This document shows, one piece after another, positions 1-64,000 of a stretch of 64,000 bases of DNA. The translations under genes and the position numbers were made by a program. This stretch comes from Streptomyces sannanensis. Its GTDB lineage: Bacteria > Actinomycetota > Actinomycetes > Streptomycetales > Streptomycetaceae. Location of the stretch: positions 1,116,001-1,180,000 of the forward strand of contig NZ_BAAAYL010000001.1 in the NCBI RefSeq assembly GCF_039536205.1, in the 5' to 3' direction. The notes under the pieces are model-generated. The model had not been told where the DNA came from. It worked only from the letters and a program-made list of their open reading frames with translations, and did no database searches. The first letter of the stretch is position 1. The number at the start of each line of letters is the position of its first letter.

Positions 1-10
1 CCGGGGCGGG

Positions 11-1183
11 TCAGCGGGTCTCAGGGCCCGCGAGATGGCGGCCGATGACCATGCGCTGAATCTGGTTGGTGCCCTCGACGATCTGCAGCACCTTGGCCTC
101 ACGCATATAGCGCTCGACCGGGAAGTCCTGCGTGTAGCCGTAGCCGCCGAGGACCTGGACCGCGTCCGTGGTGACCCGCATCGCGGCGTCCGTGCAGAAG
201 AGCTTGGCCATGGCGGCCTGCTTGGAGAACGGCTTGCCGGCGTCCCGCAGCCGCGCGGCCGCGAGGTACAGCGAGCGGCCCGCCTCGATCTGGGTGGCCA
301 TGTCGGCGAGCATGAAGCGCAGGCCCTGGAAGTCCGAGATCGGCCGGCCGAACTGCTTGCGCTCCAGGGCGTACCCGAGGGCCGCGTCCAGTGCGGCCTG
401 GGCGACGCCCATGGAGCAGGCGGCTATACCGAGCCGGCCGGCGTCCAGCGCGGCGAGCGCGATGGAGAAGCCCTGGCCCTCCTCGCCGAGGCGGCGGGCG
501 TCGGACACCCGGACATCGTCGAAGTGCACCTGGGCGGTGGGCGAGCCCTTCATGCCCATCTTCTTCTCGGGCGCCGCGGCGCTCAGGCCCTCCGCGTCGC
601 CGGGCACGAGGAAGGCCGTGATGCCCTTGGGGCCCGCGCCGCCGGTGCGGGCCAGGACGGTGTAGAAGTCGGCGACACCACCGTGGGTGATCCAGGCCTT
701 GGTGCCGGTGATGATCCAGTCGTCGCCGTCGCGCACGGCCTTGGTGCGCAGCGAGGCGGCGTCGGAGCCGGAGGCGGGCTCGGAGAGGCAGTACGCGCCG
801 AGGAGGCCGCCGCCCAGCATCGCGGACAGGTGCTCGCCCTGCTGGTCCTTGGTTCCGTACCCGGCCAGGGCGTGGCAGGCGAGCGAGTGGACGCTGACAC
901 CGAGGCCGACGGTGAGGCGGGCGGCGGCAAGCTCTTCGAGTACCTGCAGGTAGACCTCGTACGGCTGGTCTCCGCCGCCGTACTCGGAGTCGTACGGAAG
1001 GCCGAGCAGCCCGGCTTCCGAGAGCAGCGAGAAGATCTCCCGCGGGAAGCGGCCCTCGGCCTCCTCGTCGGCGGCCCTGGGCGCGATCTCGCGCTCCACG
1101 ATGTCGCGCACCAGCGCGATGAGGTCGCGGGACTCCTCGGTGGGCAGCTCTCTCTCCACCGGTTGCGGGGCGTGCTCGGGCAT
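11..1183 (-). CDS. acyl-CoA dehydrogenase
   Basis: A 390-residue FAD-dependent acyl-CoA dehydrogenase that would oxidise an acyl-CoA to the trans-2-enoyl-CoA and pass electrons to ETF. The family motif YCLSEPASGSDAA lies in the middle of the protein. The C-terminal segment QIVEGTNQIQ contains the Glu expected to be the catalytic base, and length matches the family. The ATG at 1183 is chosen because AGGAG lies just upstream; the frame stays open further upstream to 1348 but without a better start. It lies 189 nt downstream of a TetR-family gene on the same strand, which suggests TetR control, perhaps by an acyl-CoA ligand. Chain-length specificity cannot be read from the sequence. Confidence 0.93.
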   Translation of the reverse strand: MPEHAPQPVERELPTEESRDLIALVRDIVEREIAPRAADEEAEGRFPREIFSLLSEAGLLGLPYDSEYGGGDQPYEVYLQVLEELAAARLTVGLGVSVHSLACHALAGYGTKDQQGEHLSAMLGGGLLGAYCLSEPASGSDAASLRTKAVRDGDDWIITGTKAWITHGGVADFYTVLARTGGAGPKGITAFLVPGDAEGLSAAAPEKKMGMKGSPTAQVHFDDVRVSDARRLGEEGQGFSIALAALDAGRLGIAACSMGVAQAALDAALGYALERKQFGRPISDFQGLRFMLADMATQIEAGRSLYLAAARLRDAGKPFSKQAAMAKLFCTDAAMRVTTDAVQVLGGYGYTQDFPVERYMREAKVLQIVEGTNQIQRMVIGRHLAGPETR

Positions 1184-1372
1184 TGCGGCGCTCTCCTCCC
1201 TTTCGGGCGCTGCGGCGGTCGCCGGCGCAGGGTGTGGCGGCGCCGCCGGGGTCGAACTGCCCAGCCGGTGCCGCCCTCCCGGATCACGGAAGGGGCACGT
1301 CAGTGGCTGTGGCGGGTTGAGTATGCCCGATCGGAAGGCCCCCGTCACGGGGTGATTTTCTGTCTTTCCTCG

Positions 1373-2023
1373 TCAGCCCACTTCCCGGGCCGGGCAGCCC
1401 GGTTCGAACTCCTCGATCGTACGGAGAGTGCCGCCTAGCATGCGGACCAGGAGATCGCGCACGGTGTCCCGGCCCAGCTCTTGATGGCCCAGCCAGTCCA
1501 GGGTGACGTACTCGACGCTGGTGAGCCAGCCGAGCAGGGCGAGACGGGCGATCAGCGGGATCGTCCGGCGGCCGTAGGCGCCCTCGGCGATGGTGGCGAT
1601 CAACTCCTCGCGCACGGTGTCGCGTATCGCCTGGACCTGGGTGTCGAAGCCGACGCCGCCGGTGACGATGGTGCGGTAGGCGGCCTGGTGGCTCTGGGCG
1701 TAGCGCAGATAGCCGTCGACGGTGCGGTGCACGCGCTCGGCGGGCGGCAGTTCGGTGCCGGAGGCGGCCCGGGCGACCAGCTGGGCGACCGAGTCCTCGA
1801 CGATCGCGAGGTAGTAGCCGCGTTTGCTCTTGAAGTAGTAGTAGATCAGGCCCTTGGCCACCCCGGCATGCTTGGCGATGTCGTCCATCGACAGCGTGTC
1901 GTAGGAGGTGTCGGCGAACAACTTCCGGCCGATCGCCATGAGTTCGGCCCGGCGGTCCTGGGACCGCCCGGCCGACGCGAAGCTTTGTTGACTGCTGCTC
2001 AAGTTTGACCTCGGTCTCTGCAA
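1373..2023 (-). CDS. TetR-family transcriptional regulator
   Basis: A 216-residue TetR-type repressor. The N-terminal helix-turn-helix reads LSMDDIAKHAGVAKGLIYYYF, close to the family consensus, and is followed by a helical ligand-binding region of typical length. The likely start is TTG at 2023, with GGAG about 12 nt upstream; the first 25 residues are polar and Ser/Gln-rich, so the true start could be slightly downstream. It precedes the acyl-CoA dehydrogenase on the same strand and probably regulates it. I saw no convincing palindromic operator in the 140 nt upstream. Ligand unknown. Confidence 0.9.
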   Translation of the reverse strand: MQRPRSNLSSSQQSFASAGRSQDRRAELMAIGRKLFADTSYDTLSMDDIAKHAGVAKGLIYYYFKSKRGYYLAIVEDSVAQLVARAASGTELPPAERVHRTVDGYLRYAQSHQAAYRTIVTGGVGFDTQVQAIRDTVREELIATIAEGAYGRRTIPLIARLALLGWLTSVEYVTLDWLGHQELGRDTVRDLLVRMLGGTLRTIEEFEPGCPAREVG

Positions 2024-2106
2024 CCGTCACAGGATCTCCGCAGTGCAACTCCACCCACGCCTGAAGCGCGGGCTTCCAACCCGAAGGTTGCGGTCCAGCC
2101 CGAACC

Positions 2107-2122
2107 GGCCCCTTGCGGGGCC
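2107..2122 (-). terminator. short GC hairpin after the C39-type peptidase gene
   Basis: Inverted repeat GGCCCC-TTGC-GGGGCC (6-bp perfect stem) about 45 nt past the stop codon of the peptidase gene at 2167. Actinobacterial terminators often lack a U tract, so this is a plausible but weak terminator between that gene and tetR. Confidence 0.4.
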
Positions 2123-2166
2123 AGAACACGGTACCAGGGGCCGAGGAAGGGATTCAGATCCTTGGG

Positions 2167-3519
2167 TCAGCTGATACCAACGGCGGCGAGGGCCTGCTTC
2201 TGGGAGCCTGTGGGCTTGGCGGGCCAGTAGACATAGCAGACCCCGCCGGTGCCCGAGACGACCTTGCCGGTGGCGTTGTACCGCTTGGTCCTGAGCCAGA
2301 TGTTCTCGAACTCACGGCGCCGGTAGACGCGGCGTACGGCGTCGTTGCTCGGTGAGGCGGGGTCGTTTGCGATCACATCGCCTTCGGCGGTGAAGCCGAT
2401 CACCGTCATCAGATGACCCGAGGTGCCGTAGCCCGCCCCGGTCAGCTCCTCCTTGCGGAACGACTGGGACGTTATGACCGGGATGCCCGCGCGGATCAGC
2501 CTCTCCAGGTCGGTCAGCGACCGGAGTCGGGTGACGGCCGCGCTCATGCCCGGGTACGTGGCCGCGTAGGCCGCGTTGAACGGCCAGTTGCCGCAGCCCT
2601 GGTACTGGTAGTCGTAGGTGAACCGGGCGGCATGGCAGACCTGCGGGTCGGCGAAGGCCGGATCGACCCAGGCCAGGTCCTCGGCGCTGGGCCGGCGGCC
2701 CCAGTACTCGAGGATCATCTGCGACGAGGTGGGGCTGCACCAGGCCTCACCGCCGTTGTCGTACTCCGGGTACTGGCCGACGTGCGTGTTCTGCGAGTAG
2801 CGCGGTACGGGCAGTTCCCCGGCCACGCCGGGCACGGACGCCGGTACGGTGAACCGGTCCGGGATGTCCGAGGCCATCGCGCCGAGCCGCCACACGACGG
2901 GCGTGAGCCCGCTGCCCGGCCGGCGGAACAGGGTCAGCCGCAGCTCGTACGAGACCAGGCGCAGCCCGCTCGCGGGAGAGTCGATGGAGAAGGTGTCGGT
3001 CCAGATGCTGCTCCTGCCGTCCGTCTGGTCGTCGACGGAGGTACGGCGGATGTCACCGTCGCCCGACGCCCAGCGGCCCATGACGTACCAGGGCGTCGCG
3101 GTGCCGTCCGAGTAGCCGCCGCGCAGCTCGGCCTGGAGCCAGGTGCCTGCGGGGGTGTCGGCGTTCCAGGAGGCGATGACCTCCGTCGCGGGCACGGACG
3201 GCCGGTGCACGGGCGATGTCCAGGTGGCGTACTCCCAGGAGGTCGTGGTGCCGGTGTGCGGGTCGGCATATTCGGTGAGGCCCGTGGGAGCGTCGATGAC
3301 CAGGCCCGGGCGGCTGCCCGGGCGGGCCCGGGTGCCCGCCGCGGTGCCGCCGCGCCAGTCCGCGTACTTCGCCCAGGAGCGGTTGTCGATCAGCGGGGCG
3401 TCCGTGGCCTTGTCACGTGTGGCCGCCGCCACGGGTGCGGTGGACGTCGCGGCCGCGCCCGCCATGGCGAGCGCGGCGGCCAGCACGGTTCTGCGCGGAG
3501 TGCTTCCGGTCATGTTCAT
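2167..3519 (-). CDS. Tat-exported C39-like cysteine peptidase family protein
   Basis: A 450-residue secreted protein. The N terminus has a twin-Arg signal, STPRRTVLAAALAMAG, followed by an Ala-rich hydrophobic stretch and a likely AxA cleavage site, so Tat export is predicted. The middle resembles a beta-rich binding domain. The C-terminal part is a Peptidase_C39_2-like papain fold: the Cys of EAWCSPTSSQMILEYWG, then GHLMTVIGF (His), then IANDPA (Asp/Asn) form the expected triad. Two ATGs six bases apart, at 3519 and 3513, are possible starts; the purine run GGGGG is better spaced from the second. It stands alone, divergent from the kinase gene to its right. The substrate is unknown. Confidence 0.85.
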   Translation of the reverse strand: MNMTGSTPRRTVLAAALAMAGAAATSTAPVAAATRDKATDAPLIDNRSWAKYADWRGGTAAGTRARPGSRPGLVIDAPTGLTEYADPHTGTTTSWEYATWTSPVHRPSVPATEVIASWNADTPAGTWLQAELRGGYSDGTATPWYVMGRWASGDGDIRRTSVDDQTDGRSSIWTDTFSIDSPASGLRLVSYELRLTLFRRPGSGLTPVVWRLGAMASDIPDRFTVPASVPGVAGELPVPRYSQNTHVGQYPEYDNGGEAWCSPTSSQMILEYWGRRPSAEDLAWVDPAFADPQVCHAARFTYDYQYQGCGNWPFNAAYAATYPGMSAAVTRLRSLTDLERLIRAGIPVITSQSFRKEELTGAGYGTSGHLMTVIGFTAEGDVIANDPASPSNDAVRRVYRRREFENIWLRTKRYNATGKVVSGTGGVCYVYWPAKPTGSQKQALAAVGIS

Positions 3520-3699
3520 GGACCCCCAGACGGATGATGAGGACGGGACGCAAAGATCACAGATGCATGAAGCGGGCCCCACTATCGCGGGTGACGGCAC
3601 GTCTCTGCCACTGATTCGGCTCGCGTCATGTAAACGAATATTGGTCTCGACCACTGGCATGACCTGCGGTGCCGCGCCAAGCCCCGGAGACCGCCCGCT

Positions 3700-3717
3700 T
3701 AGGGTGGGCGCATGAAC
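3700..3717 (+). promoter_or_regulatory. candidate leaderless promoter of the P-loop kinase gene
   Basis: TAGGGT at 3700-3705 fits the actinobacterial -10 pattern TANNNT, and the ATG at 3712 lies 7 nt downstream, where transcription would begin. No Shine-Dalgarno sequence precedes the ATG, which supports a leaderless mRNA. Inferred from spacing only. Confidence 0.45.
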
Positions 3718-4341
3718 GACCTCCACCGGCTCGCGGCGGAGCTGCGCACGCTCCCGCCCTCCTGCGGTCCCGTGCGGCTGATCGCTGTCGACGGCCACGC
3801 GGGCTCGGGCAAGAGCACCTTCGCGGGCAGGCTGGCCGACACCCTGGGCGGCGCGCCCGTGCTGCACCTGGACGACCTGGCCACGCACGACGAGTTCTTC
3901 GCGTGGACGGAACGGCTGCGCGAACAGGTGACCAGGCCCCTGTCCCGCGGTGAGACCGCGCACTACGCCCCGTACGACTGGTATCTGCGCCGGTTCGGGC
4001 CGCGACTCCCGCTGGAACCGGAGCCCGTCGTACTGATCGAGGGAGTGGGTGCCGGCCGCCGCACGCTGCGGCCGCTGCTCGCGCGGCTGCTGTGGATGGA
4101 AATGGACGCGGACATGTCCTGGGCGCGCGGCCGGCACAGGGACGGCCCGGCACTGTCCGCCTTCTGGGACGAGTGGACCGCCGAGGAACTCCGGCACTTC
4201 GCCGACGACCCCTCGCGCCCCTTCGCCGACACCTTGGTGCGCCAGTGCCAGGGGGGGTATGAGTGGCTTCCGGGGCCTTCCGTGACAGCAGGCTCGCACC
4301 AATTCCTCACGGAGCGTTACCGGCTTTCGCAACCACACTGA
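3712..4341 (+). CDS. uridine kinase-like P-loop kinase
   Basis: A 209-residue P-loop NTPase. Walker A is DGHAGSGKST near residues 27-36, followed by LHLDDLATHDEF, which places an acidic pair where uridine kinases and phosphoribulokinases bind the phosphoryl acceptor and metal. The later PVVLIEGVGAGRR segment is also typical of uridine/cytidine kinase-like proteins. Length fits small uridine kinase homologues. The ATG at 3712 has no ribosome-binding site but sits just after a TAGGGT box, so leaderless translation is likely. It is monocistronic, followed by a hairpin at 4448. The true substrate, whether a nucleoside or something else, is uncertain. Confidence 0.8.
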   Translation: MNDLHRLAAELRTLPPSCGPVRLIAVDGHAGSGKSTFAGRLADTLGGAPVLHLDDLATHDEFFAWTERLREQVTRPLSRGETAHYAPYDWYLRRFGPRLPLEPEPVVLIEGVGAGRRTLRPLLARLLWMEMDADMSWARGRHRDGPALSAFWDEWTAEELRHFADDPSRPFADTLVRQCQGGYEWLPGPSVTAGSHQFLTERYRLSQPH

Positions 4342-4380
4342 ACGGTCGGAAAACCGCCCGCTCGAGTCCCTCAACTGCGC

Positions 4381-4410
4381 TTGACCCAGGGGGCGTACAG
4401 GTCTTACGTT
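4381..4410 (+). promoter_or_regulatory. candidate sigma-HrdB type promoter upstream of the AAA+ gene
   Basis: TTGACC at 4381-4386 and TACGTT at 4405-4410 are separated by 18 nt and fit the vegetative Streptomyces consensus TTGACN/TANNNT. The predicted transcript would have a leader of about 200 nt that contains the hairpin at 4448-4479. Confidence 0.45.
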
Positions 4411-4447
4411 CTCAATGTGCGGCTTTACGGAGCCGCCGCAGACGCGG

Positions 4448-4479
4448 AGCCCCCGGTTGTTCCCCCGTGATCGGGGGCT
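4448..4479 (+). terminator. hairpin between kinase gene and AAA+ gene
   Basis: AGCCCCCG at 4448-4455 pairs with CGGGGGCT at 4472-4479 (8-bp perfect stem, 16-nt loop), followed by TCGTTCT. It lies 106 nt past the kinase stop codon and about 40 nt after a candidate promoter. It could end the kinase transcript or act in the leader of the AAA+ gene. Confidence 0.4.
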
Positions 4480-4612
4480 TCGTTCTGCCTCCCCCCTCTT
4501 TCCCGAGTGCGACGCGCCGCCTCTCGCTCACCCTGGGTCACGGATCACCGGCCCCGCCACATCCCGCGGTCCCTTTCACGCACCCTTCGGTCCGCCACCC
4601 CCCGCGGGTACG

Positions 4613-6607
4613 ATGCAACGAGATCGGTCAAATCCCGTCCGCGACAAGGCGGTTCAGCAAGCCGCCGCAGGGTGCGCACCCGGCGGCACGGCATGGGGGG
4701 CACGGTTGGTGGGGGACGTGAGGGACTTCGGCACGCCGGGCACACAGGCCCCGGCCGATCTCGCCTGGCTGCGCGGGCTGGACGCCTACACCATGGGCGC
4801 CTATCCGCAGGCCGAGGACGAGTTCAAGGCCGCCGTACGTATCGACCCGGGCATGGCCGACGCCTGGCTCGGCCTCCATGCGCTGCGCGTCGACACGACG
4901 ACCGCGCTGCTGCGCATGTACCGGCACCGCGACCGCTTCGGCGAGCAGCGCACCCGCCACCGACGGACCCTGAACTCCTGGTACTGGCTGGGGTGGTGGG
5001 TCCAGCCGGTCCTGGAGAGCCCGCGCGATCTGCTGCTCGCCCATGCCTCGCACTGGCTCGACGGACGCCATGTCCCGGAGCTCGACCGGGCCCTCGCCGG
5101 CCTGCCGCCCGTCGACACCGACCAACAGGTCCGCTTCCTGCACGCCTGCCGGGCCTATCTGGTCAAGGACTGGGAGCAGCTCGTACGCCACACCGAGCCG
5201 ATCGTCGACGACCCGCTGCTGGGCATCGAGGCCGGGCTGTTCGGCGGGATGGCCCGGGTACGGCTCGAGATGTACGGGCAGGCCGAGCCGCTGCTGACTG
5301 CCGCGCTGATGCGGTGCCGCAGCGAGCAGCCCCAGCGCAAAGAGCTGCGCTACTGGCTCGCCCGTGCCCTCGATGGCACCGGCCGCACCGCGGCCGCGCT
5401 GCCGCTGTACCGTGCGGTGCACCGCGTCGACCCCTCCTTCATGGACACCGCGGCACGGCTCGCCGCCATCGCCGAGATCGACGGATTCGACGACCCCACC
5501 GACCTGGCCGCGGTCTCCCTGAACGGGTTCGGCCAGGACACGGCCGAGGCGCAGAACGGCGAAGCCGACCCGCTCTTCTGGCCCGACCCGGCGGACGGCC
5601 GCGATCCGCGGACCATCGGCGAGACCCTGATCCCGCCCGTCGTCCCCGCAGGGCCGGCCGACTCCGTACGGGAGAAGGCGGTCTTCCCCGTGCAGCCGGG
5701 CCCCCCGCAGTTCCCCGCCGGGCCCACCGATCCCGAACTGCTCGCCGAGGCGCTGGCAGAACTGGAGCGGATGGTCGGCCTGGAGCCGGTGAAACGTCAG
5801 GTCAAGGCGCTCTCCGCACAGCTGAACATGGCCCGGCTACGAGCCGATCAGGGCATGCCCGTACAGCCGCCCAAACGTCATTTCGTCTTCTCCGGCCCTT
5901 CCGGGACCGGCAAGACCACGGTCGCCAGGATTCTCGGCCGGGTGTTCTACGCCCTGGGGCTGCTCGGCGGCGACCATCTGGTCGAGGCCCAGCGAGCCGA
6001 TCTCGTCGGCGAGTTCCTGGGGCAGACCGCGGTCAAGGCCAATGAGCTCATCGACTCGGCGCTCGGCGGGGTGCTCTTCGTCGACGAGGCGTACAGCCTC
6101 TCCAACACCGGCTACAGCAAGGGCGACGCCTACGGCGACGAGGCCCTCCAGGTCCTCCTCAAACGCGCCGAGGACAACCGCGACCATCTGGTCGTCATCC
6201 TGGCCGGCTACCCGGAGGGCATGGACCGGCTGCTCGCCGCCAACCCGGGCCTTTCCTCCCGCTTCACCACCCGGGTGGACTTCCCCTCGTACCGGCCGCT
6301 GGAACTGACCTCCATAGGCGAGGTGCTGGCCGCCGAGAACGGCGACACCTGGGACGAGGAGGCGCTGGAGGAGCTGCGCAGCATCAGCGGGCATGTCGTC
6401 GAGCAGGGCTGGATCGACGAGCTGGGCAATGGCCGCTTCCTGCGCACGCTGTACGAGAAGAGCTGCGCGTACCGGGATCTGCGTCTGTCCACGTACGCGA
6501 CGCAGCCCACCCGCGACGATCTCGCGACGCTGCGCCTGCCCGACCTGATGCAGGCCTACGGTGAAGTCCTCTCGGGCCGCGGGCCCCAGACCCCGCCGCA
6601 GCTCTGA
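4613..6607 (+). CDS. TPR-containing AAA+ ATPase of CbxX/CfxQ (EccA/SpoVK-like) type
   Basis: About 664 residues. The N-terminal two-thirds is helical with tetratricopeptide-like repeats, for example YTMGAYPQAEDEFKAAVRI. After a Pro-rich linker comes a CbxX/CfxQ AAA+ domain: Walker A GPSGTGKTT near residue 427, Walker B GVLFVDEAYSL near 485, then sensor and arginine-finger segments (SSRFTTRVDF). The same layout, TPR plus AAA+, occurs in EccA of type VII secretion, but no ESX genes are nearby. The start is uncertain: ATG 4613 is annotated, while GTG 4709 has a better-spaced purine run (GGGGGG, 8 nt). Likely a protein-remodelling ATPase of unknown client. Confidence 0.85.
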   Translation: MQRDRSNPVRDKAVQQAAAGCAPGGTAWGARLVGDVRDFGTPGTQAPADLAWLRGLDAYTMGAYPQAEDEFKAAVRIDPGMADAWLGLHALRVDTTTALLRMYRHRDRFGEQRTRHRRTLNSWYWLGWWVQPVLESPRDLLLAHASHWLDGRHVPELDRALAGLPPVDTDQQVRFLHACRAYLVKDWEQLVRHTEPIVDDPLLGIEAGLFGGMARVRLEMYGQAEPLLTAALMRCRSEQPQRKELRYWLARALDGTGRTAAALPLYRAVHRVDPSFMDTAARLAAIAEIDGFDDPTDLAAVSLNGFGQDTAEAQNGEADPLFWPDPADGRDPRTIGETLIPPVVPAGPADSVREKAVFPVQPGPPQFPAGPTDPELLAEALAELERMVGLEPVKRQVKALSAQLNMARLRADQGMPVQPPKRHFVFSGPSGTGKTTVARILGRVFYALGLLGGDHLVEAQRADLVGEFLGQTAVKANELIDSALGGVLFVDEAYSLSNTGYSKGDAYGDEALQVLLKRAEDNRDHLVVILAGYPEGMDRLLAANPGLSSRFTTRVDFPSYRPLELTSIGEVLAAENGDTWDEEALEELRSISGHVVEQGWIDELGNGRFLRTLYEKSCAYRDLRLSTYATQPTRDDLATLRLPDLMQAYGEVLSGRGPQTPPQL

Positions 6608-6699
6608 GCACGGTGGAAAGCTGCGCCCTGCGGGCGGTGTCAGCTGGGGAGAACCGACTGCCCACAACCAGGGGGCGACCGTCTACTCCCGCGGCGTGT

Positions 6700-6921
6700 G
6701 AAGGGGGCCGTGCAAGGGGTGCTGTCCGGGCCGTAAAACGTGATGTGTGACGCGCGAACGTGCCGGGTGATCAATACGGACCACGAGATCGCGCGGCGTA
6801 CGGGGGTCCGGGGTCCGCGGCGCAGCCGCTGATGTCACGCCCCGGAAAACACGGCATGCCCGGCCCGGACGGTATCCCCGGAACGGCAACCGGCAACCGG
6901 CAGCAACCACCCAGCCCGTCC
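6700..6921. repeat. dispersed intergenic repeat, copy 1 (family 2)
   Basis: This stretch is closely similar to 42675-42875. Both begin GAAGGGGGCCG, share GTAAAACGTGATGTGTGACG, then CGATCGCGCGGCGTAC or a near match, then CATGCCCGGCCCGGAC and CAACCGGCAGCAAC. Copy 1 carries about 50 extra bases between the GCGTAC and CATGCCC blocks. No coding function is visible. The 6608-7195 gap holds only this repeat and the palindromic tandem repeat that follows. Confidence 0.8.
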
Positions 6922-7070
6922 TGGGGGCACCTCTGGGGGCACCCTGAGGGCACCCTGGGGGCACCCTGAGGGCACCCTGGGAGCACCCCCAGCGGTAGCT
7001 GGGGGAGGTAGCTGGGGGAGGTAGCTGGGGGAGGTAGCTGGGGGAGGTAGCCGGGGGAGCTTGAGGACGG
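6921..7070. repeat. GC-rich palindromic and tandem repeat (family 1), expanded copy
   Basis: Two tandem arrays back to back. First come imperfect GGGGGCACCCTGA-like units at about 6922-6990. Then five 13-nt units GGTAGCTGGGGGA lie at 6994-7058, the last with one change (GGTAGCCGGGGGA). The junction CCCCCAGCGGTAGCTGGGGG is palindromic. Related sequence occurs at 22319, 32833, 35396, 42891, 45310 and 63261 in this window, always between genes. Confidence 0.85.
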
Positions 7071-7195
7071 ACACACCGGCCGCCCGGACGGAGCACGGCA
7101 ACCAGCCCAGGCGTGGGTCGCGTCAGCACTCCGCGATGACCGGCAACTCCGCGCCCGCCGGACGATGCACGGCGGCACCGCCCGGCGGGACCAGG

Positions 7196-8284
7196 TCAGC
7201 GGGCCAGGGCCTGTGCCGGGGCCGGGGTCGCCGGGAGCGGGACCGGCACCGGGGCGACGTCCCGGTGGGCCGGGTCGCGGACCTCGCCGACCAGCATCTC
7301 CAGCACGTCCTCCAGGGCGACCAGGCCGAGCACCCGGCCCGAGGAGTCCGCGACCTGGGCCAGATGGGCCGCGGAGCGGCGCATCACGGCCAGGGCGTCG
7401 TCCAGCGGCAGCTCGGCCCGCAGCGCGCCCAGCGGACGCCAGACATGCTGCGGAACCGCACGCTCCCGTTCCTCCAGCTCGAGCACGTCCTTCACATGGA
7501 CGAAGCCCATGAAGGCCCCGCCCTCCGCACAGACCGGAAAGCGCGAGTAGCCGGTGCGTACGGTCAGCTCCTCGACCTCCCTCGGGGTGACCGAGGGGCG
7601 GACTGTGACCAGCGAGGAGCGGCGCAGGAGCACATCGGTGACCGGGCGGCTGCCCAGCTCCAGCGCGTCCTCGAGACGCTCCTGCTCCTCCGGCTCCAGC
7701 AGACCGGCCTGGCCCGCGTCCTCGACCAGCCGGTTCAGCTGCTCGCTGGTGAAAACGGCCTCCACCTCGTCCTTGGGCTCGACCCGGAAGAGCTTCAGCA
7801 CCACCCGGGCGCAGGCGCCGAGCGCGGTGGTGACCGGTCGGCACAGCCGGGCGAAGCCGACCAGGCCGGGGCCGAGCCACAGCGCGGTCTTCTCCGGGGC
7901 AGCCATGGCCAGGTTCTTCGGGACCATCTCACCGATCACGAGATGCAGGAAGACGACCGCGGCGAGCGCGATCACATAGCCGAGGGGGTGGATGAGGCCC
8001 TCGGGGACATGCACCGCGTGGAAGACGGGTTCCAGCAGATGCGCGACGGTCGGCTCCGCGACCGCGCCCAGCGTCAGCGAGCAGACGGTGATGCCGAACT
8101 GCGCGGCGGCCATCATTCTCGGCAGATGTTCCAGCCCGTGCAGCACCTGCCGGGCCCGTGCCGAGCCGGCGGCCAAGGGCTCGATCTGGCTGCGGCGTAC
8201 GGACACCAGCGCGAACTCGGCGCCCACGAAAAAACCGTTCGCCACCACCAGGAGGAGGGCGAAGAGGAGTTGCAGCACGCTCAT
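7196..8284 (-). CDS. CNNM/CBS-domain membrane protein (short form)
   Basis: A 362-residue protein of the HlyC/CorC (CNNM) family. The N-terminal DUF21/CNNM transmembrane domain begins MSVLQLLFALLLVVANGFFVGAEFALV and includes the conserved GEMVPKNLA segment near residue 125; a CBS pair follows (GYSRFPVC; GLVALEDVLEMLVGEV). Unlike its upstream neighbour it stops soon after the CBS pair and lacks the C-terminal CorC/HlyC domain. Its ATG overlaps the stop codon of the neighbour (ATGA), so the two are translationally coupled and probably act together. Family members are linked to divalent-cation (Mg/Co) transport; which ion applies here cannot be told. Confidence 0.88.
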   Translation of the reverse strand: MSVLQLLFALLLVVANGFFVGAEFALVSVRRSQIEPLAAGSARARQVLHGLEHLPRMMAAAQFGITVCSLTLGAVAEPTVAHLLEPVFHAVHVPEGLIHPLGYVIALAAVVFLHLVIGEMVPKNLAMAAPEKTALWLGPGLVGFARLCRPVTTALGACARVVLKLFRVEPKDEVEAVFTSEQLNRLVEDAGQAGLLEPEEQERLEDALELGSRPVTDVLLRRSSLVTVRPSVTPREVEELTVRTGYSRFPVCAEGGAFMGFVHVKDVLELEERERAVPQHVWRPLGALRAELPLDDALAVMRRSAAHLAQVADSSGRVLGLVALEDVLEMLVGEVRDPAHRDVAPVPVPLPATPAPAQALAR

Positions 8285-9612
8285 CGCACGGCCTCCGCCA
8301 CATCGGCGGTACGCACGAAACGCACCCGCTCGGCGCGGTAGCGCTCCACCTGGCGGACCGAGATCCGCCAGCCGGGCAGCTCGCCGCGGTCGCCGGGCGC
8401 GGGGATGCGGCCCAGCAGGTCGGCGACGAGGCCGGCCACGGTCTCGTAGGGACCGTCCGGCACGTCGAGTCCTATGCGCCGGAGGGTGAGCACACGGCAG
8501 CTGCCGTCGGCCTCCCAGGCGGGATTTCCGTCCTCCGCCGCGACCGCGGCGAGTTCCGGCCGCCCGGCAACCTCGTCGTCGTGCTCGTCGCGGACCTCGC
8601 CGACGAGTTCCTCGACGATGTCCTCCAGGGTGACGACACCGGCCGTACCGCCGTACTCGTCGACGACAACGGCGATCGGCTGCTCGCTGCGCAGCCGCTC
8701 CAGCAGCTGCTGTACGGGCAGGGTCTCCGGCACCAGCAGCGGCGCGACCGCGATCCGGGCGGCCGGGGTGCGCGAGCGCTCGTGGAGGGGCACCGCGAGG
8801 GCGTCCTTGAGGTGGACCATGCCGACGACCTCGTCGATGCGGTCCCGGTAGACGGGGAACCGGGAAAGGCCGGTGGCCCGGGTGAGGTTGAGGACGTCCG
8901 CCGCGGTGGCGGAGGACTGAAGGGCGCTGACCTTCACCCGCGGCGTCATGACGTGCTGCGCGGTGAGATGGCCGAGCGACAGGGTCCGTACGAAAAGGTC
9001 CGCGGTGTCCTGCTCCAGGGCACCGGCCCGGGCCGAGTGACGGGCCAGGGAGACCAGTTCGCCGGGGGTACGGGCGGAGGCCAGCTCGTCGGTGGGCTCC
9101 ACGCCCAGCGCCCGGACCAGCCGGTTGGCGACGGTGTTCAGCAGCGCGATCACCGGCCGGAAGGCCTGTGAGAAGGCGCGCTGCGGCCCGGCGACGAACC
9201 GGGCGACCTGCAGCGGCCGGGAGACCGCCCAGTTCTTGGGGACGAGCTCGCCGATCACCATCTGCAGGGCGGAGGCGAGCAGCATCCCGATCACGACGGA
9301 CACACCGGACACGGCCCCGGCGGGCATTCCGGTCGCGGTGAGCGGCCCGTCCAGCAGCTGGGCGAGCGCGGGCTCGGCGAGCATGCCGACGACGAGCGAG
9401 GTGATGGTGATGCCGAGCTGGGTGCCGGAGAGCTGGAAGGACAGCTCCCGGAGGGCTTCGACGACCGTACGGGCCCGCCGGTCGCCCTCGGCGGCGGCGC
9501 GCTCCGCGTCCGGCCGCTCCACGGTGACCAGGCCGAATTCGGCGGCCACGAAGAAGCCGTTGGCGAGGATCAGAAAGAAAGCTGCGGCAAGCAGCAGTAG
9601 GGGGATGGTCAT
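8281..9612 (-). CDS. hemolysin-family (CNNM/CBS/CorC) membrane protein
   Basis: A 443-residue paralogue of the following gene, with the complete domain set: CNNM/DUF21 membrane domain (NGFFVAAEFGLV; GELVPKNWA), CBS pair (GLSRFPVYRD; GGTAGVVTLEDIVEELVGEV), and the C-terminal CorC_HlyC domain (GSCRVLTLRRIGLDVPDGPYETVAG). The ATG at 9612 follows AGGAGG at good spacing. It overlaps the downstream paralogue by ATGA. The pair looks like a tandem duplication in which one copy lost its C-terminal domain. Probable role in divalent-cation export or homeostasis at the membrane. Confidence 0.9.
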   Translation of the reverse strand: MTIPLLLLAAAFFLILANGFFVAAEFGLVTVERPDAERAAAEGDRRARTVVEALRELSFQLSGTQLGITITSLVVGMLAEPALAQLLDGPLTATGMPAGAVSGVSVVIGMLLASALQMVIGELVPKNWAVSRPLQVARFVAGPQRAFSQAFRPVIALLNTVANRLVRALGVEPTDELASARTPGELVSLARHSARAGALEQDTADLFVRTLSLGHLTAQHVMTPRVKVSALQSSATAADVLNLTRATGLSRFPVYRDRIDEVVGMVHLKDALAVPLHERSRTPAARIAVAPLLVPETLPVQQLLERLRSEQPIAVVVDEYGGTAGVVTLEDIVEELVGEVRDEHDDEVAGRPELAAVAAEDGNPAWEADGSCRVLTLRRIGLDVPDGPYETVAGLVADLLGRIPAPGDRGELPGWRISVRQVERYRAERVRFVRTADVAEAVR

Positions 9613-9733
9613 TCCGCCGCCTCCTGTGAGGGGGCGGCGCAGGTACTACCGGACGGTCCGTCCATTGCCGGAGGGAGTCACTCCTCTGGTCGCAGGGAAC
9701 CCCGCGGGCCGTGCGGCCGGTGTGCTGCGGGGC

Positions 9734-9752
9734 GGGGTGCGAGGCGCACCCC
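9734..9752 (-). terminator. hairpin at the end of the rib-his run
   Basis: GGGGTGCG at 9734-9741 pairs with CGCACCCC at 9745-9752 around a 3-nt loop, 60 nt past the stop of the PH-domain gene. It would end the long leftward rib/his transcript before the CNNM genes. Confidence 0.5.
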
Positions 9753-9811
9753 GTCCACCAGAGTAACTATTGAGATCGCCTCCGCAATCTCCTGCTCGCC
9801 GACCGGACCCA

Positions 9812-10276
9812 TCAGGTGTTGTCGCTGCCCGTGCCGTGGGTCTCGGCGAGGGCGCGCAGGGCCCGGGCGTCGCGGACGGCCTGCGCCCTGGCGATGCCGG
9901 GCTGGATACCCAGCGCGGGCAGGCTGGTGCCGTCGCTGAGGTCGAGGAAGACCCAGGGGTCGCCCGGGCGCAGATTGACCCTCAGGATCTCCGCCCAGGC
10001 CAGCCGACGCTTGGAGGTGAGGTTCACCACGGTGACCCCGGCGTCGTCCGCGACCACCTTGGGCCGGCTGAGCAGCACCAGTACGGCGGAGAACAACAGC
10101 GCGGTGAAGACGAAGCTGAGCCGCTCCCCCGGGCTGAGGTTCTCCAGCAGCAGGGCGACCGCGGTGATGACGACGAACATGGCCGTCCCCACGGTGAGCA
10201 GTACGGCCCGGGTCAGGGTCGGCCGGAACGTAACCGGCAGGTGCGGAAGTTCGGGCTGGGGCGCGGGGGCGGCCAT
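9812..10276 (-). CDS. PH-domain membrane protein
   Basis: A 154-residue protein with two transmembrane helices near residues 22-43 and 55-70, followed by a cytoplasmic domain resembling bacterial PH-like folds: VVADDAGVTVVNLTSKRRLAWAEI, then DPWVFLDLSDGTSLPALGIQ. Small proteins of this type commonly lie downstream of hisG in Streptomyces. It follows hisG by 36 nt on the same strand and probably belongs to the same transcript. Function unknown; nothing links it directly to histidine synthesis. Confidence 0.75.
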   Translation of the reverse strand: MAAPAPQPELPHLPVTFRPTLTRAVLLTVGTAMFVVITAVALLLENLSPGERLSFVFTALLFSAVLVLLSRPKVVADDAGVTVVNLTSKRRLAWAEILRVNLRPGDPWVFLDLSDGTSLPALGIQPGIARAQAVRDARALRALAETHGTGSDNT

Positions 10277-10312
10277 GTGCTTCGTCGTCTTCTCTTCAGT
10301 TGGCGCGGTCGG

Positions 10313-11161
10313 TCAGAGGCGGCAGGCGTGGATCTCCGTGGTGAGGATCGCACGGGCGCCCAGGTCGTACAGGTCGTCCATGATCCGCTGGGCCTCGCGG
10401 GCCGGGACCATGGCGCGGACGGCGACCCAGCCCTCGTTGTGCAGCGGGGAGACCGTCGGCGACTCCAGGCCCGGGGTGAGGGCGACGGCCCGCTCCAGGT
10501 GCTCGGCGCGGATGTCGTAGTCCATCATCACGTATGTACGGGCCACGAGGACGCCCTGGAGGCGGCGCAGGAACTGCTGGACCTTGGGGTCCTCGTTGCT
10601 CGCGCCGGTGCGGCGGATGACGACGGCCTCCGACGTGAGGATCGGCTCGCCGACGACCTCCAGGCCGGCGTTGCGCAGGCTGGTGCCGGTCTCCACCACA
10701 TCGGCGATGATCTCGGCGACGCCCAGCTGGATGGCCGTCTCGACGGCGCCGTCCAGGTGGACGACGGAGGCGTCGATCCCCTGGTCGGCGAGGTGCTTGG
10801 CGACGATTCCCTCGTAGGAGGTGGCGATCGTCATTCCGGTGAAGTCCTCGGGGCCCTTCGCCGTGCCGGGCTTGGTGGCGTAGCGGAAGGTGGACCGCGC
10901 GAAGCCGAGCGGGAGGATCTCCTCGGCATTGGCGCCGGAGTCCAGCAGCAGGTCACGGCCGGTGATGCCGATGTCGAGGCGGCCGGAGCTCACATAGATC
11001 GCGATGTCGCGCGGGCGCAGGTAGAAGAACTCGACCTCGTTGTCGGGGTCGACCAGGACGAGCTCCTTGGACTCCTTGCGCTGGGCGTAGCCGGCCTCAT
11101 GGAGTATCGCCGACGCAGGTCCGGACAGGGAACCCTTGTTGGGGACGGCGATGCGCAGCAT
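10313..11161 (-). CDS. hisG: ATP phosphoribosyltransferase (long form)
   Basis: Catalyses the first step of histidine synthesis, joining ATP and PRPP to give phosphoribosyl-ATP. The 282-residue length and the C-terminal ACT-like regulatory region identify the long, histidine-inhibited form. Family segments visible are LRIAVPNKGSLSGPA at the N terminus, DIGITGRDLL near residue 60, and DGAVETAIQLGVAEIIADVVETGTSLR for PRPP binding. It follows hisE by 57 nt, so the first two histidine steps are co-transcribed. In this window they lie downstream of the riboflavin genes. Confidence 0.97.
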   Translation of the reverse strand: MLRIAVPNKGSLSGPASAILHEAGYAQRKESKELVLVDPDNEVEFFYLRPRDIAIYVSSGRLDIGITGRDLLLDSGANAEEILPLGFARSTFRYATKPGTAKGPEDFTGMTIATSYEGIVAKHLADQGIDASVVHLDGAVETAIQLGVAEIIADVVETGTSLRNAGLEVVGEPILTSEAVVIRRTGASNEDPKVQQFLRRLQGVLVARTYVMMDYDIRAEHLERAVALTPGLESPTVSPLHNEGWVAVRAMVPAREAQRIMDDLYDLGARAILTTEIHACRL

Positions 11162-11218
11162 GAGATCGGCTTCCTTCGTTTCGCGTGGGGAGTGTGTGTT
11201 GCGTGCTGACTGGGGGGA

Positions 11219-11491
11219 TCAGAGGTGGGCGTAGACGTCGTCGAGGGAGATTCCACGCGCGACCATCATGAGTTGTACGTGGTAGAGCAGCTGGGAGATT
11301 TCCTCGGCGGCGGCTTCCTTGCCCTCGTACTCGGCGGCCATCCACACCTCGGCGGCCTCCTCGACGACCTTCTTGCCGATGGCATGGACGCCCTTGCCCA
11401 CCAGCTCGGCGGTGCGGGAGGTCGAGGGGTCGCCGTTGGCGGCCTTGTACTGGAGCTCGGTGAAGAGCTCTTCGAAGGTTTTGTTGGCCAT
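11219..11491 (-). CDS. hisE: phosphoribosyl-ATP pyrophosphatase
   Basis: A 90-residue enzyme for step two of histidine synthesis, hydrolysing phosphoribosyl-ATP to phosphoribosyl-AMP. The MazG-like helical motif [17 protein letters not shown] carries the acidic metal-binding residues and is followed by [14 protein letters not shown]. The ATG at 11491 gives the normal family length; the frame stays open well upstream but that extension is not conserved in character. It lies 65 nt downstream of ribH and 57 nt upstream of hisG, all on the same strand. Confidence 0.96.
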
Positions 11492-11556
11492 GATGGATCC
11501 AAGAGTACGGGGTCCCGCTGCGCTCCCCGCGCCGACGTTCACGGACCAAGATCTTC

Positions 11557-12042
11557 TCAGCGCCAGGGTTCGCTGACCGTGCGCAGCGTGGCCGCGGTGG
11601 CGACCGCGGCGGTCACGGCCTCGTGGCCCTTGTCCTCGCTGGAGCCCTCCAGTCCGGCCCGGTCCAGCGCCTGCTCCTCGTTGTCGCAGGTCAGTACGCC
11701 GAAGCCGACCGGAACACCGGTCTCCACGGAGACCCGGGTGAGTCCGTTGGTGACGCCCTGGCACACGTAGTCGAAATGCGGGGTGCCGCCGCGGATGACC
11801 ACGCCGAGTGCGACGATCGCGTCGTAGCCGCGACCGGCCAGGACCTTGGCGACCACCGGGAGCTCGAAACTGCCGGGGACCCGCAGCAGGGTCGGCTCGT
11901 CGATGCCGAGCTCGTGCAGCGCGCGCAGCGCGCCGTCGACGAGGCCGTCCATGACCTTCTCGTGCCACTGCGCCGCGATCACCGCGACGCGCAGGTCTCC
12001 GCAGTTGCGTACGGACAGTTCGGGTGCGCCCTTGCCGCTCAC
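11557..12042 (-). CDS. ribH: 6,7-dimethyl-8-ribityllumazine synthase
   Basis: A 161-residue lumazine synthase that condenses 5-amino-6-ribitylaminouracil with dihydroxybutanone phosphate. Typical segments are [16 protein letters not shown] (substrate binding near residues 56-70), [14 protein letters not shown] (phosphate-binding GGT), and [18 protein letters not shown] with a family-conserved C-terminal helix. The start is GTG at 12042, preceded by GAGGAG. It follows ribBA by 23 nt. Icosahedral assembly is a family property that cannot be checked here. Confidence 0.96.
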
Positions 12043-12065
12043 GTTTCTCCTCGAGGTCTCTCTGC

Positions 12066-13358
12066 TCACTGGTTGCCGCAGGCGGACGCGGTGGACGCGT
12101 CGAGCCAGGGCAGGTCGTGTCCCATCCGGTCCCGCTTGGTGCGCAGGTACCGGAGATTGTGCTCGCCCGCCTTGACGGGCATGGGCTCCCGCTCGGTGAC
12201 CTTCAGGCCGTGCCGGACGAGTGCGGTGATCTTGTCGGGGTTGTTGGTCATCAGCCGCAGGCTGTGCACGCCCAGGTCGGCGAGGATCTGCGCACCTGCG
12301 CCGTAGTCCCGGGCGTCGGCGGGCAGACCGAGCTCCAGATTGGCGTCCAGGGTGTCGTGGCCGCGCTCCTGGAGTTCGTACGCGCGCAACTTGGACATCA
12401 GGCCGATGCCGCGCCCCTCGTGGCCGCGCAGATAGACGATCACTCCACGCCCCTCGGCGGTGACCCGCTCCATGGAGGCCCGCAGCTGAGGGCCGCAGTC
12501 GCAGCGCAGCGAGTGGAAGATGTCGCCGGTCAGACATTCGGAGTGGACGCGGACCAGCACCTCCTCGCCGTCGCCGATCTCGCCGTGGACCAGGGCGACA
12601 TGCTCGACGCCGTCCACGGTGGAGCGGTAGCCATAGGCGGTGAACTCGCCGTGTGCGGTGGGGAGGTTGACCTCGGCCTCGCGGCGGACGGTGGGCTCGG
12701 AGCTGCGGCGGTAGGCGATCAGGTCCTCGATGGAGATGATCGTCAGGCCGTGCTTGCGGGCGAACGGGATCAGTTCGGGCAGCCGCATCATCACGCCGTC
12801 CTCACCGGCGATCTCCACGATCGCGCCGGCCGGACGCAGTCCCGCGAGCCTGGCCAGGTCCACGGCGGCCTCGGTGTGGCCGTTGCGGACGAGGACGCCA
12901 CCGGACTTGGCGCGCAGCGGGAAGACATGGCCCGGCCGTACGAAGTCGCCCGGCTCCGCCTCGCCGCTCGCCAGCAGCTGGAGGGTGGTGGCCCGGTCGG
13001 CGGCGGAGATGCCGGTGGACACCCCGTGCGCGGCGGTCGCGTCGACGGAGACGGTGAAGGCCGTACGCATCGACTCGGTGTTGTGCTCGACCATCTGCGG
13101 CAGCCGGAGCCGGTCGAGCTCCTCGCCCTCCATGGGCGCGCAGATCAGGCCGCGGCACTCGCTCATCATGAAGGCGACGATCTCGGGCGTGGCCTTCTCC
13201 GCAGCGATGACGAGGTCGCCCTCGTTCTCGCGGTCCTCGTCGTCGACGACCACGACGGGCCGGCCGGCGGCGATGTCACGGATGGCCTGCTCGACGGGGT
13301 CGAGGGCGAAGTCCTCGACGTTGTCGGTGTCGTACCAGGTGGTGGGCAGGGCGGTCAT
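12066..13358 (-). CDS. ribBA: bifunctional DHBP synthase / GTP cyclohydrolase II
   Basis: A 430-residue fusion supplying both substrates of lumazine synthase. Residues about 1-210 are 3,4-dihydroxy-2-butanone-4-phosphate synthase ([33 protein letters not shown]). Residues about 215-420 are GTP cyclohydrolase II, with the zinc Cys motif [18 protein letters not shown] and the GHEGRGIGL segment. Both catalytic halves look intact. It lies between ribM and ribH on the same strand; 121 nt separate it from ribM. Confidence 0.96.
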
Positions 13359-13479
13359 GCCATCCCCCTTTCGTTCTCCCCCAGAGCCTTCGGCCTGGGG
13401 ATGCCCTCATCTCCGCCCGCGCGGCGCAGAGGTGCGGCCATCGTTGTCATCTGCGGCCCGGCGGCCGCGCGTGCGTCGC

Positions 13480-14133
13480 TCACAGCATGGCTCCTTCCAG
13501 AGCGGGCTTCGCGCTGGTACGAGAGCGCTGGTACCAGTCGTGAGCGCCCCACAGGACGAGCGCGCCGTAGATGACATAGACGAGGCCGGAGAAGGCGTAG
13601 CCGTTGGTGAAGGCGAGGGGCACGCCCACCACGTCGACCAGGAGCCAGGCGAACCAGAACTCGACCATGCCCCGGGCCTGGGCGTACATGGCGACGACCG
13701 TGCCGACGAACACGTACGCGTCCGGCCACGGATCCCACGACAGGGTCGGGAAGGCGGTGAACAGTGCGCCGACCGCCAGGGTGCCGAGCGCGGCACCGCC
13801 CAGCAGAAAGCCGCGTTCACGCCAGGTGGCGAACCGGACGGCGAGGGAGCCGTCCTGGGCCTGCCGCTTGCCGCGCGTCCACTTCGCCCAGCCCCACAGG
13901 GCCACGACCATGACCACGACCTGCTTGCCGGCACTGCCCGACAGATGGCCCGCCGCGAAGGCCACGAAGAGAATCACGCCCGACAGGAACTGGGTGGGCC
14001 AGGTCCATATGGAGCGCCGCCAGCCGAGGGCGAGGGCGAACAGCCCCATCGTGTTGCCGACCATGTCGGACCACTTGATGTGCTGGTCGAAGACCGTGAA
14101 GGCCTCGGAGTTGAGCCAGGTCACAGCGCTCAC
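13480..14133 (-). CDS. ribM: PnuC-family riboflavin transporter
   Basis: A 217-residue membrane protein of the PnuC fold with about six to seven hydrophobic segments and the conserved aromatic stretch WPTQFLSGVILFVAFAAGH and FAWLLVDVVGVPLAFTNGYAFSGL. RibM proteins embedded in actinobacterial rib operons are established riboflavin facilitators (S. davawensis, C. glutamicum), while PnuC itself carries nicotinamide riboside. The location between ribE and ribBA makes RibM the better call. Start GTG at 14133 overlaps the ribE stop (GTGA), so it is translationally coupled. Confidence 0.88.
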   Translation of the reverse strand: MSAVTWLNSEAFTVFDQHIKWSDMVGNTMGLFALALGWRRSIWTWPTQFLSGVILFVAFAAGHLSGSAGKQVVVMVVALWGWAKWTRGKRQAQDGSLAVRFATWRERGFLLGGAALGTLAVGALFTAFPTLSWDPWPDAYVFVGTVVAMYAQARGMVEFWFAWLLVDVVGVPLAFTNGYAFSGLVYVIYGALVLWGAHDWYQRSRTSAKPALEGAML

Positions 14134-14738
14134 TTCGCGGACTCCTCACCCGTGACGCCGAGCAGCCGCTCGACGTACTTGGCGATGACGTCGACCTCGA
14201 GGTTGACGGGGTCGCCGGGCTGCTTGATGCCGAGCGTGGTCAGCGCGAGGGTGGTGGGGATGAGGCTGACGGTGAAGTGCTCCCGTCCCGCGTCGACGAC
14301 CGTGAGAGAGACACCGTCGACAGTAATGGACCCCTTCTCGACGACGTAACGGGTGAGTTCGGCCGGGAGCGAGATCTTGACGATCTCCCAGTTCTCGGAG
14401 GGCGTGCGCGCCAGGATCGTGCCGGTGCCGTCCACATGGCCCTGCACGATGTGCCCGCCCAGGCGGCCGCCGACGGCCATCGGGCGCTCCAGGTTGACCC
14501 GCGAGCCGACGGTGAGCGCACCGAGGCTGGAACGCTTCAGTGTCTCGGCCATCACATCGGCGGTGAACTGGCCGTCCTCGGTGTCGACCACCGTCAGGCA
14601 GACGCCGTTGACAGCGATCGAATCGCCGTGCTTCGCGCCTTCGGTGACGACGGGTCCGCGCAAACGGAAGCGGGACGCGTCCGCGAGCTGCTCGACGGCG
14701 GTGACCTCGCCCAGTTCTTCGACGATTCCGGTGAACAC
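14130..14738 (-). CDS. ribE: riboflavin synthase alpha subunit
   Basis: A 202-residue enzyme that dismutates two lumazine molecules into riboflavin and the ribitylaminopyrimidine. Two lumazine-binding repeats are visible: residues about 1-95 beginning MFTGIVEELGEV and 96-190 beginning LGGHIVQGHVDGTG. Each repeat includes a conserved VNGVCLTVV or VDGVSLTVV strand. GTG start at 14738 follows the ribD stop directly with no gap, and the stop overlaps ribM. Confidence 0.96.
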   Translation of the reverse strand: MFTGIVEELGEVTAVEQLADASRFRLRGPVVTEGAKHGDSIAVNGVCLTVVDTEDGQFTADVMAETLKRSSLGALTVGSRVNLERPMAVGGRLGGHIVQGHVDGTGTILARTPSENWEIVKISLPAELTRYVVEKGSITVDGVSLTVVDAGREHFTVSLIPTTLALTTLGIKQPGDPVNLEVDVIAKYVERLLGVTGEESAK

Positions 14739-15920
14739 TCAGTGCTCCTTGGGGGCTTCGGTGGAGACGGCAGGGCTGTGCTTGCCCGGGGGACGATCCC
14801 CGGACCCCCGCCAGGGGCCCGACAAGGCGCCGCCTGTGTCGACGGAAGCCGGAATCGGGTGGGCGGTGATACGCAGATCGGGTCCGATGCGTACGGCCTC
14901 GGTGATGTCGAGCCGCAACGCTTCGGTGATGCTGGTGATTCCGGCGTCGGCGAGGGCCGAGGGGCCCCCGCCGAGGAAGGCCGGAGCGAGGTAGCCGACG
15001 ACCTTGTCGACGGCGCCCGCGGCGACGAAGGCGGCGGCTAGGGTCGGGCCGCCCTCAAGGAGTACGGAACGGACGTTCCGCTCGTGCAGGACAGCCAGCA
15101 GCGCGGGAATGTCGATGCCCTTCGCCGTACGCGGCAGGCGTACGACCTCGGCCGGCAGGTCGCACTCCACATCCTCCGCGACGGCGACGAGGGTCGGCGC
15201 CGCGTCGTCCAGCACCCGGGCACCGGGCTTCACGGCGGTGCCGTTGGTGTCGACGACGACCCGCAGCGGCTGTGCGGCACCCGCGATGCCACGCACGGCG
15301 AGATGCGGGTCGTCCGCACGGGCCGTACCGGAGCCGACCACGACCGCGTCGGCCTCGGCGCGCAGCCGGTGGACGTCGGCGCGTGACTCGGCCGAGGTGA
15401 TCCAGCGGCTGGAGCCGTCAGCCGCGGCGATCCGGCCGTCCAGCGTGGCGGCGTACTTCCACACGACATACGGACGGCCGAGGCGTACGGAGGTCAGCCA
15501 GGCGGCGTTGACCGCTTCGGCCTCCTCGGCGAGGAGGCCGTGCTCCACCTGGACCCCCGCCGCGCGCAGAGCCTCCGCACCGCCCGTGGCCTGAAGGTTC
15601 GGATCGGAGACGGCATACACGACGCGGGCGATCCCGGCGTCGATCAACGCCTGCGAGCAGGGGCCGGTGCGGCCGGTGTGGTTGCAGGGCTCCAGAGTGA
15701 CGAATGCGGTGCCGCCGCAGGCCGGCACGCCCGCCCGACGCAGAGCGTGGACCTCGGCATGCGGGCCGCCGGCGCGCTGGTGGTACCCCTCCCCCACGCG
15801 CTCACCGGAGGCGTCGAGGATCACGCACCCGACGACCGGATTGGGGCTGGTGGAGCCGAGTCCGCGCGCGGCGAGCTCAATCGCTCGGCGCATGGCGTAT
15901 GCGTCGGCTGCGGTGGCCAC
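14739..15920 (-). CDS. ribD: bifunctional diaminohydroxyphosphoribosylaminopyrimidine deaminase/reductase
   Basis: A 393-residue enzyme for steps two and three of riboflavin synthesis. The N-terminal deaminase has the zinc site HAEVHAL and PCNHTGRTGPC. The C-terminal reductase contains KYAATLDGRIAAADGSSRWI and the VLLEGGPTLAAAFVAAG nucleotide-binding segment. The GTG at 15920 is chosen because AGGAGG lies 7 nt upstream; the longer open frame to 16088 overlaps the riboswitch leader. It is the first gene of the rib run and follows the FMN riboswitch by about 160 nt. Confidence 0.95.
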   Translation of the reverse strand: MATAADAYAMRRAIELAARGLGSTSPNPVVGCVILDASGERVGEGYHQRAGGPHAEVHALRRAGVPACGGTAFVTLEPCNHTGRTGPCSQALIDAGIARVVYAVSDPNLQATGGAEALRAAGVQVEHGLLAEEAEAVNAAWLTSVRLGRPYVVWKYAATLDGRIAAADGSSRWITSAESRADVHRLRAEADAVVVGSGTARADDPHLAVRGIAGAAQPLRVVVDTNGTAVKPGARVLDDAAPTLVAVAEDVECDLPAEVVRLPRTAKGIDIPALLAVLHERNVRSVLLEGGPTLAAAFVAAGAVDKVVGYLAPAFLGGGPSALADAGITSITEALRLDITEAVRIGPDLRITAHPIPASVDTGGALSGPWRGSGDRPPGKHSPAVSTEAPKEH

Positions 15921-16080
15921 CGGGTCCTCCTGCCTCTTCGGGCACGGACTCCGGGGCTGTCGATGACGACAGAAGAGCGGACAGACCTCACGGGAAACAC
16001 CGAAGGCCGAAAACACCGGCCGCCACGAACGACGACCGGCAGACGGCCGACGCACCCCAAGGGTCGCCCGCCGCGCACTG

Positions 16081-16192
16081 CCTCCCATCCGGACTTTAAC
16101 CGTCGGTCCAGGAATTTCACCTGGTCAACCGGCCGCTGGATGCGGACGGGTCGCGGACTGTAACCGCCGGTTCGGAATTACACCGACCCCGG
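16081..16192 (-). ncRNA. FMN riboswitch (RFN element) of the rib operon
   Basis: Read on the minus strand, the conserved RFN blocks occur in order: GGGGTCGGTG near 16190-16181, ACAGTCCGCGACCCG, then GACCAGGTGAAATTCCTGG, CCGACGGTTAAAGTCCGG and finally GGATGGGAGG ending near 16081. This is the FMN-binding aptamer. About 160 nt separate it from the ribD start; that expression platform contains GC-rich inverted repeats but I cannot tell whether it controls termination or translation. Confidence 0.95.
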
Positions 16193-16410
16193 AGTGCGCT
16201 GCTGCTGGTACAGGGTCAGTGTGCCACGCCTGATCGCCGGCCATGCGGGGGTATACCTGTGGGCTGCCTCACAACGCACGGCGACGAAACAGTCACGCCT
16301 CGGGATTTCACGACACTCACCCTCCGTATCGAATCCCACACAGAAAGAAGTCATCGCGGGTAAGCTCACCAACGGAGTGACAACTCATCCGGCGCCTCAG
16401 GGAGTTGCTT

Positions 16411-17235
16411 ATGGCAATCGAGGACAACCCTGGATCCCGTACCGGTTACGGCGAGGAGCTGCGACGACGGCGCGAGGGTGCCAAGCTCACCCAGGAGGAA
16501 CTGAGCCAACGCGCGATCATGTCGCGCACGCACATCGCCCACATAGAGGCGGGCCGGCGCAGACCGGCACTGGACGACGCACGCCGGCTCGACCAGGTGC
16601 TGCAGACGGGCGGCGTCTTCGAGCGCTTCCCGCCGACGCCGGACGGCCGCAAGGTCGCCGAACACTTCGAGGCGGCGGCGGAGTTGGAAGGCCAGGCAAC
16701 CGTGATCCATGAATACGCCTGCACACTGGTGCCCGGATTCCTTCAGACGGAGGCGTACGCGCGTGAAGTGCTCAGCTCAGGCTTCCCGGCCAGGAACGAC
16801 AAGGAACGTGACCGGTTGCTCGCCACACGTCTCGAACGTGCCCGTATCCTCGACGACTTCGACTCGCCCGTGGTGTGGGTCCTCCTCGACGAGGCGGCGT
16901 TGCGGCGCCCGATCGGGAGTCCAGGAGTGATGGCGGAACAACTCGCCCATATCGCCGAGTTGGGGTCGCGTCGCCGTATGCGTGTGCACGTACTCCCCTA
17001 TGTGTCGGGATATCACGCGCTACTGGAGGGCCCGGTCAAGCTCATGTGGTTCGAGGACCTGCCACCCGTGGCCTACATGGAAGGCCTGAAAACCGGCAAG
17101 GTTTGGGAAATTCCTGCCGTAGTGCGACAGTGCCAGTCAGCCTACGATCAGGCCCTGGGCGACGCACTGTCGCACCGCAAGTCCCTGAATCTGATCAGGT
17201 CTGTCGCAGAGGAATACGAGCATGCACGGCACTGA
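16411..17235 (+). CDS. XRE-family regulator with DUF5753 (WhiJ-like)
   Basis: A 274-residue protein. The N-terminal XRE helix-turn-helix (KLTQEELSQRAIMSRTHIAHIEAG, about residues 25-50, in two parts) is followed by the DUF5753 effector domain typical of WhiJ-like Streptomyces regulators (RPIGSPGVMAEQLAHI; RVHVLPY). The ATG at 16411 has GGAG 6 nt upstream. It overlaps the DUF397 gene by 14 nt. Such regulator/DUF397 pairs are highly paralogous in Streptomyces; some control development and several behave like toxin-antitoxin systems. The partner or target cannot be deduced. Confidence 0.9.
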   Translation: MAIEDNPGSRTGYGEELRRRREGAKLTQEELSQRAIMSRTHIAHIEAGRRRPALDDARRLDQVLQTGGVFERFPPTPDGRKVAEHFEAAAELEGQATVIHEYACTLVPGFLQTEAYAREVLSSGFPARNDKERDRLLATRLERARILDDFDSPVVWVLLDEAALRRPIGSPGVMAEQLAHIAELGSRRRMRVHVLPYVSGYHALLEGPVKLMWFEDLPPVAYMEGLKTGKVWEIPAVVRQCQSAYDQALGDALSHRKSLNLIRSVAEEYEHARH

Positions 17236-17455
17236 GCACATGGTCATCCCCGACGCCTCAGCACTGTCCGGATGGCAGAAGTCCGGCTACAGCGGGGACA
17301 GTGTCGGCAACTGCCTTGAAATCAGCACCACTTACCCCGCCGGCGTCCCCGTCCGCGACAGCAAGAATCCCCACGGCCCCGCCCTGGTGTTCCCCCGGCC
17401 AATCTGGCTGCCCTTCGTCACCGCCTTCACATCCGGCGGCACCAGGTCCAATTGA
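17222..17455 (+). CDS. DUF397 domain protein
   Basis: A 77-residue DUF397 protein: LSGWQKSGYSGDSVGNCLEI then VPVRDSKNPHGPALVF match the family core (W.KSSYS...NCVEVA, VAVRDSK.P.GPVL.F). The last 18 residues are longer than usual. It overlaps the WhiJ-like regulator gene by 14 nt and is certainly co-transcribed. The family is thought to act together with its cognate XRE/DUF5753 regulator, possibly as its antagonist. Confidence 0.9.
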   Translation: MHGTEHMVIPDASALSGWQKSGYSGDSVGNCLEISTTYPAGVPVRDSKNPHGPALVFPRPIWLPFVTAFTSGGTRSN

Positions 17456-17624
17456 ACGACAGCCAGTGTCGTAGTCACTGGGCGATCCCCAAGATGTGGC
17501 CGCCGGGGGCACGGAAATCAGCGGTCCGTAACCCCGGGCCGGGACCACGTCGTGTCCGGACGTACGCTTCCTCGCTCTTGCAGGTGTACTCGTAGGAAGT
17601 ACGCCTCCAAGTACGAGGGAGACC

Positions 17625-18128
17625 ATGGCGCGCCAACCGGCCCAGTACCTGCCCAAGCCGCCGGACATGTTCGACCGGGACTGGGAGTGGAGCGAACTCA
17701 CCGCCTTCGCGACCGGCGAGGGGGTGGGGCCCCGGCTCGGGGTGGTCTCCGGCAGGCGGCGCCAGGGCAAGAGCTTTCTGCTCCAGGCGCTTGCCGAGGC
17801 CACGGGGGGCTTCTACTTCGCCGCCGCCGAAGCGTCCGAGGCCGAGTCCCTCCACATGCTGGGCGAGGCGATCGCCGACTATACGGGGACCGCTGCCCCG
17901 CACCGCCCCGCACGCTGGGACGAGGCCCTGGAGCTTGTCATCGGTCTGGCGGCAGAGCGGCCGGTCACCATCGTGATCGACGAGTTCCCGTACCTCGTAC
18001 GCAGCTCCCCCGTCCTGCCCTCGCAGCTCCAGGAGACAATCGGTATGGGGCGCGGCCGCTACCTGGAACGGCACCCGCCCGCACGCTGGCTGCGCGTCGA
18101 CCTGCTGCGAGTGATGGCCCGTCTGTGA
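17625..18128 (+). pseudogene. truncated archaeal-type P-loop ATPase
   Basis: Encodes 167 residues. The N-terminal part matches the ATPase_2 (archaeal ATPase) family: FDRDWEWSELTAF, Walker A-like VVSGRRRQGKSFLL, and Walker B-like VTIVIDEFPYLV, in the correct order. Intact members are roughly 450 residues with a C-terminal nuclease-like DUF234 domain. Here similarity ends after SSPVLPSQLQETI, and the remaining 25 residues look like unrelated sequence. This is a 3'-truncated remnant. GGGAG precedes the ATG. It sits beside the XRE/DUF397 pair, where such ATPases are often found. Confidence 0.75.
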
Positions 18129-18191
18129 AGGTCCCGCCGAGCCGGCCGGCCGACCGACGGTGCCCTCTGTTGGGGTGCCGGGGCAGGAAGC

Positions 18192-18566
18192 TCAGGAGGA
18201 AGGCAGGATCTCTCCTGCGAAGACGACGATCTGATCGATGAGGTTTCGCCGCAGGTGGACGACGTCCATCCCCGCCAGACGAGGGCCCTCGTCCGGTGTT
18301 GTGAAAACCCACTGATACCGGGCCCACTCATCCGGCGCATCCACCCCCGAACAGCGGACCATCGTGCCACTTCCTGCCGGGTGGTGCCGGATGTCCAGCA
18401 CAAAGCGCTCGACGGCCTCGATCCCCTCACTGCGCCCCAACGGTCCCCAGAAGATCACATCCGAGGTCAGGGCTTGGGACAACAGAGCCGTCACATAGCT
18501 GTCATCTGAGGCATTGAAAGCGGAGATGAACGTATCGATCGCGGATTGAGCGGTCTCCTCGTGCAT
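18192..18566 (-). CDS. SnoaL/NTF2-like protein
   Basis: About 124 residues with an NTF2-like fold: ETAQSAIDTFISAFNASDD, SDVIFWGPLGRSEGIEAVERFV, then RYQWVFTTPDEGPRLAGMDVVHLR. Such proteins are cyclases, isomerases or binding proteins. The ATG at 18566 has only a weak ribosome-binding site; an upstream GTG at 18608 would add 14 residues. It stands alone in a patch of remnants, with lower coding regularity than the housekeeping genes. Substrate unknown. Confidence 0.65.
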   Translation of the reverse strand: MHEETAQSAIDTFISAFNASDDSYVTALLSQALTSDVIFWGPLGRSEGIEAVERFVLDIRHHPAGSGTMVRCSGVDAPDEWARYQWVFTTPDEGPRLAGMDVVHLRRNLIDQIVVFAGEILPSS

Positions 18567-18801
18567 GCACCAGTAATACCAGCCATTTCGCCCAACGCGA
18601 TCGTCCACGAGCTCATTGGGGGACCATCCCTTCTGTGGCCCTCTTCGGTAGGGTTGTGACCCCTCGCAGTCCCGGTGGGTGCATAGCCAGTAGTGCGAGC
18701 CGTTCGACGGCCGGCGTGAGTTCCGCCAGCCCCGCCTTGGCGAGGCCGCGTGATCGGCTTCAGGAACACGTCCCGTCGAGGGCTGGAGGCTTTCGTTTGG
18801 A

Positions 18802-18903
18802 TCACCTCGCTGACCAGGGGAAGATGCCGGCGACGTGGAGTCCGGCCAGGTAGATGGTCGCGGTCTTCTCGTAGCGGGTCTCGATACCTCGCCGCTGTTT
18901 CAG
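18802..18903 (-). pseudogene. C-terminal remnant of an IS5-like transposase
   Basis: The minus strand from 18903 reads LKQRRGIETRYEKTATIYL and then AGLHVAGIFPWSAR before a stop. This is the characteristic C-terminal tail of a Streptomyces IS5-family transposase. Upstream on that strand the sequence no longer resembles a transposase, so only about 33 codons remain. I saw no terminal inverted repeats. The rest of the 18609-19007 gap shows no other recognisable content. Confidence 0.7.
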
Positions 18904-19007
18904 GTGCCATCCGCTTCTCGATCACGGGGCCGGCCTGGTCGAAGAGACGGGACATTGGCCGCTGATGGTGCTCTGGCCATCTGATCTTGTCGATCCCGGC
19001 GAGGTCA

Positions 19008-19715
19008 CTACTGATGGGCGGCTGGTTGCGCGAGAGTGAGTCCGGTCCACCGATCAAGTTCCTCCGCGTGGCTGCCGACCGCCGTCGCCTGGGCGACCGC
19101 CGAGGCTTCCTCGGGCGTTGGCTCACCATTGCGGGAGAGCAGAGCCAACGGCCAGGCCGGGGTGCCCGGCCGCTCACCGTCAAAGGGGTACCAGTCCCAG
19201 GCCGCGCCGAATCGCCAGGCGCGCCCGTTCCGATCGGCGACCTCATCGCCTGGTTCGAGGAATGCGTACGGGCGGAAGAGCAGTTCGATGCGGATCGGTT
19301 CACCGCCGACCGGATCAAGCGCGTAGGCCTGGTCCTCCTGCTCGGGGTCATAGGTGTCACCCTGTCGTAGGAGATCGAGGTAGGACGCGGGCCGCGGCAG
19401 CATGCCGGTTACCTGAGGCGGATCGAAGTGATAGACCGCCAACACGTGCACCACAGTCGTGGGGATGCCTACCAGGCATGTGCCACCCGGCTTCAGTACG
19501 TTCTCCGCCGGTTCCGTTCGGAAGATTTCCCACTCGTGGGCCTCAGGCGTTGGAAGCGCCCGCTGGCCGTTCCACCTGATGTTCTTGGCCTGCGGGTCCA
19601 CCTCCAGCCACGGCCACCGTACGGAGACGTAGTAGCGGGAGACCTCGGTGACCGTGGTCTCGGTGAACGGGCACTCCAGCATCAGCACATCACCGGGCCG
19701 GTAATCGTCAATCAT
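19008..19715 (-). CDS. hypothetical protein
   Basis: A 235-residue soluble protein I do not recognise. It begins MIDDYRPGDVLMLECPFTETTV and contains a compact beta-rich N terminus with many Trp and Tyr residues (YVSVRWPWLEVD; RAWRFGAAWDWYPFDGE). The second half includes GDTYDPEQEDQAYALDPVGGEPIRIELLF. No signal peptide or membrane segment. The codon pattern supports expression, but the ATG at 19715 lacks a clear ribosome-binding site and the frame is open to 19856. It sits at the edge of an accessory patch. Confidence 0.65.
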   Translation of the reverse strand: MIDDYRPGDVLMLECPFTETTVTEVSRYYVSVRWPWLEVDPQAKNIRWNGQRALPTPEAHEWEIFRTEPAENVLKPGGTCLVGIPTTVVHVLAVYHFDPPQVTGMLPRPASYLDLLRQGDTYDPEQEDQAYALDPVGGEPIRIELLFRPYAFLEPGDEVADRNGRAWRFGAAWDWYPFDGERPGTPAWPLALLSRNGEPTPEEASAVAQATAVGSHAEELDRWTGLTLAQPAAHQ

Positions 19716-19898
19716 GGACGCATTCTGTATGCCCTCACTGGCACGTGACCGAACGGGTATCCGGTACCCCGGGCACCTGAACACTACCCATCGCGCGAGC
19801 TCCGTTCCACCAAAGCCACCTCGCTTGAGAACAGCGTCCGAGACCCTCAAAGCCATCGGCTGCCCCGGTAGATAGAGATCAATCTCAGTGCAGCCGGG

Positions 19899-21047
19899 TC
19901 AGGCACCCGGTGCGAACAGCTCCTCCTGCGCCGCGTCCCGCGCCGCGAAGAGGGCGCCGCGCAACACCGCCTCCCCGCCCAGCGCGGCCGCGCGGACCTC
20001 TGTGCGGAGCGGGGAAAGAGATGCGAGGCGGGCCTCGACGCGGGCGGCGAGGGCCTCGCCGCCCGCGTGGCCGATCTCGCCGCCGAGGACGACGCAGCCC
20101 GGGTCGAGCACGGCGGTCACCGCCGCGGCGCCCACAGCGAGTCGCTCGGCGAGAGCGCCCAGAAACTCGGGATCGGCGGACCGTACGGCGTCCTCGGTGT
20201 CGCCCTCCACCCCGTATCGTGCGGCGAGTTCGCGTACCGCGGCCGCGCCGGCCAGCGAGTGGAAACCGCCGTCGCACCCAGTGGCCGAGGGCAGCGCGCC
20301 CGTGCCCGGCACCGGCAGGAAGCCGACCTCGCCCGCACCGCCCGACGCGCCCCGGCGCACCTTTCCGCCCAGGACGACGGCCGCACCCACTCCCTGGCCG
20401 AGCCAGAAGAGCACGAAGTCGTCCACACCACGGGCGGCGCCGAGGCGCTGCTCGGCAACCGCGGCCAGGTTGGTCTCGTTCTCGACCAGTACGGACGCGG
20501 AAAGGCGCTGCTGGAGGGCGGCGACAAGAGCACGGTGCCATTCGGGCAGCCCGGTGGATTCGCGCAGTTCGCCGGTGACGGGGTCGATCAGACCGGGCGC
20601 ACCGATGCCGACGCTGTGCAGCCGCTCGGCACCGGCCTCGCGCGCGGTGCGTTCCAGCAGAGCGGCGGCCTGTTCGACGGCCTGCCCGGTGCCGGTGTGG
20701 CGGCCGATGGGCAGGGCGGCCTCGGCAAGGGTGGTGCCGAGCAGGTCGGCGACGACGACAGTGACGCTGTGGGTGCGTACGTCGAGGGCGGCGAGGTGGG
20801 CACGGTCGGCGACGATCCCGTACAGCCGGGCGTTGGGGCCGCGCCGCTCGGCGCCCGCCTCACCGACGACCTGGACCAGGCCGGAACTCTGGAGGCGTTC
20901 CACCAGGCCTGCGACGGTGGGCCGGGAGAGTCCGGTGAGGGTCTTCAACTGCCCTGCCGTCAACGGGCCTTCCTGCTGGAGAAGCTGCAGGGCCAGCCGG
21001 TCGTTGATGGCCCGGGCAGTGCTCGGTGATGCGGGCATGCCGGGCAT
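19899..21047 (-). CDS. ROK-family transcriptional regulator
   Basis: A 382-residue sugar-sensing type regulator. An N-terminal winged helix (GPLTAGQLKTLTGLSRPTVAGLV, in the first 55 residues) precedes a ROK kinase-like domain with GIGAPGLIDPVTGEL and ENETNLAAVAE. The usual Cys-rich zinc motif of ROK proteins is reduced to a single Cys in SATGCDGG, so zinc binding is doubtful. Two ATGs, 21047 and 21038, are possible; GGAAGG directly precedes the first and is better spaced from the second. It is divergent from an MFS gene with a 27-bp palindrome between them, and probably represses both genes. Confidence 0.9.
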   Translation of the reverse strand: MPGMPASPSTARAINDRLALQLLQQEGPLTAGQLKTLTGLSRPTVAGLVERLQSSGLVQVVGEAGAERRGPNARLYGIVADRAHLAALDVRTHSVTVVVADLLGTTLAEAALPIGRHTGTGQAVEQAAALLERTAREAGAERLHSVGIGAPGLIDPVTGELRESTGLPEWHRALVAALQQRLSASVLVENETNLAAVAEQRLGAARGVDDFVLFWLGQGVGAAVVLGGKVRRGASGGAGEVGFLPVPGTGALPSATGCDGGFHSLAGAAAVRELAARYGVEGDTEDAVRSADPEFLGALAERLAVGAAAVTAVLDPGCVVLGGEIGHAGGEALAARVEARLASLSPLRTEVRAAALGGEAVLRGALFAARDAAQEELFAPGA

Positions 21048-21073
21048 CCTTCCAGATCCACACGACGAGTTCT

Positions 21074-21100
21074 AACTATCATGAAGGGTTCCTGATAGTT
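21074..21100. promoter_or_regulatory. palindromic operator between ROK regulator and MFS gene
   Basis: AACTATCATGAA at 21074-21085 faces TTCCTGATAGTT at 21089-21100 with one mismatch and a GGG centre. The right arm overlaps TAGTTT (21096-21101), a -10 candidate placed 7 nt before the MFS ATG, so the MFS mRNA is probably leaderless. Binding here would block that promoter. Confidence 0.75.
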
Positions 21101-21108
21101 TACGGCGC

Positions 21109-22281
21109 ATGTTGACCGACGTGAGGCGGGCCCGCTACGCCGTGGCTGCCGTCTTCTGCGTACACGGCACGGTCACCGGCAGCTTCGCCACCAGGATCCC
21201 CTGGATCCAGGACCACGCCGGAGTCTCCGCCGGCCAGCTGGGCCTCGCGCTGGCCTTCCCGGCGATCGGATCCTCGCTGCTGATGCCGCTGTCCGGCGCG
21301 ATCACCCACCGCTTCGGCTCCCGCATCGCCCTGCGCGGACTGCTGGCGCTGTGGACGCTCTCCCTCGCTCTGCCCGCCTTCGCCCCCGATCTGCTCACCC
21401 TGTGCCTCGCGCTCTTCGTGTACGGCGCCACCTCGGGCATGTCGGACGTGGCGATGAACGCGCTGGGCGTCGAGGTCGAAAACCGCCTCGGCCGGTCGAT
21501 CATGTCCGGCCTGCACGGCATGTGGAGCGCGGGCGCACTGATCGGCTCCGCCGCGGGCACGGTCGCCGCGCACGCCGAGGTCGACGCCCGGCTGCACCAC
21601 TGCCTGGCGGCCGGGGTGCTGACCGTACTGGGCCTGCTCGCCTGCCAGGGCGTACTCGACCTGCGCAGCACGCCCGACGAGCAGCCCCCGCCGCGCTTCG
21701 CGCTGCCGCCCAGGCCCGCGCTGCTCATCGGCGCGATCGGCTTCTGCGCCGTCTTCGCGGAGGGGGCGAGCCTGGACTGGTCGGCGGTCTATCTACGGGA
21801 CGTACTGGACACCTCGCCGGGTGTGGCCGCCGCCTCCACCACGGCCTTCGCGCTGACGATGGCCGTGGCGCGGTTCGCGGGCGACCGGGTCGTCGACCGC
21901 TTCGGCGCGGTACGGACCGTACGCGCGGGCGGGGTGCTCGCCACGGCCGGCGGCCTGCTGGTCGTGACCGCGCCCCACCCGGGCGTCGCGATGACCGGCT
22001 TCGGGCTGATCGGCCTGGGCGTCGCGGTGGTCATCCCCCTGGCCTTCGCAGCGGCGGGCCGCAGCGGCCCCAACCCGAGCCAGGCGATCGCAGGCGTCGC
22101 GACCATCACGTATACCTCGGGCCTGATCGCTCCCTCGGCAATCGGCGGGATCGCCGATCTGACGTCACTGGTGGTGTCGTTCGGCCTGGTGACGCTGCTC
22201 GCGTCGGGCCTGATCGCGGGGGCGAAGGTGCTACGTGCGGGCAGCGCCGTGCGTCGGCTCTCCGCCGCCCCGGTGGAGTGA
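21109..22281 (+). CDS. MFS transporter
   Basis: A 390-residue major-facilitator protein with about twelve hydrophobic segments and the loop 2-3 region GAITHRFGSRIALRG. It resembles the FucP/YbjJ-like group of sugar or drug permeases (SGMSDVAMNALGVEVE is typical). No ribosome-binding site precedes the ATG and a TAGTTT box ends 7 nt before it, which favours a leaderless message. The divergent ROK regulator and the palindrome between them suggest induction by a small sugar-like molecule. Direction of transport cannot be told. Confidence 0.88.
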   Translation: MLTDVRRARYAVAAVFCVHGTVTGSFATRIPWIQDHAGVSAGQLGLALAFPAIGSSLLMPLSGAITHRFGSRIALRGLLALWTLSLALPAFAPDLLTLCLALFVYGATSGMSDVAMNALGVEVENRLGRSIMSGLHGMWSAGALIGSAAGTVAAHAEVDARLHHCLAAGVLTVLGLLACQGVLDLRSTPDEQPPPRFALPPRPALLIGAIGFCAVFAEGASLDWSAVYLRDVLDTSPGVAAASTTAFALTMAVARFAGDRVVDRFGAVRTVRAGGVLATAGGLLVVTAPHPGVAMTGFGLIGLGVAVVIPLAFAAAGRSGPNPSQAIAGVATITYTSGLIAPSAIGGIADLTSLVVSFGLVTLLASGLIAGAKVLRAGSAVRRLSAAPVE

Positions 22282-22318
22282 GGTTGCCGCGCGCCGCGTG
22301 GCCGACCGGCGTGTCCGT

Positions 22319-22385
22319 CCTCAACTCCCCAGCTACCTCCCCCAGCTGCCACTGGGGGTGCCCCCAGAAGTGCCCCAGGACAGGC
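22319..22385. repeat. GC-rich palindromic repeat (family 1)
   Basis: Contains CCCCAGCTACCTCCCCCAG, then CCACTGGGGGTGCCCCCAG, which can fold into a strong hairpin. Located between the convergent MFS and amidotransferase genes, where it could also serve as a bidirectional terminator. Confidence 0.75.
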
Positions 22386-22497
22386 TTGGAGGTTGCTGCC
22401 GTTAGCCGGGTGCGGGACGCTGACGCACGCCACGCCCGGGCCGGGTGACGCGCTCCAGCGGGCACACCGGCCAGCCCGAACGGAGAGCGTCACCGAC

Positions 22498-23229
22498 TCA
22501 GTCGGCCGGAGCGACGCAGGACGCGACCACCCGCGCCCAGCGGTCGGTCATCCCACCCCACACCGCGCGCAGCGCCGGCTCGTCGTGGTCGACCTTGCGC
22601 ACCACGTCGTCCGGTTCGAGCCCCAGCGCGCGGACCGGGGTGTCGTCGGCCCGCCCCCAGTGGCTGATGTCGGACGCCAGCACCTCGGGGTGGAACTGCA
22701 CGCCCCAGATGTGGTTGCCCAGCCGGTACGCCTGGTGGGCGCAGCGCTCGCTGGTGAGGAGCCGGACCGCACCGGCCGGGAGGTTCTCCGTCTCCTCCCA
22801 GTGCCACTGCACGGCTCGCGGGCGTTCCCCCAGTGCGCCGAACAGGACATCGTCCGCGCCCTCCTGAAGTGGCGTCAGGTCCACGAGGCCGACCTCGGGA
22901 CGGAGGGCGTGTCCGACCTTTCCACCGCAGGCCACGGTGAGCAGTTCCATGCCGAGGCAGATCCCCAGCGTGGGAAGGTCACGGGCGACAGCCTGCCGGA
23001 GCAGTTCCCGTACCTGCGGCAGCCAGGGCGCCCGTTCGTCGTCGTACGGGCCCATGGACCCGCCCAGGACCAGCAGTCCGTCGTGGTCGTCCAGGCTGCC
23101 GGGCAGCGGGTCGCCCTGCCAGGGGCGGCGGAGATCGAGCCGCAGCCCCGCCTGTACGAGCCGCTCTCCCACCATCGCGGGTCCGGTGCCGTCCTCGTGC
23201 TCGACGACCAGGACCACCGGGGCGCTCAC
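22498..23229 (-). CDS. class I glutamine amidotransferase-like protein
   Basis: A 243-residue protein of the GATase1 fold, similar to the GMP-synthase amidotransferase domain family. The nucleophile elbow is GICLGMELL (Cys near residue 96) and the His-Glu pair is in VQFHPEVL. The canonical Gln after the nucleophile is replaced by Glu. Start GTG at 23229 overlaps the stop of the ABC ATPase gene (GTGA), so it is the last cistron of the transporter operon. It may hydrolyse a gamma-glutamyl or amide compound brought in by the transporter; this is inference from context. Confidence 0.85.
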
Positions 23230-23969
23230 AGGCGTCCCGCCTCGACGATGCGGCGCAGGAAGGCCCGCGTCCGTTCCTCCTGCGGTTCGCCGAAGATCTG
23301 TTCCGGCGGCCCTTCTTCCAGGAGCACACCCTGGTGGAGGAAGCACACCTTGCTCGACACCTCCCGTGCGAAGCCCATCTCGTGGGTGGCCAGCAGCATG
23401 GTCATGCCTCCTTCTGCGAGTTCCCGGACGATGGCCAGGACTTCGGCGACGAGTTCGGGGTCGAGCGCCGAGGTGATCTCGTCGAGCAGCAGGGCGCGCG
23501 GCCCGGTGGCGAGGGCGCGGACGATGGCGACGCGCTGCTGCTGTCCGCCGGAGAGCCGGTCCGGCAGGCTGTCCGCCTTGTCGGCGAGGCCGACCCGGGC
23601 CAGCAGGGCACGGGCCTGTTCCTCGGCCTCTTCGCGCGGTACGCCGCCGACCCTCATGGGGGCGAGCGCGACGTTGCGCAGCACGCTCATGTGCGGGAAG
23701 AGGTTGAAGTGCTGGAAGACCATGCCGACGTCGCGACGCAGCCGGTCCACGTCGGTGCCGCGCCCGGAGGAGACTTCGCCGGCCACCCGGATCTCGCCGC
23801 CGTCGATGTCCTCGAGGGCATTGATGCAACGCAGCAGGGTGGACTTGCCGCTGCCGGACGCGCCGATCAGGGTCACCACCTGGTGCTGTTCGACGTCGAG
23901 GGAGATGCCGCGGAGGACAGGGTTTCCCCCGTAGCTCTTGTGCACGGCGTCTATTTCGATGAACGGCAT
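23226..23969 (-). CDS. amino-acid ABC transporter ATP-binding protein
   Basis: A 247-residue ATPase of the polar amino-acid (GlnQ-like) group. Walker [12 protein letters not shown] near residue 37, signature LSGGQQQRV, and Walker [15 protein letters not shown] are all intact. The ATG at 23969 starts one base after the permease stop codon. It works with the permease and lipoprotein encoded just upstream to energise uptake. Confidence 0.95.
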
Positions 23970-23970
23970 G

Positions 23971-25077
23971 TCAGGCTCCCTTGCCGCGGCGGTGCTCACG
24001 GGCCACAAGCCGGTCGACCAGCCGGGCCTGCGGGATGGTGATGACGACGAAGAGCAGCGCGACCACGGTCACCGAGGAGAGGTTGAAGTGGTTGGCCGCG
24101 TAGATCTTCGACTGGTTGAAGGCGTCGATCGTGCCGATGACGTTCACCAGCGCGGTGTCCTTCTGCAGGCTGATGAAGTCGTTGAGCAGCGGCGGCACGA
24201 CACGGCGGGTGGCCTGCGGCAGCACCACATGACGCAGGGTGGCGCCCCGCGAGAGGCCGAGCGAGCGGGCGGCGGCGGACTGTCCGGGCGCGATGGACTC
24301 GATGCCGGCCCGGAAGACCTCGGCAACGTACGCCCCGTACGTCAGAGTCAGTGCGAGGATCGCGAACCAGACCGGGCTGAGCGAGCTGAGCAGCGGCACC
24401 TCGACCAGCGGAAGTCCGAAGCCGATCAGATAGATGATGATGATCGCCGGTACGGCCCGGAAGCCGTCGATGTAGGCGGTGGCGAGCATCCGCAGCGGGC
24501 GGCCGGCGCGGCCCGGTGCCATCCGGGCCAGCGCGAGCGCCAGTCCCCAGGCCAGGATCAGCAACTGTGCGACCACGGCGATGAAGAGGTTGGTGCCGAA
24601 GGCCGAGGCGATCTCCGAGATGCTGAGGCCGATCACCTCGCCGTCGAAGAAGGTCCGCTGCACGGCCCGGTCGTTGGCCAGTACGAACCACACCGCGCCG
24701 AGCACGCAGACCGCGACCAGGCACCAGCCGAGCACGGTCCAGGCGTCCTCGCGGGCCTCGGAGGAGTGGCGTCGCGCGTCGGCCCGGCGCTCCTCGGTCC
24801 AGGCGGCCGCGGCCGCGCGTGACGAGCGCAGTGCGCGCACAGCGGGACGCAGCAGGGGCAGTACGGCGGCCGTGATGGCCAGCGCCCCGGCGACGGCCGT
24901 GGTCCCGGTTCCGGGCAGGGCGTCGCGTACGGACCAGGCGGTGGCCGCGGTGAGGGCGACGACGGCGAGGACGCCGGCCGTCGCGGCCCATGCGAGGGGC
25001 AGGGACGGCGGGGGCGGCGTCGGGCCGATCGCCGCCGCGGTCCGCTTGGGTGTCAACAGGTCGGAAGCGAGGCTCAC
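23971..25077 (-). CDS. amino-acid ABC transporter permease
   Basis: A 368-residue membrane protein of the HisM/GlnP type. The first about 110 residues form an extra N-terminal region with two hydrophobic helices and a charged stretch ([17 protein letters not shown]); the permease core follows, with [21 protein letters not shown] and the EAA-like loop [27 protein letters not shown] at 25077 overlaps the stop codon of the binding-protein gene (GTGA), which is why it is preferred to the ATG at 25089. Only one permease gene is present, so a homodimer is likely. Confidence 0.92.
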
Positions 25078-25970
25078 TTGGCACTCCACTCGGGGATCAC
25101 GGCCGGGTCGCCGCCGAATGCCTTGGACAGATAGGTGGTGGAAAGGGCGTTCAGCGTGCCGTCCTTCTGCATCTCGGCGATGGCGCCGTTGATGGCCGTG
25201 GCGTTCTTGCTGCCCTTGGGGTAGAGCGCACCGTACGACTCACCCGTGGCGTACTGGCCGACGACGGCGAGCGAGCCCTTGGACTCCCTGGCCTTGCCGA
25301 GCACGATGGCGACATCGGTGAGGGCGGCGTCGATCTGGCCGGCCTGGAGTGCCGCCTGGAGCTCGACGTCACCGGCGAAGACCCTGGGGGTCTGCGCCGG
25401 CTCGAGGGTGTCGCGTACGAAGTCGGCGCCGGTGGTGCCCTGCTTGACGCCGAGCCGCTTGACGTCGATGTTGTCCGCGGTGACGTCCGCTCCGGCCTTC
25501 ACCAGGACGCCGATGTTGGAGGCGAAGTAGGGGGCGGAGAACTCCACCACCTTGCGACGCTCGTCGGTGATGGAGATCTCGGCAAGCGCGATGTCGAAGT
25601 CCTGCGACTTGCCCGAGACCAGCGCGTCGAAGGAGACGTTGCGGACAGTGAGCTTGTCGAGGCCGGCGCGGTGGGCGATGTTCGCGGCCATGCAGTACTC
25701 GTAGCCGCTGTCGATCTGCCGGACCGTGTCGCCGTTCCACCAGCCGCGGCTGGGCAGGTCGCCGACCACGGTGAGAGTGCCGTCCTGGACGGTGTCGAGC
25801 TTGATGGAGCCTCTCTTGCCGGTCACCTTGCAGTCGCCGTAGGTCCCCGAGCCCTTGGAGTCGGTGGTGTGGGTGGTGGAGTCACCGCCTCCGCCACCAC
25901 CGCAGGCGGTGAGAGTCGCCGTCAGCAAGGCGGCGAGTGCGGGCACTGCGGGCAGGCGAAAGCTGCGCAT
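25074..25970 (-). CDS. amino-acid ABC transporter substrate-binding lipoprotein
   Basis: A 298-residue periplasmic-binding-like protein (SBP_bac_3). The signal peptide ends in the lipobox LTAC, followed by a Gly-rich spacer. The body shows FDALVSGKSQDFDIALAEISITDERRK in two parts and FSAPYFASNIGVLVKAG, typical of amino-acid binding proteins. GAGGAG precedes the ATG at 25970. It is the first gene of a four-gene operon (binding protein, permease, ATPase, amidotransferase) facing a LacI-type regulator. Ligand not predictable, though acidic or polar amino acids are usual. Confidence 0.93.
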   Translation of the reverse strand: MRSFRLPAVPALAALLTATLTACGGGGGGDSTTHTTDSKGSGTYGDCKVTGKRGSIKLDTVQDGTLTVVGDLPSRGWWNGDTVRQIDSGYEYCMAANIAHRAGLDKLTVRNVSFDALVSGKSQDFDIALAEISITDERRKVVEFSAPYFASNIGVLVKAGADVTADNIDVKRLGVKQGTTGADFVRDTLEPAQTPRVFAGDVELQAALQAGQIDAALTDVAIVLGKARESKGSLAVVGQYATGESYGALYPKGSKNATAINGAIAEMQKDGTLNALSTTYLSKAFGGDPAVIPEWSAK

Positions 25971-26012
25971 GGAGCGCTCCTCGGGGGTTGTTGTCCTGGG
26001 GTGTGCGCAACA

Positions 26013-26034
26013 GTGCCCAAAACGTTTTGGGCAC
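26013..26034. promoter_or_regulatory. LacI-family operator 1
   Basis: A perfect 22-bp palindrome centred on AACGTT, with half site GTGCCCAAAAC. A CG-centred AAAACGTTTT core is a classic LacI/PurR-type operator. It lies 43 nt upstream of the binding-protein ATG, within the divergent promoter region. Confidence 0.85.
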
Positions 26035-26058
26035 GTCAATACCCGCACCTCAAAGAAA

Positions 26059-26072
26059 CCAAAACGTTTTTG
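26059..26072. promoter_or_regulatory. LacI-family operator 2
   Basis: CCAAAACGTTTTTG shares the AAAACGTTTT core of operator 1 but has a one-base break in symmetry. The two centres are 42 bp apart, four helical turns, so one regulator tetramer or two dimers could bind the same face. It is nearer the lacI-type gene. Confidence 0.75.
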
Positions 26073-26151
26073 TTGAGAGGGCTTGGACCAGGGGCTCCCT
26101 TCTGCCAGCCTTGACCTCGAACAGCGGACGGCACGGAGGGAACGGCACCTG

Positions 26152-27201
26152 ATGAGCAGCGGGGGAACGGCACGAGGTCCGGCCGGACGGCGGACCGGAA
26201 TCCGCGATGTGGCCCGCGCAACCGGCCTGTCCATCACCACCGTCTCCCACGCCCTCAGCGGCAAGGGGAAGATCGCCGGCGCCACCCGCGACCGGGTGCT
26301 GCGCGCTGCCGAAGAGCTCGGCTACCGACCGGATCCGGTCGCCCGCGGACTGGTCTCGGGACGCACCGGCATCCTCGGTCTGGCCGTCGGCCATATGACC
26401 GACAGACCCTGGGAGGCCACCTACCGGCCGTACTACGCGGCGCTCTCGTCAGGAGCCTCCATGGCCGCCGTCGAACGCGACTACGCGCTCGTCGTCGTCC
26501 CCGGCGACCCGGTCTCCGGGCTGTGGGCGCGGGTCCCGATGGACGGCCTGATCATCGTCGACCCGGTGCGCGACGATCCGCTGCTGGCCGACTGCGCGCG
26601 CCGCGGCCTGCCCGTGGTCACCGACGGGCGCCCCATCGACCCCGGTTACGGGCATGTACCGACCGTCGAGAGCGATCTGAACCGCGGGATGGCCGACATC
26701 CTCGGGCATCTGCGGGACGTCGGCGCACGCCGTGTCGGACTGCTCTCCGGGCCCCAGCCGGACGCGTACACCCAGGACAGCGAGCAGCTCTACCGCGAAT
26801 GGTGCGCGACAGCCGGCCAGGATCCGCTGATCGAATCCCCGGCCCCCTCGGAGGAGCCGCTCGAAGCGGCGCTGCGCCTGCTGTCGCGCCCCGACCGCCC
26901 GGATGCCGTCCACGGCCTCAACGAGACCTACGGCCAGGCCCTGCTGGCCGCGGCCCGCCGACTGGGCCTGGCCATCCCGCACGATCTCCTGGTCAGCGTG
27001 ATGCGCGAGACCGACCAGTCGGGCGCAGCGGAGGACTGGGACGTGCCCCTGACCACGCTCAGCCTGGACGCCCGGCAACTCGGCTCGGAGGCGGTGGGTC
27101 TGCTGATCGACGTGCTCGACGGACGTCCGGCACGCGATGTGATGGTGCCCTGCACGGTGGTGGTACGGGCCTCCACGCGGCGCGCTCGATCGTCCGGGTG
27201 A
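26152..27201 (+). CDS. LacI-family transcriptional regulator
   Basis: A 349-residue regulator. The N-terminal helix-turn-helix TGIRDVARATGLSITTVSHA and hinge region PDPVARGLVSG are canonical; a periplasmic-binding-like effector domain follows with typical strands (GLIIVDPVRDD; GARRVGLLSGP). ATG 26152 has GGAGGG 11 nt upstream. It is divergent from the amino-acid ABC operon with two matching operators between them. LacI control of an amino-acid-type transporter is less common than LacI control of sugar importers, so the ligand deserves caution. Confidence 0.92.
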   Translation: MSSGGTARGPAGRRTGIRDVARATGLSITTVSHALSGKGKIAGATRDRVLRAAEELGYRPDPVARGLVSGRTGILGLAVGHMTDRPWEATYRPYYAALSSGASMAAVERDYALVVVPGDPVSGLWARVPMDGLIIVDPVRDDPLLADCARRGLPVVTDGRPIDPGYGHVPTVESDLNRGMADILGHLRDVGARRVGLLSGPQPDAYTQDSEQLYREWCATAGQDPLIESPAPSEEPLEAALRLLSRPDRPDAVHGLNETYGQALLAAARRLGLAIPHDLLVSVMRETDQSGAAEDWDVPLTTLSLDARQLGSEAVGLLIDVLDGRPARDVMVPCTVVVRASTRRARSSG

Positions 27202-27221
27202 CTCGATCGCGGACGACCCGC

Positions 27222-28439
27222 TCAGCCGCCGGCCAGTTCATAGGCGTACGACGGCGCGAAGGCGCCCGCCGATCCCTTGCAACCGTCCGACTCCCCCGGG
27301 AGTTTGACCCACAGATAGGCGTCGATCCGGGCCTCTCCGGTCCGAGTCGTCGGAGGGCGCCCCAGCGCCCGGCCCGCCGGGTCGCACCACTCGCCCGCCG
27401 GTGGCGCGCCATTGCCGTTGCGGCTGGTGTCGATCACCGCTCCCAGGTTCTCGGAGCCGCCGAGTGCAGCCAGGACCCGGCGCGCATAGGCGACTTCGTC
27501 CGCTGTGCGACGGAAGTTCGACACATTGGTGAAGATCCCGTCGCCGCTGGTCGCTGCGCCCGCCTTGCGCAGCTCCGTCGCCTGTTTCTCGGCGCCGTGC
27601 CAGCCCGAGTGGCCCGCGTCGAAGTAGACCCTGGCCCTGGGGTCCGCAGCGCGCAGGGTACGTCCGGCCCGGGCCAGCGAGGCATAGCGGCCGGCGCGCT
27701 CCTTGTCGGACAGGCAGTCCGACTGGGCGATGGAGTCGGGCTCCAGGATCACGATCACCGGGCCACTGCCCAGCCCTGCGGCGAACGCGCGGATCCAGGC
27801 GTCGTACGCCGCCAGGTCGGGAGCCCCGCCCTCGGAGGCCCCGCCGCAGTCCCGGTCGGGGATGGCGTACGGCACGAGCACCGGCACCCGGCCGGCCGCA
27901 GCCGCCCCGGATGTCACGGCGCGGACCCGGCGGGTGATGGTGTCCGGGCTGTAGTCGGCGAACCAGACGGCTGCCGGCTGCGCCGCGATGCGTGACTCGA
28001 TGAGCACACGCTTCGGGTCGTCGGGGTTCGCACGGACCCAATCGAGGACCTGGGAGTCAGGATGGCGGTAGAGGTCACCGGAAACCGCACCACGGCGCCC
28101 CGGACCTGCCTGTTCTGCCTTGGAATTCGCGGATTTCGCGGACTTCGTGGATTTCGCGGACTTCGTGGCGGGCTTCGGCGAGCCCGTGGGCGAGGCGGAC
28201 GGACTCGCGGACGACGCGGTGGGGCTGGGCAGGGCGGGCAGCGGCTGGAGTGTCGGCTTCCCCGACACCTCGGGCCTCGCCGTGTCCCGCTCCCCCTTGC
28301 CGTCCCCGAGTCCGGACACCATTCCCGTGACGGTGGCGACGGCCACCACGGTGGAGGCCAGGGCGGCCATGGCGTTGCGGCGCCTGGCCCGGCCGCGCTC
28401 CAACCGCTCCAGCCGTCGCTGGGAGCGTAAACCTGGCAT
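27222..28439 (-). CDS. glycoside hydrolase family 6 protein (endoglucanase-like)
   Basis: A 405-residue GH6 enzyme expected to cleave beta-1,4-glucan by inversion. Family landmarks: VLVPYAIPDRDCGGASEGG with the catalytic-acid Asp, VIVILEPDSIAQSDCL, and VYFDAGHSGWHGAEKQ. The N terminus is basic followed by one hydrophobic helix (AMAALASTVVAVATVTGMV), so it is either anchored or exported. A linker of Pro/Ser/Thr then Lys/Ser/Ala repeats (TKSAKSTKSAKSANSKAEQ) separates it from the catalytic domain. No carbohydrate-binding module is present. ATG 28439 is preceded by AGGGGGA. Monocistronic. Confidence 0.9.
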   Translation of the reverse strand: MPGLRSQRRLERLERGRARRRNAMAALASTVVAVATVTGMVSGLGDGKGERDTARPEVSGKPTLQPLPALPSPTASSASPSASPTGSPKPATKSAKSTKSAKSANSKAEQAGPGRRGAVSGDLYRHPDSQVLDWVRANPDDPKRVLIESRIAAQPAAVWFADYSPDTITRRVRAVTSGAAAAGRVPVLVPYAIPDRDCGGASEGGAPDLAAYDAWIRAFAAGLGSGPVIVILEPDSIAQSDCLSDKERAGRYASLARAGRTLRAADPRARVYFDAGHSGWHGAEKQATELRKAGAATSGDGIFTNVSNFRRTADEVAYARRVLAALGGSENLGAVIDTSRNGNGAPPAGEWCDPAGRALGRPPTTRTGEARIDAYLWVKLPGESDGCKGSAGAFAPSYAYELAGG

Positions 28440-28551
28440 GTGGATCTTTCCCCCTCGGACGGAATGCCGGCAGGGCACGCTGGTTCACCCCTTCCGGGGA
28501 AGCCCCGGCTCGTCGGCACCCGAACCACCCTAGGGCTGGGACCCTGCCCCC

Positions 28552-29256
28552 ATGGCGCAGATCGAACAGTTCGCGGCTCCGAGCGTGTGTGCCCGATCGC
28601 CGATCGGCACGGTGCTGGAGCGGATGCGCGCGCTCCGCTCCGCCTGGCCGGCCGCGGACGGGGTGGCGGTCTTCAACCGCGTCTATCTGAAGGTCACCGA
28701 GGAGATCGGCCGACGCATCGACGACGGCGGATTCCCCGATCCGCGGGCCGCGGCGACCCTGGACGTGCTGTTCGCCGAGCGCTATCTGTCGGCCGTGGAC
28801 ACGGCGGCCGCGGGGCTGCGTCCGCCCGCGTGCTGGCGGCCTCTGTTCCAGTACCGGCGCCATCCGGGAGTACGGCCGCTGCAGTTCGCACTGGCCGGGA
28901 TCAATGCGCACATCGGGCACGACCTGGCCCTCGCGGTCGTCGACACCTGCCATGCACTCGGCTGCCAACCCGCCTCCCTGGAAGGGGACTTCGACCGGGT
29001 GGGCGACATGCTGGTCGCTCTGGAGGAACACATCCGCGAGGATCTGATGCCCGGGCCCGATCTGCTCGAGATCGCCGATCCGCTCACCCATCTGCTCGGC
29101 TCCTGGAGCCTTGAGCGCGCCAGGGACGCCGCCTGGTCGGCGGCGCGCGTGCTGTGGGGGCTCAAGTACCTCCCCGATGTCGCCGAGGAGTTCAGGGACC
29201 GGATGGACGCCGGCGTGGGTCTGGTCGGCCGCTGTCTGCTCACTCCTTGGCCATGA
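28552..29256 (+). CDS. DUF5995 family protein
   Basis: A 234-residue helical protein of the actinobacterial DUF5995 group: AVFNRVYLKVTEEIGRRI, WRPLFQYRRHPGVRPLQFAL, then the highly conserved GINAHIGHDLALAVVDTC. The His-rich INAHIGHDL segment suggests a metal or catalytic site, but no activity is established to my knowledge. No signal peptide. No clear ribosome-binding site precedes the ATG. It faces the GH6 gene divergently across 112 nt. Confidence 0.82.
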   Translation: MAQIEQFAAPSVCARSPIGTVLERMRALRSAWPAADGVAVFNRVYLKVTEEIGRRIDDGGFPDPRAAATLDVLFAERYLSAVDTAAAGLRPPACWRPLFQYRRHPGVRPLQFALAGINAHIGHDLALAVVDTCHALGCQPASLEGDFDRVGDMLVALEEHIREDLMPGPDLLEIADPLTHLLGSWSLERARDAAWSAARVLWGLKYLPDVAEEFRDRMDAGVGLVGRCLLTPWP

Positions 29257-29260
29257 TTTC

Positions 29261-29470
29261 TCAACACCCTTGTGCCTTGTGGCACATGCCAGTGCTGCGC
29301 CGCAGAAGTTCGTGGAGGGGTCGGGCCGCGGGGCCGTCGAGGTAGAGGCCGCAGGCGCAGTCCAGGCATTCCTCGGGGCTGCCGGAGGGGAGACCGCTGC
29401 ATAGCACGTTGTCCTCGTAGCCGCCTCGGGGCCCGGACCCGGTGTCGTACGAAGGCGAGCTGACCACCAT
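29261..29470 (-). CDS. small Cys-rich hypothetical protein
   Basis: Up to 69 residues, with six Cys in the last 50 (VLCSGLP; EECLDCACGLYLDGP; GMCHKAQGC). The codons have strong third-position GC, which supports coding, and the spaced Cys residues look like a metal-binding or disulfide-rich fold. The start is uncertain, and the first codons overlap the opposite-strand LLM fragment, so the genuine protein may be shorter. I do not recognise the family. Confidence 0.45.
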   Translation of the reverse strand: MVVSSPSYDTGSGPRGGYEDNVLCSGLPSGSPEECLDCACGLYLDGPAARPLHELLRRSTGMCHKAQGC

Positions 29471-29888
29471 CGCGCCGTCCGTGGTCGGCCCGAAGCCGGC
29501 CAGGCCCATCCCCGTGTATCTGCCGGCCTCGAGCCCGCGCGCGCTGCGGCGGCTGGTGGAACGGGCCGACGGCTGGATGCCGGTCGGCATGGGCGCCTCG
29601 AACCTGGCGGCCGACTGGCGCCGGGTCCAGGACGCGGCGGCGGACCGGGAGCGGTCGCTGGAGGTGTGCATGCGGGCGAACGTCGCGTACATGCCGAAGC
29701 CGTACGAAGGTGCGGGCCGGATGCCGTTCCAGGGCAGTGTCGCCCAGATCGTCGAGGATGTGGCGGCGCACGCCGAGACGGGGGTCGGGGAGATCCTCCT
29801 CGAGCTCCAGAGCACTCCGCGTGACGCGGAGGAGCTCATCGACGTCGCGGCCGAGGTGTACGCGGCCGCGCGGGCAGCGGGCATCTGA
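29442..29888 (+). pseudogene. 5'-truncated LLM-class F420-dependent oxidoreductase
   Basis: Codes for about 148 residues that match the C-terminal half of a luciferase-like F420-dependent oxidoreductase: GPKPARPIPVYLPASSPRALRRLVERADGWMPVG is the usual segment (given here as two adjacent motifs), and a helical end EELIDVAAEVYAAARAAG follows. Intact members have about 280 residues with an N-terminal barrel half that is missing here. The left end runs into the Cys-rich ORF on the other strand. No ribosome-binding site is visible at the GTG used, so this is a remnant. Confidence 0.7.
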
Positions 29889-29900
29889 ACGGAAGAACGA

Positions 29901-29937
29901 AGCCGCCGCAGACCGGGGTCACCGGCCTGCGGCGGCT
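29901..29937. terminator. hairpin between the LLM fragment and davB
   Basis: AGCCGCCGCAG at 29901-29911 pairs perfectly with CTGCGGCGGCT at 29927-29937 (11 bp), followed by GTTAC. It is convergently placed and could terminate both the rightward fragment and the leftward davAB transcript. Confidence 0.6.
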
Positions 29938-30045
29938 GTTACGACCACCCGGGACCGGCCGGATCACGGTCGGCGACGGGGGTTGGTAACTGCTGGTCCC
30001 GGGGGCCCGCCTCCGCGGACCGGGCCTCCTGGGTACCGGTGAAAC

Positions 30046-31755
30046 TCAGTCCTCGGGGAGTTCCACCGGGGCGATCTCGTCGTAGACGTCGCCCGGGCCG
30101 GGGTTGGTGGCGTCCGTGCCTCCGCCGAAGTGGTTCATGACGCCCCAGACCGCGTTGAGCGCGGTCTGGACGGCACCCTCGGCCCAGCCGGCCGTCCAGG
30201 AGATGTCGTCACCGGCGAGGAAGATGCCGCGCTTGTCCTCCGGCAGGCGGTCCTGCATGAAGTGGGTGAACAGACGCCGCTGGTAGCGGTAGTGGCCCGG
30301 CAGGTTGGCCTTGAACGCGCCCATGAAGTAGGGCTCGTTCTCCCAGGAGACCGTCACCGGGTTGCCGATGATGTGCTTCCGGATGTCGACCTTCGGGTAG
30401 ATCTCGCCGAGCGACTTGAGCATGACCTCCATGCGCTCGGTCGCCGACAGCGGCAGCCACTTGAGGCTGTCGTCGCACCAGGTGTACGACAGGCAGATGA
30501 CGGCCGGCTTGTCCGGGCCGTTGTCCAGCAGGTACGTGCCACGGGTCATCCGGTCGGTGAGCGTCATCGACATCACGTCACGGCCGGTTGCCTCGTCCTT
30601 GTCCAGCCAGAACGGCCGGTCGACGGGAACGAAGAGCTTGCTCGACTCCATGTAGTGGGTGCGCTCGATCGCGGTCCAGTGGTCGATCGGGAAGAGCGAG
30701 TCGTCGCACGCGATCTTGGAGAGCAGCATCCACGACTGAGCGGTGAAGACCGCCGCACGGTAGGTGCGGATGTCCCCGGAGGCGTCGGTGACCGTGATGC
30801 GGTTGCCCGCAGTGCGGTGCAGCCGGGTCACGGCGGGCTTCGGCTCCCCGTCGTGCAGGGACTTCAGCGATGTACCCAGCGGCCAGTGGACCATCTTCTG
30901 CGGCTCGCGCTCCCACAGGCGCAGCGGCAGCTGCTGGGAGCCGCCGACGATGCCGCGGTGGTGGTCGTCGGCCTCGGTGTAGACGACGCGGAGGATCTCC
31001 AGGATGGAGTTGGGGAAGTCGGTGTCCCAGCCGCCCGTGCCGAAGCCGACCTGGCCGAAGATCTCGCGGTGGCGGAAGGACTTGAAGGCCTCCGACTCGC
31101 AGAGGAAGCCGTAAAAGGTCTGGTTGTCGAGCTTCTCGACGAGCCTGGCCCAGATCTCGCGGATGCGCGGGACGTCGCGCTCGCGGATGGCGCGGTTCAT
31201 GTCGGAGAAGTCGGCGCCCTCGTCCAGGCAGGCGTTCCAGGCCGCCGCGACATCGCGGTAGACCTGCGGCAGGTCATCGACCGTCTCGGCGTAGTGCGAC
31301 TCGCCCTTGAGGTCGATGACGGTCGACGGGGTGGACTCGGCAAGGGGGTTGGGGAACGGCCTCGTCTCCAGGTCCGCCAGGTCGATGTAGTGCTGGAAGG
31401 CGGTCGACGAGGGCGGGAAGCGCATCGCGCCCAGCTCGCAGTTCAGCTCACCTTCGTCACCTGCGGCGGCGCAGCCCTCGAAGCCCACCGTGCGCAACCG
31501 TCCGCCGATCTGGTCGGCCTCGTAGACGACGGGCTTGAGGCCCATCTTCATCAGCTCGTACGCCGCGATGATGCCGGACAGGCCGCCGCCGATGACCGCG
31601 ACCTCCTCACCGTGCTCGGTCGCGGGTATCTGACCGAGACCCGCCGGGTGGGCGAGGTAGTCGTCGTACGCGAAGGGGAAGTCCGGACCGAACATGGTGA
31701 TCGGCGGCTGCTGCTCATCGGTGTGCTGGACAGCGGTGGGCACCGTGGACGTCAT
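30046..31755 (-). CDS. davB: lysine 2-monooxygenase-like flavin amine oxidase
   Basis: A 569-residue FAD enzyme. The dinucleotide fold is VAVIGGGLSGIIAAYELM near residue 53 with VYEADQIGGRLRT following. The N-terminal ITMFGPDFPFAYDDYLAHPAG and the C-terminal GIFLAGDDISWTAGWAEG and NPGPGDVYDEI closely resemble Pseudomonas DavB, which converts L-lysine to 5-aminovaleramide with loss of CO2. Tryptophan 2-monooxygenase is the alternative in the same family. AAGGAG lies 10 nt before the ATG. It is 60 nt downstream of a davA-like amidase, the partner expected for the lysine pathway. Assignment rests on remembered similarity. Confidence 0.82.
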   Translation of the reverse strand: MTSTVPTAVQHTDEQQPPITMFGPDFPFAYDDYLAHPAGLGQIPATEHGEEVAVIGGGLSGIIAAYELMKMGLKPVVYEADQIGGRLRTVGFEGCAAAGDEGELNCELGAMRFPPSSTAFQHYIDLADLETRPFPNPLAESTPSTVIDLKGESHYAETVDDLPQVYRDVAAAWNACLDEGADFSDMNRAIRERDVPRIREIWARLVEKLDNQTFYGFLCESEAFKSFRHREIFGQVGFGTGGWDTDFPNSILEILRVVYTEADDHHRGIVGGSQQLPLRLWEREPQKMVHWPLGTSLKSLHDGEPKPAVTRLHRTAGNRITVTDASGDIRTYRAAVFTAQSWMLLSKIACDDSLFPIDHWTAIERTHYMESSKLFVPVDRPFWLDKDEATGRDVMSMTLTDRMTRGTYLLDNGPDKPAVICLSYTWCDDSLKWLPLSATERMEVMLKSLGEIYPKVDIRKHIIGNPVTVSWENEPYFMGAFKANLPGHYRYQRRLFTHFMQDRLPEDKRGIFLAGDDISWTAGWAEGAVQTALNAVWGVMNHFGGGTDATNPGPGDVYDEIAPVELPED

Positions 31756-31815
31756 GGGGTACGGACTCCTTGCACGGAAAAGAAAAAGAAGGGGGGTGGC
31801 GGGAGAGGCGGGCGC

Positions 31816-32652
31816 TCAGCTCAGGGAGGAGTAGAGCTCGGAGCGGCGGTCCTGCAGATACGGGTAGTTCTCCCGCGAGGCGCTGAGGAAGGCCGGGTCG
31901 GCCTCGCCGAACACCAGCTCCTCACCACGGCCGGCCCGGGCGCGGACGGTGCCGTCCGGCCCTGCCAGGCAGCTCAGCCCGACGAATTCGAACTCGCCCT
32001 CGGGTCCGGTCCGGTTGACGTACGCGATGTACATCTGGCTCTCGACGGCCCGGACCGGGACGAGGGACTCGGCGACGAACTGGAACGGATGCATCTGGGC
32101 GGTGGGCACCAGCAGCAGGTCCGTACCCGCGAGGGCGTGCGCCCGGACGTTCTCCGGGAATTCCACGTCGTAGCAGATCATGATCCCGACACGGAGGCCG
32201 TTCAGCTCGGCCTGGACGACCGGCTGGTCGCCCGGCGTGAACCACTCGCGCTCGAAGCCGCCGAAGAGGTGCGTCTTGCGGTAGTTCGCCAGACGCGCCC
32301 CGTCCGCGCCGATCAGCTGGGCCGCGTTGTAGACCATCCCCCGGCCTTCGGCCGGGGGGACCCCCATCTCGCTTCGCTCGCCGCCACGCTCCGGGTAGGC
32401 GTAGAGCACCGCCAGCCCATGGCGTACCGCGATCTCGGCGACTGCCTGCGCGGATGGGCCGTCCGCCGCCTCGGCCAGCCGGTGCACGCCCTCGCCGATG
32501 GCGTAACCGGTCAGGAACATCTCCGAGGTGACCAGCAGCCCGGCCCCCGCCGCCGCCGCACGGCCCGCGGCCTCGTCCAGCACCTTGAGGTTCTCGGCGA
32601 CATCGCCCGGACGGCCGGAGCTCTGGAGCAGGGCGGTGCGGAGCGGCGTCAT
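31816..32652 (-). CDS. davA: 5-aminovaleramidase-like carbon-nitrogen hydrolase
   Basis: A 278-residue nitrilase-superfamily amidase with the triad Glu44 (TSEMFLTGY), Lys126 (NYRKTHLFG) and Cys160 (GIMICYDVEFPEN). These segments and the overall length match Pseudomonas DavA, which releases ammonia from 5-aminovaleramide to give 5-aminovalerate. One insertion (about residues 90-105, Pro/Glu/Gly-rich) is unusual. The gene precedes davB on the same strand. Cytoplasmic. Direction of transcription davA then davB. Confidence 0.82.
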   Translation of the reverse strand: MTPLRTALLQSSGRPGDVAENLKVLDEAAGRAAAAGAGLLVTSEMFLTGYAIGEGVHRLAEAADGPSAQAVAEIAVRHGLAVLYAYPERGGERSEMGVPPAEGRGMVYNAAQLIGADGARLANYRKTHLFGGFEREWFTPGDQPVVQAELNGLRVGIMICYDVEFPENVRAHALAGTDLLLVPTAQMHPFQFVAESLVPVRAVESQMYIAYVNRTGPEGEFEFVGLSCLAGPDGTVRARAGRGEELVFGEADPAFLSASRENYPYLQDRRSELYSSLS

Positions 32653-32752
32653 GGGCAGACCTCGGCGGTGCGAAGGGGGTTCGGGGGACGGCTAAAACCG
32701 TACGGTCCCGGGATCTGCCCGGACAAGATTCCACCGTTGCGCAGCGCCGCGC

Positions 32753-32795
32753 GATTCATTGCGCATCCCGGGGCCTCCGCGGTGATTCATTGCGC
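32753..32795 (-). promoter_or_regulatory. candidate Lrp-type operator upstream of davA
   Basis: GATTCATTGCGC occurs twice as a direct repeat, at 32753-32764 and 32784-32795, exactly 31 bp apart (three helical turns). A related AATCATTGCACG lies at 35097-35108 upstream of the APC permease gene. The repeats fall about 100 nt before davA, where a regulator could bind. The rest of the 32653-32971 gap contains a short family 1 repeat near 32833-32868. Confidence 0.5.
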
Positions 32796-32971
32796 GGCAC
32801 GCGGTCTGCTACCCCGGCCGTACGGCCGGCCATCCCCATCCGGGGGTGCCCCAGAGGTGCCCCCAGGCCAACCCGCACGGAGACCGGCAACCAGCTCGGG
32901 CGTGACGCGCGCCGGCACCCCGCATCCGGCAGGCAACCGGCAGCCCCCAGGCCGGCCTCGCGGAGGACGCC

Positions 32972-33427
32972 CTACGCCGGCGACCCCGACGAAAAGCGAC
33001 GCAGCAGCGGCGAGAGCACCAGCACGGACTTGGTGCGCTCCACGAACGGCTCGCCCGCGATGCGCTCCAGCACACGCTCGAAGTGGCGCATGTCGGAGGC
33101 GAAGATCTGGACGATCGCGTCCGCCTCGCCGGTGACAGTGGAGGCGGACGCGACTTCCGGGTAGCGCTCGAGGCCACGCTGGATGGTCTCGGGCGAGGTG
33201 TTGCTCCGTGCGAAGATCTCGATGTACCCCTCGGTCTCCCAGCCCAGCGCCGCGGGGTCGACGCGGACGGTGAAGCCGGTGATGGCTCCCTCCGCCCGCA
33301 GCCGGTCCACCCGGCGCTTCACCGCGGGAGCGGAGAGCCCGACCAGGGAGCCGATGTCGGCGTAGGAGCGGCGGGCGTCCTCGGCGAGGGCGTGGACGAT
33401 GCGTTCGTCGAGATCGTTCAGTCGCAC
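32972..33427 (-). CDS. Lrp/AsnC-family transcriptional regulator
   Basis: A 151-residue regulator with the AsnC helix-turn-helix (RRSYADIGSLVGLSAPAVKRRV, about residues 18-40) and an effector-binding RAM domain (YIEIFARSNTSPETIQRGL; EADAIVQIFASDMRHFERVL). Start GTG at 33427, 10 nt past the permease stop codon, so it is co-transcribed with the permease. Lrp proteins typically respond to amino acids, and the location suggests lysine or a breakdown product. The ribosome-binding site is poor, which suggests coupling to the permease. Confidence 0.92.
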   Translation of the reverse strand: MRLNDLDERIVHALAEDARRSYADIGSLVGLSAPAVKRRVDRLRAEGAITGFTVRVDPAALGWETEGYIEIFARSNTSPETIQRGLERYPEVASASTVTGEADAIVQIFASDMRHFERVLERIAGEPFVERTKSVLVLSPLLRRFSSGSPA

Positions 33428-33437
33428 GGGGGGTGGA

Positions 33438-34913
33438 TCACTTTTCTGCAGTGGCTTCGGTGGCCAGTCGTGAGCGGCGGATGCCGTACAGGAAGTAGAA
33501 CACGAGACCCAGGACCATCCAGCCGGCGAACCACAGCCAGGTGATGCCCGGAAGGCTGTACATCAGGTAGGCGCAGAAGCCGAAGCCCAGGATCGGGGTG
33601 ACCGGGAAGAGCATCACCTTGAAGGTGCGGTTCATCTCGGGTCGCTTGTAGCGCAGGATGATGACGGCGACGTTGACCAGGGCGAAGGCGAAGAGCGTGC
33701 CGATGCTGGTGGCGTTGGCCAGCTCGCCCAGCGGGATGAACGCGGCGAGGGTACCGCAGAAGAGCGAGACGATCACGGTGTTGGCCCGCGGTGCGCCGGT
33801 CTTCGGGTTGACCTTCGCGAAGACCTTCGGGATCAGGCCGTCGCGGGACATCGCGAAGAGGATGCGGGTCTGGCCGTAGAGCACGGCGAAGACGACGCTG
33901 GCGATGGCCACGACCGCGCCGGCCGCAAGCACGACACCCCAGAAGCTCTGGCCGGTGACGTCCGTCATGATCTGGGCGAGCGCGGCCTCGGTGCCCTTGA
34001 AGTCCTGCCACGGCATGGCGCCGACGGCGACCAGCGCGACCACGCAGTACAGCACCGTGACGATCAGCAGCGACAGCATGATCGCGCGCGGCAGGTCCCG
34101 CTTGGGGTTCTTGGCCTCCTCGCCGGCGGTGGAGGCAGCGTCGAAGCCGATGTACGAGAAGAACAGTGTGGCCGCGGCGGCGCTGATGCCGGTGACGCCG
34201 AGCGGGGCGAGCGGGGCGTAGTTGCCGGCCTTGATACCCATGAAACCGATGCCGATGAAGAGCAGCAACGTCACGATCTTCACCGTGACCATGATCGTGT
34301 TGATCCGCGCGCTCTCCTTCGCGCCGCCCATCAGGAAGACCATGGCCAGCAGGACCACGATCAGGGCGGGGAGGTTGACGAATCCGCCTTCGCCGAGTGG
34401 GGCGGAGACCGCCTGCGGGATGGTCACCCCGATGGTGCCCTCGAGCAACTCGTTCAGGTACTGGCCCCAGCCGACCGCAACGGCCGAGACCGACACCGCG
34501 TACTCCAGGACCAGGCACCAGCCGCAGATCCAGGCGATGAGCTCACCCATCGTTGCGTACGCATACGAGTACGAGGAGCCGGAAACGGGGATGGAGCCGG
34601 CCAGCTCCGCGTACGACAGAGCGGAGAACAGAGCAGTCAGTCCCGCTATGACGAACGAGATGGTGACCGCCGGACCGGCCAGCGGAGCGGCCTCACCCAG
34701 GACGACGAAGATGCCGGTGCCGAGGGTCGCACCGATGCTGATCATCGTCAGCTGCCACATGGTCAGGGAGCGGCGAAGGGAGCCGCCCTCACCCTGGCCA
34801 CCCTCCGCGACCAGCCGTTCCACGGGCTTGCGACGCAAGATCGCAAGGCTCGGCCGGGTGACGGCGGCCGACTCCGTTCCGACGGAGGGCGGGGCGGTCT
34901 TGCTGTCCAGCAC
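33438..34913 (-). CDS. APC-family amino acid permease
   Basis: A 491-residue permease with about twelve transmembrane helices. The N-terminal core GATLGTGIFVVLGEAAPLAGP and the loop FFSYIGFDAASTAGEEAKNPKRDLPRAI are typical of the cationic amino-acid transporter branch (CAT-like, APC superfamily). The GTG at 34913 is chosen because AAGGAG lies 7 nt upstream; the longer open frame to 35078 is not supported. Co-transcribed with the Lrp regulator and near davAB, so it is a candidate lysine importer. Confidence 0.9.
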   Translation of the reverse strand: MLDSKTAPPSVGTESAAVTRPSLAILRRKPVERLVAEGGQGEGGSLRRSLTMWQLTMISIGATLGTGIFVVLGEAAPLAGPAVTISFVIAGLTALFSALSYAELAGSIPVSGSSYSYAYATMGELIAWICGWCLVLEYAVSVSAVAVGWGQYLNELLEGTIGVTIPQAVSAPLGEGGFVNLPALIVVLLAMVFLMGGAKESARINTIMVTVKIVTLLLFIGIGFMGIKAGNYAPLAPLGVTGISAAAATLFFSYIGFDAASTAGEEAKNPKRDLPRAIMLSLLIVTVLYCVVALVAVGAMPWQDFKGTEAALAQIMTDVTGQSFWGVVLAAGAVVAIASVVFAVLYGQTRILFAMSRDGLIPKVFAKVNPKTGAPRANTVIVSLFCGTLAAFIPLGELANATSIGTLFAFALVNVAVIILRYKRPEMNRTFKVMLFPVTPILGFGFCAYLMYSLPGITWLWFAGWMVLGLVFYFLYGIRRSRLATEATAEK

Positions 34914-35197
34914 TAAAAGGCTCCTTATCGCTGCCTCTCGAAACGGCGACCGCGACGGCCCGCCTCCAGGCAGCGGATGGGTGAGCCCTGAGGGTGCGGA
35001 CCGTCGAGCAGGCGGTCCCGCCACTCCACGTATGGCGAGAACCTTGTTGGCTTGCAGTTCCCGCTCGTAATGCAGCAACCATGCTTATCAGCGAACAATC
35101 ATTGCACGCAAATCCTCTGGATGGGTATTTGTTGCGCGTCTCCGGTCGATCAGTGCGTCGGGGCCCTTTCGGACGTGTCCGGAACGGGGGTACGCGT

Positions 35198-35226
35198 AAG
35201 GCCCCCGCGCGGTGCGCGGGGGCCTT
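35198..35226 (-). terminator. strong terminator hairpin downstream of guaB1 and MITE copy B
   Basis: A perfect 13-bp stem, AAGGCCCCCGCGC at 35198-35210 and its complement at 35214-35226, with a 3-nt loop. It lies 19 nt beyond the end of the MITE-like element that follows guaB1, and it separates guaB1 from the APC permease promoter region. The 34914-35541 gap otherwise contains the permease promoter region and the element. Confidence 0.8.
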
Positions 35227-35244
35227 CAGGAAGGGCGGACCGAG

Positions 35245-37098
<1,854 letters not shown>

Positions 37099-37140
37099 TC
37101 ACAGGGGGTGCGCTTGTGCGATCCTCCGAAGACTCGCCGG

Positions 37141-38205
37141 TCAGTCCCCGTCCGGGTCTGCGCGGTCCAGGGCCGGACGCGGACCCGGGCCCGTCTCGTG
37201 CAGCAGGAAGTCCGCGGCCGCCGTGTCCGTGACCAGGCTGGTCACCAGGCCGGAGCGCAGTACGGCCCCGATCGCCGCGGCCTTGCGGTGGCCGCCGGCG
37301 ATCGCGACCACCTCGGGGATACGGCGCAGCCGGTCGGCCTCGACCGTGATGCAGCGCTCGCCCAGGTCACGTCCGACCCGACGGCCCTCGGTGTCGAAGA
37401 GGTGGGCGGACATCTCGGCGGCGACGCCCAGCGAGGCGTAATGGGCGCGTTCCTCGTCGGTGAGCATGTCGTGCACGGTGGAGATGCCGGGTTCCCAGGA
37501 GCCGATCGACACACACGCGACCGTGACCTTGTCGAAGTACTCGAAGGCCCGGGCGATACCGGTCTGGTTGCGCAGGGCGGCGGCGGTCGCCGGGTCCGGC
37601 AGCAGCATCGGGGCGTAGATGGGGTGGGCCTCTCCCCCGGACACCTGGGCGGCACGGCGCACGGCCTCGACCGAGCCGCGCTCCGCGGTGCCCGCGTCGT
37701 AGACGCCCGTGAGCTGGACGACGGTGCACGGCGGCAGCCGGTGGAGGGCGGCGGCCATATGGATGGTGGACCGGCCCCAGGCCAGGCCCAGCACATCGCC
37801 CTCGTTCACCAGTTCACCGAGCAGATCGGCGGCGACGGCGCCCAGGTTCTCCGGGTCCGGTGATTCCTCCGCGGCATCGGCCGGGGCCTCGACGACGACC
37901 GCGTGCCGCAGTCCGTAGCGAGCCCGGAGCGCGTCGGAGCGCTCCGCGTCCAGTTCGGCGGGGACCCGGATCTCGATCCGTACGAGGTCGCGCTCGAGAG
38001 CGGTTTCCAGTACCCGCGCGACCTTGAAGCGACTGACTCCGAACTCCTCCGCGATCTGGATCTTGGACTTGCCCTCGAGGTAGAAGCGGCGTGCCATGGC
38101 CGCCGCCTGCACCAGCTCCGCGGGTCCCATCCGCAGGGCTGGACGTCCCGCCGACATTGCAGACACCGCGATCTCCTCACTGCTGTTCACACTGTGCTGG
38201 TTCAC
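37141..38205 (-). CDS. SorC/DeoR-type sugar-binding transcriptional regulator
   Basis: A 354-residue regulator. A helix-turn-helix (KSKIQIAEEFGVSRFKVARVL) is followed by the sugar-phosphate-binding domain typical of SorC/CggR proteins (GLAWGRSTIHMAAALHRLP; VVAIAGGHRKAAAIGAVLRSG). GTG start at 38205. It lies 78 nt downstream of rpe on the same strand, so its ligand may be a pentose phosphate and its role control of carbon flow. The combination with rpe is typical for Streptomyces. Confidence 0.9.
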   Translation of the reverse strand: MNQHSVNSSEEIAVSAMSAGRPALRMGPAELVQAAAMARRFYLEGKSKIQIAEEFGVSRFKVARVLETALERDLVRIEIRVPAELDAERSDALRARYGLRHAVVVEAPADAAEESPDPENLGAVAADLLGELVNEGDVLGLAWGRSTIHMAAALHRLPPCTVVQLTGVYDAGTAERGSVEAVRRAAQVSGGEAHPIYAPMLLPDPATAAALRNQTGIARAFEYFDKVTVACVSIGSWEPGISTVHDMLTDEERAHYASLGVAAEMSAHLFDTEGRRVGRDLGERCITVEADRLRRIPEVVAIAGGHRKAAAIGAVLRSGLVTSLVTDTAAADFLLHETGPGPRPALDRADPDGD

Positions 38206-38283
38206 ACCCTGGACTCGACTTCATCCTGTCAGATCCAGAGGTGCTTGATCAGCCCTGTTGGGCTCCGTTCATCGAGCTGTGGC

Positions 38284-38970
38284 TCAGTGGACGCAGGCCC
38301 ATGCCGCGGAGGCGGTGGCCTGCTCGGCCTTCGCACGCAGTGCGCGCACCGCCTGCGCCGGGTCCTCGGCCCCGTACACGGCGGATCCGGCGACGAAGAC
38401 GTCGGCGCCGGCGTCCGCGCACAGTTCAATGGTGGACTCGGAGACGCCTCCGTCGACCTGCAGCCACAGTTCGAGGCCGTGCTTGGTGAGGAGCTCCCGG
38501 GTGCGGCGGATCTTGGGCAGCATGATGTCCAGGAACGCCTGGCCGCCGAAGCCCGGCTCCACCGTCATGATCAGGAGCATGTCGAGCTCGGGGAGCAGGT
38601 CCTCGTAAGGCTCGATGGGCGTCGCCGGCCGCAGCGCCATGGAGGCACGCGCGCCCTTGGCCCGGATCTCGCGCGCCAGCCGCACCGGGGCAGCGGCCGC
38701 CTCCACATGGAAGGTGACCGAGCCGGCCCCCGCCTCGACGTACTGCGGAGCCCAGCGGTCCGGGTTCTCGATCATCAGATGGCAGTCCAGCGGGGTGTCC
38801 GTCGCCCTGCTGAGGGACTCCACGACCGGGACGCCGAGGGTGAGGTTGGGCACGAAGTGGTTGTCCATGACATCGACATGGAGCCAGTCGGCGCCCTCGA
38901 CGGCCTTGGCCTCGTCGGCGAGCCGCGCGAAGTCGGCGGACAGGATGCTGGGGTTGATCTGCACGGCCAT
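38284..38970 (-). CDS. rpe: ribulose-phosphate 3-epimerase
   Basis: A 228-residue TIM-barrel epimerase that interconverts ribulose-5-phosphate and xylulose-5-phosphate. Metal and catalytic residues are in [18 protein letters not shown] (His, Asp) and [16 protein letters not shown] is the phosphate-binding loop and LWLQVDGGV contains the second catalytic Asp. ATG at 38970. It leads a two-gene unit with the SorC-type regulator. Confidence 0.96.
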
Positions 38971-39166
38971 GCCCCAAGACTGCCATGCCCCGCGGACACT
39001 CCGTTGGCCGGTACGGAGCTTTGGCCCCCGGCGGCCCGCGGAAGTCCGTTCAAGCCGCTGCCCCCGTCTCGGAGGATTCCGGCGGCGGGTGCGGCACCCT
39101 CAACCGCCGGACGGCCGCCATGCTCAGGGCCGCCGACCCCGACGGGGCATCGCCCGCGAGTTCGTC

Positions 39167-39340
39167 ATGACCGCCGAAGGCGAGCGCCGCCTGGACGCCG
39201 ACCGCGCCGCGAACCTCAGCGGCCTGGCGCGCGTCATGGCGGACTGCGCCCCCGAGGAGACGGCCGAGCTCGCAGAGCTTCTCGGCCGCCTCAACCGCGA
39301 CAACGAGCGCCTGGACGGACACCCCTGGCCGCGCGACTGA
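39167..39340 (+). pseudogene. C-terminal remnant of a MarR-family regulator
   Basis: Codes for 57 residues beginning MTAEGERRLDADRAANLSGL and then LARVMADCAPEETAELAELL, which resembles the end of a MarR protein (last strand of the wing plus the C-terminal dimerisation helices). The DNA-binding half is not present upstream in any frame. No ribosome-binding site. Likely a decayed gene between rpe and rsmB. Confidence 0.5.
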
Positions 39341-39343
39341 GAT

Positions 39344-40768
39344 TCACGCCGTACGGCGCAGCAGCGCCAGATACATCGCGTCCGTACCGTGCAGATGCGG
39401 CCACAGCTGCACGTCGGGCCCGTCACCCAGCGCCGGGACTCCGGGCATCAGCGGACGGGCGTCGATCCACTCCGCCTCGACCGGACTGCCGCCGCGGCCC
39501 CTGAGCACGTCCTCCACCACGATCCGGGTCTCCGCGAGATGCGGGGAGCAGGTGGCGTAGCCGACGACACCGCCGACCCGCACCGCGTTCAGTGCCTCGC
39601 GCAGCAGCGCCCGCTGCAGCGGGGCGAAGCCCTCCAGATCCTCGGGGCGGCGCCGCCAGCGTGCCTCCGGGCGCCGTCGCAGCGCACCCAGGCCCGAGCA
39701 CGGGACGTCCATCAGGACCCGGTCGAAGGTGCCCGGATACCACGGCGGGCGGGTGCCGTCGGCCGCGATCACCTGGTACGGGCCGGGGTTGCCGTGCAGC
39801 GCCCGCTCGACCAGCCGGGCGCGGTGCGGCTGCTTCTCGGAAGCCAGCAGCGCTGCGCCCCGCTCGGCGGCCATGGCGCCCAGCAGGGCTGCCTTGCCGC
39901 CGGGGCCGGCACAGCCGTCGAGCCACCGCTTGTCGGGGCCGTCCAGCGGCGCGTTGGCCAGGGCGATCGCGACGAGCTGACTTCCCTCGTCCTGGACGCC
40001 CGCACGGCCCTCGTGCACCGCCTCCAGCGCGCCGGGCTCACCGCCCTCGGTCAGCCGCACGGCGTACGGCGACCAGCGGCCGGGCTCGGTGGCCTCGATC
40101 GTCAGCAGTTCCTCCGTGGTGGACCGGCCCGGCCGGGCCACGAGCGTCACCTCGGGCCGCTCGTTGTCCGCCTCCAGCAGGTCCTCGATGCCCGCCCGGC
40201 CGCCGCCGAGGGCGTCCCACAGTGCCGAGACGACCCAGCGGGGATGCGAGTGGACGACGGCGAGGTGGTCCTCGGGGTCCTCGTCGTACGGCGGCGCGAC
40301 GCGCTCCAGCCAGCCGTCCAGATCGTCCTGCGCGACCTTGCGCAGGACGGCGTTGACGAACTTGGCCCGTCCGTCGCCCAGCACCACCCGGGCCAGCTCC
40401 ACCGTGGCCGACACCGCCGCGTGCGAGGGGATACGCGTGCCCAGCAGCTGGTGCACTCCGAGGCCGAGGACGTCCAGTACCGGCGGATCCACCTCGCGCA
40501 GCGGGCGGTCGACGCATGCCGAGACGATCGCGTCGTAGGTGCCCTGCCGGCGCAGCGTCCCGTACACCAGCTCAGTGGCGAACGCCGCGTCCCGGGCGTC
40601 GAAGCCCTCCTTCTCACGCGCCTTCCTCAGCAGCGGCGGCAACACGAGATTCGCGTACGCGTCACGCTCGTCCACGGCGCGCAGGGCCTCGAAGGCAAGG
40701 ATCCGGACCGGGTCCTTCTGGGGGCGGCGGTACGGCTTGTGGGGACGGCGACGAGCCTGGTCGTTCAA
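39344..40768 (-). CDS. rsmB: 16S rRNA m5C967 methyltransferase
   Basis: A 474-residue RsmB/Sun enzyme. Residues about 1-150 form a NusB-like RNA-binding domain; the rest is the SAM-dependent methyltransferase with DGCAGPGGKAALLGA (SAM loop), DVPCSGLGALRRRPEARWRR (first Cys), and YATCSPHLAETR (catalytic Cys). TTG start at 40768 is supported by GGAG 7 nt upstream. It follows fmt by 37 nt on the same strand. Confidence 0.95.
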   Translation of the reverse strand: MNDQARRRPHKPYRRPQKDPVRILAFEALRAVDERDAYANLVLPPLLRKAREKEGFDARDAAFATELVYGTLRRQGTYDAIVSACVDRPLREVDPPVLDVLGLGVHQLLGTRIPSHAAVSATVELARVVLGDGRAKFVNAVLRKVAQDDLDGWLERVAPPYDEDPEDHLAVVHSHPRWVVSALWDALGGGRAGIEDLLEADNERPEVTLVARPGRSTTEELLTIEATEPGRWSPYAVRLTEGGEPGALEAVHEGRAGVQDEGSQLVAIALANAPLDGPDKRWLDGCAGPGGKAALLGAMAAERGAALLASEKQPHRARLVERALHGNPGPYQVIAADGTRPPWYPGTFDRVLMDVPCSGLGALRRRPEARWRRRPEDLEGFAPLQRALLREALNAVRVGGVVGYATCSPHLAETRIVVEDVLRGRGGSPVEAEWIDARPLMPGVPALGDGPDVQLWPHLHGTDAMYLALLRRTA

Positions 40769-40805
40769 AGGTGCTCCGCGGAAGAGGAAAGAAAGGTGAT
40801 CCCTT

Positions 40806-41750
40806 TCAGACTACGTCCGCGACGGTCAGCCGCTCGCCCGGGGCAATACGCACACCACGCGCCCAGTCCGCGCCGCGCATCGGCTTCTTGCCCTGCGGCT
40901 GGACCCACATCAGCTCGACGGCGTGCGAGCCGGTGCCCGCGTACACGTTGTTCTTCGCCGCCGAGAGCTCGCCGGGAAACAGCTCCGTGCGATCCGGCAC
41001 CGGTGCGACCTGGATGAGCTTCAGCCGCTCACCGCGGAAGACCGTCCAGGCACCCGGCGCGGGCGTGCAGCCGCGCACCACCCGGTCCACCCGGAGGGCC
41101 GGGGCGGCCCAGTCGATCTGGGCGTCCTCGACGGTGATCTTCGGCGCGAGCGAGATGCCGTCGGCGGGCTGCGGCACAGCCTTGAGGGTTCCGTCCTCGA
41201 TGCCGTCCATCGTCGCGGCGAGCAGCCCCGCGCCCGCGAAGGCGAGCCGGGTCAGCAGGTCACCGCTGGTGTCGGTGTTCCGCACCTGCTCGGTGACCGT
41301 TCCGTACACCGGACCCGAGTCCAGCCCCTCCTCGATCAGGAAGGTCGAGGCGCCGGTGATCTCGTCGCCCGCCATGACCGCGTGCTGCACGGGCGCGGCG
41401 CCGCGCCAGGCCGGCAGCAGCGAGAAGTGCAGGTTCACCCAGCCGTGCGCGGGGATGTCCAAGGCCACCTTGGGCAGCAGCGCACCGTACGCGACGACCG
41501 GACAGCAGTCCGGGGCGATCTCCCGCAACCGCGCCAGGAACTCCTCGTCCCTCGGCTTCGCGGGCTTGAGCACCTCGATCCCGGCCTCCTCGGCCCGCTG
41601 CGCGACCGGGCTGGCCACCAGCCTCCGCCCACGCCCCGCGGGCGCGTCGGGCCGGGTGACGACCGCGGCCACCTCATGCCGGCCGGAGGCGATCAGGGCG
41701 TCCAGGGCGGGTACGGCGACCTCGGGGGTGCCTGCGAAGACGAGCTTCAT
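40806..41750 (-). CDS. fmt: methionyl-tRNA formyltransferase
   Basis: A 314-residue enzyme that formylates initiator Met-tRNA. Signature segments: [40 protein letters not shown] with the folate-binding loop, then [10 protein letters not shown] with the catalytic Asp. The C-terminal OB-like tRNA-binding domain follows. ATG at 41750 gives the usual N terminus. Co-transcribed with rsmB downstream; the two translation-related genes are neighbours in most Streptomyces. Confidence 0.97.
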
Positions 41751-41759
41751 GGGTGCTGA

Positions 41760-42416
<657 letters not shown>

Positions 42417-42674
42417 CATCCGGAGGGGGTCACCCCCGGCCGGCATCGCTCGCGGGCACCCCACCGCTGTGAGGCGTCTCCCGGCGGTAGTCGGCCCTGC
42501 GGAACGAGTGCCCACGACCGGGCAGCAGCCGAAGGGGGACGCGCAGCAGGCGCCGGCCGGGCCCAGGGGTTGCCGCGCTTCGTGCACTTGACCGGTGCGT
42601 CCGTCCTCAAACGCCGGACGGGCTCGTTCGGGTGCAGCCGGCGGTCCGGTACTGCCCCCAACCGGGCAGCAGCC

Positions 42675-42875
42675 GAAGGGGGCCGCGCAGGGGGTGCCGG
42701 CCGGGCCGTAAAACGTGATGTGTGACGCGCGAAGGACCAGGTCAACTCCACGGACCACACGATCGCGCGGCGTACATCATGCCCGGCCCGGACCGTACTC
42801 CCGGAGCGGCACCCGGCAACGGCAGCAGCCCCGGGCCGCACCCGGCAACCGGCAGCAACCCCCACCAGCCCGTCC
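42675..42875. repeat. dispersed intergenic repeat, copy 2 (family 2)
   Basis: Matches 6700-6921 over most of its length; shared blocks include GTAAAACGTGATGTGTGACG, GATCGCGCGGCGTAC and CATGCCCGGCCCGGAC. A partial tandem duplication of its left end (GGGCAGCAGCCGAAGGGGG) occurs upstream near 42521-42545. The rest of the 42417-42985 gap before priA has no gene that I can support. Confidence 0.8.
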
Positions 42876-42890
42876 GGCGCCTGAGGAACA

Positions 42891-42938
42891 CTCCCCCAGC
42901 CACTTCCCCCCAGCCACCGCTGGGGGTGCCCCAAGGCC
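42891..42938. repeat. GC-rich palindromic repeat (family 1)
   Basis: CTCCCCCAGCCAC followed by CAGCCACCGCTGGGGGTGCC; a single unexpanded copy that folds as a hairpin. It lies just beyond the priA stop codon and directly follows the family 2 repeat, as in copy 1 at 6921. Confidence 0.7.
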
Positions 42939-42985
42939 AGCCAGGACGGAGACCGGCAACACCGCCACCGCACGGGCACGCACCG

Positions 42986-45130
42986 TCAGCCGATGTCCGG
43001 CGGGTCGACGCGGATCCGGACCGGCTCCGCGGCGCCGCGCGCCAAGCGGGACGCCTGCGCGGCCTTCAGCGCGGCGGCCAGCGCCGCCCCGCTGCCCGGC
43101 GGGACGCGGACCAGCGCGCGCTCCCACTGCTCCCCCACCGGAGGCTCGCCGGGCCGCCGCGGCCGGGCCGGGTCCGGCGCCGGCAGCGGCACCGGCCCGA
43201 GCACCTCCGCGTCGGCCGGCAGTGCCGCGGCGGACAGCAGCGCGGCCACCGCCTCCGGCCGTCCGGTGACCGCCGCCATCCGGGAGACCGGCGGAAAGCC
43301 CAGCTCCGCGCGCTCCGCGAGTTCGCGCAGAGCATGCCCGACGGGGTCCCAGCGCACTAACGCCTGCACGGGCCGCAGCGTCGGCTCGGCGACGACCACC
43401 ACGGTGCCACCCTCGCCCTGGCCCCGGACCAGGGACGCGGCGCCCATCCAGCGGCGCAGCGCCTCCTCGCCCGCGCGCAGATCGGGGCGGCCGAGCATCG
43501 CCCAGCCGTCGAGCAGCAGCGCGGCCGCGTACCCGCCGTCGGCGACGGGCTCGGCGCCCGGCGTACTGACGACCAGGGCCGGCCGCCCGGGCACGCTGTC
43601 CAGCACATGGTCGCGGCCGGACGTGCGCACGGGCACCGCCGGGAAAGCCCTGCCGAGCTCCTCCGCGGTGCGGCGAGCACCGACGATCTGGGCCCGCAGC
43701 CGGGCGGAGCCGCACTCCGCGCAGTGCCAGCCGTCCGTGGAACGTCCGCACCACCCGCAGTGCAGCTCCCGCTCGTCGGGCGCCTCCAAGGGGCCCGCAC
43801 AGTGCGCGCATCGCGCGGGAGTACGGCACCGCTCGCAGGCCAGGCGCGGTACGTACCCCCTCCGCGGCACCTGTACGAGCACCGGGCCGCTCTTGAGCCC
43901 GTCGCGCACGGTCTGCCAGGCCAGCGAGGGCAGCCTGGCCGCCCGGGCGGCCTCGTCGCGGGCCAGATCGCCGTCCCCGACCGTACGGACGAGCGGCGCC
44001 ACGATCCGCACCTGCTCCCGGTTGGCGGAGAGCGGCAGTGCCCAGCCGCTCTCGACGAGCTGCGCAGCCTCCACCGTGCAGCTCGTACTCCCCAGCAGGA
44101 AGCCGGTCCTGTCGTGGGCGGCACGCAGCAGCAACACCTCACGCGCATGCGGCAACGGGGCATGCGGCTCACTGTGGCTGGAGTCCCCGTCGTCCCATAT
44201 GACCACCAGGCCGAGGTCGCGCACGGGGGCGAACATCGCAGCCCGGGTCCCGACGACGGCCCGTACCGAGCCGCGCCGCACGGCCAGCCACTGCCGGTAT
44301 CTCTTCTCCGGCCCCGCCTCGGCCGTCAGCAGCACATGCCGGCCCTCGCCGAGCAGCGCAGTGAGCGCGTGGTCCACCCGTGCCGCCGCCCGCCCGTCGG
44401 GTACGACGACCAGGGCGCCCCGGCCGGAAGCGAGCGTCGCGCCGACTGCCCGGGCCGTCTCCTCCGCCCAGTGCGGTCCGGGCAGCGCGGTCCACACGGC
44501 CCGCGGCGAGCCTCCGTCGGCCAGCGCCCGCAGGAACGCGGCCCCCTTGGGGTACCGCTGCCAGGTCCCCGGCTCGGGCGCGGCAGGCGGCGGCAGGGGC
44601 TCAGGGGACGGCTTGGCCTCGGCCTTCGCGCTGCGCGGCGGAACGGCGAGCTGGAGCACATCGGCGAGGCTGCCCGCGTAACGGTCGGCCACGGCCCGCG
44701 CCAGCCCCAGCAGCTCGGCGCTGAGCACCGGCTCGGGCGAGACCACATCGGCGAGCGCGGCCAGCGGGCCCGAGTAGTCGGACTCGGCACGGCGCTCGAC
44801 GAGGAAGCCGTCGATCAGCCGTCCGCCTTCGCGCCGCCCGTCCCGCACATGGTGAGCCCCGGCCCCGAACCGCACCCGCACCCGCACACCCGGCTGGGCA
44901 GCGGCGTCCAGCTCCTCCGGCACGGCGTAGTCGAAGAACTGGTCGAGATGCAGCACGCCCTTGTTCACGACGACGCGCGCGACGGGCAGCTCCTTGGCCA
45001 GGGCGGCGCCCCGCCAGGTCCGCGGCTTGGCCCGGGGCACCTTGGTCGTGCGCACGGTCTCCCGGATGAGCGCGAGCTGCTCCGGCGGTCCCGCCTGGGA
45101 CCGCTCGGGGTGTTCGTTCTCGCTGCTCAC
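42986..45130 (-). CDS. priA: PriA-like primosomal protein, probably not an active helicase
   Basis: A 714-residue PriA homologue. Eight Cys in two zinc motifs (CERCRTPARCAHC; CGWCGRSTDGWHCAECG) and the general architecture identify it. The Walker A loop GxTGSGKT is absent: the corresponding region reads WTALPGPHWAEETA. The DEEH helicase box is replaced by VIWDDGDSSHSEP. This matches the actinobacterial PriA type considered to lack helicase activity but to keep DNA and primosome binding. GTG 45130 is the likely start; the frame is open to 45154. Confidence 0.92.
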   Translation of the reverse strand: MSSENEHPERSQAGPPEQLALIRETVRTTKVPRAKPRTWRGAALAKELPVARVVVNKGVLHLDQFFDYAVPEELDAAAQPGVRVRVRFGAGAHHVRDGRREGGRLIDGFLVERRAESDYSGPLAALADVVSPEPVLSAELLGLARAVADRYAGSLADVLQLAVPPRSAKAEAKPSPEPLPPPAAPEPGTWQRYPKGAAFLRALADGGSPRAVWTALPGPHWAEETARAVGATLASGRGALVVVPDGRAAARVDHALTALLGEGRHVLLTAEAGPEKRYRQWLAVRRGSVRAVVGTRAAMFAPVRDLGLVVIWDDGDSSHSEPHAPLPHAREVLLLRAAHDRTGFLLGSTSCTVEAAQLVESGWALPLSANREQVRIVAPLVRTVGDGDLARDEAARAARLPSLAWQTVRDGLKSGPVLVQVPRRGYVPRLACERCRTPARCAHCAGPLEAPDERELHCGWCGRSTDGWHCAECGSARLRAQIVGARRTAEELGRAFPAVPVRTSGRDHVLDSVPGRPALVVSTPGAEPVADGGYAAALLLDGWAMLGRPDLRAGEEALRRWMGAASLVRGQGEGGTVVVVAEPTLRPVQALVRWDPVGHALRELAERAELGFPPVSRMAAVTGRPEAVAALLSAAALPADAEVLGPVPLPAPDPARPRRPGEPPVGEQWERALVRVPPGSGAALAAALKAAQASRLARGAAEPVRIRVDPPDIG

Positions 45131-45256
45131 AGCCAAATTCCTACCAGACGCCACTGACAGTGGCGGCTGGGCGAGTGCCGCCCGAGATCAGGATCGGCGG
45201 CGGTGAGGCCCTTCACTGCGAGGCTCGCGCCTAGGCCCCGTCCGGCCGGTCATGCC

Positions 45257-45380
45257 GGGCTCGCGACGCCCGGCACCGCACCTCGCCGCGTTGTCGTCGG
45301 TCGCCGATGTCCCCCAGCTACCGCTGGGAGGTGCCCCCACCGCATGGACTCCCTCCTCCGCCTTGCGATGCACGGCACCA
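45257..45380. mobile_element. decayed MITE-like element, copy C
   Basis: Blocks GCTCGCGACGCCCGGCACC, CACCTCGCCGCGTTGTCG and CCGCCTTGCGATGCACGGCA match the interior of copies A and B in the orientation of B. The CTAG ends and the terminal inverted repeats are missing and the middle is replaced by a family 1 palindrome (45310-45338). Located between priA and metK, upstream of the metK terminator. Confidence 0.6.
45310..45338. repeat. GC-rich palindromic repeat (family 1) inside copy C
   Basis: CCCCCAGCTACCGCTGGGAG then GTGCCCCC, the single-copy form of the family, nested within the decayed element. Confidence 0.7.
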
Positions 45381-45500
45381 CCGGGACACCAGCCGCTCTG
45401 CGGCGGGCGCTCACTGATCCGGCCTGACCGACCGGACAGGACCTCGCTCCAGATGTAACCGTCGCCTTCGCACCGGGCGATCGTCAGCGTAGCGCGCATA

Positions 45501-45541
45501 TGCGGGGACCCCAGACCGATTATCGGTCTGGGGTCCCCGCA
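45501..45541 (-). terminator. metK terminator
   Basis: A perfect 19-bp stem, TGCGGGGACCCCAGACCGA at 45501-45519 and its exact complement at 45523-45541, with a 3-nt loop, 16 nt past the metK stop codon. One of the strongest hairpins in the window; symmetrical, so it may work in both directions. Confidence 0.9.
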
Positions 45542-45556
45542 CTTCAGCGGTGTCGC

Positions 45557-46765
45557 CTACAGGCCCGCGGCCTCACGCAGCGCGTCCACTCGGTCGGTGC
45601 GCTCCCAGGTGAAGTCGGGGAGCTCACGGCCGAAGTGGCCGTACGCCGCCGTCTGGGCGTAGATCGGGCGGAGCAGGTCGAGGTCGCGGATGATCGCGGC
45701 CGGGCGGAGGTCGAAGACCTGGGCGATGGCCTGTGCGATCTTCTCCTCGTCGACCGTGTGGGTACCGAAGGTCTCCACGAACAGGCCCACCGGCTCGGCC
45801 TTGCCGATCGCGTAGGCAACCTGCACCTCGCAGCGGCGGGCGAGGCCGGCCGCGACGACGTTCTTGGCGACCCAGCGCATCGCGTATGCGGCCGAGCGGT
45901 CCACCTTCGACGGGTCCTTGCCGGAGAAGGCCCCGCCGCCGTGGCGGGCCATGCCGCCGTACGTGTCGATGATGATCTTGCGGCCGGTCAGGCCGGCGTC
46001 ACCCATCGGACCGCCGATCTCGAAGCGGCCGGTCGGGTTCACCAGCAGCCGGTAGCCCTCGGTCTCCAGCTTGATGCCGTCCTCGACGAGCTGGTTCAGG
46101 ACGTACTCGACGACGAACTCGCGGATGTCGGGCGCGAGCAGCGACTCCAGGTCGATGTCGGAGGCGTGCTGCGAGGAGACCACGACCGTGTCGAGACGGA
46201 CGGCCTTGTCGCCGTCGTACTCGATGGTGACCTGGGTCTTGCCGTCGGGACGCAGGTAGGGGATGGTGCCGTTCTTGCGGACCTCGGACAGACGGCGGGA
46301 GAGCCGGTGCGCGAGGTAGATCGGCAGCGGCATCAGCTCGGGCGTCTCGTCGGACGCGTAGCCGAACATCAGGCCCTGGTCGCCCGCCCCCTGCCTGTCG
46401 AGATCGTCCTCGTCGCCCTCGACCCGGTGCTCGTACGCCGTGTCGACACCCTGCGCGATGTCCGGGGACTGCGAGCCGATGGACACCGACACGCCGCAGG
46501 AGGCGCCGTCGAAGCCCTTCTTCGAGGAGTCGTAGCCGATCTCCAGGATCTTGTTGCGCACGAGGGTCGGGATGTCGGCGTAGGCCTTCGTCGTCACCTC
46601 GCCGGCCACATGGACCAGGCCGGTGGTGATCAACGTCTCGACGGCGACACGCGAAGCGGGGTCCTCCCGGAGAAGCGCGTCGAGGATGGTGTCGCTGATC
46701 TGGTCAGCGATCTTGTCGGGGTGACCTTCGGTCACGGACTCCGAGGTGAACAGGCGACGGGACAC
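45557..46765 (-). CDS. metK: S-adenosylmethionine synthetase
   Basis: A 402-residue MetK that makes SAM from methionine and ATP. Motifs: [12 protein letters not shown] near residue 15, [12 protein letters not shown] near 118-130, and [19 protein letters not shown] near 270-290. The start is GTG at 46765. It is isolated by a long leader (about 200 nt to coaBC) and a strong terminator. I did not see a SAM riboswitch in the leader. In Streptomyces metK dosage affects antibiotic production and development. Confidence 0.97.
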
Positions 46766-46963
46766 AATGCTCCCTGGGGTTGCAGCGGCTGCTGGCTGAT
46801 CATTGACGGACCGGCAGGGGGCTGCGCCCCGCGACGTTCCGAGACCAGTTTACGGGTCACTCCGTGCGCGCCGGCCACGTCTTGCTCATTGAGAGCCCTG
46901 TGACCTGCGGCACGGTGTTCTGGACGCTGTTCTGGACGATCTGGCGGAAAACGAGTGTGACAT

Positions 46964-48181
46964 TCATCCGAGCCGGGGGGCGACAAGGTCCCAGACCGTG
47001 TCGGCGAGGGCTTCCTTCGGCCCGTACGGAACCGGGGTCTCGCCGCCGTCGGCGGCCAGCACCACGGCCTCGTTCTCCTCGGCCCCGAAGGTCTTGCGCT
47101 CCCCCACCTCGTTGACGACCAGCAGGTCGCAGCCCTTGCGGCGGAGTTTGTCGCGGCCGTTGGCGAGCACGTCGTCGGTCTCCGCGGCGAAGCCGACGAT
47201 CACCTGGTCCGGCCGGGCCCGCTCGGCGGAGATCTCGGCGAGGATGTCGGGGTTGCGGACCAGGGCGATCGGCTCGGGCTCCTGGCCCTCCTTCTTCTTG
47301 ATCTTCCCGGTGGCGTACGCGGCCGGCCGGAAGTCGGCCACGGCGGCCGCCATCACCACCGCATCGGCCTCCGCGGCCGCCTTCAGCACGGCCTCGCGCA
47401 GCTGCACGGCGGTGCCCACATGGACGACGTCCGCGCCCGCCGGGTCGGGCATGCCGGTGTTGGCCTCGATGAGCGTCACCCGCGCGCCGCGCGCCACGGC
47501 GGTACGGGCCAGGGCGTACCCCTGCTTGCCGGAGGAGCGGTTGCCCAGGTAGCGCACGGGGTCGAGCGGCTCGCGCGTACCGCCGGCGCTGACGACGACA
47601 TGGCGGCCCGCGAGGTCCCCGGTCGCGGCGCCGCGCGCCAGGCTGCGCCTCTTCAGGACGTGGCGGCAGACCTCGAAGATCTCCTCCGGCTCGGGCAGCC
47701 GGCCCTTGCCGGTGTCGACACCCGTGAGCCGGCCGACGGCGGGCTCGAGGACCACGGCGCCACGTTCGCGCAGGGTCGCGACGTTCTGCCGGGTGGCGGG
47801 GTGCTCCCACATCTCGGTGTGCATGGCCGGCGCGAACACCACCGGACAGCGCGCGGTGAGCAGCGTGTTCGTCAGCAGGTCGTCGGCGAGGCCGTGGGCG
47901 GCCTTGGCGAGCAGGTCGGCGGTGGCGGGCGCGACGACCACCAGATCGGCGCCCTGGCCGATCCGTACGTGCGGGACCTCGTGGACGTCGTCCCACACCT
48001 GGGTGGAGACCGGGTTCCCGGACAGCGCGGACCAGGTGGGCGCTCCGACGAACTGGAGCGCCGATGCGGTCGGTACGACCCGTACGGCATGGCCGGACTC
48101 GGTCAGCCGCCGCAGCAGCTCGCACGCCTTGTAGGCGGCAATGCCACCACTGACCCCAAGAACGACCTTCGGCTTGTCCAC
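46964..48181 (-). CDS. coaBC: bifunctional phosphopantothenoylcysteine decarboxylase/ligase
   Basis: A 405-residue coenzyme A biosynthesis fusion. The N-terminal CoaC flavoprotein begins VLGVSGGIAAYKACELLRRL and has the substrate motif APAMHTEMWEHPAT (His where many bacteria have Asn, as is usual in actinobacteria). The CoaB ligase domain starts near residue 190 (VVVSAGGTREPLDPVRYLGN; RSSGKQGYALA) and ends with ADFRPAAYATGKIKK. The second of two adjacent GTGs (48181) is better placed after GGGAG. It follows rpoZ on the same strand. Confidence 0.95.
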   Translation of the reverse strand: MDKPKVVLGVSGGIAAYKACELLRRLTESGHAVRVVPTASALQFVGAPTWSALSGNPVSTQVWDDVHEVPHVRIGQGADLVVVAPATADLLAKAAHGLADDLLTNTLLTARCPVVFAPAMHTEMWEHPATRQNVATLRERGAVVLEPAVGRLTGVDTGKGRLPEPEEIFEVCRHVLKRRSLARGAATGDLAGRHVVVSAGGTREPLDPVRYLGNRSSGKQGYALARTAVARGARVTLIEANTGMPDPAGADVVHVGTAVQLREAVLKAAAEADAVVMAAAVADFRPAAYATGKIKKKEGQEPEPIALVRNPDILAEISAERARPDQVIVGFAAETDDVLANGRDKLRRKGCDLLVVNEVGERKTFGAEENEAVVLAADGGETPVPYGPKEALADTVWDLVAPRLG

Positions 48182-48224
48182 CACGTCTCCCGGCTCATGA
48201 AGATGCGTTACAGCGTCTATGACA

Positions 48225-48263
48225 CACCACAGGCCCGGCAGTGTCGCTGCCGGGCCTGTGGTG
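48225..48263 (-). terminator. terminator after rpoZ
   Basis: A perfect 16-bp stem (CACCACAGGCCCGGCA at 48225-48240 and its complement at 48248-48263) with a 7-nt loop, 16 nt past the rpoZ stop codon and 44 nt before coaBC. Either ends the gmk-rpoZ transcript or attenuates read-through into coaBC. Confidence 0.85.
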
Positions 48264-48279
48264 AATGTGCTTCTGGTAC

Positions 48280-48552
48280 TTACTGCGCCGGGGCCTCGAT
48301 GGCCTCGGAGGTCAGCAGACCCGCGTTGATCTCGCGCAGCGCGATCGACAGCGGCTTCTCGTGGACGTGCGTGTCCACCAGCGGACCCACGTACTCCAGC
48401 AGGCCCTCGCCGAGCTGGGAGTAGTAGGCGTTGATCTGACGCGCACGCTTGGCCGCGTAGATCACGAGGCTGTACTTCGAGTCCGTGGCCTCGAGCAGCT
48501 CGTCGATCGGCGGGTTGATGATGCCCTCGGGCGCGGTGATGGAAGAGGACAC
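48280..48552 (-). CDS. rpoZ: RNA polymerase omega subunit
   Basis: A 90-residue omega subunit: [21 protein letters not shown] and [18 protein letters not shown] form the conserved core that binds the beta-prime C terminus. GTG at 48552 with GGAAGG 6 nt upstream. It is 36 nt downstream of gmk. Omega helps assemble RNA polymerase and affects secondary metabolism in Streptomyces. Confidence 0.97.
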
Positions 48553-48588
48553 GCTCTACCTTCCGAGAAAGTGGACAGAGTTCAAAGA

Positions 48589-49182
48589 TCAGACAACTTG
48601 CATCAACGTTAGCAGCTCGCGCGCCACGTCTTCGACGGAGGTGTTGACAAGAGTGACATCGAACTCCGATTCGGCGGCCAGCTCCACCTTGGCGGTCTCC
48701 AGCCGGCGCTCGATGACCTCGGGCGGCTCGGTGCCCCGTCCGGTGAGCCGGCGGACCAGCTCGTCCCAGCTCGGCGGCGCGAGAAAGACCAGCTGCGCGT
48801 CCGGCATCGACTCCTTGACCTGCCGGGCGCCCTGGAGGTCGATCTCCAGCAGCACCGGCTCGCCGGCCTCGAGGCGTTCGGCCACCGCACGGCGCGGGGT
48901 GCCGTAGCGGTTGCCGGCGAATTCGGCCCACTCCAGCAGCTCACCATTGGCGATGAGCTTTTCGAACTCCTCGTCGTCCACGAAGAAGTAATGGACGCCG
49001 TCCTGCTCGCCGGGGCGCGGCTTGCGGGTCGTGGCCGACACCGAGAGCCATACCTCGGGGTGAACCTTGCGCATATGGGCGACGACCGTGCTCTTGCCCA
49101 CCCCGGAGGGGCCGGAGAGCACGGTCAGCCGCGGTCGTACGACCGGGGGTACGGGGGTCGTCCCCCGGGGTGTTGCAGCCAT
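48589..49182 (-). CDS. gmk: guanylate kinase
   Basis: A 197-residue kinase converting GMP to GDP. P-loop [11 protein letters not shown] near residue 23; GMP-binding [21 protein letters not shown]; then the lid and [20 protein letters not shown]. Family length. It lies between sihF and rpoZ on one strand, the standard Streptomyces order. Confidence 0.97.
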
Positions 49183-49242
49183 GAGGCGATTATTCCAGCT
49201 TCCCGGGAGTGCCCGGGAACACTCCCCGGAAGCCTGGAACCA

Positions 49243-49566
49243 TCAGGCGGCGCCGCCGCCGAACTCGCGCTCCAGGGAGGCGATCTGGTTCGAGCCGAGG
49301 CCACGCACGCGGCGGCTCTCGGAGATGCCGAGCCGCTCCATGATCTGCTTGGCGCGGACCTTGCCCACGCCCGGCAGGGACTCGAGCAGGGCGGAGACCT
49401 TCATCTTGCCGATGACGTCGTTCTCCTGGCCCTGCTTGATGACCTCGTGGAGGGAGGCGCCGGAGTGCTTGAGTCGATTCTTGACCTCGGCCCGCTCCCG
49501 GCGAGCCGCGGCGGCCTTTTCGAGCGCGGCTGCGCGCTGTTCAGGGGTAAGGGGCGGAAGAGCCAC
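49243..49566 (-). CDS. sihF: integration host factor sIHF
   Basis: A 107-residue actinobacterial nucleoid protein. The N-terminal long helix (LTPEQRAAALEKAAAARRER) is followed by the helix-two-turns-helix DNA-binding core SLPGVGKVRAKQIMERLGIS and the basic C-terminal segment ESRRVRGLGSNQIASLE. This matches S. coelicolor sIHF, which compacts DNA and affects sporulation and antibiotic production. GTG 49566, with GAGGTGA upstream, gives the known length; the frame is open to 49629. Confidence 0.95.
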   Translation of the reverse strand: MALPPLTPEQRAAALEKAAAARRERAEVKNRLKHSGASLHEVIKQGQENDVIGKMKVSALLESLPGVGKVRAKQIMERLGISESRRVRGLGSNQIASLEREFGGGAA

Positions 49567-49722
49567 GCCTACGTCACCTCGGATGTCGAACTGTCGGATA
49601 CGGACCGGTGAGGAACCTAGTCGCCCCACACCAGGCGAGCAACGGACAACGAACGATGCTGCTGCACGTCTGCTCTCGTCGGAGACTAGCGGGCAAGACC
49701 GCTCCAGTCAGCGAGAACAGCG

Positions 49723-49760
49723 GAAAAGTCCTGGTCAGCCTCAGCCGACCAGGACTTTTC
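49723..49760 (-). terminator. terminator of the pyr operon
   Basis: GAAAAGTCCTGGTC at 49723-49736 pairs perfectly with its complement at 49747-49760 (14 bp, 10-nt loop) about 35 nt past the pyrF stop. AT-rich outer pairs give a run of T on either strand, so this looks like an intrinsic terminator that could act in both directions. Confidence 0.85.
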
Positions 49761-49795
49761 AGACAAATTCCCCCTGTTTTTGGGACAGTGAGGCG

Positions 49796-50632
49796 TCAAC
49801 CGGTGACGGCTGCCCTCACCTCGTCCGCGAAACGGGCGGCGGACTCGCGCAATCCCTTCACATCCGGACCGTGCCGCAGCACGCCACGGCTGACGCTCGG
49901 GACCACGTTGCGCACGGCCGTACCGAACACTCCGGGCAGGTCGGCCGGGGTCGCGCCCTGCGCGCCGATGCCGGGGGCGAGCAGTGGCCCGTTGATGTCC
50001 AGGTCCACACCCGCGTCACCGAGGGTCGCGCCGACGACCGCGCCGACCGAGCCGAGCGGTTCGGCGCCCTCGTTCTCGGCGCGCATGTGGTCGAGCATCA
50101 ACTGCGCCAGGGACTTGCCGTTCGCGGCCGTCGACCGCTGCACCTCGGCACCCTCCGGGTTGGAGGTGAGGGCGAGAACGAAGACACCGCAGCCGTTCAC
50201 CACGGCTGCGTCCAGCGCCGGGCGCAGCGAGCCGAAGCCCAGGTAGGGGCTGACGGTCACGGCGTCCGAGAAGAGCGGGCTGCGCGGGTCGAGGAAGGCG
50301 GCGGCGTACGCGCCCATGGTCGAGCCGATGTCGCCCCGCTTGGCGTCCATCAGGACGAGCGCGCCGGCCGCCCGCGCCTCCTCGACCGCCTTCTCCAGCA
50401 CGGCGATGCCGCGCGAGCCGAAGCGCTCGAAGAACGCGGACTGCGGCTTGAGGACGGCGACCCGGTCGGCCAGGGCCTCGACGGTCGTACGCGTGAAGCG
50501 CTCCAGGCCGTCGATGTCGTCGTTCAGGCCCCAGTCGGTGAGCAGCGAGGCATGCGGGTCGATGCCGACGCACAGCGGACCGCGGGTGTCCATGGCACGG
50601 CGCAGACGCGCGCCGAAGGGCTCGATGGTCAC
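49796..50632 (-). CDS. pyrF: orotidine 5'-phosphate decarboxylase (type 2)
   Basis: A 278-residue enzyme for the last step to UMP. The catalytic Asp-Lys array is [15 protein letters not shown] near residue 93, and the subfamily-2 length and [18 protein letters not shown] terminus fit actinobacteria. GTG 50632 overlaps the pyrD stop (GTGA), so translation is coupled. It is the last gene of the pyr operon. Confidence 0.96.
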
Positions 50633-51738
50633 TGGGAAACCTTCCGGGTCTCGGCGCCGACCGCTTCGGCGATGGTGGCGTACGGGCTGGCCTCGAGGCG
50701 GGCGGCGAGGCCCTTGTGGATCGCGCGGGCGTAGAACGGGCCCTCGTAGATGAAGGCGCTGTAGCCCTGGACGAGCGTGGCGCCGGCCAGGATGCGCTGC
50801 CAGGCGTCCTCGGCGTTCTCGATGCCGCCGACACCGACGAGGGTGATCCGGTCGCCCACGCGCGCGTACAGGCGGCGCAGGACCTCCAGCGAGCGCTCCT
50901 TCAGCGGGGCGCCGGACAGGCCGCCGGTCTCCTTGACGACGGCCGGGTCGGACTTCAGCCCGAGGCCGTCCCGCGCGATCGTGGTGTTGGTGGCGATGAT
51001 GCCGTCCAGGCCGAGCTCGAGGGCGAGATCGGCGACGGCGTCGACGTCCTCGTCCGCGAGATCGGGCGCGATCTTGACGAGCAGCGGGACACGCCGGCCG
51101 GTGACCGTGCGGTCGGCGGCCTCGCGGACGGCGCTGAGCAGCGGCCGCAGGGCCTCGGTGGCCTGGAGGTTGCGCAGGCCGGGGGTGTTCGGGGAGGAGA
51201 CGTTGACGACGAGGTAGTCGGCGTGGCGGGCGAGCCGCTCGGTCGACGTGACGTAGTCGGCGACGGCTTCCGCCTCCGGGACGATCTTCGTCTTGCCGAT
51301 GTTGACGCCGACGGTCGTCCTGAAGACCGGATTGCGGGCCGCCAGGCGCGCGGCGACGGCGGCCGAGCCCTCGTTGTTGAAGCCCATGCGATTGATCAGC
51401 GCACGGTCCGGTACGAGCCGGAAGAGCCGCTTCCTGGGGTTGCCCGGCTGCGGCTGGGCGGTGACGGTGCCGATCTCGATGTGGTCGAAGCCGAGCATCG
51501 CCATGCCGTCGATCGCGACTGCGTTCTTGTCGAAGCCGGCGGCGAGGCCGAAGGGGCCGTGCATGCGCAGGCCCAGGGCCTCCGTGCGCAGCTCCTTGTA
51601 GCGGGGCGCGAGGACGGCCGCGACGAACGTACGCAGCACCGGGATGCGGACGGCGAGCCGGATCCAGCGGAAGGCCAGGTAGTGGGCTTCCTCGGCGTCC
51701 ATCCGCTTGAAGAAGAGGTTGAAGAAGAGTTTGTACAT
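50629..51738 (-). CDS. pyrD: dihydroorotate dehydrogenase (quinone, class 2)
   Basis: A 369-residue membrane-associated flavoenzyme that oxidises dihydroorotate with quinone. The N-terminal helix pair ([21 protein letters not shown]) is the class 2 membrane anchor. FMN and substrate segments are [31 protein letters not shown], and [16 protein letters not shown] with the catalytic Ser. GAGGAA precedes the ATG. A 13-bp hairpin and a MITE-like element lie between it and carB, so its expression may be partly uncoupled from the upstream genes. Confidence 0.96.
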
Positions 51739-51769
51739 CCCTGTGTTCCTCGTGGAAGTGCCTCACGAA

Positions 51770-51799
51770 GAGGGGGACACCGCTTTCGGTGTCCCCCTC
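51770..51799 (-). terminator. hairpin between carB and pyrD
   Basis: A perfect 13-bp stem (GAGGGGGACACCG at 51770-51782 and its complement at 51787-51799) with a CTTT loop on the plus strand. It lies 31 nt upstream of pyrD, 8 nt beyond MITE copy A. It may end the carB message or act as an attenuator of pyrD-pyrF. Confidence 0.75.
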
Positions 51800-51807
51800 C
51801 TGGGCTG

Positions 51808-51973
51808 CTAGTGCTGTGGCCGGAAAGGTTTGCCGGGAAGCTCGCGGCGTCCGGTGCGGTGCATCGCAAGGCGGAGCATCGCAGCTCGTACTCGGCCGTA
51901 CTCGCGCGATGCGACAACGCCGCGAGGTGCCGTGCCGGACGTCGCGAGCCGGTGAACCTTTCCGGCCACAGCA

Positions 51974-51977
<4 letters not shown>
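51808..51977. mobile_element. MITE-like element, copy A (intact)
   Basis: A 170-bp element with perfect 23-nt terminal inverted repeats starting CTAGTGCTGTGGCCGGAAAG. CTAG forms both extreme ends. The interior is also largely self-complementary (GCTCGCGGCGTCCGG near the left, CCGGACGTCGCGAGC near the right; GCATCGC and GCGATGC inside), so the whole element could fold into one long hairpin. Its right end contributes the TAG stop codon of carB (51974-51976). It carries no transposase. CTAG targets and TA duplication are typical of IS630/mariner-type elements. Confidence 0.85.
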
Positions 51978-55277
<3,300 letters not shown>

Positions 55278-55285
<8 letters not shown>

Positions 55286-56420
55286 GCTGGCCCTCCATCA
55301 GGGAAACGAAGCGGTCGAACAGGTACGCGGCGTCGTGCGGGCCCGCGGCCGCCTCGGGGTGGTACTGGACGCTGAAGGCCGGCTGGTCGAGCAGTTGGAG
55401 GCCCTCCACCACGTTGTCGTTCAGGCAGACGTGGGAGACCTCGGCGCGGCCGTAGGGGGTCTCGGAGACCTTGTCGAGCGGGGCGTCGACGGCGAAGCCG
55501 TGGTTGTGCGCGGTGACCTCGACCTTGCCGGTCGTACGGTCCTGCACCGGCTGGTTGATGCCGCGATGGCCGTACTTCAGCTTGTACGTGCCGAAGCCGA
55601 GCGCGCGGCCCAGGATCTGGTTGCCGAAGCAGATGCCGAACAGCGGCGTCCTGCGCTCCAGCACGCCCTTCATGACCGAGACCGGGTGGTCGGCGGTGGC
55701 CGGGTCGCCGGGGCCGTTCGAGAAGAACACGCCGTCGGGGTCGACCGCGTAGATGTCCTCGACGGTGGCGGTGGCGGGGAGCACGTGCACCTCGATGCCG
55801 CGCTCGGCCATCCGGTGCGGGGTCATGCCCTTGATGCCCAGGTCGACGGCGGCGACGGTGAACTTCTTCTCACCGATCGCGGGGACGACGTACGTCTCCT
55901 TGGTGGCGACCTCGGCGGAGAGGTCGGCGCCCTTCATCTCGGGCTGCTGGCGCACCTCGGCGAGCATGGTGCCCTCGTCCGGCAGTGCGTTGCCGGAGAA
56001 GATGCCGACGCGCATGGCGCCGCACTCGCGCAGGTGGCGGGTGAGGGCGCGGGTGTCGATGCCCTGGATGCCGACGACGCCCTGGTGCCGCAACTCCTCG
56101 TCCAGCGAGCGCTTGGCGCGCCAGTTGGAGGGGACGCGTGCGGGGTCGCGGACGACATAACCGGACACCCAGATACGGGAGGACTCGGGGTCCTCGTCGT
56201 TGACGCCGGTGTTGCCGACGTGCGGGGCGGTCATCACGACGACCTGGCGGTGGTACGACGGGTCGGTGAGGGTCTCCTGGTAGCCGGTCATGCCGGTGGA
56301 GAACACGGCCTCGCCGAAGGTCTCCCCCACGGCCCCGTAGGCGCGGCCGCGGAAGATGCGGCCGTCCTCCAGGACGAGTACGGCGGGAGTCCTGGCGGCT
56401 CCCCTGGTGGAGGTCGTCAT
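55278..56420 (-). CDS. carA: carbamoyl-phosphate synthase small subunit
   Basis: A 380-residue glutaminase subunit supplying ammonia to CarB. The class I amidotransferase nucleophile is [13 protein letters not shown] (Cys near 266) and the His-Glu pair is [12 protein letters not shown]. The N-terminal domain begins [22 protein letters not shown] overlaps the stop of the PH-like gene (ATGA) and the stop overlaps carB. All pyr genes here are tightly coupled. Confidence 0.97.
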
Positions 56421-57046
56421 CGTTCGGCGCCTTCCGTCGTGGTGGTGTTCTGGTTCATGGAGTTGATCGCCTCGACCCAGGCGGCGTGCTCCGCCGCGTG
56501 GTCGGAGCGGAAACCGGAGTCGATCAGCGTGTCGCCGTGCGCCCAGGTGACGACGAGCAGACCGCCCTCGGTGAGGACCTTGCCCGCGATGCCCTTGTCG
56601 AGCCGGGCGCCGCGCAGGGCGGCGGTCGGGACGAAGAAGTCGGCCGCCCCGGGGCGTACGACGTCCAGGCCCTCGTCGGTGAGCGTCAGCTCGACCCGGC
56701 TGCGGGTGCCCAGTCCGTGGGCGACGATCCGGTCAAGCCACTGTCCGGCGGTGGTCGAGCCGTGGTAGCGGCCGGTCAGGGCGAGTTTCGGCGCGGAGAG
56801 GGCCTCCGGCATTCCGGGCTGCGGCGGCTTGCCGCCTCCGTTGAGGGTGGGGGGAGACGGGCGGGTGGGCAGGGCGGGGATGTCCGACTGGAGGCTGCCG
56901 CGGAACTTCCATCCCTGGCGCATCAGCCAGTAGATGAAGACGACGAGCACCACCAGCCCGATCACCCAGGCGATACGGGGTCCCCAGTTGGTCAGCTCGG
57001 CCGATTTCCGCTCGGCAGCGAGTGTGATGAATACAGCAGATGTCAC
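56417..57046 (-). CDS. conserved membrane protein with PH-like domain, inside the pyr operon
   Basis: A 209-residue protein with one transmembrane helix ([18 protein letters not shown], about residues 28-45) and a Pro-rich linker ([22 protein letters not shown]). The C-terminal 120 residues form a beta-rich PH-like domain ending in a helix ([13 protein letters not shown]). GTG at 57046 overlaps the pyrC stop (GTGA) and its own stop overlaps carA (ATGA), so it is translationally coupled on both sides. That coupling suggests a membrane-linked role in pyrimidine synthesis or simply retention by operon structure; no enzyme motif is visible. Confidence 0.8.
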
Positions 57047-58329
57047 GCCAGCGTCCCGTCCAAGACCGTTGCCCGACCCCGCAGGAAGGTGTGGGTGACG
57101 CGACCCGGCAGCTCGAGGCCCTCGTACGGGGTGTTGCGGCTGCGGGAGGCGAAGTCCGCGGGGTTCACGACACCACGGTATGCCGGATCGAGCAGCGTGA
57201 GGTTGGCGGGCTCACCAGCCGAGACGGGCCGGCCGTGGCCGTCGAGGCGGCCGATGTGCGCCGGGCGGAACGACATCCGGTCGGCGACGCCGGCCCAGTC
57301 GAGCAGTCCGGTGTCGACCATCGTGTGCTGGACGACGGACAGCGCGGTCTCCAGGCCCACCATGCCCATGGCGGCCGCGGCCCACTCGCAGTCCTTGTCC
57401 TCGTGCGGGTGCGGGGCGTGGTCGGTGGCGACGATGTCGATCGTGCCGTCGGCCAGGGCCTCACGCAGGGCCATGACGTCACGCTCGGTGCGCAGCGGCG
57501 GGTTGACCTTGTAGACCGGGTTGTACGTACGCACCAGCTCGTCGGTGAGGAGCAGGTGGTGCGGGGTGACCTCGGCGGTGACGTCGATGCCGCGGGACTT
57601 GGCCCAGCGGACGATCTCGACGGAGCCGGCGGTGGAGAGGTGGCAGATGTGGACGCGGGAGCCGACGTGCTCGGCGAGCAGAACGTCACGGGCGATGATC
57701 GACTCTTCGGCGACGGCCGGCCAGCCGCCCAGGCCCAGCTCGGCGGAGACGACGCCCTCGTTCATCTGGGCGCCCTCGGTCAGCCGCGGCTCCTGGGCGT
57801 GCTGCGCGACGACTCCGCCGAAGGCCTTCACGTACTCCAGCGCGCGACGCATGATCTGGGCGTCGTCGACGCACTTGCCGTCGTCGGAGAAGACCTTCAC
57901 GTTCGCGGCCGAGTCGTGCATCGCGCCGAGCTCCGCGAGCTGCTTGCCTTCCAGACCGACGGTGACGGCACCGATGGGCTGGACGTCGCAGTAACCGTGC
58001 TCCTTGCCCAGACGCCAGACCTGCTCGACGACACCGGCGGTGTCCGCGACCGGGAAGGTGTTGGCCATCGCGAAGACGGCGGTGTAGCCGCCGGAGGCGG
58101 CGGCGCGAGTGCCGGTAAGGACGGTCTCGGAGTCCTCACGGCCCGGCTCGCGCAGATGGGTGTGCAGGTCGACCAGGCCCGGCAGCAGGATCTGGCCCTC
58201 GGCCTCGACGACGGTGGCGTCGCCCGCTTCGATGCCCGTGCCGACCCGGTCGATGGTCTCGCCGTCGATCAGGACGTCCTGCGGCTCGCCGCCCAGCACC
58301 TTGGCGCCACGGATCAGGATCTTGCTCAT
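57043..58329 (-). CDS. pyrC: dihydroorotase
   Basis: A 428-residue zinc amidohydrolase that cyclises carbamoyl-aspartate to dihydroorotate. Zinc ligands: DLHTHLREPG near residue 58, the later His residues in ICHLSTAGS, and ATDHAPHPHEDK with the catalytic Asp. The length matches class I dihydroorotase. Two bases separate it from pyrB; the stop overlaps the PH-like gene. Confidence 0.96.
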   Translation of the reverse strand: MSKILIRGAKVLGGEPQDVLIDGETIDRVGTGIEAGDATVVEAEGQILLPGLVDLHTHLREPGREDSETVLTGTRAAASGGYTAVFAMANTFPVADTAGVVEQVWRLGKEHGYCDVQPIGAVTVGLEGKQLAELGAMHDSAANVKVFSDDGKCVDDAQIMRRALEYVKAFGGVVAQHAQEPRLTEGAQMNEGVVSAELGLGGWPAVAEESIIARDVLLAEHVGSRVHICHLSTAGSVEIVRWAKSRGIDVTAEVTPHHLLLTDELVRTYNPVYKVNPPLRTERDVMALREALADGTIDIVATDHAPHPHEDKDCEWAAAAMGMVGLETALSVVQHTMVDTGLLDWAGVADRMSFRPAHIGRLDGHGRPVSAGEPANLTLLDPAYRGVVNPADFASRSRNTPYEGLELPGRVTHTFLRGRATVLDGTLA

Positions 58330-58331
58330 GG

Positions 58332-59336
58332 TTACTTGCTCTCCTCGGTGCGGGGCGTGCTGGTGGTGGTGACGGCGGGCTCGGAGCCACCGAGCAGCAG
58401 GTAGAGGACGGCCATACGGGCGGAGACTCCGTTGGCGACCTGCTCCACGACGGTGCAGCGGTCGGAGTCGGCGACCTCGGCGGTGATCTCCATGCCGCGG
58501 ACCATCGGGCCGGGGTGCATCACGATGGCGTGCTCAGGCATCTTCGCCATGCGCTCGGCGTCCAGGCCGTACCGGCGCGAGTACTCGCGCTCGGTCGGGA
58601 AGAAGGCGGCGTTCATCCGCTCGCGCTGCACACGCAGCATCATCACCGCGTCGGACTTCGGCAGCACCTCGTCGAGGTCGTACGAGACCTCGCACGGCCA
58701 GGGCTCGGCGCCGACCGGGATCAGCGTGGGCGGGGCCACCAGGGTCACCTGGGCGCCCAGGGTGTGCAGCAGGTGGACGTTGGAGCGGGCGACCCGGCTG
58801 TGCAGGACGTCACCGACGATCGTGATCCGGAGCCCGTCGAGGCCTTTGCCGATCCCGGCGTCATGGCCGACCAGGCGGCGGCGCATGGTGAAGGCGTCCA
58901 GCAGGGCCTGGGTGGGGTGCTCGTGGGTCCCGTCGCCCGCGTTGATCACGGGCGCGTCGATCCACCCGGAGGTGGCGAGCCGATAGGGGGCGCCGGAGGC
59001 TCCGTGCCGGATGACGACGGCGTCGACGCCCATCGCCTCCAGCGTCTGGGCGGTGTCCTTGAGCGACTCGCCCTTGGAGACCGAGGAGCCCTTGGCTGCG
59101 AAGTTGATGACATCGGCGGACAGACGCTTCTCCGCGGCCTCGAAGGAGATCCGGGTCCTGGTCGAGTCCTCGAAGAAGAGGTTGCAGATCGTACGGCCGC
59201 GCAGGGTGGGCAGCTTCTTGATCGGCCGGTCGGCCACCCGGGCCATCTCCTCGGCGGTGTCGAGGATGAGGACGGCGTCGTCACGGGTGAGGTCGGCGGC
59301 CGAGATGAGGTGACGCTTCATCTGGGTGAACTCCAT
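58332..59336 (-). CDS. pyrB: aspartate carbamoyltransferase catalytic subunit
   Basis: A 334-residue ATCase that commits carbamoyl phosphate and aspartate to pyrimidine synthesis. Carbamoyl-phosphate site [30 protein letters not shown], and the aspartate loop region [15 protein letters not shown] are present. No pyrI-like regulatory subunit gene is near. It is 71 nt downstream of pyrR. Confidence 0.97.
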
Positions 59337-59407
59337 GGTTCGTGGAGGTGTGCAGGCATGCGGGCACGCAGGAGCGCCCGTACGACGGTCGAGGTCGTAC
59401 GGGGCCG

Positions 59408-59980
59408 CTACTGCTCGCCGGCCGGGGCGGTCGGCTTGACACCGAGCAGCACGGTGTCGCGACCGTCCTCCTCGGCGAGCTGGACCTTGACCGTCTCCCG
59501 CAGCGACGTGGGGAGGTTCTTGCCGACGTAATCGGCGCGGATCGGGAGTTCGCGGTGGCCTCGGTCGACGAGGACCGCGAGCTGTACGGCGCGCGGGCGG
59601 CCGATGTCGCCGAGCGCGTCGAGTGCGGCGCGGATGGTGCGGCCGGAGAAGAGCACGTCGTCGACGAGGACCACCAGGCGGCCGTCGATGCCGTCGCCCG
59701 GGATCTCGGTGCGGCCCAGCGCGCGGGCGGGCTTCAGCCGCAGGTCGTCGCGGTACATGGTGATGTCGAGGGAGCCGACCGGGATCTTGCGGCCGGTGAT
59801 CTCTTCGAGCTTGGCGGCGATCCGGCGGGCCAGGAAGACTCCGCGGGTCGGAATGCCCAGGAGCACCACGTCCTCGGCGCCCTTGGCGCGCTCGACGATC
59901 TCATGGGAGATGCGGGTCAGCACCCGCGCGATGTCGGGGGCCTCGAGAACCGGCCGTGCATCGGCAGTCTTTGCGTCCAT
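59408..59980 (-). CDS. pyrR: bifunctional pyr operon regulator / uracil phosphoribosyltransferase
   Basis: A 190-residue PyrR with the PRPP-binding loop [18 protein letters not shown] near residue 100 and the N-terminal [12 protein letters not shown] helix. In bacteria PyrR binds UMP and then a hairpin in pyr mRNA. The leader here contains the PyrR anti-terminator or binding-loop consensus over its own Shine-Dalgarno region (59991-60013), so repression of translation in the mycobacterial manner is likely. First gene of the pyr operon; divergent from bldD. Confidence 0.96.
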
Positions 59981-59990
59981 ACGAAACGGA

Positions 59991-60026
59991 CCTCCTTCTC
60001 CGCCTCACGGGACGGACCTTAAAGGA
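59991..60026 (-). promoter_or_regulatory. PyrR-binding loop overlapping the pyrR ribosome-binding site
   Basis: On the minus strand GTCCCGTGAGGC (60013-60002) fits the PyrR-binding consensus RUCCNGNGAGGY exactly, flanked by TCC and GGA that extend the stem. Immediately 3' lies the Shine-Dalgarno GAGAAGGAGG (60000-59991), and 5' TCCTTTAAGG offers an anti-Shine-Dalgarno strand. This geometry suits PyrR-UMP blocking translation initiation. Confidence 0.88.
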
Positions 60027-60110
60027 CGTCGGATTTGCGCCAACCACGTTAGCAGGGGCACACGAGTCCGGTTGCATCCCCCCAGTGAGGGAGGGTGTGG
60101 ACCATTCGGC

Positions 60111-60152
60111 TTGACGCATCCAAATCACGCTGCGTAACCTCACAGTGAGTTA
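60111..60152 (+). promoter_or_regulatory. bldD promoter with BldD autoregulatory box
   Basis: TTGACG at 60111-60116 and TAACCT at 60135-60140 form an 18-nt spaced vegetative promoter. TCACAGTGAGTTA at 60140-60152 matches the published BldD consensus TNACNC(A/T)GNGTNA at all but one defined position and abuts the -10 box and predicted start site. BldD is known to repress itself. Confidence 0.8.
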
Positions 60153-60200
60153 CCAGCCGCGCGGCGGAGCCGCACGTCGATACAGCGTCCGGGGAGCCTT

Positions 60201-60701
60201 ATGTCCAGCGAATACGCAAAACAGCTCGGGGCCAAACTCCGCGCCATCCGCACCCAGCAGGGTCTCTCCCTCCACGGCGTGGAGGAGAAGTCCCAGGGCC
60301 GCTGGAAGGCCGTCGTGGTCGGCTCGTACGAGCGCGGCGACCGCGCCGTGACCGTGCAGCGCCTCGCCGAGCTGGCGGACTTCTACGGCGTCCCGGTGCA
60401 GGAGCTGCTGCCGGGCACCACGCCGGGTGGCGCCGCCGAGCCGCCGCCGAAGCTCGTCCTCGACCTGGAACGCCTCGCCCACGTCCCGGCGGAGAAGGCC
60501 GGCCCGCTGCAGCGTTACGCCGCGACGATCCAGTCGCAGCGCGGCGACTACAACGGCAAGGTCCTGTCCATCCGCCAGGACGACCTGCGCACGCTCGCGG
60601 TCATCTACGACCAGTCGCCCTCGGTTCTCACCGAGCAGCTGATCAGCTGGGGCGTCCTGGACGCGGACGCGCGCCGCGCGGTCGCCCACGAAGACGCCTG
60701 A
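60201..60701 (+). CDS. bldD: developmental regulator BldD
   Basis: A 166-residue master repressor of Streptomyces development. The XRE helix-turn-helix (RAIRTQQGLSLHGVEEKSQG, residues 14-33) is followed by a C-terminal domain with the cyclic-di-GMP signature RXD-X8-RXXD: Arg114-Asp116 and Arg125-Asp128. These positions match those published for S. venezuelae BldD. With c-di-GMP bound as a tetramer, BldD dimerises and represses sporulation genes. Start ATG with GGGGAG close upstream. Strong terminator follows. Confidence 0.98.
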   Translation: MSSEYAKQLGAKLRAIRTQQGLSLHGVEEKSQGRWKAVVVGSYERGDRAVTVQRLAELADFYGVPVQELLPGTTPGGAAEPPPKLVLDLERLAHVPAEKAGPLQRYAATIQSQRGDYNGKVLSIRQDDLRTLAVIYDQSPSVLTEQLISWGVLDADARRAVAHEDA

Positions 60702-60724
60702 CGTCACCTCAGCAGAAACGTGCC

Positions 60725-60765
60725 GCCGGGGTCTCCGGGAACACTGTGTTCCCGGAGACCCCGGC
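60725..60765 (+). terminator. bldD terminator
   Basis: A perfect 19-bp stem (left arm 60725-60743, right arm 60747-60765, loop CTG) followed by AATTTCTTT, giving a U-rich tail on the bldD transcript. Starts 24 nt after the bldD stop codon. Confidence 0.92.
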
Positions 60766-60829
60766 GAATTTCTTTGCACCCGCTACCGGGGCAAGCCCCG
60801 TACCGCCCTTCAGGCGGTGTCCTCAATCG

Positions 60830-60858
60830 CCGGACGGGCTCGAATCGAGCCCGTCCGG
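60830..60858. repeat. long palindrome between bldD and nusB
   Basis: CCGGACGGGCTCGA at 60830-60843 and its complement at 60845-60858 with a one-base centre. The motif CCTCAA(T/A)CGCCGGACGGGCT also occurs near 42602-42622, so it is a dispersed intergenic palindrome rather than a gene-specific site. Confidence 0.6.
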
Positions 60859-60933
60859 GACGGCGACCCCAAGCCCCTCCGACGATCGAGGAGCGGGGTT
60901 CCGGGGCAGGGCCACAAGGCCCGCCTGGCCATG

Positions 60934-60970
60934 CGAAGGGCCCGCAGCATGTGGCGCCGCGGGCCCTTCG
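60934..60970 (-). terminator. terminator after nusB
   Basis: CGAAGGGCCCGC at 60934-60945 pairs with its complement at 60959-60970 (12 bp, 13-nt loop), 22 nt past the nusB stop codon. It would end the pepQ-efp-nusB transcript. Confidence 0.8.
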
Positions 60971-60992
60971 TGGCGTCTGCCGGCGAAAGGGG

Positions 60993-61424
60993 CTATGCCT
61001 CCCGGCGGAGACTCGGCTTGAGGTCCTTGAAACGGGCCAGCAGGCCGTTCACGAAGGACGGCGACTCGTCGGTGGAGAACTCCTTCGCGAGCTGCACCGC
61101 CTCGTCGATCACCACAGCGTCCGGGGTCTCGTCGACCCATACCAGCTCGTACGCGCCGAGCCGCAGGATGTTGCGGTCGACGACCGGCATACGGTCGAGC
61201 GTCCAGCCCACCGCGTAGGTGGAGATCAGTTCGTCGATGCGGGCCGCATGCTCGGCGTAGCCCTCGACCAGCTGCATCGTGTACTCGCTGACCGGCGGCT
61301 GACGGGTGTCACTGCGGGAGTGACGGATCCAGTCCGCGAGGACCGTCTGCACGGAGGCTCCGCGCTGGTCGGCCTCGAACAGGATCTGGAAGGCCCGCTT
61401 ACGGGCCGTGTTGCGGGCAGCCAC
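60993..61424 (-). CDS. nusB: transcription antitermination factor NusB
   Basis: A 143-residue all-helical NusB: ARKRAFQILFEADQRGASVQ at the N terminus and LGAYELVWVDETPDAVVIDEAVQLAKEF in the second half (quoted as adjacent motifs) are conserved. It binds boxA with S10 in rRNA antitermination. GTG start at 61424, 2 nt after the efp stop codon, so the two are coupled. Confidence 0.96.
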   Translation of the reverse strand: MAARNTARKRAFQILFEADQRGASVQTVLADWIRHSRSDTRQPPVSEYTMQLVEGYAEHAARIDELISTYAVGWTLDRMPVVDRNILRLGAYELVWVDETPDAVVIDEAVQLAKEFSTDESPSFVNGLLARFKDLKPSLRREA

Positions 61425-61426
61425 GG

Positions 61427-61993
61427 TTAGCTGCTCACCCGGCCGAGGTAGTCACCCGAACGGGTGTCGACCTTGATCTTCTCACCCGTGGTGATGAAGA
61501 GCGGGACCTGGATCTCGTAGCCGGTCTCCAGCGTGGCGGGCTTGGAGCCACCGGTGGAGCGGTCGCCCTGGACACCCGGCTCGGTGTGCTGGATGGTCAG
61601 CTCGACGGCGGCCGGGAGCTCGACGTAGAGCACCGAGCCCTCGTGGGTGGCGACGGTGGCCTCGAAGCCCTCGATCAGGAAGTTGGCGGCGACGCCGACG
61701 GACTTGCGGTCGACGTGCAGCTGGTCATAGGTCTGCATGTCCATGAAGACGAAGTACTCGCCGTCCATGTACGAGAACTGCATGTCACGGCGGTCGACGG
61801 TGGCCGTCTCGACCTTGACGCCGGCGTTGAACGTCTTGTCGACGATCTTGCCCGAGAGCACGTTCTTGAGCTTGGTGCGCACAAAGGCCGGGCCCTTGCC
61901 GGGCTTCACGTGCTGGAACTCGACGACGGACCAGAGCTGGTCGTTGTCGAGCTTGAGCACCATGCCGTTCTTGAGGTCGTTCGTGGTGGCCAC
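61427..61993 (-). CDS. efp: elongation factor P
   Basis: A 188-residue EF-P that relieves ribosome stalling at polyproline. Three beta-barrel domains; the tip loop in domain I is [14 protein letters not shown] with the conserved Lys that contacts the peptidyl-tRNA. The C-terminal [12 protein letters not shown] is typical. GTG 61993 follows AGGAGA. Its modification pathway is not encoded nearby. Confidence 0.97.
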
Positions 61994-62051
61994 GGTTGCG
62001 GAATCTCCTGGACTGAAGCTGGTGGGACCGAGGGTGCGCGCCACAGCGGAG

Positions 62052-63158
62052 CTAGAGCGCGAGCAGCTCCTTGGTCGTGATGGTGAGTAGCTCGGGTCCG
62101 CCGTCCGCCTCGGGGCGTACGACGAGCGTGTCATCGATCCGGACTCCGCCCCGTCCCGGGAGGTGGACTCCCGGTTCGACGGTGACCGGCACACAAACAT
62201 CCAGTTTACCCATGGACTCCGGTGCCAACTGCGGGTCCTCGTCGATTTCCAGCCCGACGCCGTGCCCGGTCGACGGTGAGAGACCCTCCCCGTGCCCCGC
62301 CGAGGCAAGGACATGGCGGGCCGCCCGGTCCACGTCCCGGTACTCGGCGCCGGGGGCCAGCGCCTGCCGGCCGGCCCGCTGGGCGGCGAAGACAAGATCG
62401 TACAACTCGATCTGCCAGTCCGCCGGGGTCGTGCCGATGACGAAGGTACGTCCGACCTCGCAGCAGTAGCCGCGGTAGTTCGCGCCGAGACAGACGGAGA
62501 GGAAGTCGCCCTCCTCGACCCGCCGGTCGGAGGGCCGGTGCCCGGACTTGCCGGAGTTTGGCCCGGTGCCGACCGAGGTCGGGAAAGCGGGGCCGTCCGC
62601 GCCGTGGTCCACCAGCCTGCGCTCCAGCTCCAGCGCGAGATGGCGTTCCGTACGCCCCACCAGGATCGATTCGAGCAGTTCACCAAGGGCCTGGTCGGCG
62701 ATCTCCGCCGCGATGCGCAGGCAGGCGATCTCGTCCTCGTCTTTGACGATGCGCTGCTGTTCGACCGCGCCGGCCAGATCGGAGAGCTGCACCTGGGGTG
62801 CGACGGAGCCCATGGCCCGATGCCGGGCGACGGTCAGATGGTGCTCCTCCACCGAGAGCGAGCCGACACCGGCCGTGGCCGCCAGGTCGGCGGCCGCGAC
62901 CGCGGGGTCGCCGCCGGGAGTGGGCAGCACGGTGACACGCAGGTCCTCGTCGAGGCGCCCCTCGGCGGGCTCGCCGGTCGGCGCGTGGGAACACAGAAGG
63001 ACGTCCTCCTGGGGCCCGAGCAGGAGCGCAGCTCCGGGCGGGACGGCGCCCGTGAGATAGCGGACATTGGCGGGCCGGGTCACCAGGGCAGCCGCGGTGC
63101 CCGCGGCGGCGTACCGGTCACGCAGCCGACCGCGACGGGCCGCATACACCTCTGACAT
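62052..63158 (-). CDS. M24 (aminopeptidase P/prolidase) homologue with altered metal site
   Basis: A 368-residue creatinase-fold protein: N-terminal creatinase domain about 1-135, then the pita-bread domain. Its metal site is degenerate. The first Asp ligand is Cys223 in [10 protein letters not shown], the second Asp is Glu234 in CCEVGRTF, and the last Glu is Asp342 in VRIDDTLVV; His299 (TGHGVGLEI) and Glu328 (VEPGVH) remain. So classical two-metal peptidase activity is doubtful. It precedes efp by 58 nt and starts the efp-nusB transcript. Confidence 0.88.
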
Positions 63159-63260
63159 GCAACGAGCCTACGAGCGTATGGCGCATCCCGCTGTGCGAGC
63201 GCACCCGACCGGGAGGGCGGTCCCGGGGTGCCCTGCCCCGTCCGGGTCGGCCGGTGTGTC

Positions 63261-63300
63261 CGGCTACCGCTGGGAGAGGTCGCCGGGGGAGCTTGAGGAC
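63261..63300. repeat. GC-rich palindromic repeat (family 1), degenerate
   Basis: GGCTACCGCTGGGAGAGG then GCCGGGGGAGCTTGAGGAC, a worn copy with the flanking GAGCTTGAGGAC also seen after the array at 7060-7070. Lies between the pepQ-like gene and the last gene of the window. Confidence 0.6.
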
Positions 63301-63328
63301 ACCGCCGGGGGCACAGGCGTAGCCCCCG

Positions 63329-64000
63329 CTACCAGCTCGGGGGGCTGGTGACCGCTCGGGCCAGCACCTCGTCGAGAACGTGAGCCGTGGTGGGCACGTC
63401 CATCTGGGAGTTGTCGATGATCGGCAGTCCGGAGCCGTACCAGCCGGCCATCCTGCCGTGGATGCCGGCGACCTCCTCGTCGGACAGTCGGCGGTTCCCA
63501 CTGCGCTCGGCATTGCGTTCCAGGACGATGTCCAGGCCCGGGAGGAGGACGACGGGGAGCAGGCCGGGGCCGACGTGGCGCTTCCAGCCGCCGAGCCCGA
63601 CGACCGGGCGGTCCGGGAAGACCGCGTCGTCGAGGATGCACGAGATCCCGTTCGCCAGGAAGTTCCGCGCGGCGAAGCCGCAGGTGCGGCGGGCGAGCCG
63701 GTACTGCGCCTCGGAGTGGTCGTTCCACCCGGCCTGGGGATCCGCGAAGCCCGCGCACACCCACTCGCGAACGTCATCGAGGCTGATGTGCGCCGTGGGG
63801 ACACGGCGGTGCTGCGCCCAGTACCGGGCGACCGTGGTCTTGCCCGCACCCGCGGGCCCGATCAGCAGGACGGCCAGCGTGGTGATGCCGGTCCCCCCGA
63901 GCGGCGTCGCCGCCGGGACCGGTACGGGGCCCCCGGGTGGCAACTGGATGTGCCCGGTCGCATCGCGCGGCGACGAGGGCGGCGCCCATCCGGGCGGGCC
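63329..64000 (-). CDS. ATP-binding (P-loop kinase-like) protein, 5' end outside the window
   Basis: At least 223 codons on the minus strand; the frame is open to the window edge. Pro/Gly-rich leader (HIQLPPGGPVPVPAATPLGG) then a P-loop, LLIGPAGAGKTTVARYWA, followed by ISLDDVREWV (Walker-B-like Asp pair) and ILDDAVFPDRPVVGL. This resembles the zeta toxin/AAA_33-like small kinases. An internal TTG start at 63943 is possible, but the upstream residues look conserved in character, so the gene probably begins beyond 64000. Substrate unknown. Confidence 0.65.
   Translation of the reverse strand, partial: GPPGWAPPSSPRDATGHIQLPPGGPVPVPAATPLGGTGITTLAVLLIGPAGAGKTTVARYWAQHRRVPTAHISLDDVREWVCAGFADPQAGWNDHSEAQYRLARRTCGFAARNFLANGISCILDDAVFPDRPVVGLGGWKRHVGPGLLPVVLLPGLDIVLERNAERSGNRRLSDEEVAGIHGRMAGWYGSGLPIIDNSQMDVPTTAHVLDEVLARAVTSPPSW

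Follow-up and report, generated by a model that had tools for sequence, protein, structure and literature searches.

The element at the carB stop codon

The window, the whole 64-kb stretch of Streptomyces sannanensis DNA analysed here, contains a carA-carB-pyrD operon on the minus strand, with a 170-bp element placed between carB and pyrD. The features of this locus and of two further elements in the window are as follows.

50629..51738, minus strand: pyrD, quinone-type dihydroorotate dehydrogenase (ORF and profile evidence)
51770..51799, no strand assigned: conserved hairpin between carB and pyrD, 8 nt outside the left end of the element
51808..51977, no strand assigned: miniature element of TIR1 type, 170 bp (end repeats; relatives' site without the element)
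51808..51830, plus strand: left terminal repeat including CTAG (inverted-repeat comparison, genome matches)
51837..51952, plus strand: conserved hairpin core of about 114 nt (covariance model R1, 121.5 bits on plus and 40.7 on minus)
51955..51977, minus strand: right terminal repeat including CTAG (inverted-repeat comparison, genome matches)
51974..51976, minus strand: carB TAG stop codon within the right CTAG (reading frame, relatives)
51974..55285, minus strand: carB, carbamoyl-phosphate synthase large subunit (ORF and profile evidence)
55278..56420, minus strand: carA, carbamoyl-phosphate synthase small subunit (ORF and profile evidence)
35245..35545, no strand assigned: second element with the same ends, 301 bp, on a TAG stop (core match 35301-35412, minus strand, 42.5 bits)
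45231..45446, no strand assigned: third element, boundaries set by eye, with CTAGGCCCCGTCCGGCCGGTC-type ends (core match 45271-45380, minus strand, 33.4 bits)

The original prediction described a 170-bp element bounded by CTAG with perfect 23-bp inverted ends, and its coordinates proved exact. We found that the inverted arms extend from the 23 perfect base pairs to 29 nt at 93%. The predicted self-complementary interior, giving one long hairpin, was also confirmed: a single-hairpin fold was obtained for the carB-sense strand (-115.6 kcal/mol, z -11.6) and for the plus strand (-135.4 kcal/mol, z -15.9). Although the prediction treated this interior as incidental, it is more remarkable than the rest of the element.

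When the carB region was compared by BLAST with 61 genomes, 57 matched, and 28 of the 30 loci were the carB loci of relatives. In 24 of these 28, carB ends in CTAG without the element; the remaining 4 have no CTAG there, and they do not outweigh the 24. The element at carB was found in this genome only and is absent from the 28 relatives' loci examined. The claim that the right end provides the carB stop held in part. The TAG does sit in the right CTAG, but it was not supplied by the element: the carB of relatives already ends in CTAG, so the stop is native and was duplicated by the insertion. Similarly, the carB-pyrD hairpin is real and is present in 26 of the 28 relatives, but its earlier label of 'terminator' is not established, because a scan for hairpins with a T-run found none at 51770-51799.

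Copies, target sites and partner transposases

Within the 64-kb window, the 23-nt end matched at 4 places with at most 3 mismatches, compared with 0.00 expected from shuffles. A whole-genome search at the same threshold gave 47 forward and 50 reverse matches, and the reversed control pattern gave none. These 97 places, examined as 65 loci, revealed many dispersed copies, as had been anticipated. Paired ends were mostly 68 to 391 bp apart (583 and 1470 bp at L040), and some ends had no partner within 7 mismatches. That copies elsewhere should carry terminal repeats at CTAG was true of most of them, but not of some whose ends have decayed. The two ends differ from each other at fixed positions, commonly ..GTGGCCGGAAAGGTTTGCCGGG versus ..GTGACCGGAAAGGTTCACCGGC, and the element therefore has a direction. 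In other species, 80 named loci with these ends were found among the matches listed (77 Streptomyces, 2 Yinghuangia and 1 other actinobacterium), with TA-to-TA spans clustering at 163, 166 and 199 bp.

We then asked about the target. Among 54 complete copies from other species, located by a scan that fixed TAG only and not the outer C or G, the base outside TAG was C in 53 and G in 51; in the more decayed copies of this genome it was C in 31 of 34 and G in 29 of 34. Together with the CTAG of relatives that lack the element, these counts support CTAG as the target, as originally proposed. CTAG itself is rare: after masking of elements, the 590 kb of other-species loci L146-L225 contain 78 sites. 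It is found at both ends of the element and once in relatives, and the palindrome hides whether 2 or 4 bp were duplicated. The ends of the GGGCTGTCCCG type (3 copies) read CTAA/TTAG, which fits TA duplication within a CTAG target and not duplication of CTAG.

The proposed association with TAG stop codons was also observed. In this genome, 24 of 59 ends had their TAG as the stop of an incoming coding frame, and in other species 43 of 123 did (35-41% of TAG-bearing ends), against 12 of 152 other CTAG half-sites (8%; Fisher p 9e-8 and 2e-8). Within the window alone, the background was 0 of 14 half-sites, and for a second end type, TIR3, the TAG was the stop of the incoming frame at 4 of 20 ends. 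To call coding frames, a codon model was built from 21 window ORFs; it was right for 26 of 26 test tiles, these being taken from carA, carB and pyrD and probably lying within its training set. Of the genes flanking elements, 129 point inward and 46 outward. The stop-codon association may reflect either targeting or survival of insertions. The second copy in the window, 35245-35545, repeats the carB story of insertion into a stop-codon CTAG: at 23 loci of the home genus its right-hand gene ends in TGA in 18 and in TAG in 5, and in 3 of these 5 (L422, L428 and L429) the TAG lies within CTAG.

The transposase had been predicted to be encoded elsewhere, and this was the case, with intact IS630-family genes between the same kind of ends in other Streptomyces and fragments only in this genome. 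At L172, in S. acidiscabies, ends 1655 bp apart enclose a 393-aa IS630-family transposase (NF033545, 152.9 bits, cut-off 100; PF13358, DDE_3, 55.2 bits). Over 29 nt, the right end of L172 is identical to the right end common among the MITEs, from which the window copy departs at a single base. Relatives of this transposase at E <= 1e-80 were present in 114 of 295 genomes of the genus. Ends of the same series flank both sides in 28 of 30 transposase loci (at most 9 of 29 mismatches), one end being missing at L293 and L303, compared with 0 of 30 when the letters were read backwards. The far end is separated from the transposase by several hundred bases in many IS630 loci, and the autonomous element at L172 carries a passenger gene for an Imm51 immunity-like protein (4603-4920, minus strand).

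In the S. sannanensis genome there was no relative at E <= 1e-80. We found 11 weaker matches, mostly fragments, the best having 81% over residues 268-391, together with a longer relative at 43%; one fragment lies 62 bp inside a left end at C1:2021147. Wide-spaced ends (L040, L062 and L087) were considered as an intact partner and rejected, as Pfam detected no transposase in twelve frames. No intact transposase of the IS630 subgroup was found in this genome.

By these features, the 51808-51977 element is a non-autonomous IS630-type MITE. It is short, has terminal inverted repeats and no transposase, exists in many dispersed copies and has ends in common with an autonomous element. A parent-derived interior, which is typical of many MITEs though not all, was not found.

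The core and its ends

In the BLAST search of the 61 genomes, the interior alone matched dispersed loci elsewhere, many of them with other ends (20 loci examined). By BLAST, the core was present in 42 of the 65 loci with these ends in this genome, over at least 60 nt in 36, and in 69 of the 80 other-species loci among the matches listed; many copies in this genome matched the core only partially. Because the core was not seen by BLAST in 23 of 65 and 11 of 80 loci, respectively, the ends also move without it.

To examine the fold, we aligned 32 diverse cores found by BLAST or by their ends, with no structure model used (alignment A1). RNAalifold gave -70.6 kcal/mol and 14 pairs with two-sided changes for the window plus strand, compared with -29.8 kcal/mol and 8 such pairs for the reverse complement. 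The plus-strand pairs comprised 1073 Watson-Crick, 223 G-U and 8 A-C; since G-U outnumber A-C 223 to 8, one strand is conserved. A second alignment (A3) held 38 diverse sequences aligned with MAFFT. Most of those not in A1 had been detected with R1, so that pairing in A3 is biased upward; 93.4% of its cells were paired versus 74.7% in shuffles. Two-sided changes occurred in 26 of 30 pairs and, as is characteristic of a structured-RNA family, exceeded those of shuffles (163 such cells versus 43.9; 0 of 500). When partners were slid by 1-3 columns, pairing fell to 28-59%. The ratio of G-U to A-C in A3 was 163:12, an asymmetry also present in A1, which was found without a structure model; binomial p values for such ratios overstate the case, as related copies are not independent. 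In the end arms, the ratio was 99:11 for the window type (44 distinct pairs), 25:5 in 18 others, a few of them being internal repeats, and 3:1 for TIR3 (three pairs).

Conservation was highest in the internal-loop blocks AA(G)/N and GA/GACAA (mean identity 0.88 and 0.91), with single loop columns down to 0.71 and N itself at 0.47; mean identity was 0.73 and 0.67 in the outer stem and 0.53 in the upper hairpin. At the level of aligned sequences, these results demonstrate a strand-specific structure of the core. The combination of conserved loops, G-U bias and two-sided changes is one that neither neutral palindromes nor template switching would predict. Binding sites of a protein that reads the double strand might account for the conservation of letters, but would leave the two-sided changes unexplained. 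For the internal loop, a kink-turn was considered and set aside, the expected G-A pair being absent. In Rfam, no gathering score was reached; the best match of the window (mir-1397, 26.9 versus 70, E 0.002) was set aside as a likely GC-rich hairpin, and the core from 16 further loci had no match at E <= 0.1.

We used R1 to determine the distribution of the core. There were 111 matches in this genome at E <= 0.01, some of them partial. In a sample of the class, at E <= 1e-6 and with a filter that loses weak matches, the core was found in 34 of 246 genomes, 10 of 103 genera and eight families. A sample of the phylum at 1e-5 gave 6 of 246, five of them from the home genus; the sixth was a weak match from outside the class. 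Among annotated plasmids, 39 records matched the window core, all from Streptomyces or Streptantibioticus; in the 30 of these that were listed, 25 had no feature under the match, 4 were unannotated and 1 had a hypothetical protein. Phage records gave no core match at E 1e-3, and viral contigs no exact-pattern match.

Matching terminal repeats were detected, by a loose rule, around 142 of 203 cores and not around the other 61. These repeats fell into 19 clusters, ten of which (124 copies) are clear CTAG-type ends; the other nine, which are internal repeats, near variants or unclear cases, were excluded. The window type and TGCCCCTCCCGGCAAC, both among the ten, are partly alike. The commonest length was 165-170 bp in most of the ten types, the exceptions being the type of 178 bp and those that reach 221-277 bp. 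The 178-bp type, TIR3 (CTAGGGCGTGTTTCGAAAGT), has 43 end matches in this genome. Its full-length partner, C1:2748351-2749806, contains an IS5-family transposase in two frames, which scored 61.9 and 93.9 on NF033580, below the cut-off of 110, and also matched PF13340, and a glyoxalase-like gene as passenger (L407 139-963, plus strand). As the TIR3 partner belongs to the IS5 family, the same core occurs with IS630-type and IS5-type ends in one genome. The window itself holds two end types, one in the elements at 51808 and 35245 (IS630 type) and another in 45231-45446, whose core is split by an extra hairpin. Extra hairpin units (GGGGGCACC..GGTAGCTGGGGGAG), often in tandem, were seen within the core arms at L138, L139, several of L342-L376 and 45231-45446, with units in both arms at L138 and L139. 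At L360, L361, L364-L366, L369, L370 and L407, elements lie in the CTAG centre of another palindromic repeat (..AAGATCTTCATGAGTCTT-CTAG-AAGACTCATGAAGATCTTG.. and variants).

The core was absent from the inside of the 30 IS630 transposase loci, L172 and the IS5 parent. One clear core match in L407 falls outside the IS, and the scores in L292 and L306 were at chance level (E 0.38 and 0.99). We therefore dropped the view that an IS parent contributed the core, as neither kind of parent has it inside.

Interpretation and relation to known elements

Comparison of the sequences establishes the insertion site and the matching ends, from which we infer the transposition act itself. The element is probably an IS630-ended non-autonomous transposon at carB whose interior is a one-strand structured core with exchangeable ends, likely the functional or selected part. 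An IS630-family transposase acting in trans would have moved the element into the TA of the CTAG that contains the carB stop, and insertion at the stop would have left carB intact. The interior is a conserved structured core rather than leftover IS sequence, and it is carried between ends that belong to different transposase families; these ends would be exchangeable vehicles. The core would favour the spread or persistence of the element by acting as a structured RNA or, as a second choice, as folded single-stranded DNA. In a wider form, to which we give even odds, it would be a mobile structured-RNA gene of the class Actinomycetia, in which the core of about 114 nt is selected and elements of about 167 bp borrow the ends of any CTAG-targeting transposase (IS630-type, IS5-type, perhaps others). 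That the core acts as RNA, and that it has a function, we infer.

Several other explanations were weighed against this reading. Relative to the genes pointing into it, the core is sense in 65 cases and antisense in 64 (30:20 in this genome, 24:28 in other species and 11:16 in distant ones); because its orientation is random, the core is not tuned as part of host mRNA, and a sense role there was dropped. The same figures, and the presence of the element at carB in this genome only among the 28 relatives' loci, make a regulatory role in the host operon, such as that of an RNase III site or a transcription barrier between carB and pyrD, quite improbable, despite the position of the element inside the pyr operon, the excess of genes pointing inward (129 versus 46) and the proposal of such a role for Correia/NEMIS elements in the available text of PMC2229807. 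Random orientation relative to genes is, on the other hand, compatible with a core that folds as single-stranded DNA, for instance in a transposition intermediate or on the template of the lagging strand, and is bound by a host or transposase protein. Such DNA also favours G-T over A-C, and the strand-specific fold, G-T pairs and conserved loops would fit, but the core showed no significant orientation bias relative to replication from an assumed central origin (p 0.25, 0.054 and 0.057 for three assumed origins), and we regard this as possible, with modest weight.

Is the element simply an internally deleted IS630 with a functionless palindromic interior, the shared core going back to one ancient element that later had its ends altered by drift or by conversion to those of other IS? 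The IS630-type ends, the CTAG target and mobilisation in trans all fit, no core is detectable in some of the elements that have these ends, and RUP with IS630-Spn1 offers a known parallel (PMC2229807, in the portion available). We nevertheless consider this unlikely, since no core lies inside the 30 transposase loci, L172 or the IS5 parent, and neutral palindromes should hold neither loop blocks of about 0.9 identity nor a G-U to A-C ratio of 223:8. The two-sided changes could also stem from DNA template switching that re-copied one arm onto the other, instead of from selection on the fold. This kind of homogenisation is known for long inverted repeats, but the process restores perfect complements, neither makes nor keeps one-strand G-U pairs and would not conserve unpaired loops, which makes it very improbable here.

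The preferred reading, a selected core with borrowed ends, sets the element beside several known systems. RUP of Streptococcus pneumoniae is an intergenic repeat of about 100 bp in high copy, with IS630-Spn1-like ends and a TA target, and is thought to be mobilised in trans; the elements described here resemble it, their own TA target and movement in trans being probable (PMC2229807, available portion). That portion reports no functional motif for RUP, and the elements differ from RUP in that their interior is a conserved one-strand hairpin common to other end types. Correia/NEMIS of Neisseria and CIR of Caulobacter are likewise small repeats with RNA-level folds, the CIR structure being phylogenetically conserved, but a core common to the ends of different transposase families is not described for them in the same portion of PMC2229807. 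The partner's transposase family is that of ISY100 and IS630 (IS630/Tc1/mariner), and the elements may share the TA duplication of ISY100 and recall the CTAG preference of IS630, the latter cited through PMC2170065 (both as given in its available text); unlike these, the window element has no transposase and no IS interior. The IS5 family (NF033580, PF13340) provides the partner of the same-core TIR3 elements in this genome, whereas the partner of the window element belongs to another transposase family. The available text of PMC3765725 and PMC8269248 contains neither 'transpos' nor 'inverted', and the open-licence titles and abstracts listed include no description of these elements in Streptomyces. 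Six core and end letter strings did not occur in the open-licence papers searched.

The usual view of MITEs is that each is a dead relic of a single insertion sequence. In these elements it is the ends that are exchangeable, and the middle stays conserved across several actinobacterial families and bears the signature of selection for a fold on one strand, which suggests that the middle and not the ends is the working part of the element. The stop-codon statistics suggest how a gene-dense genome tolerates so many elements. If the core works as RNA, it would constitute an abundant, largely unannotated non-coding class in genomes that are mined for antibiotics, and would make it possible to ask directly whether mini-transposons have their own function.
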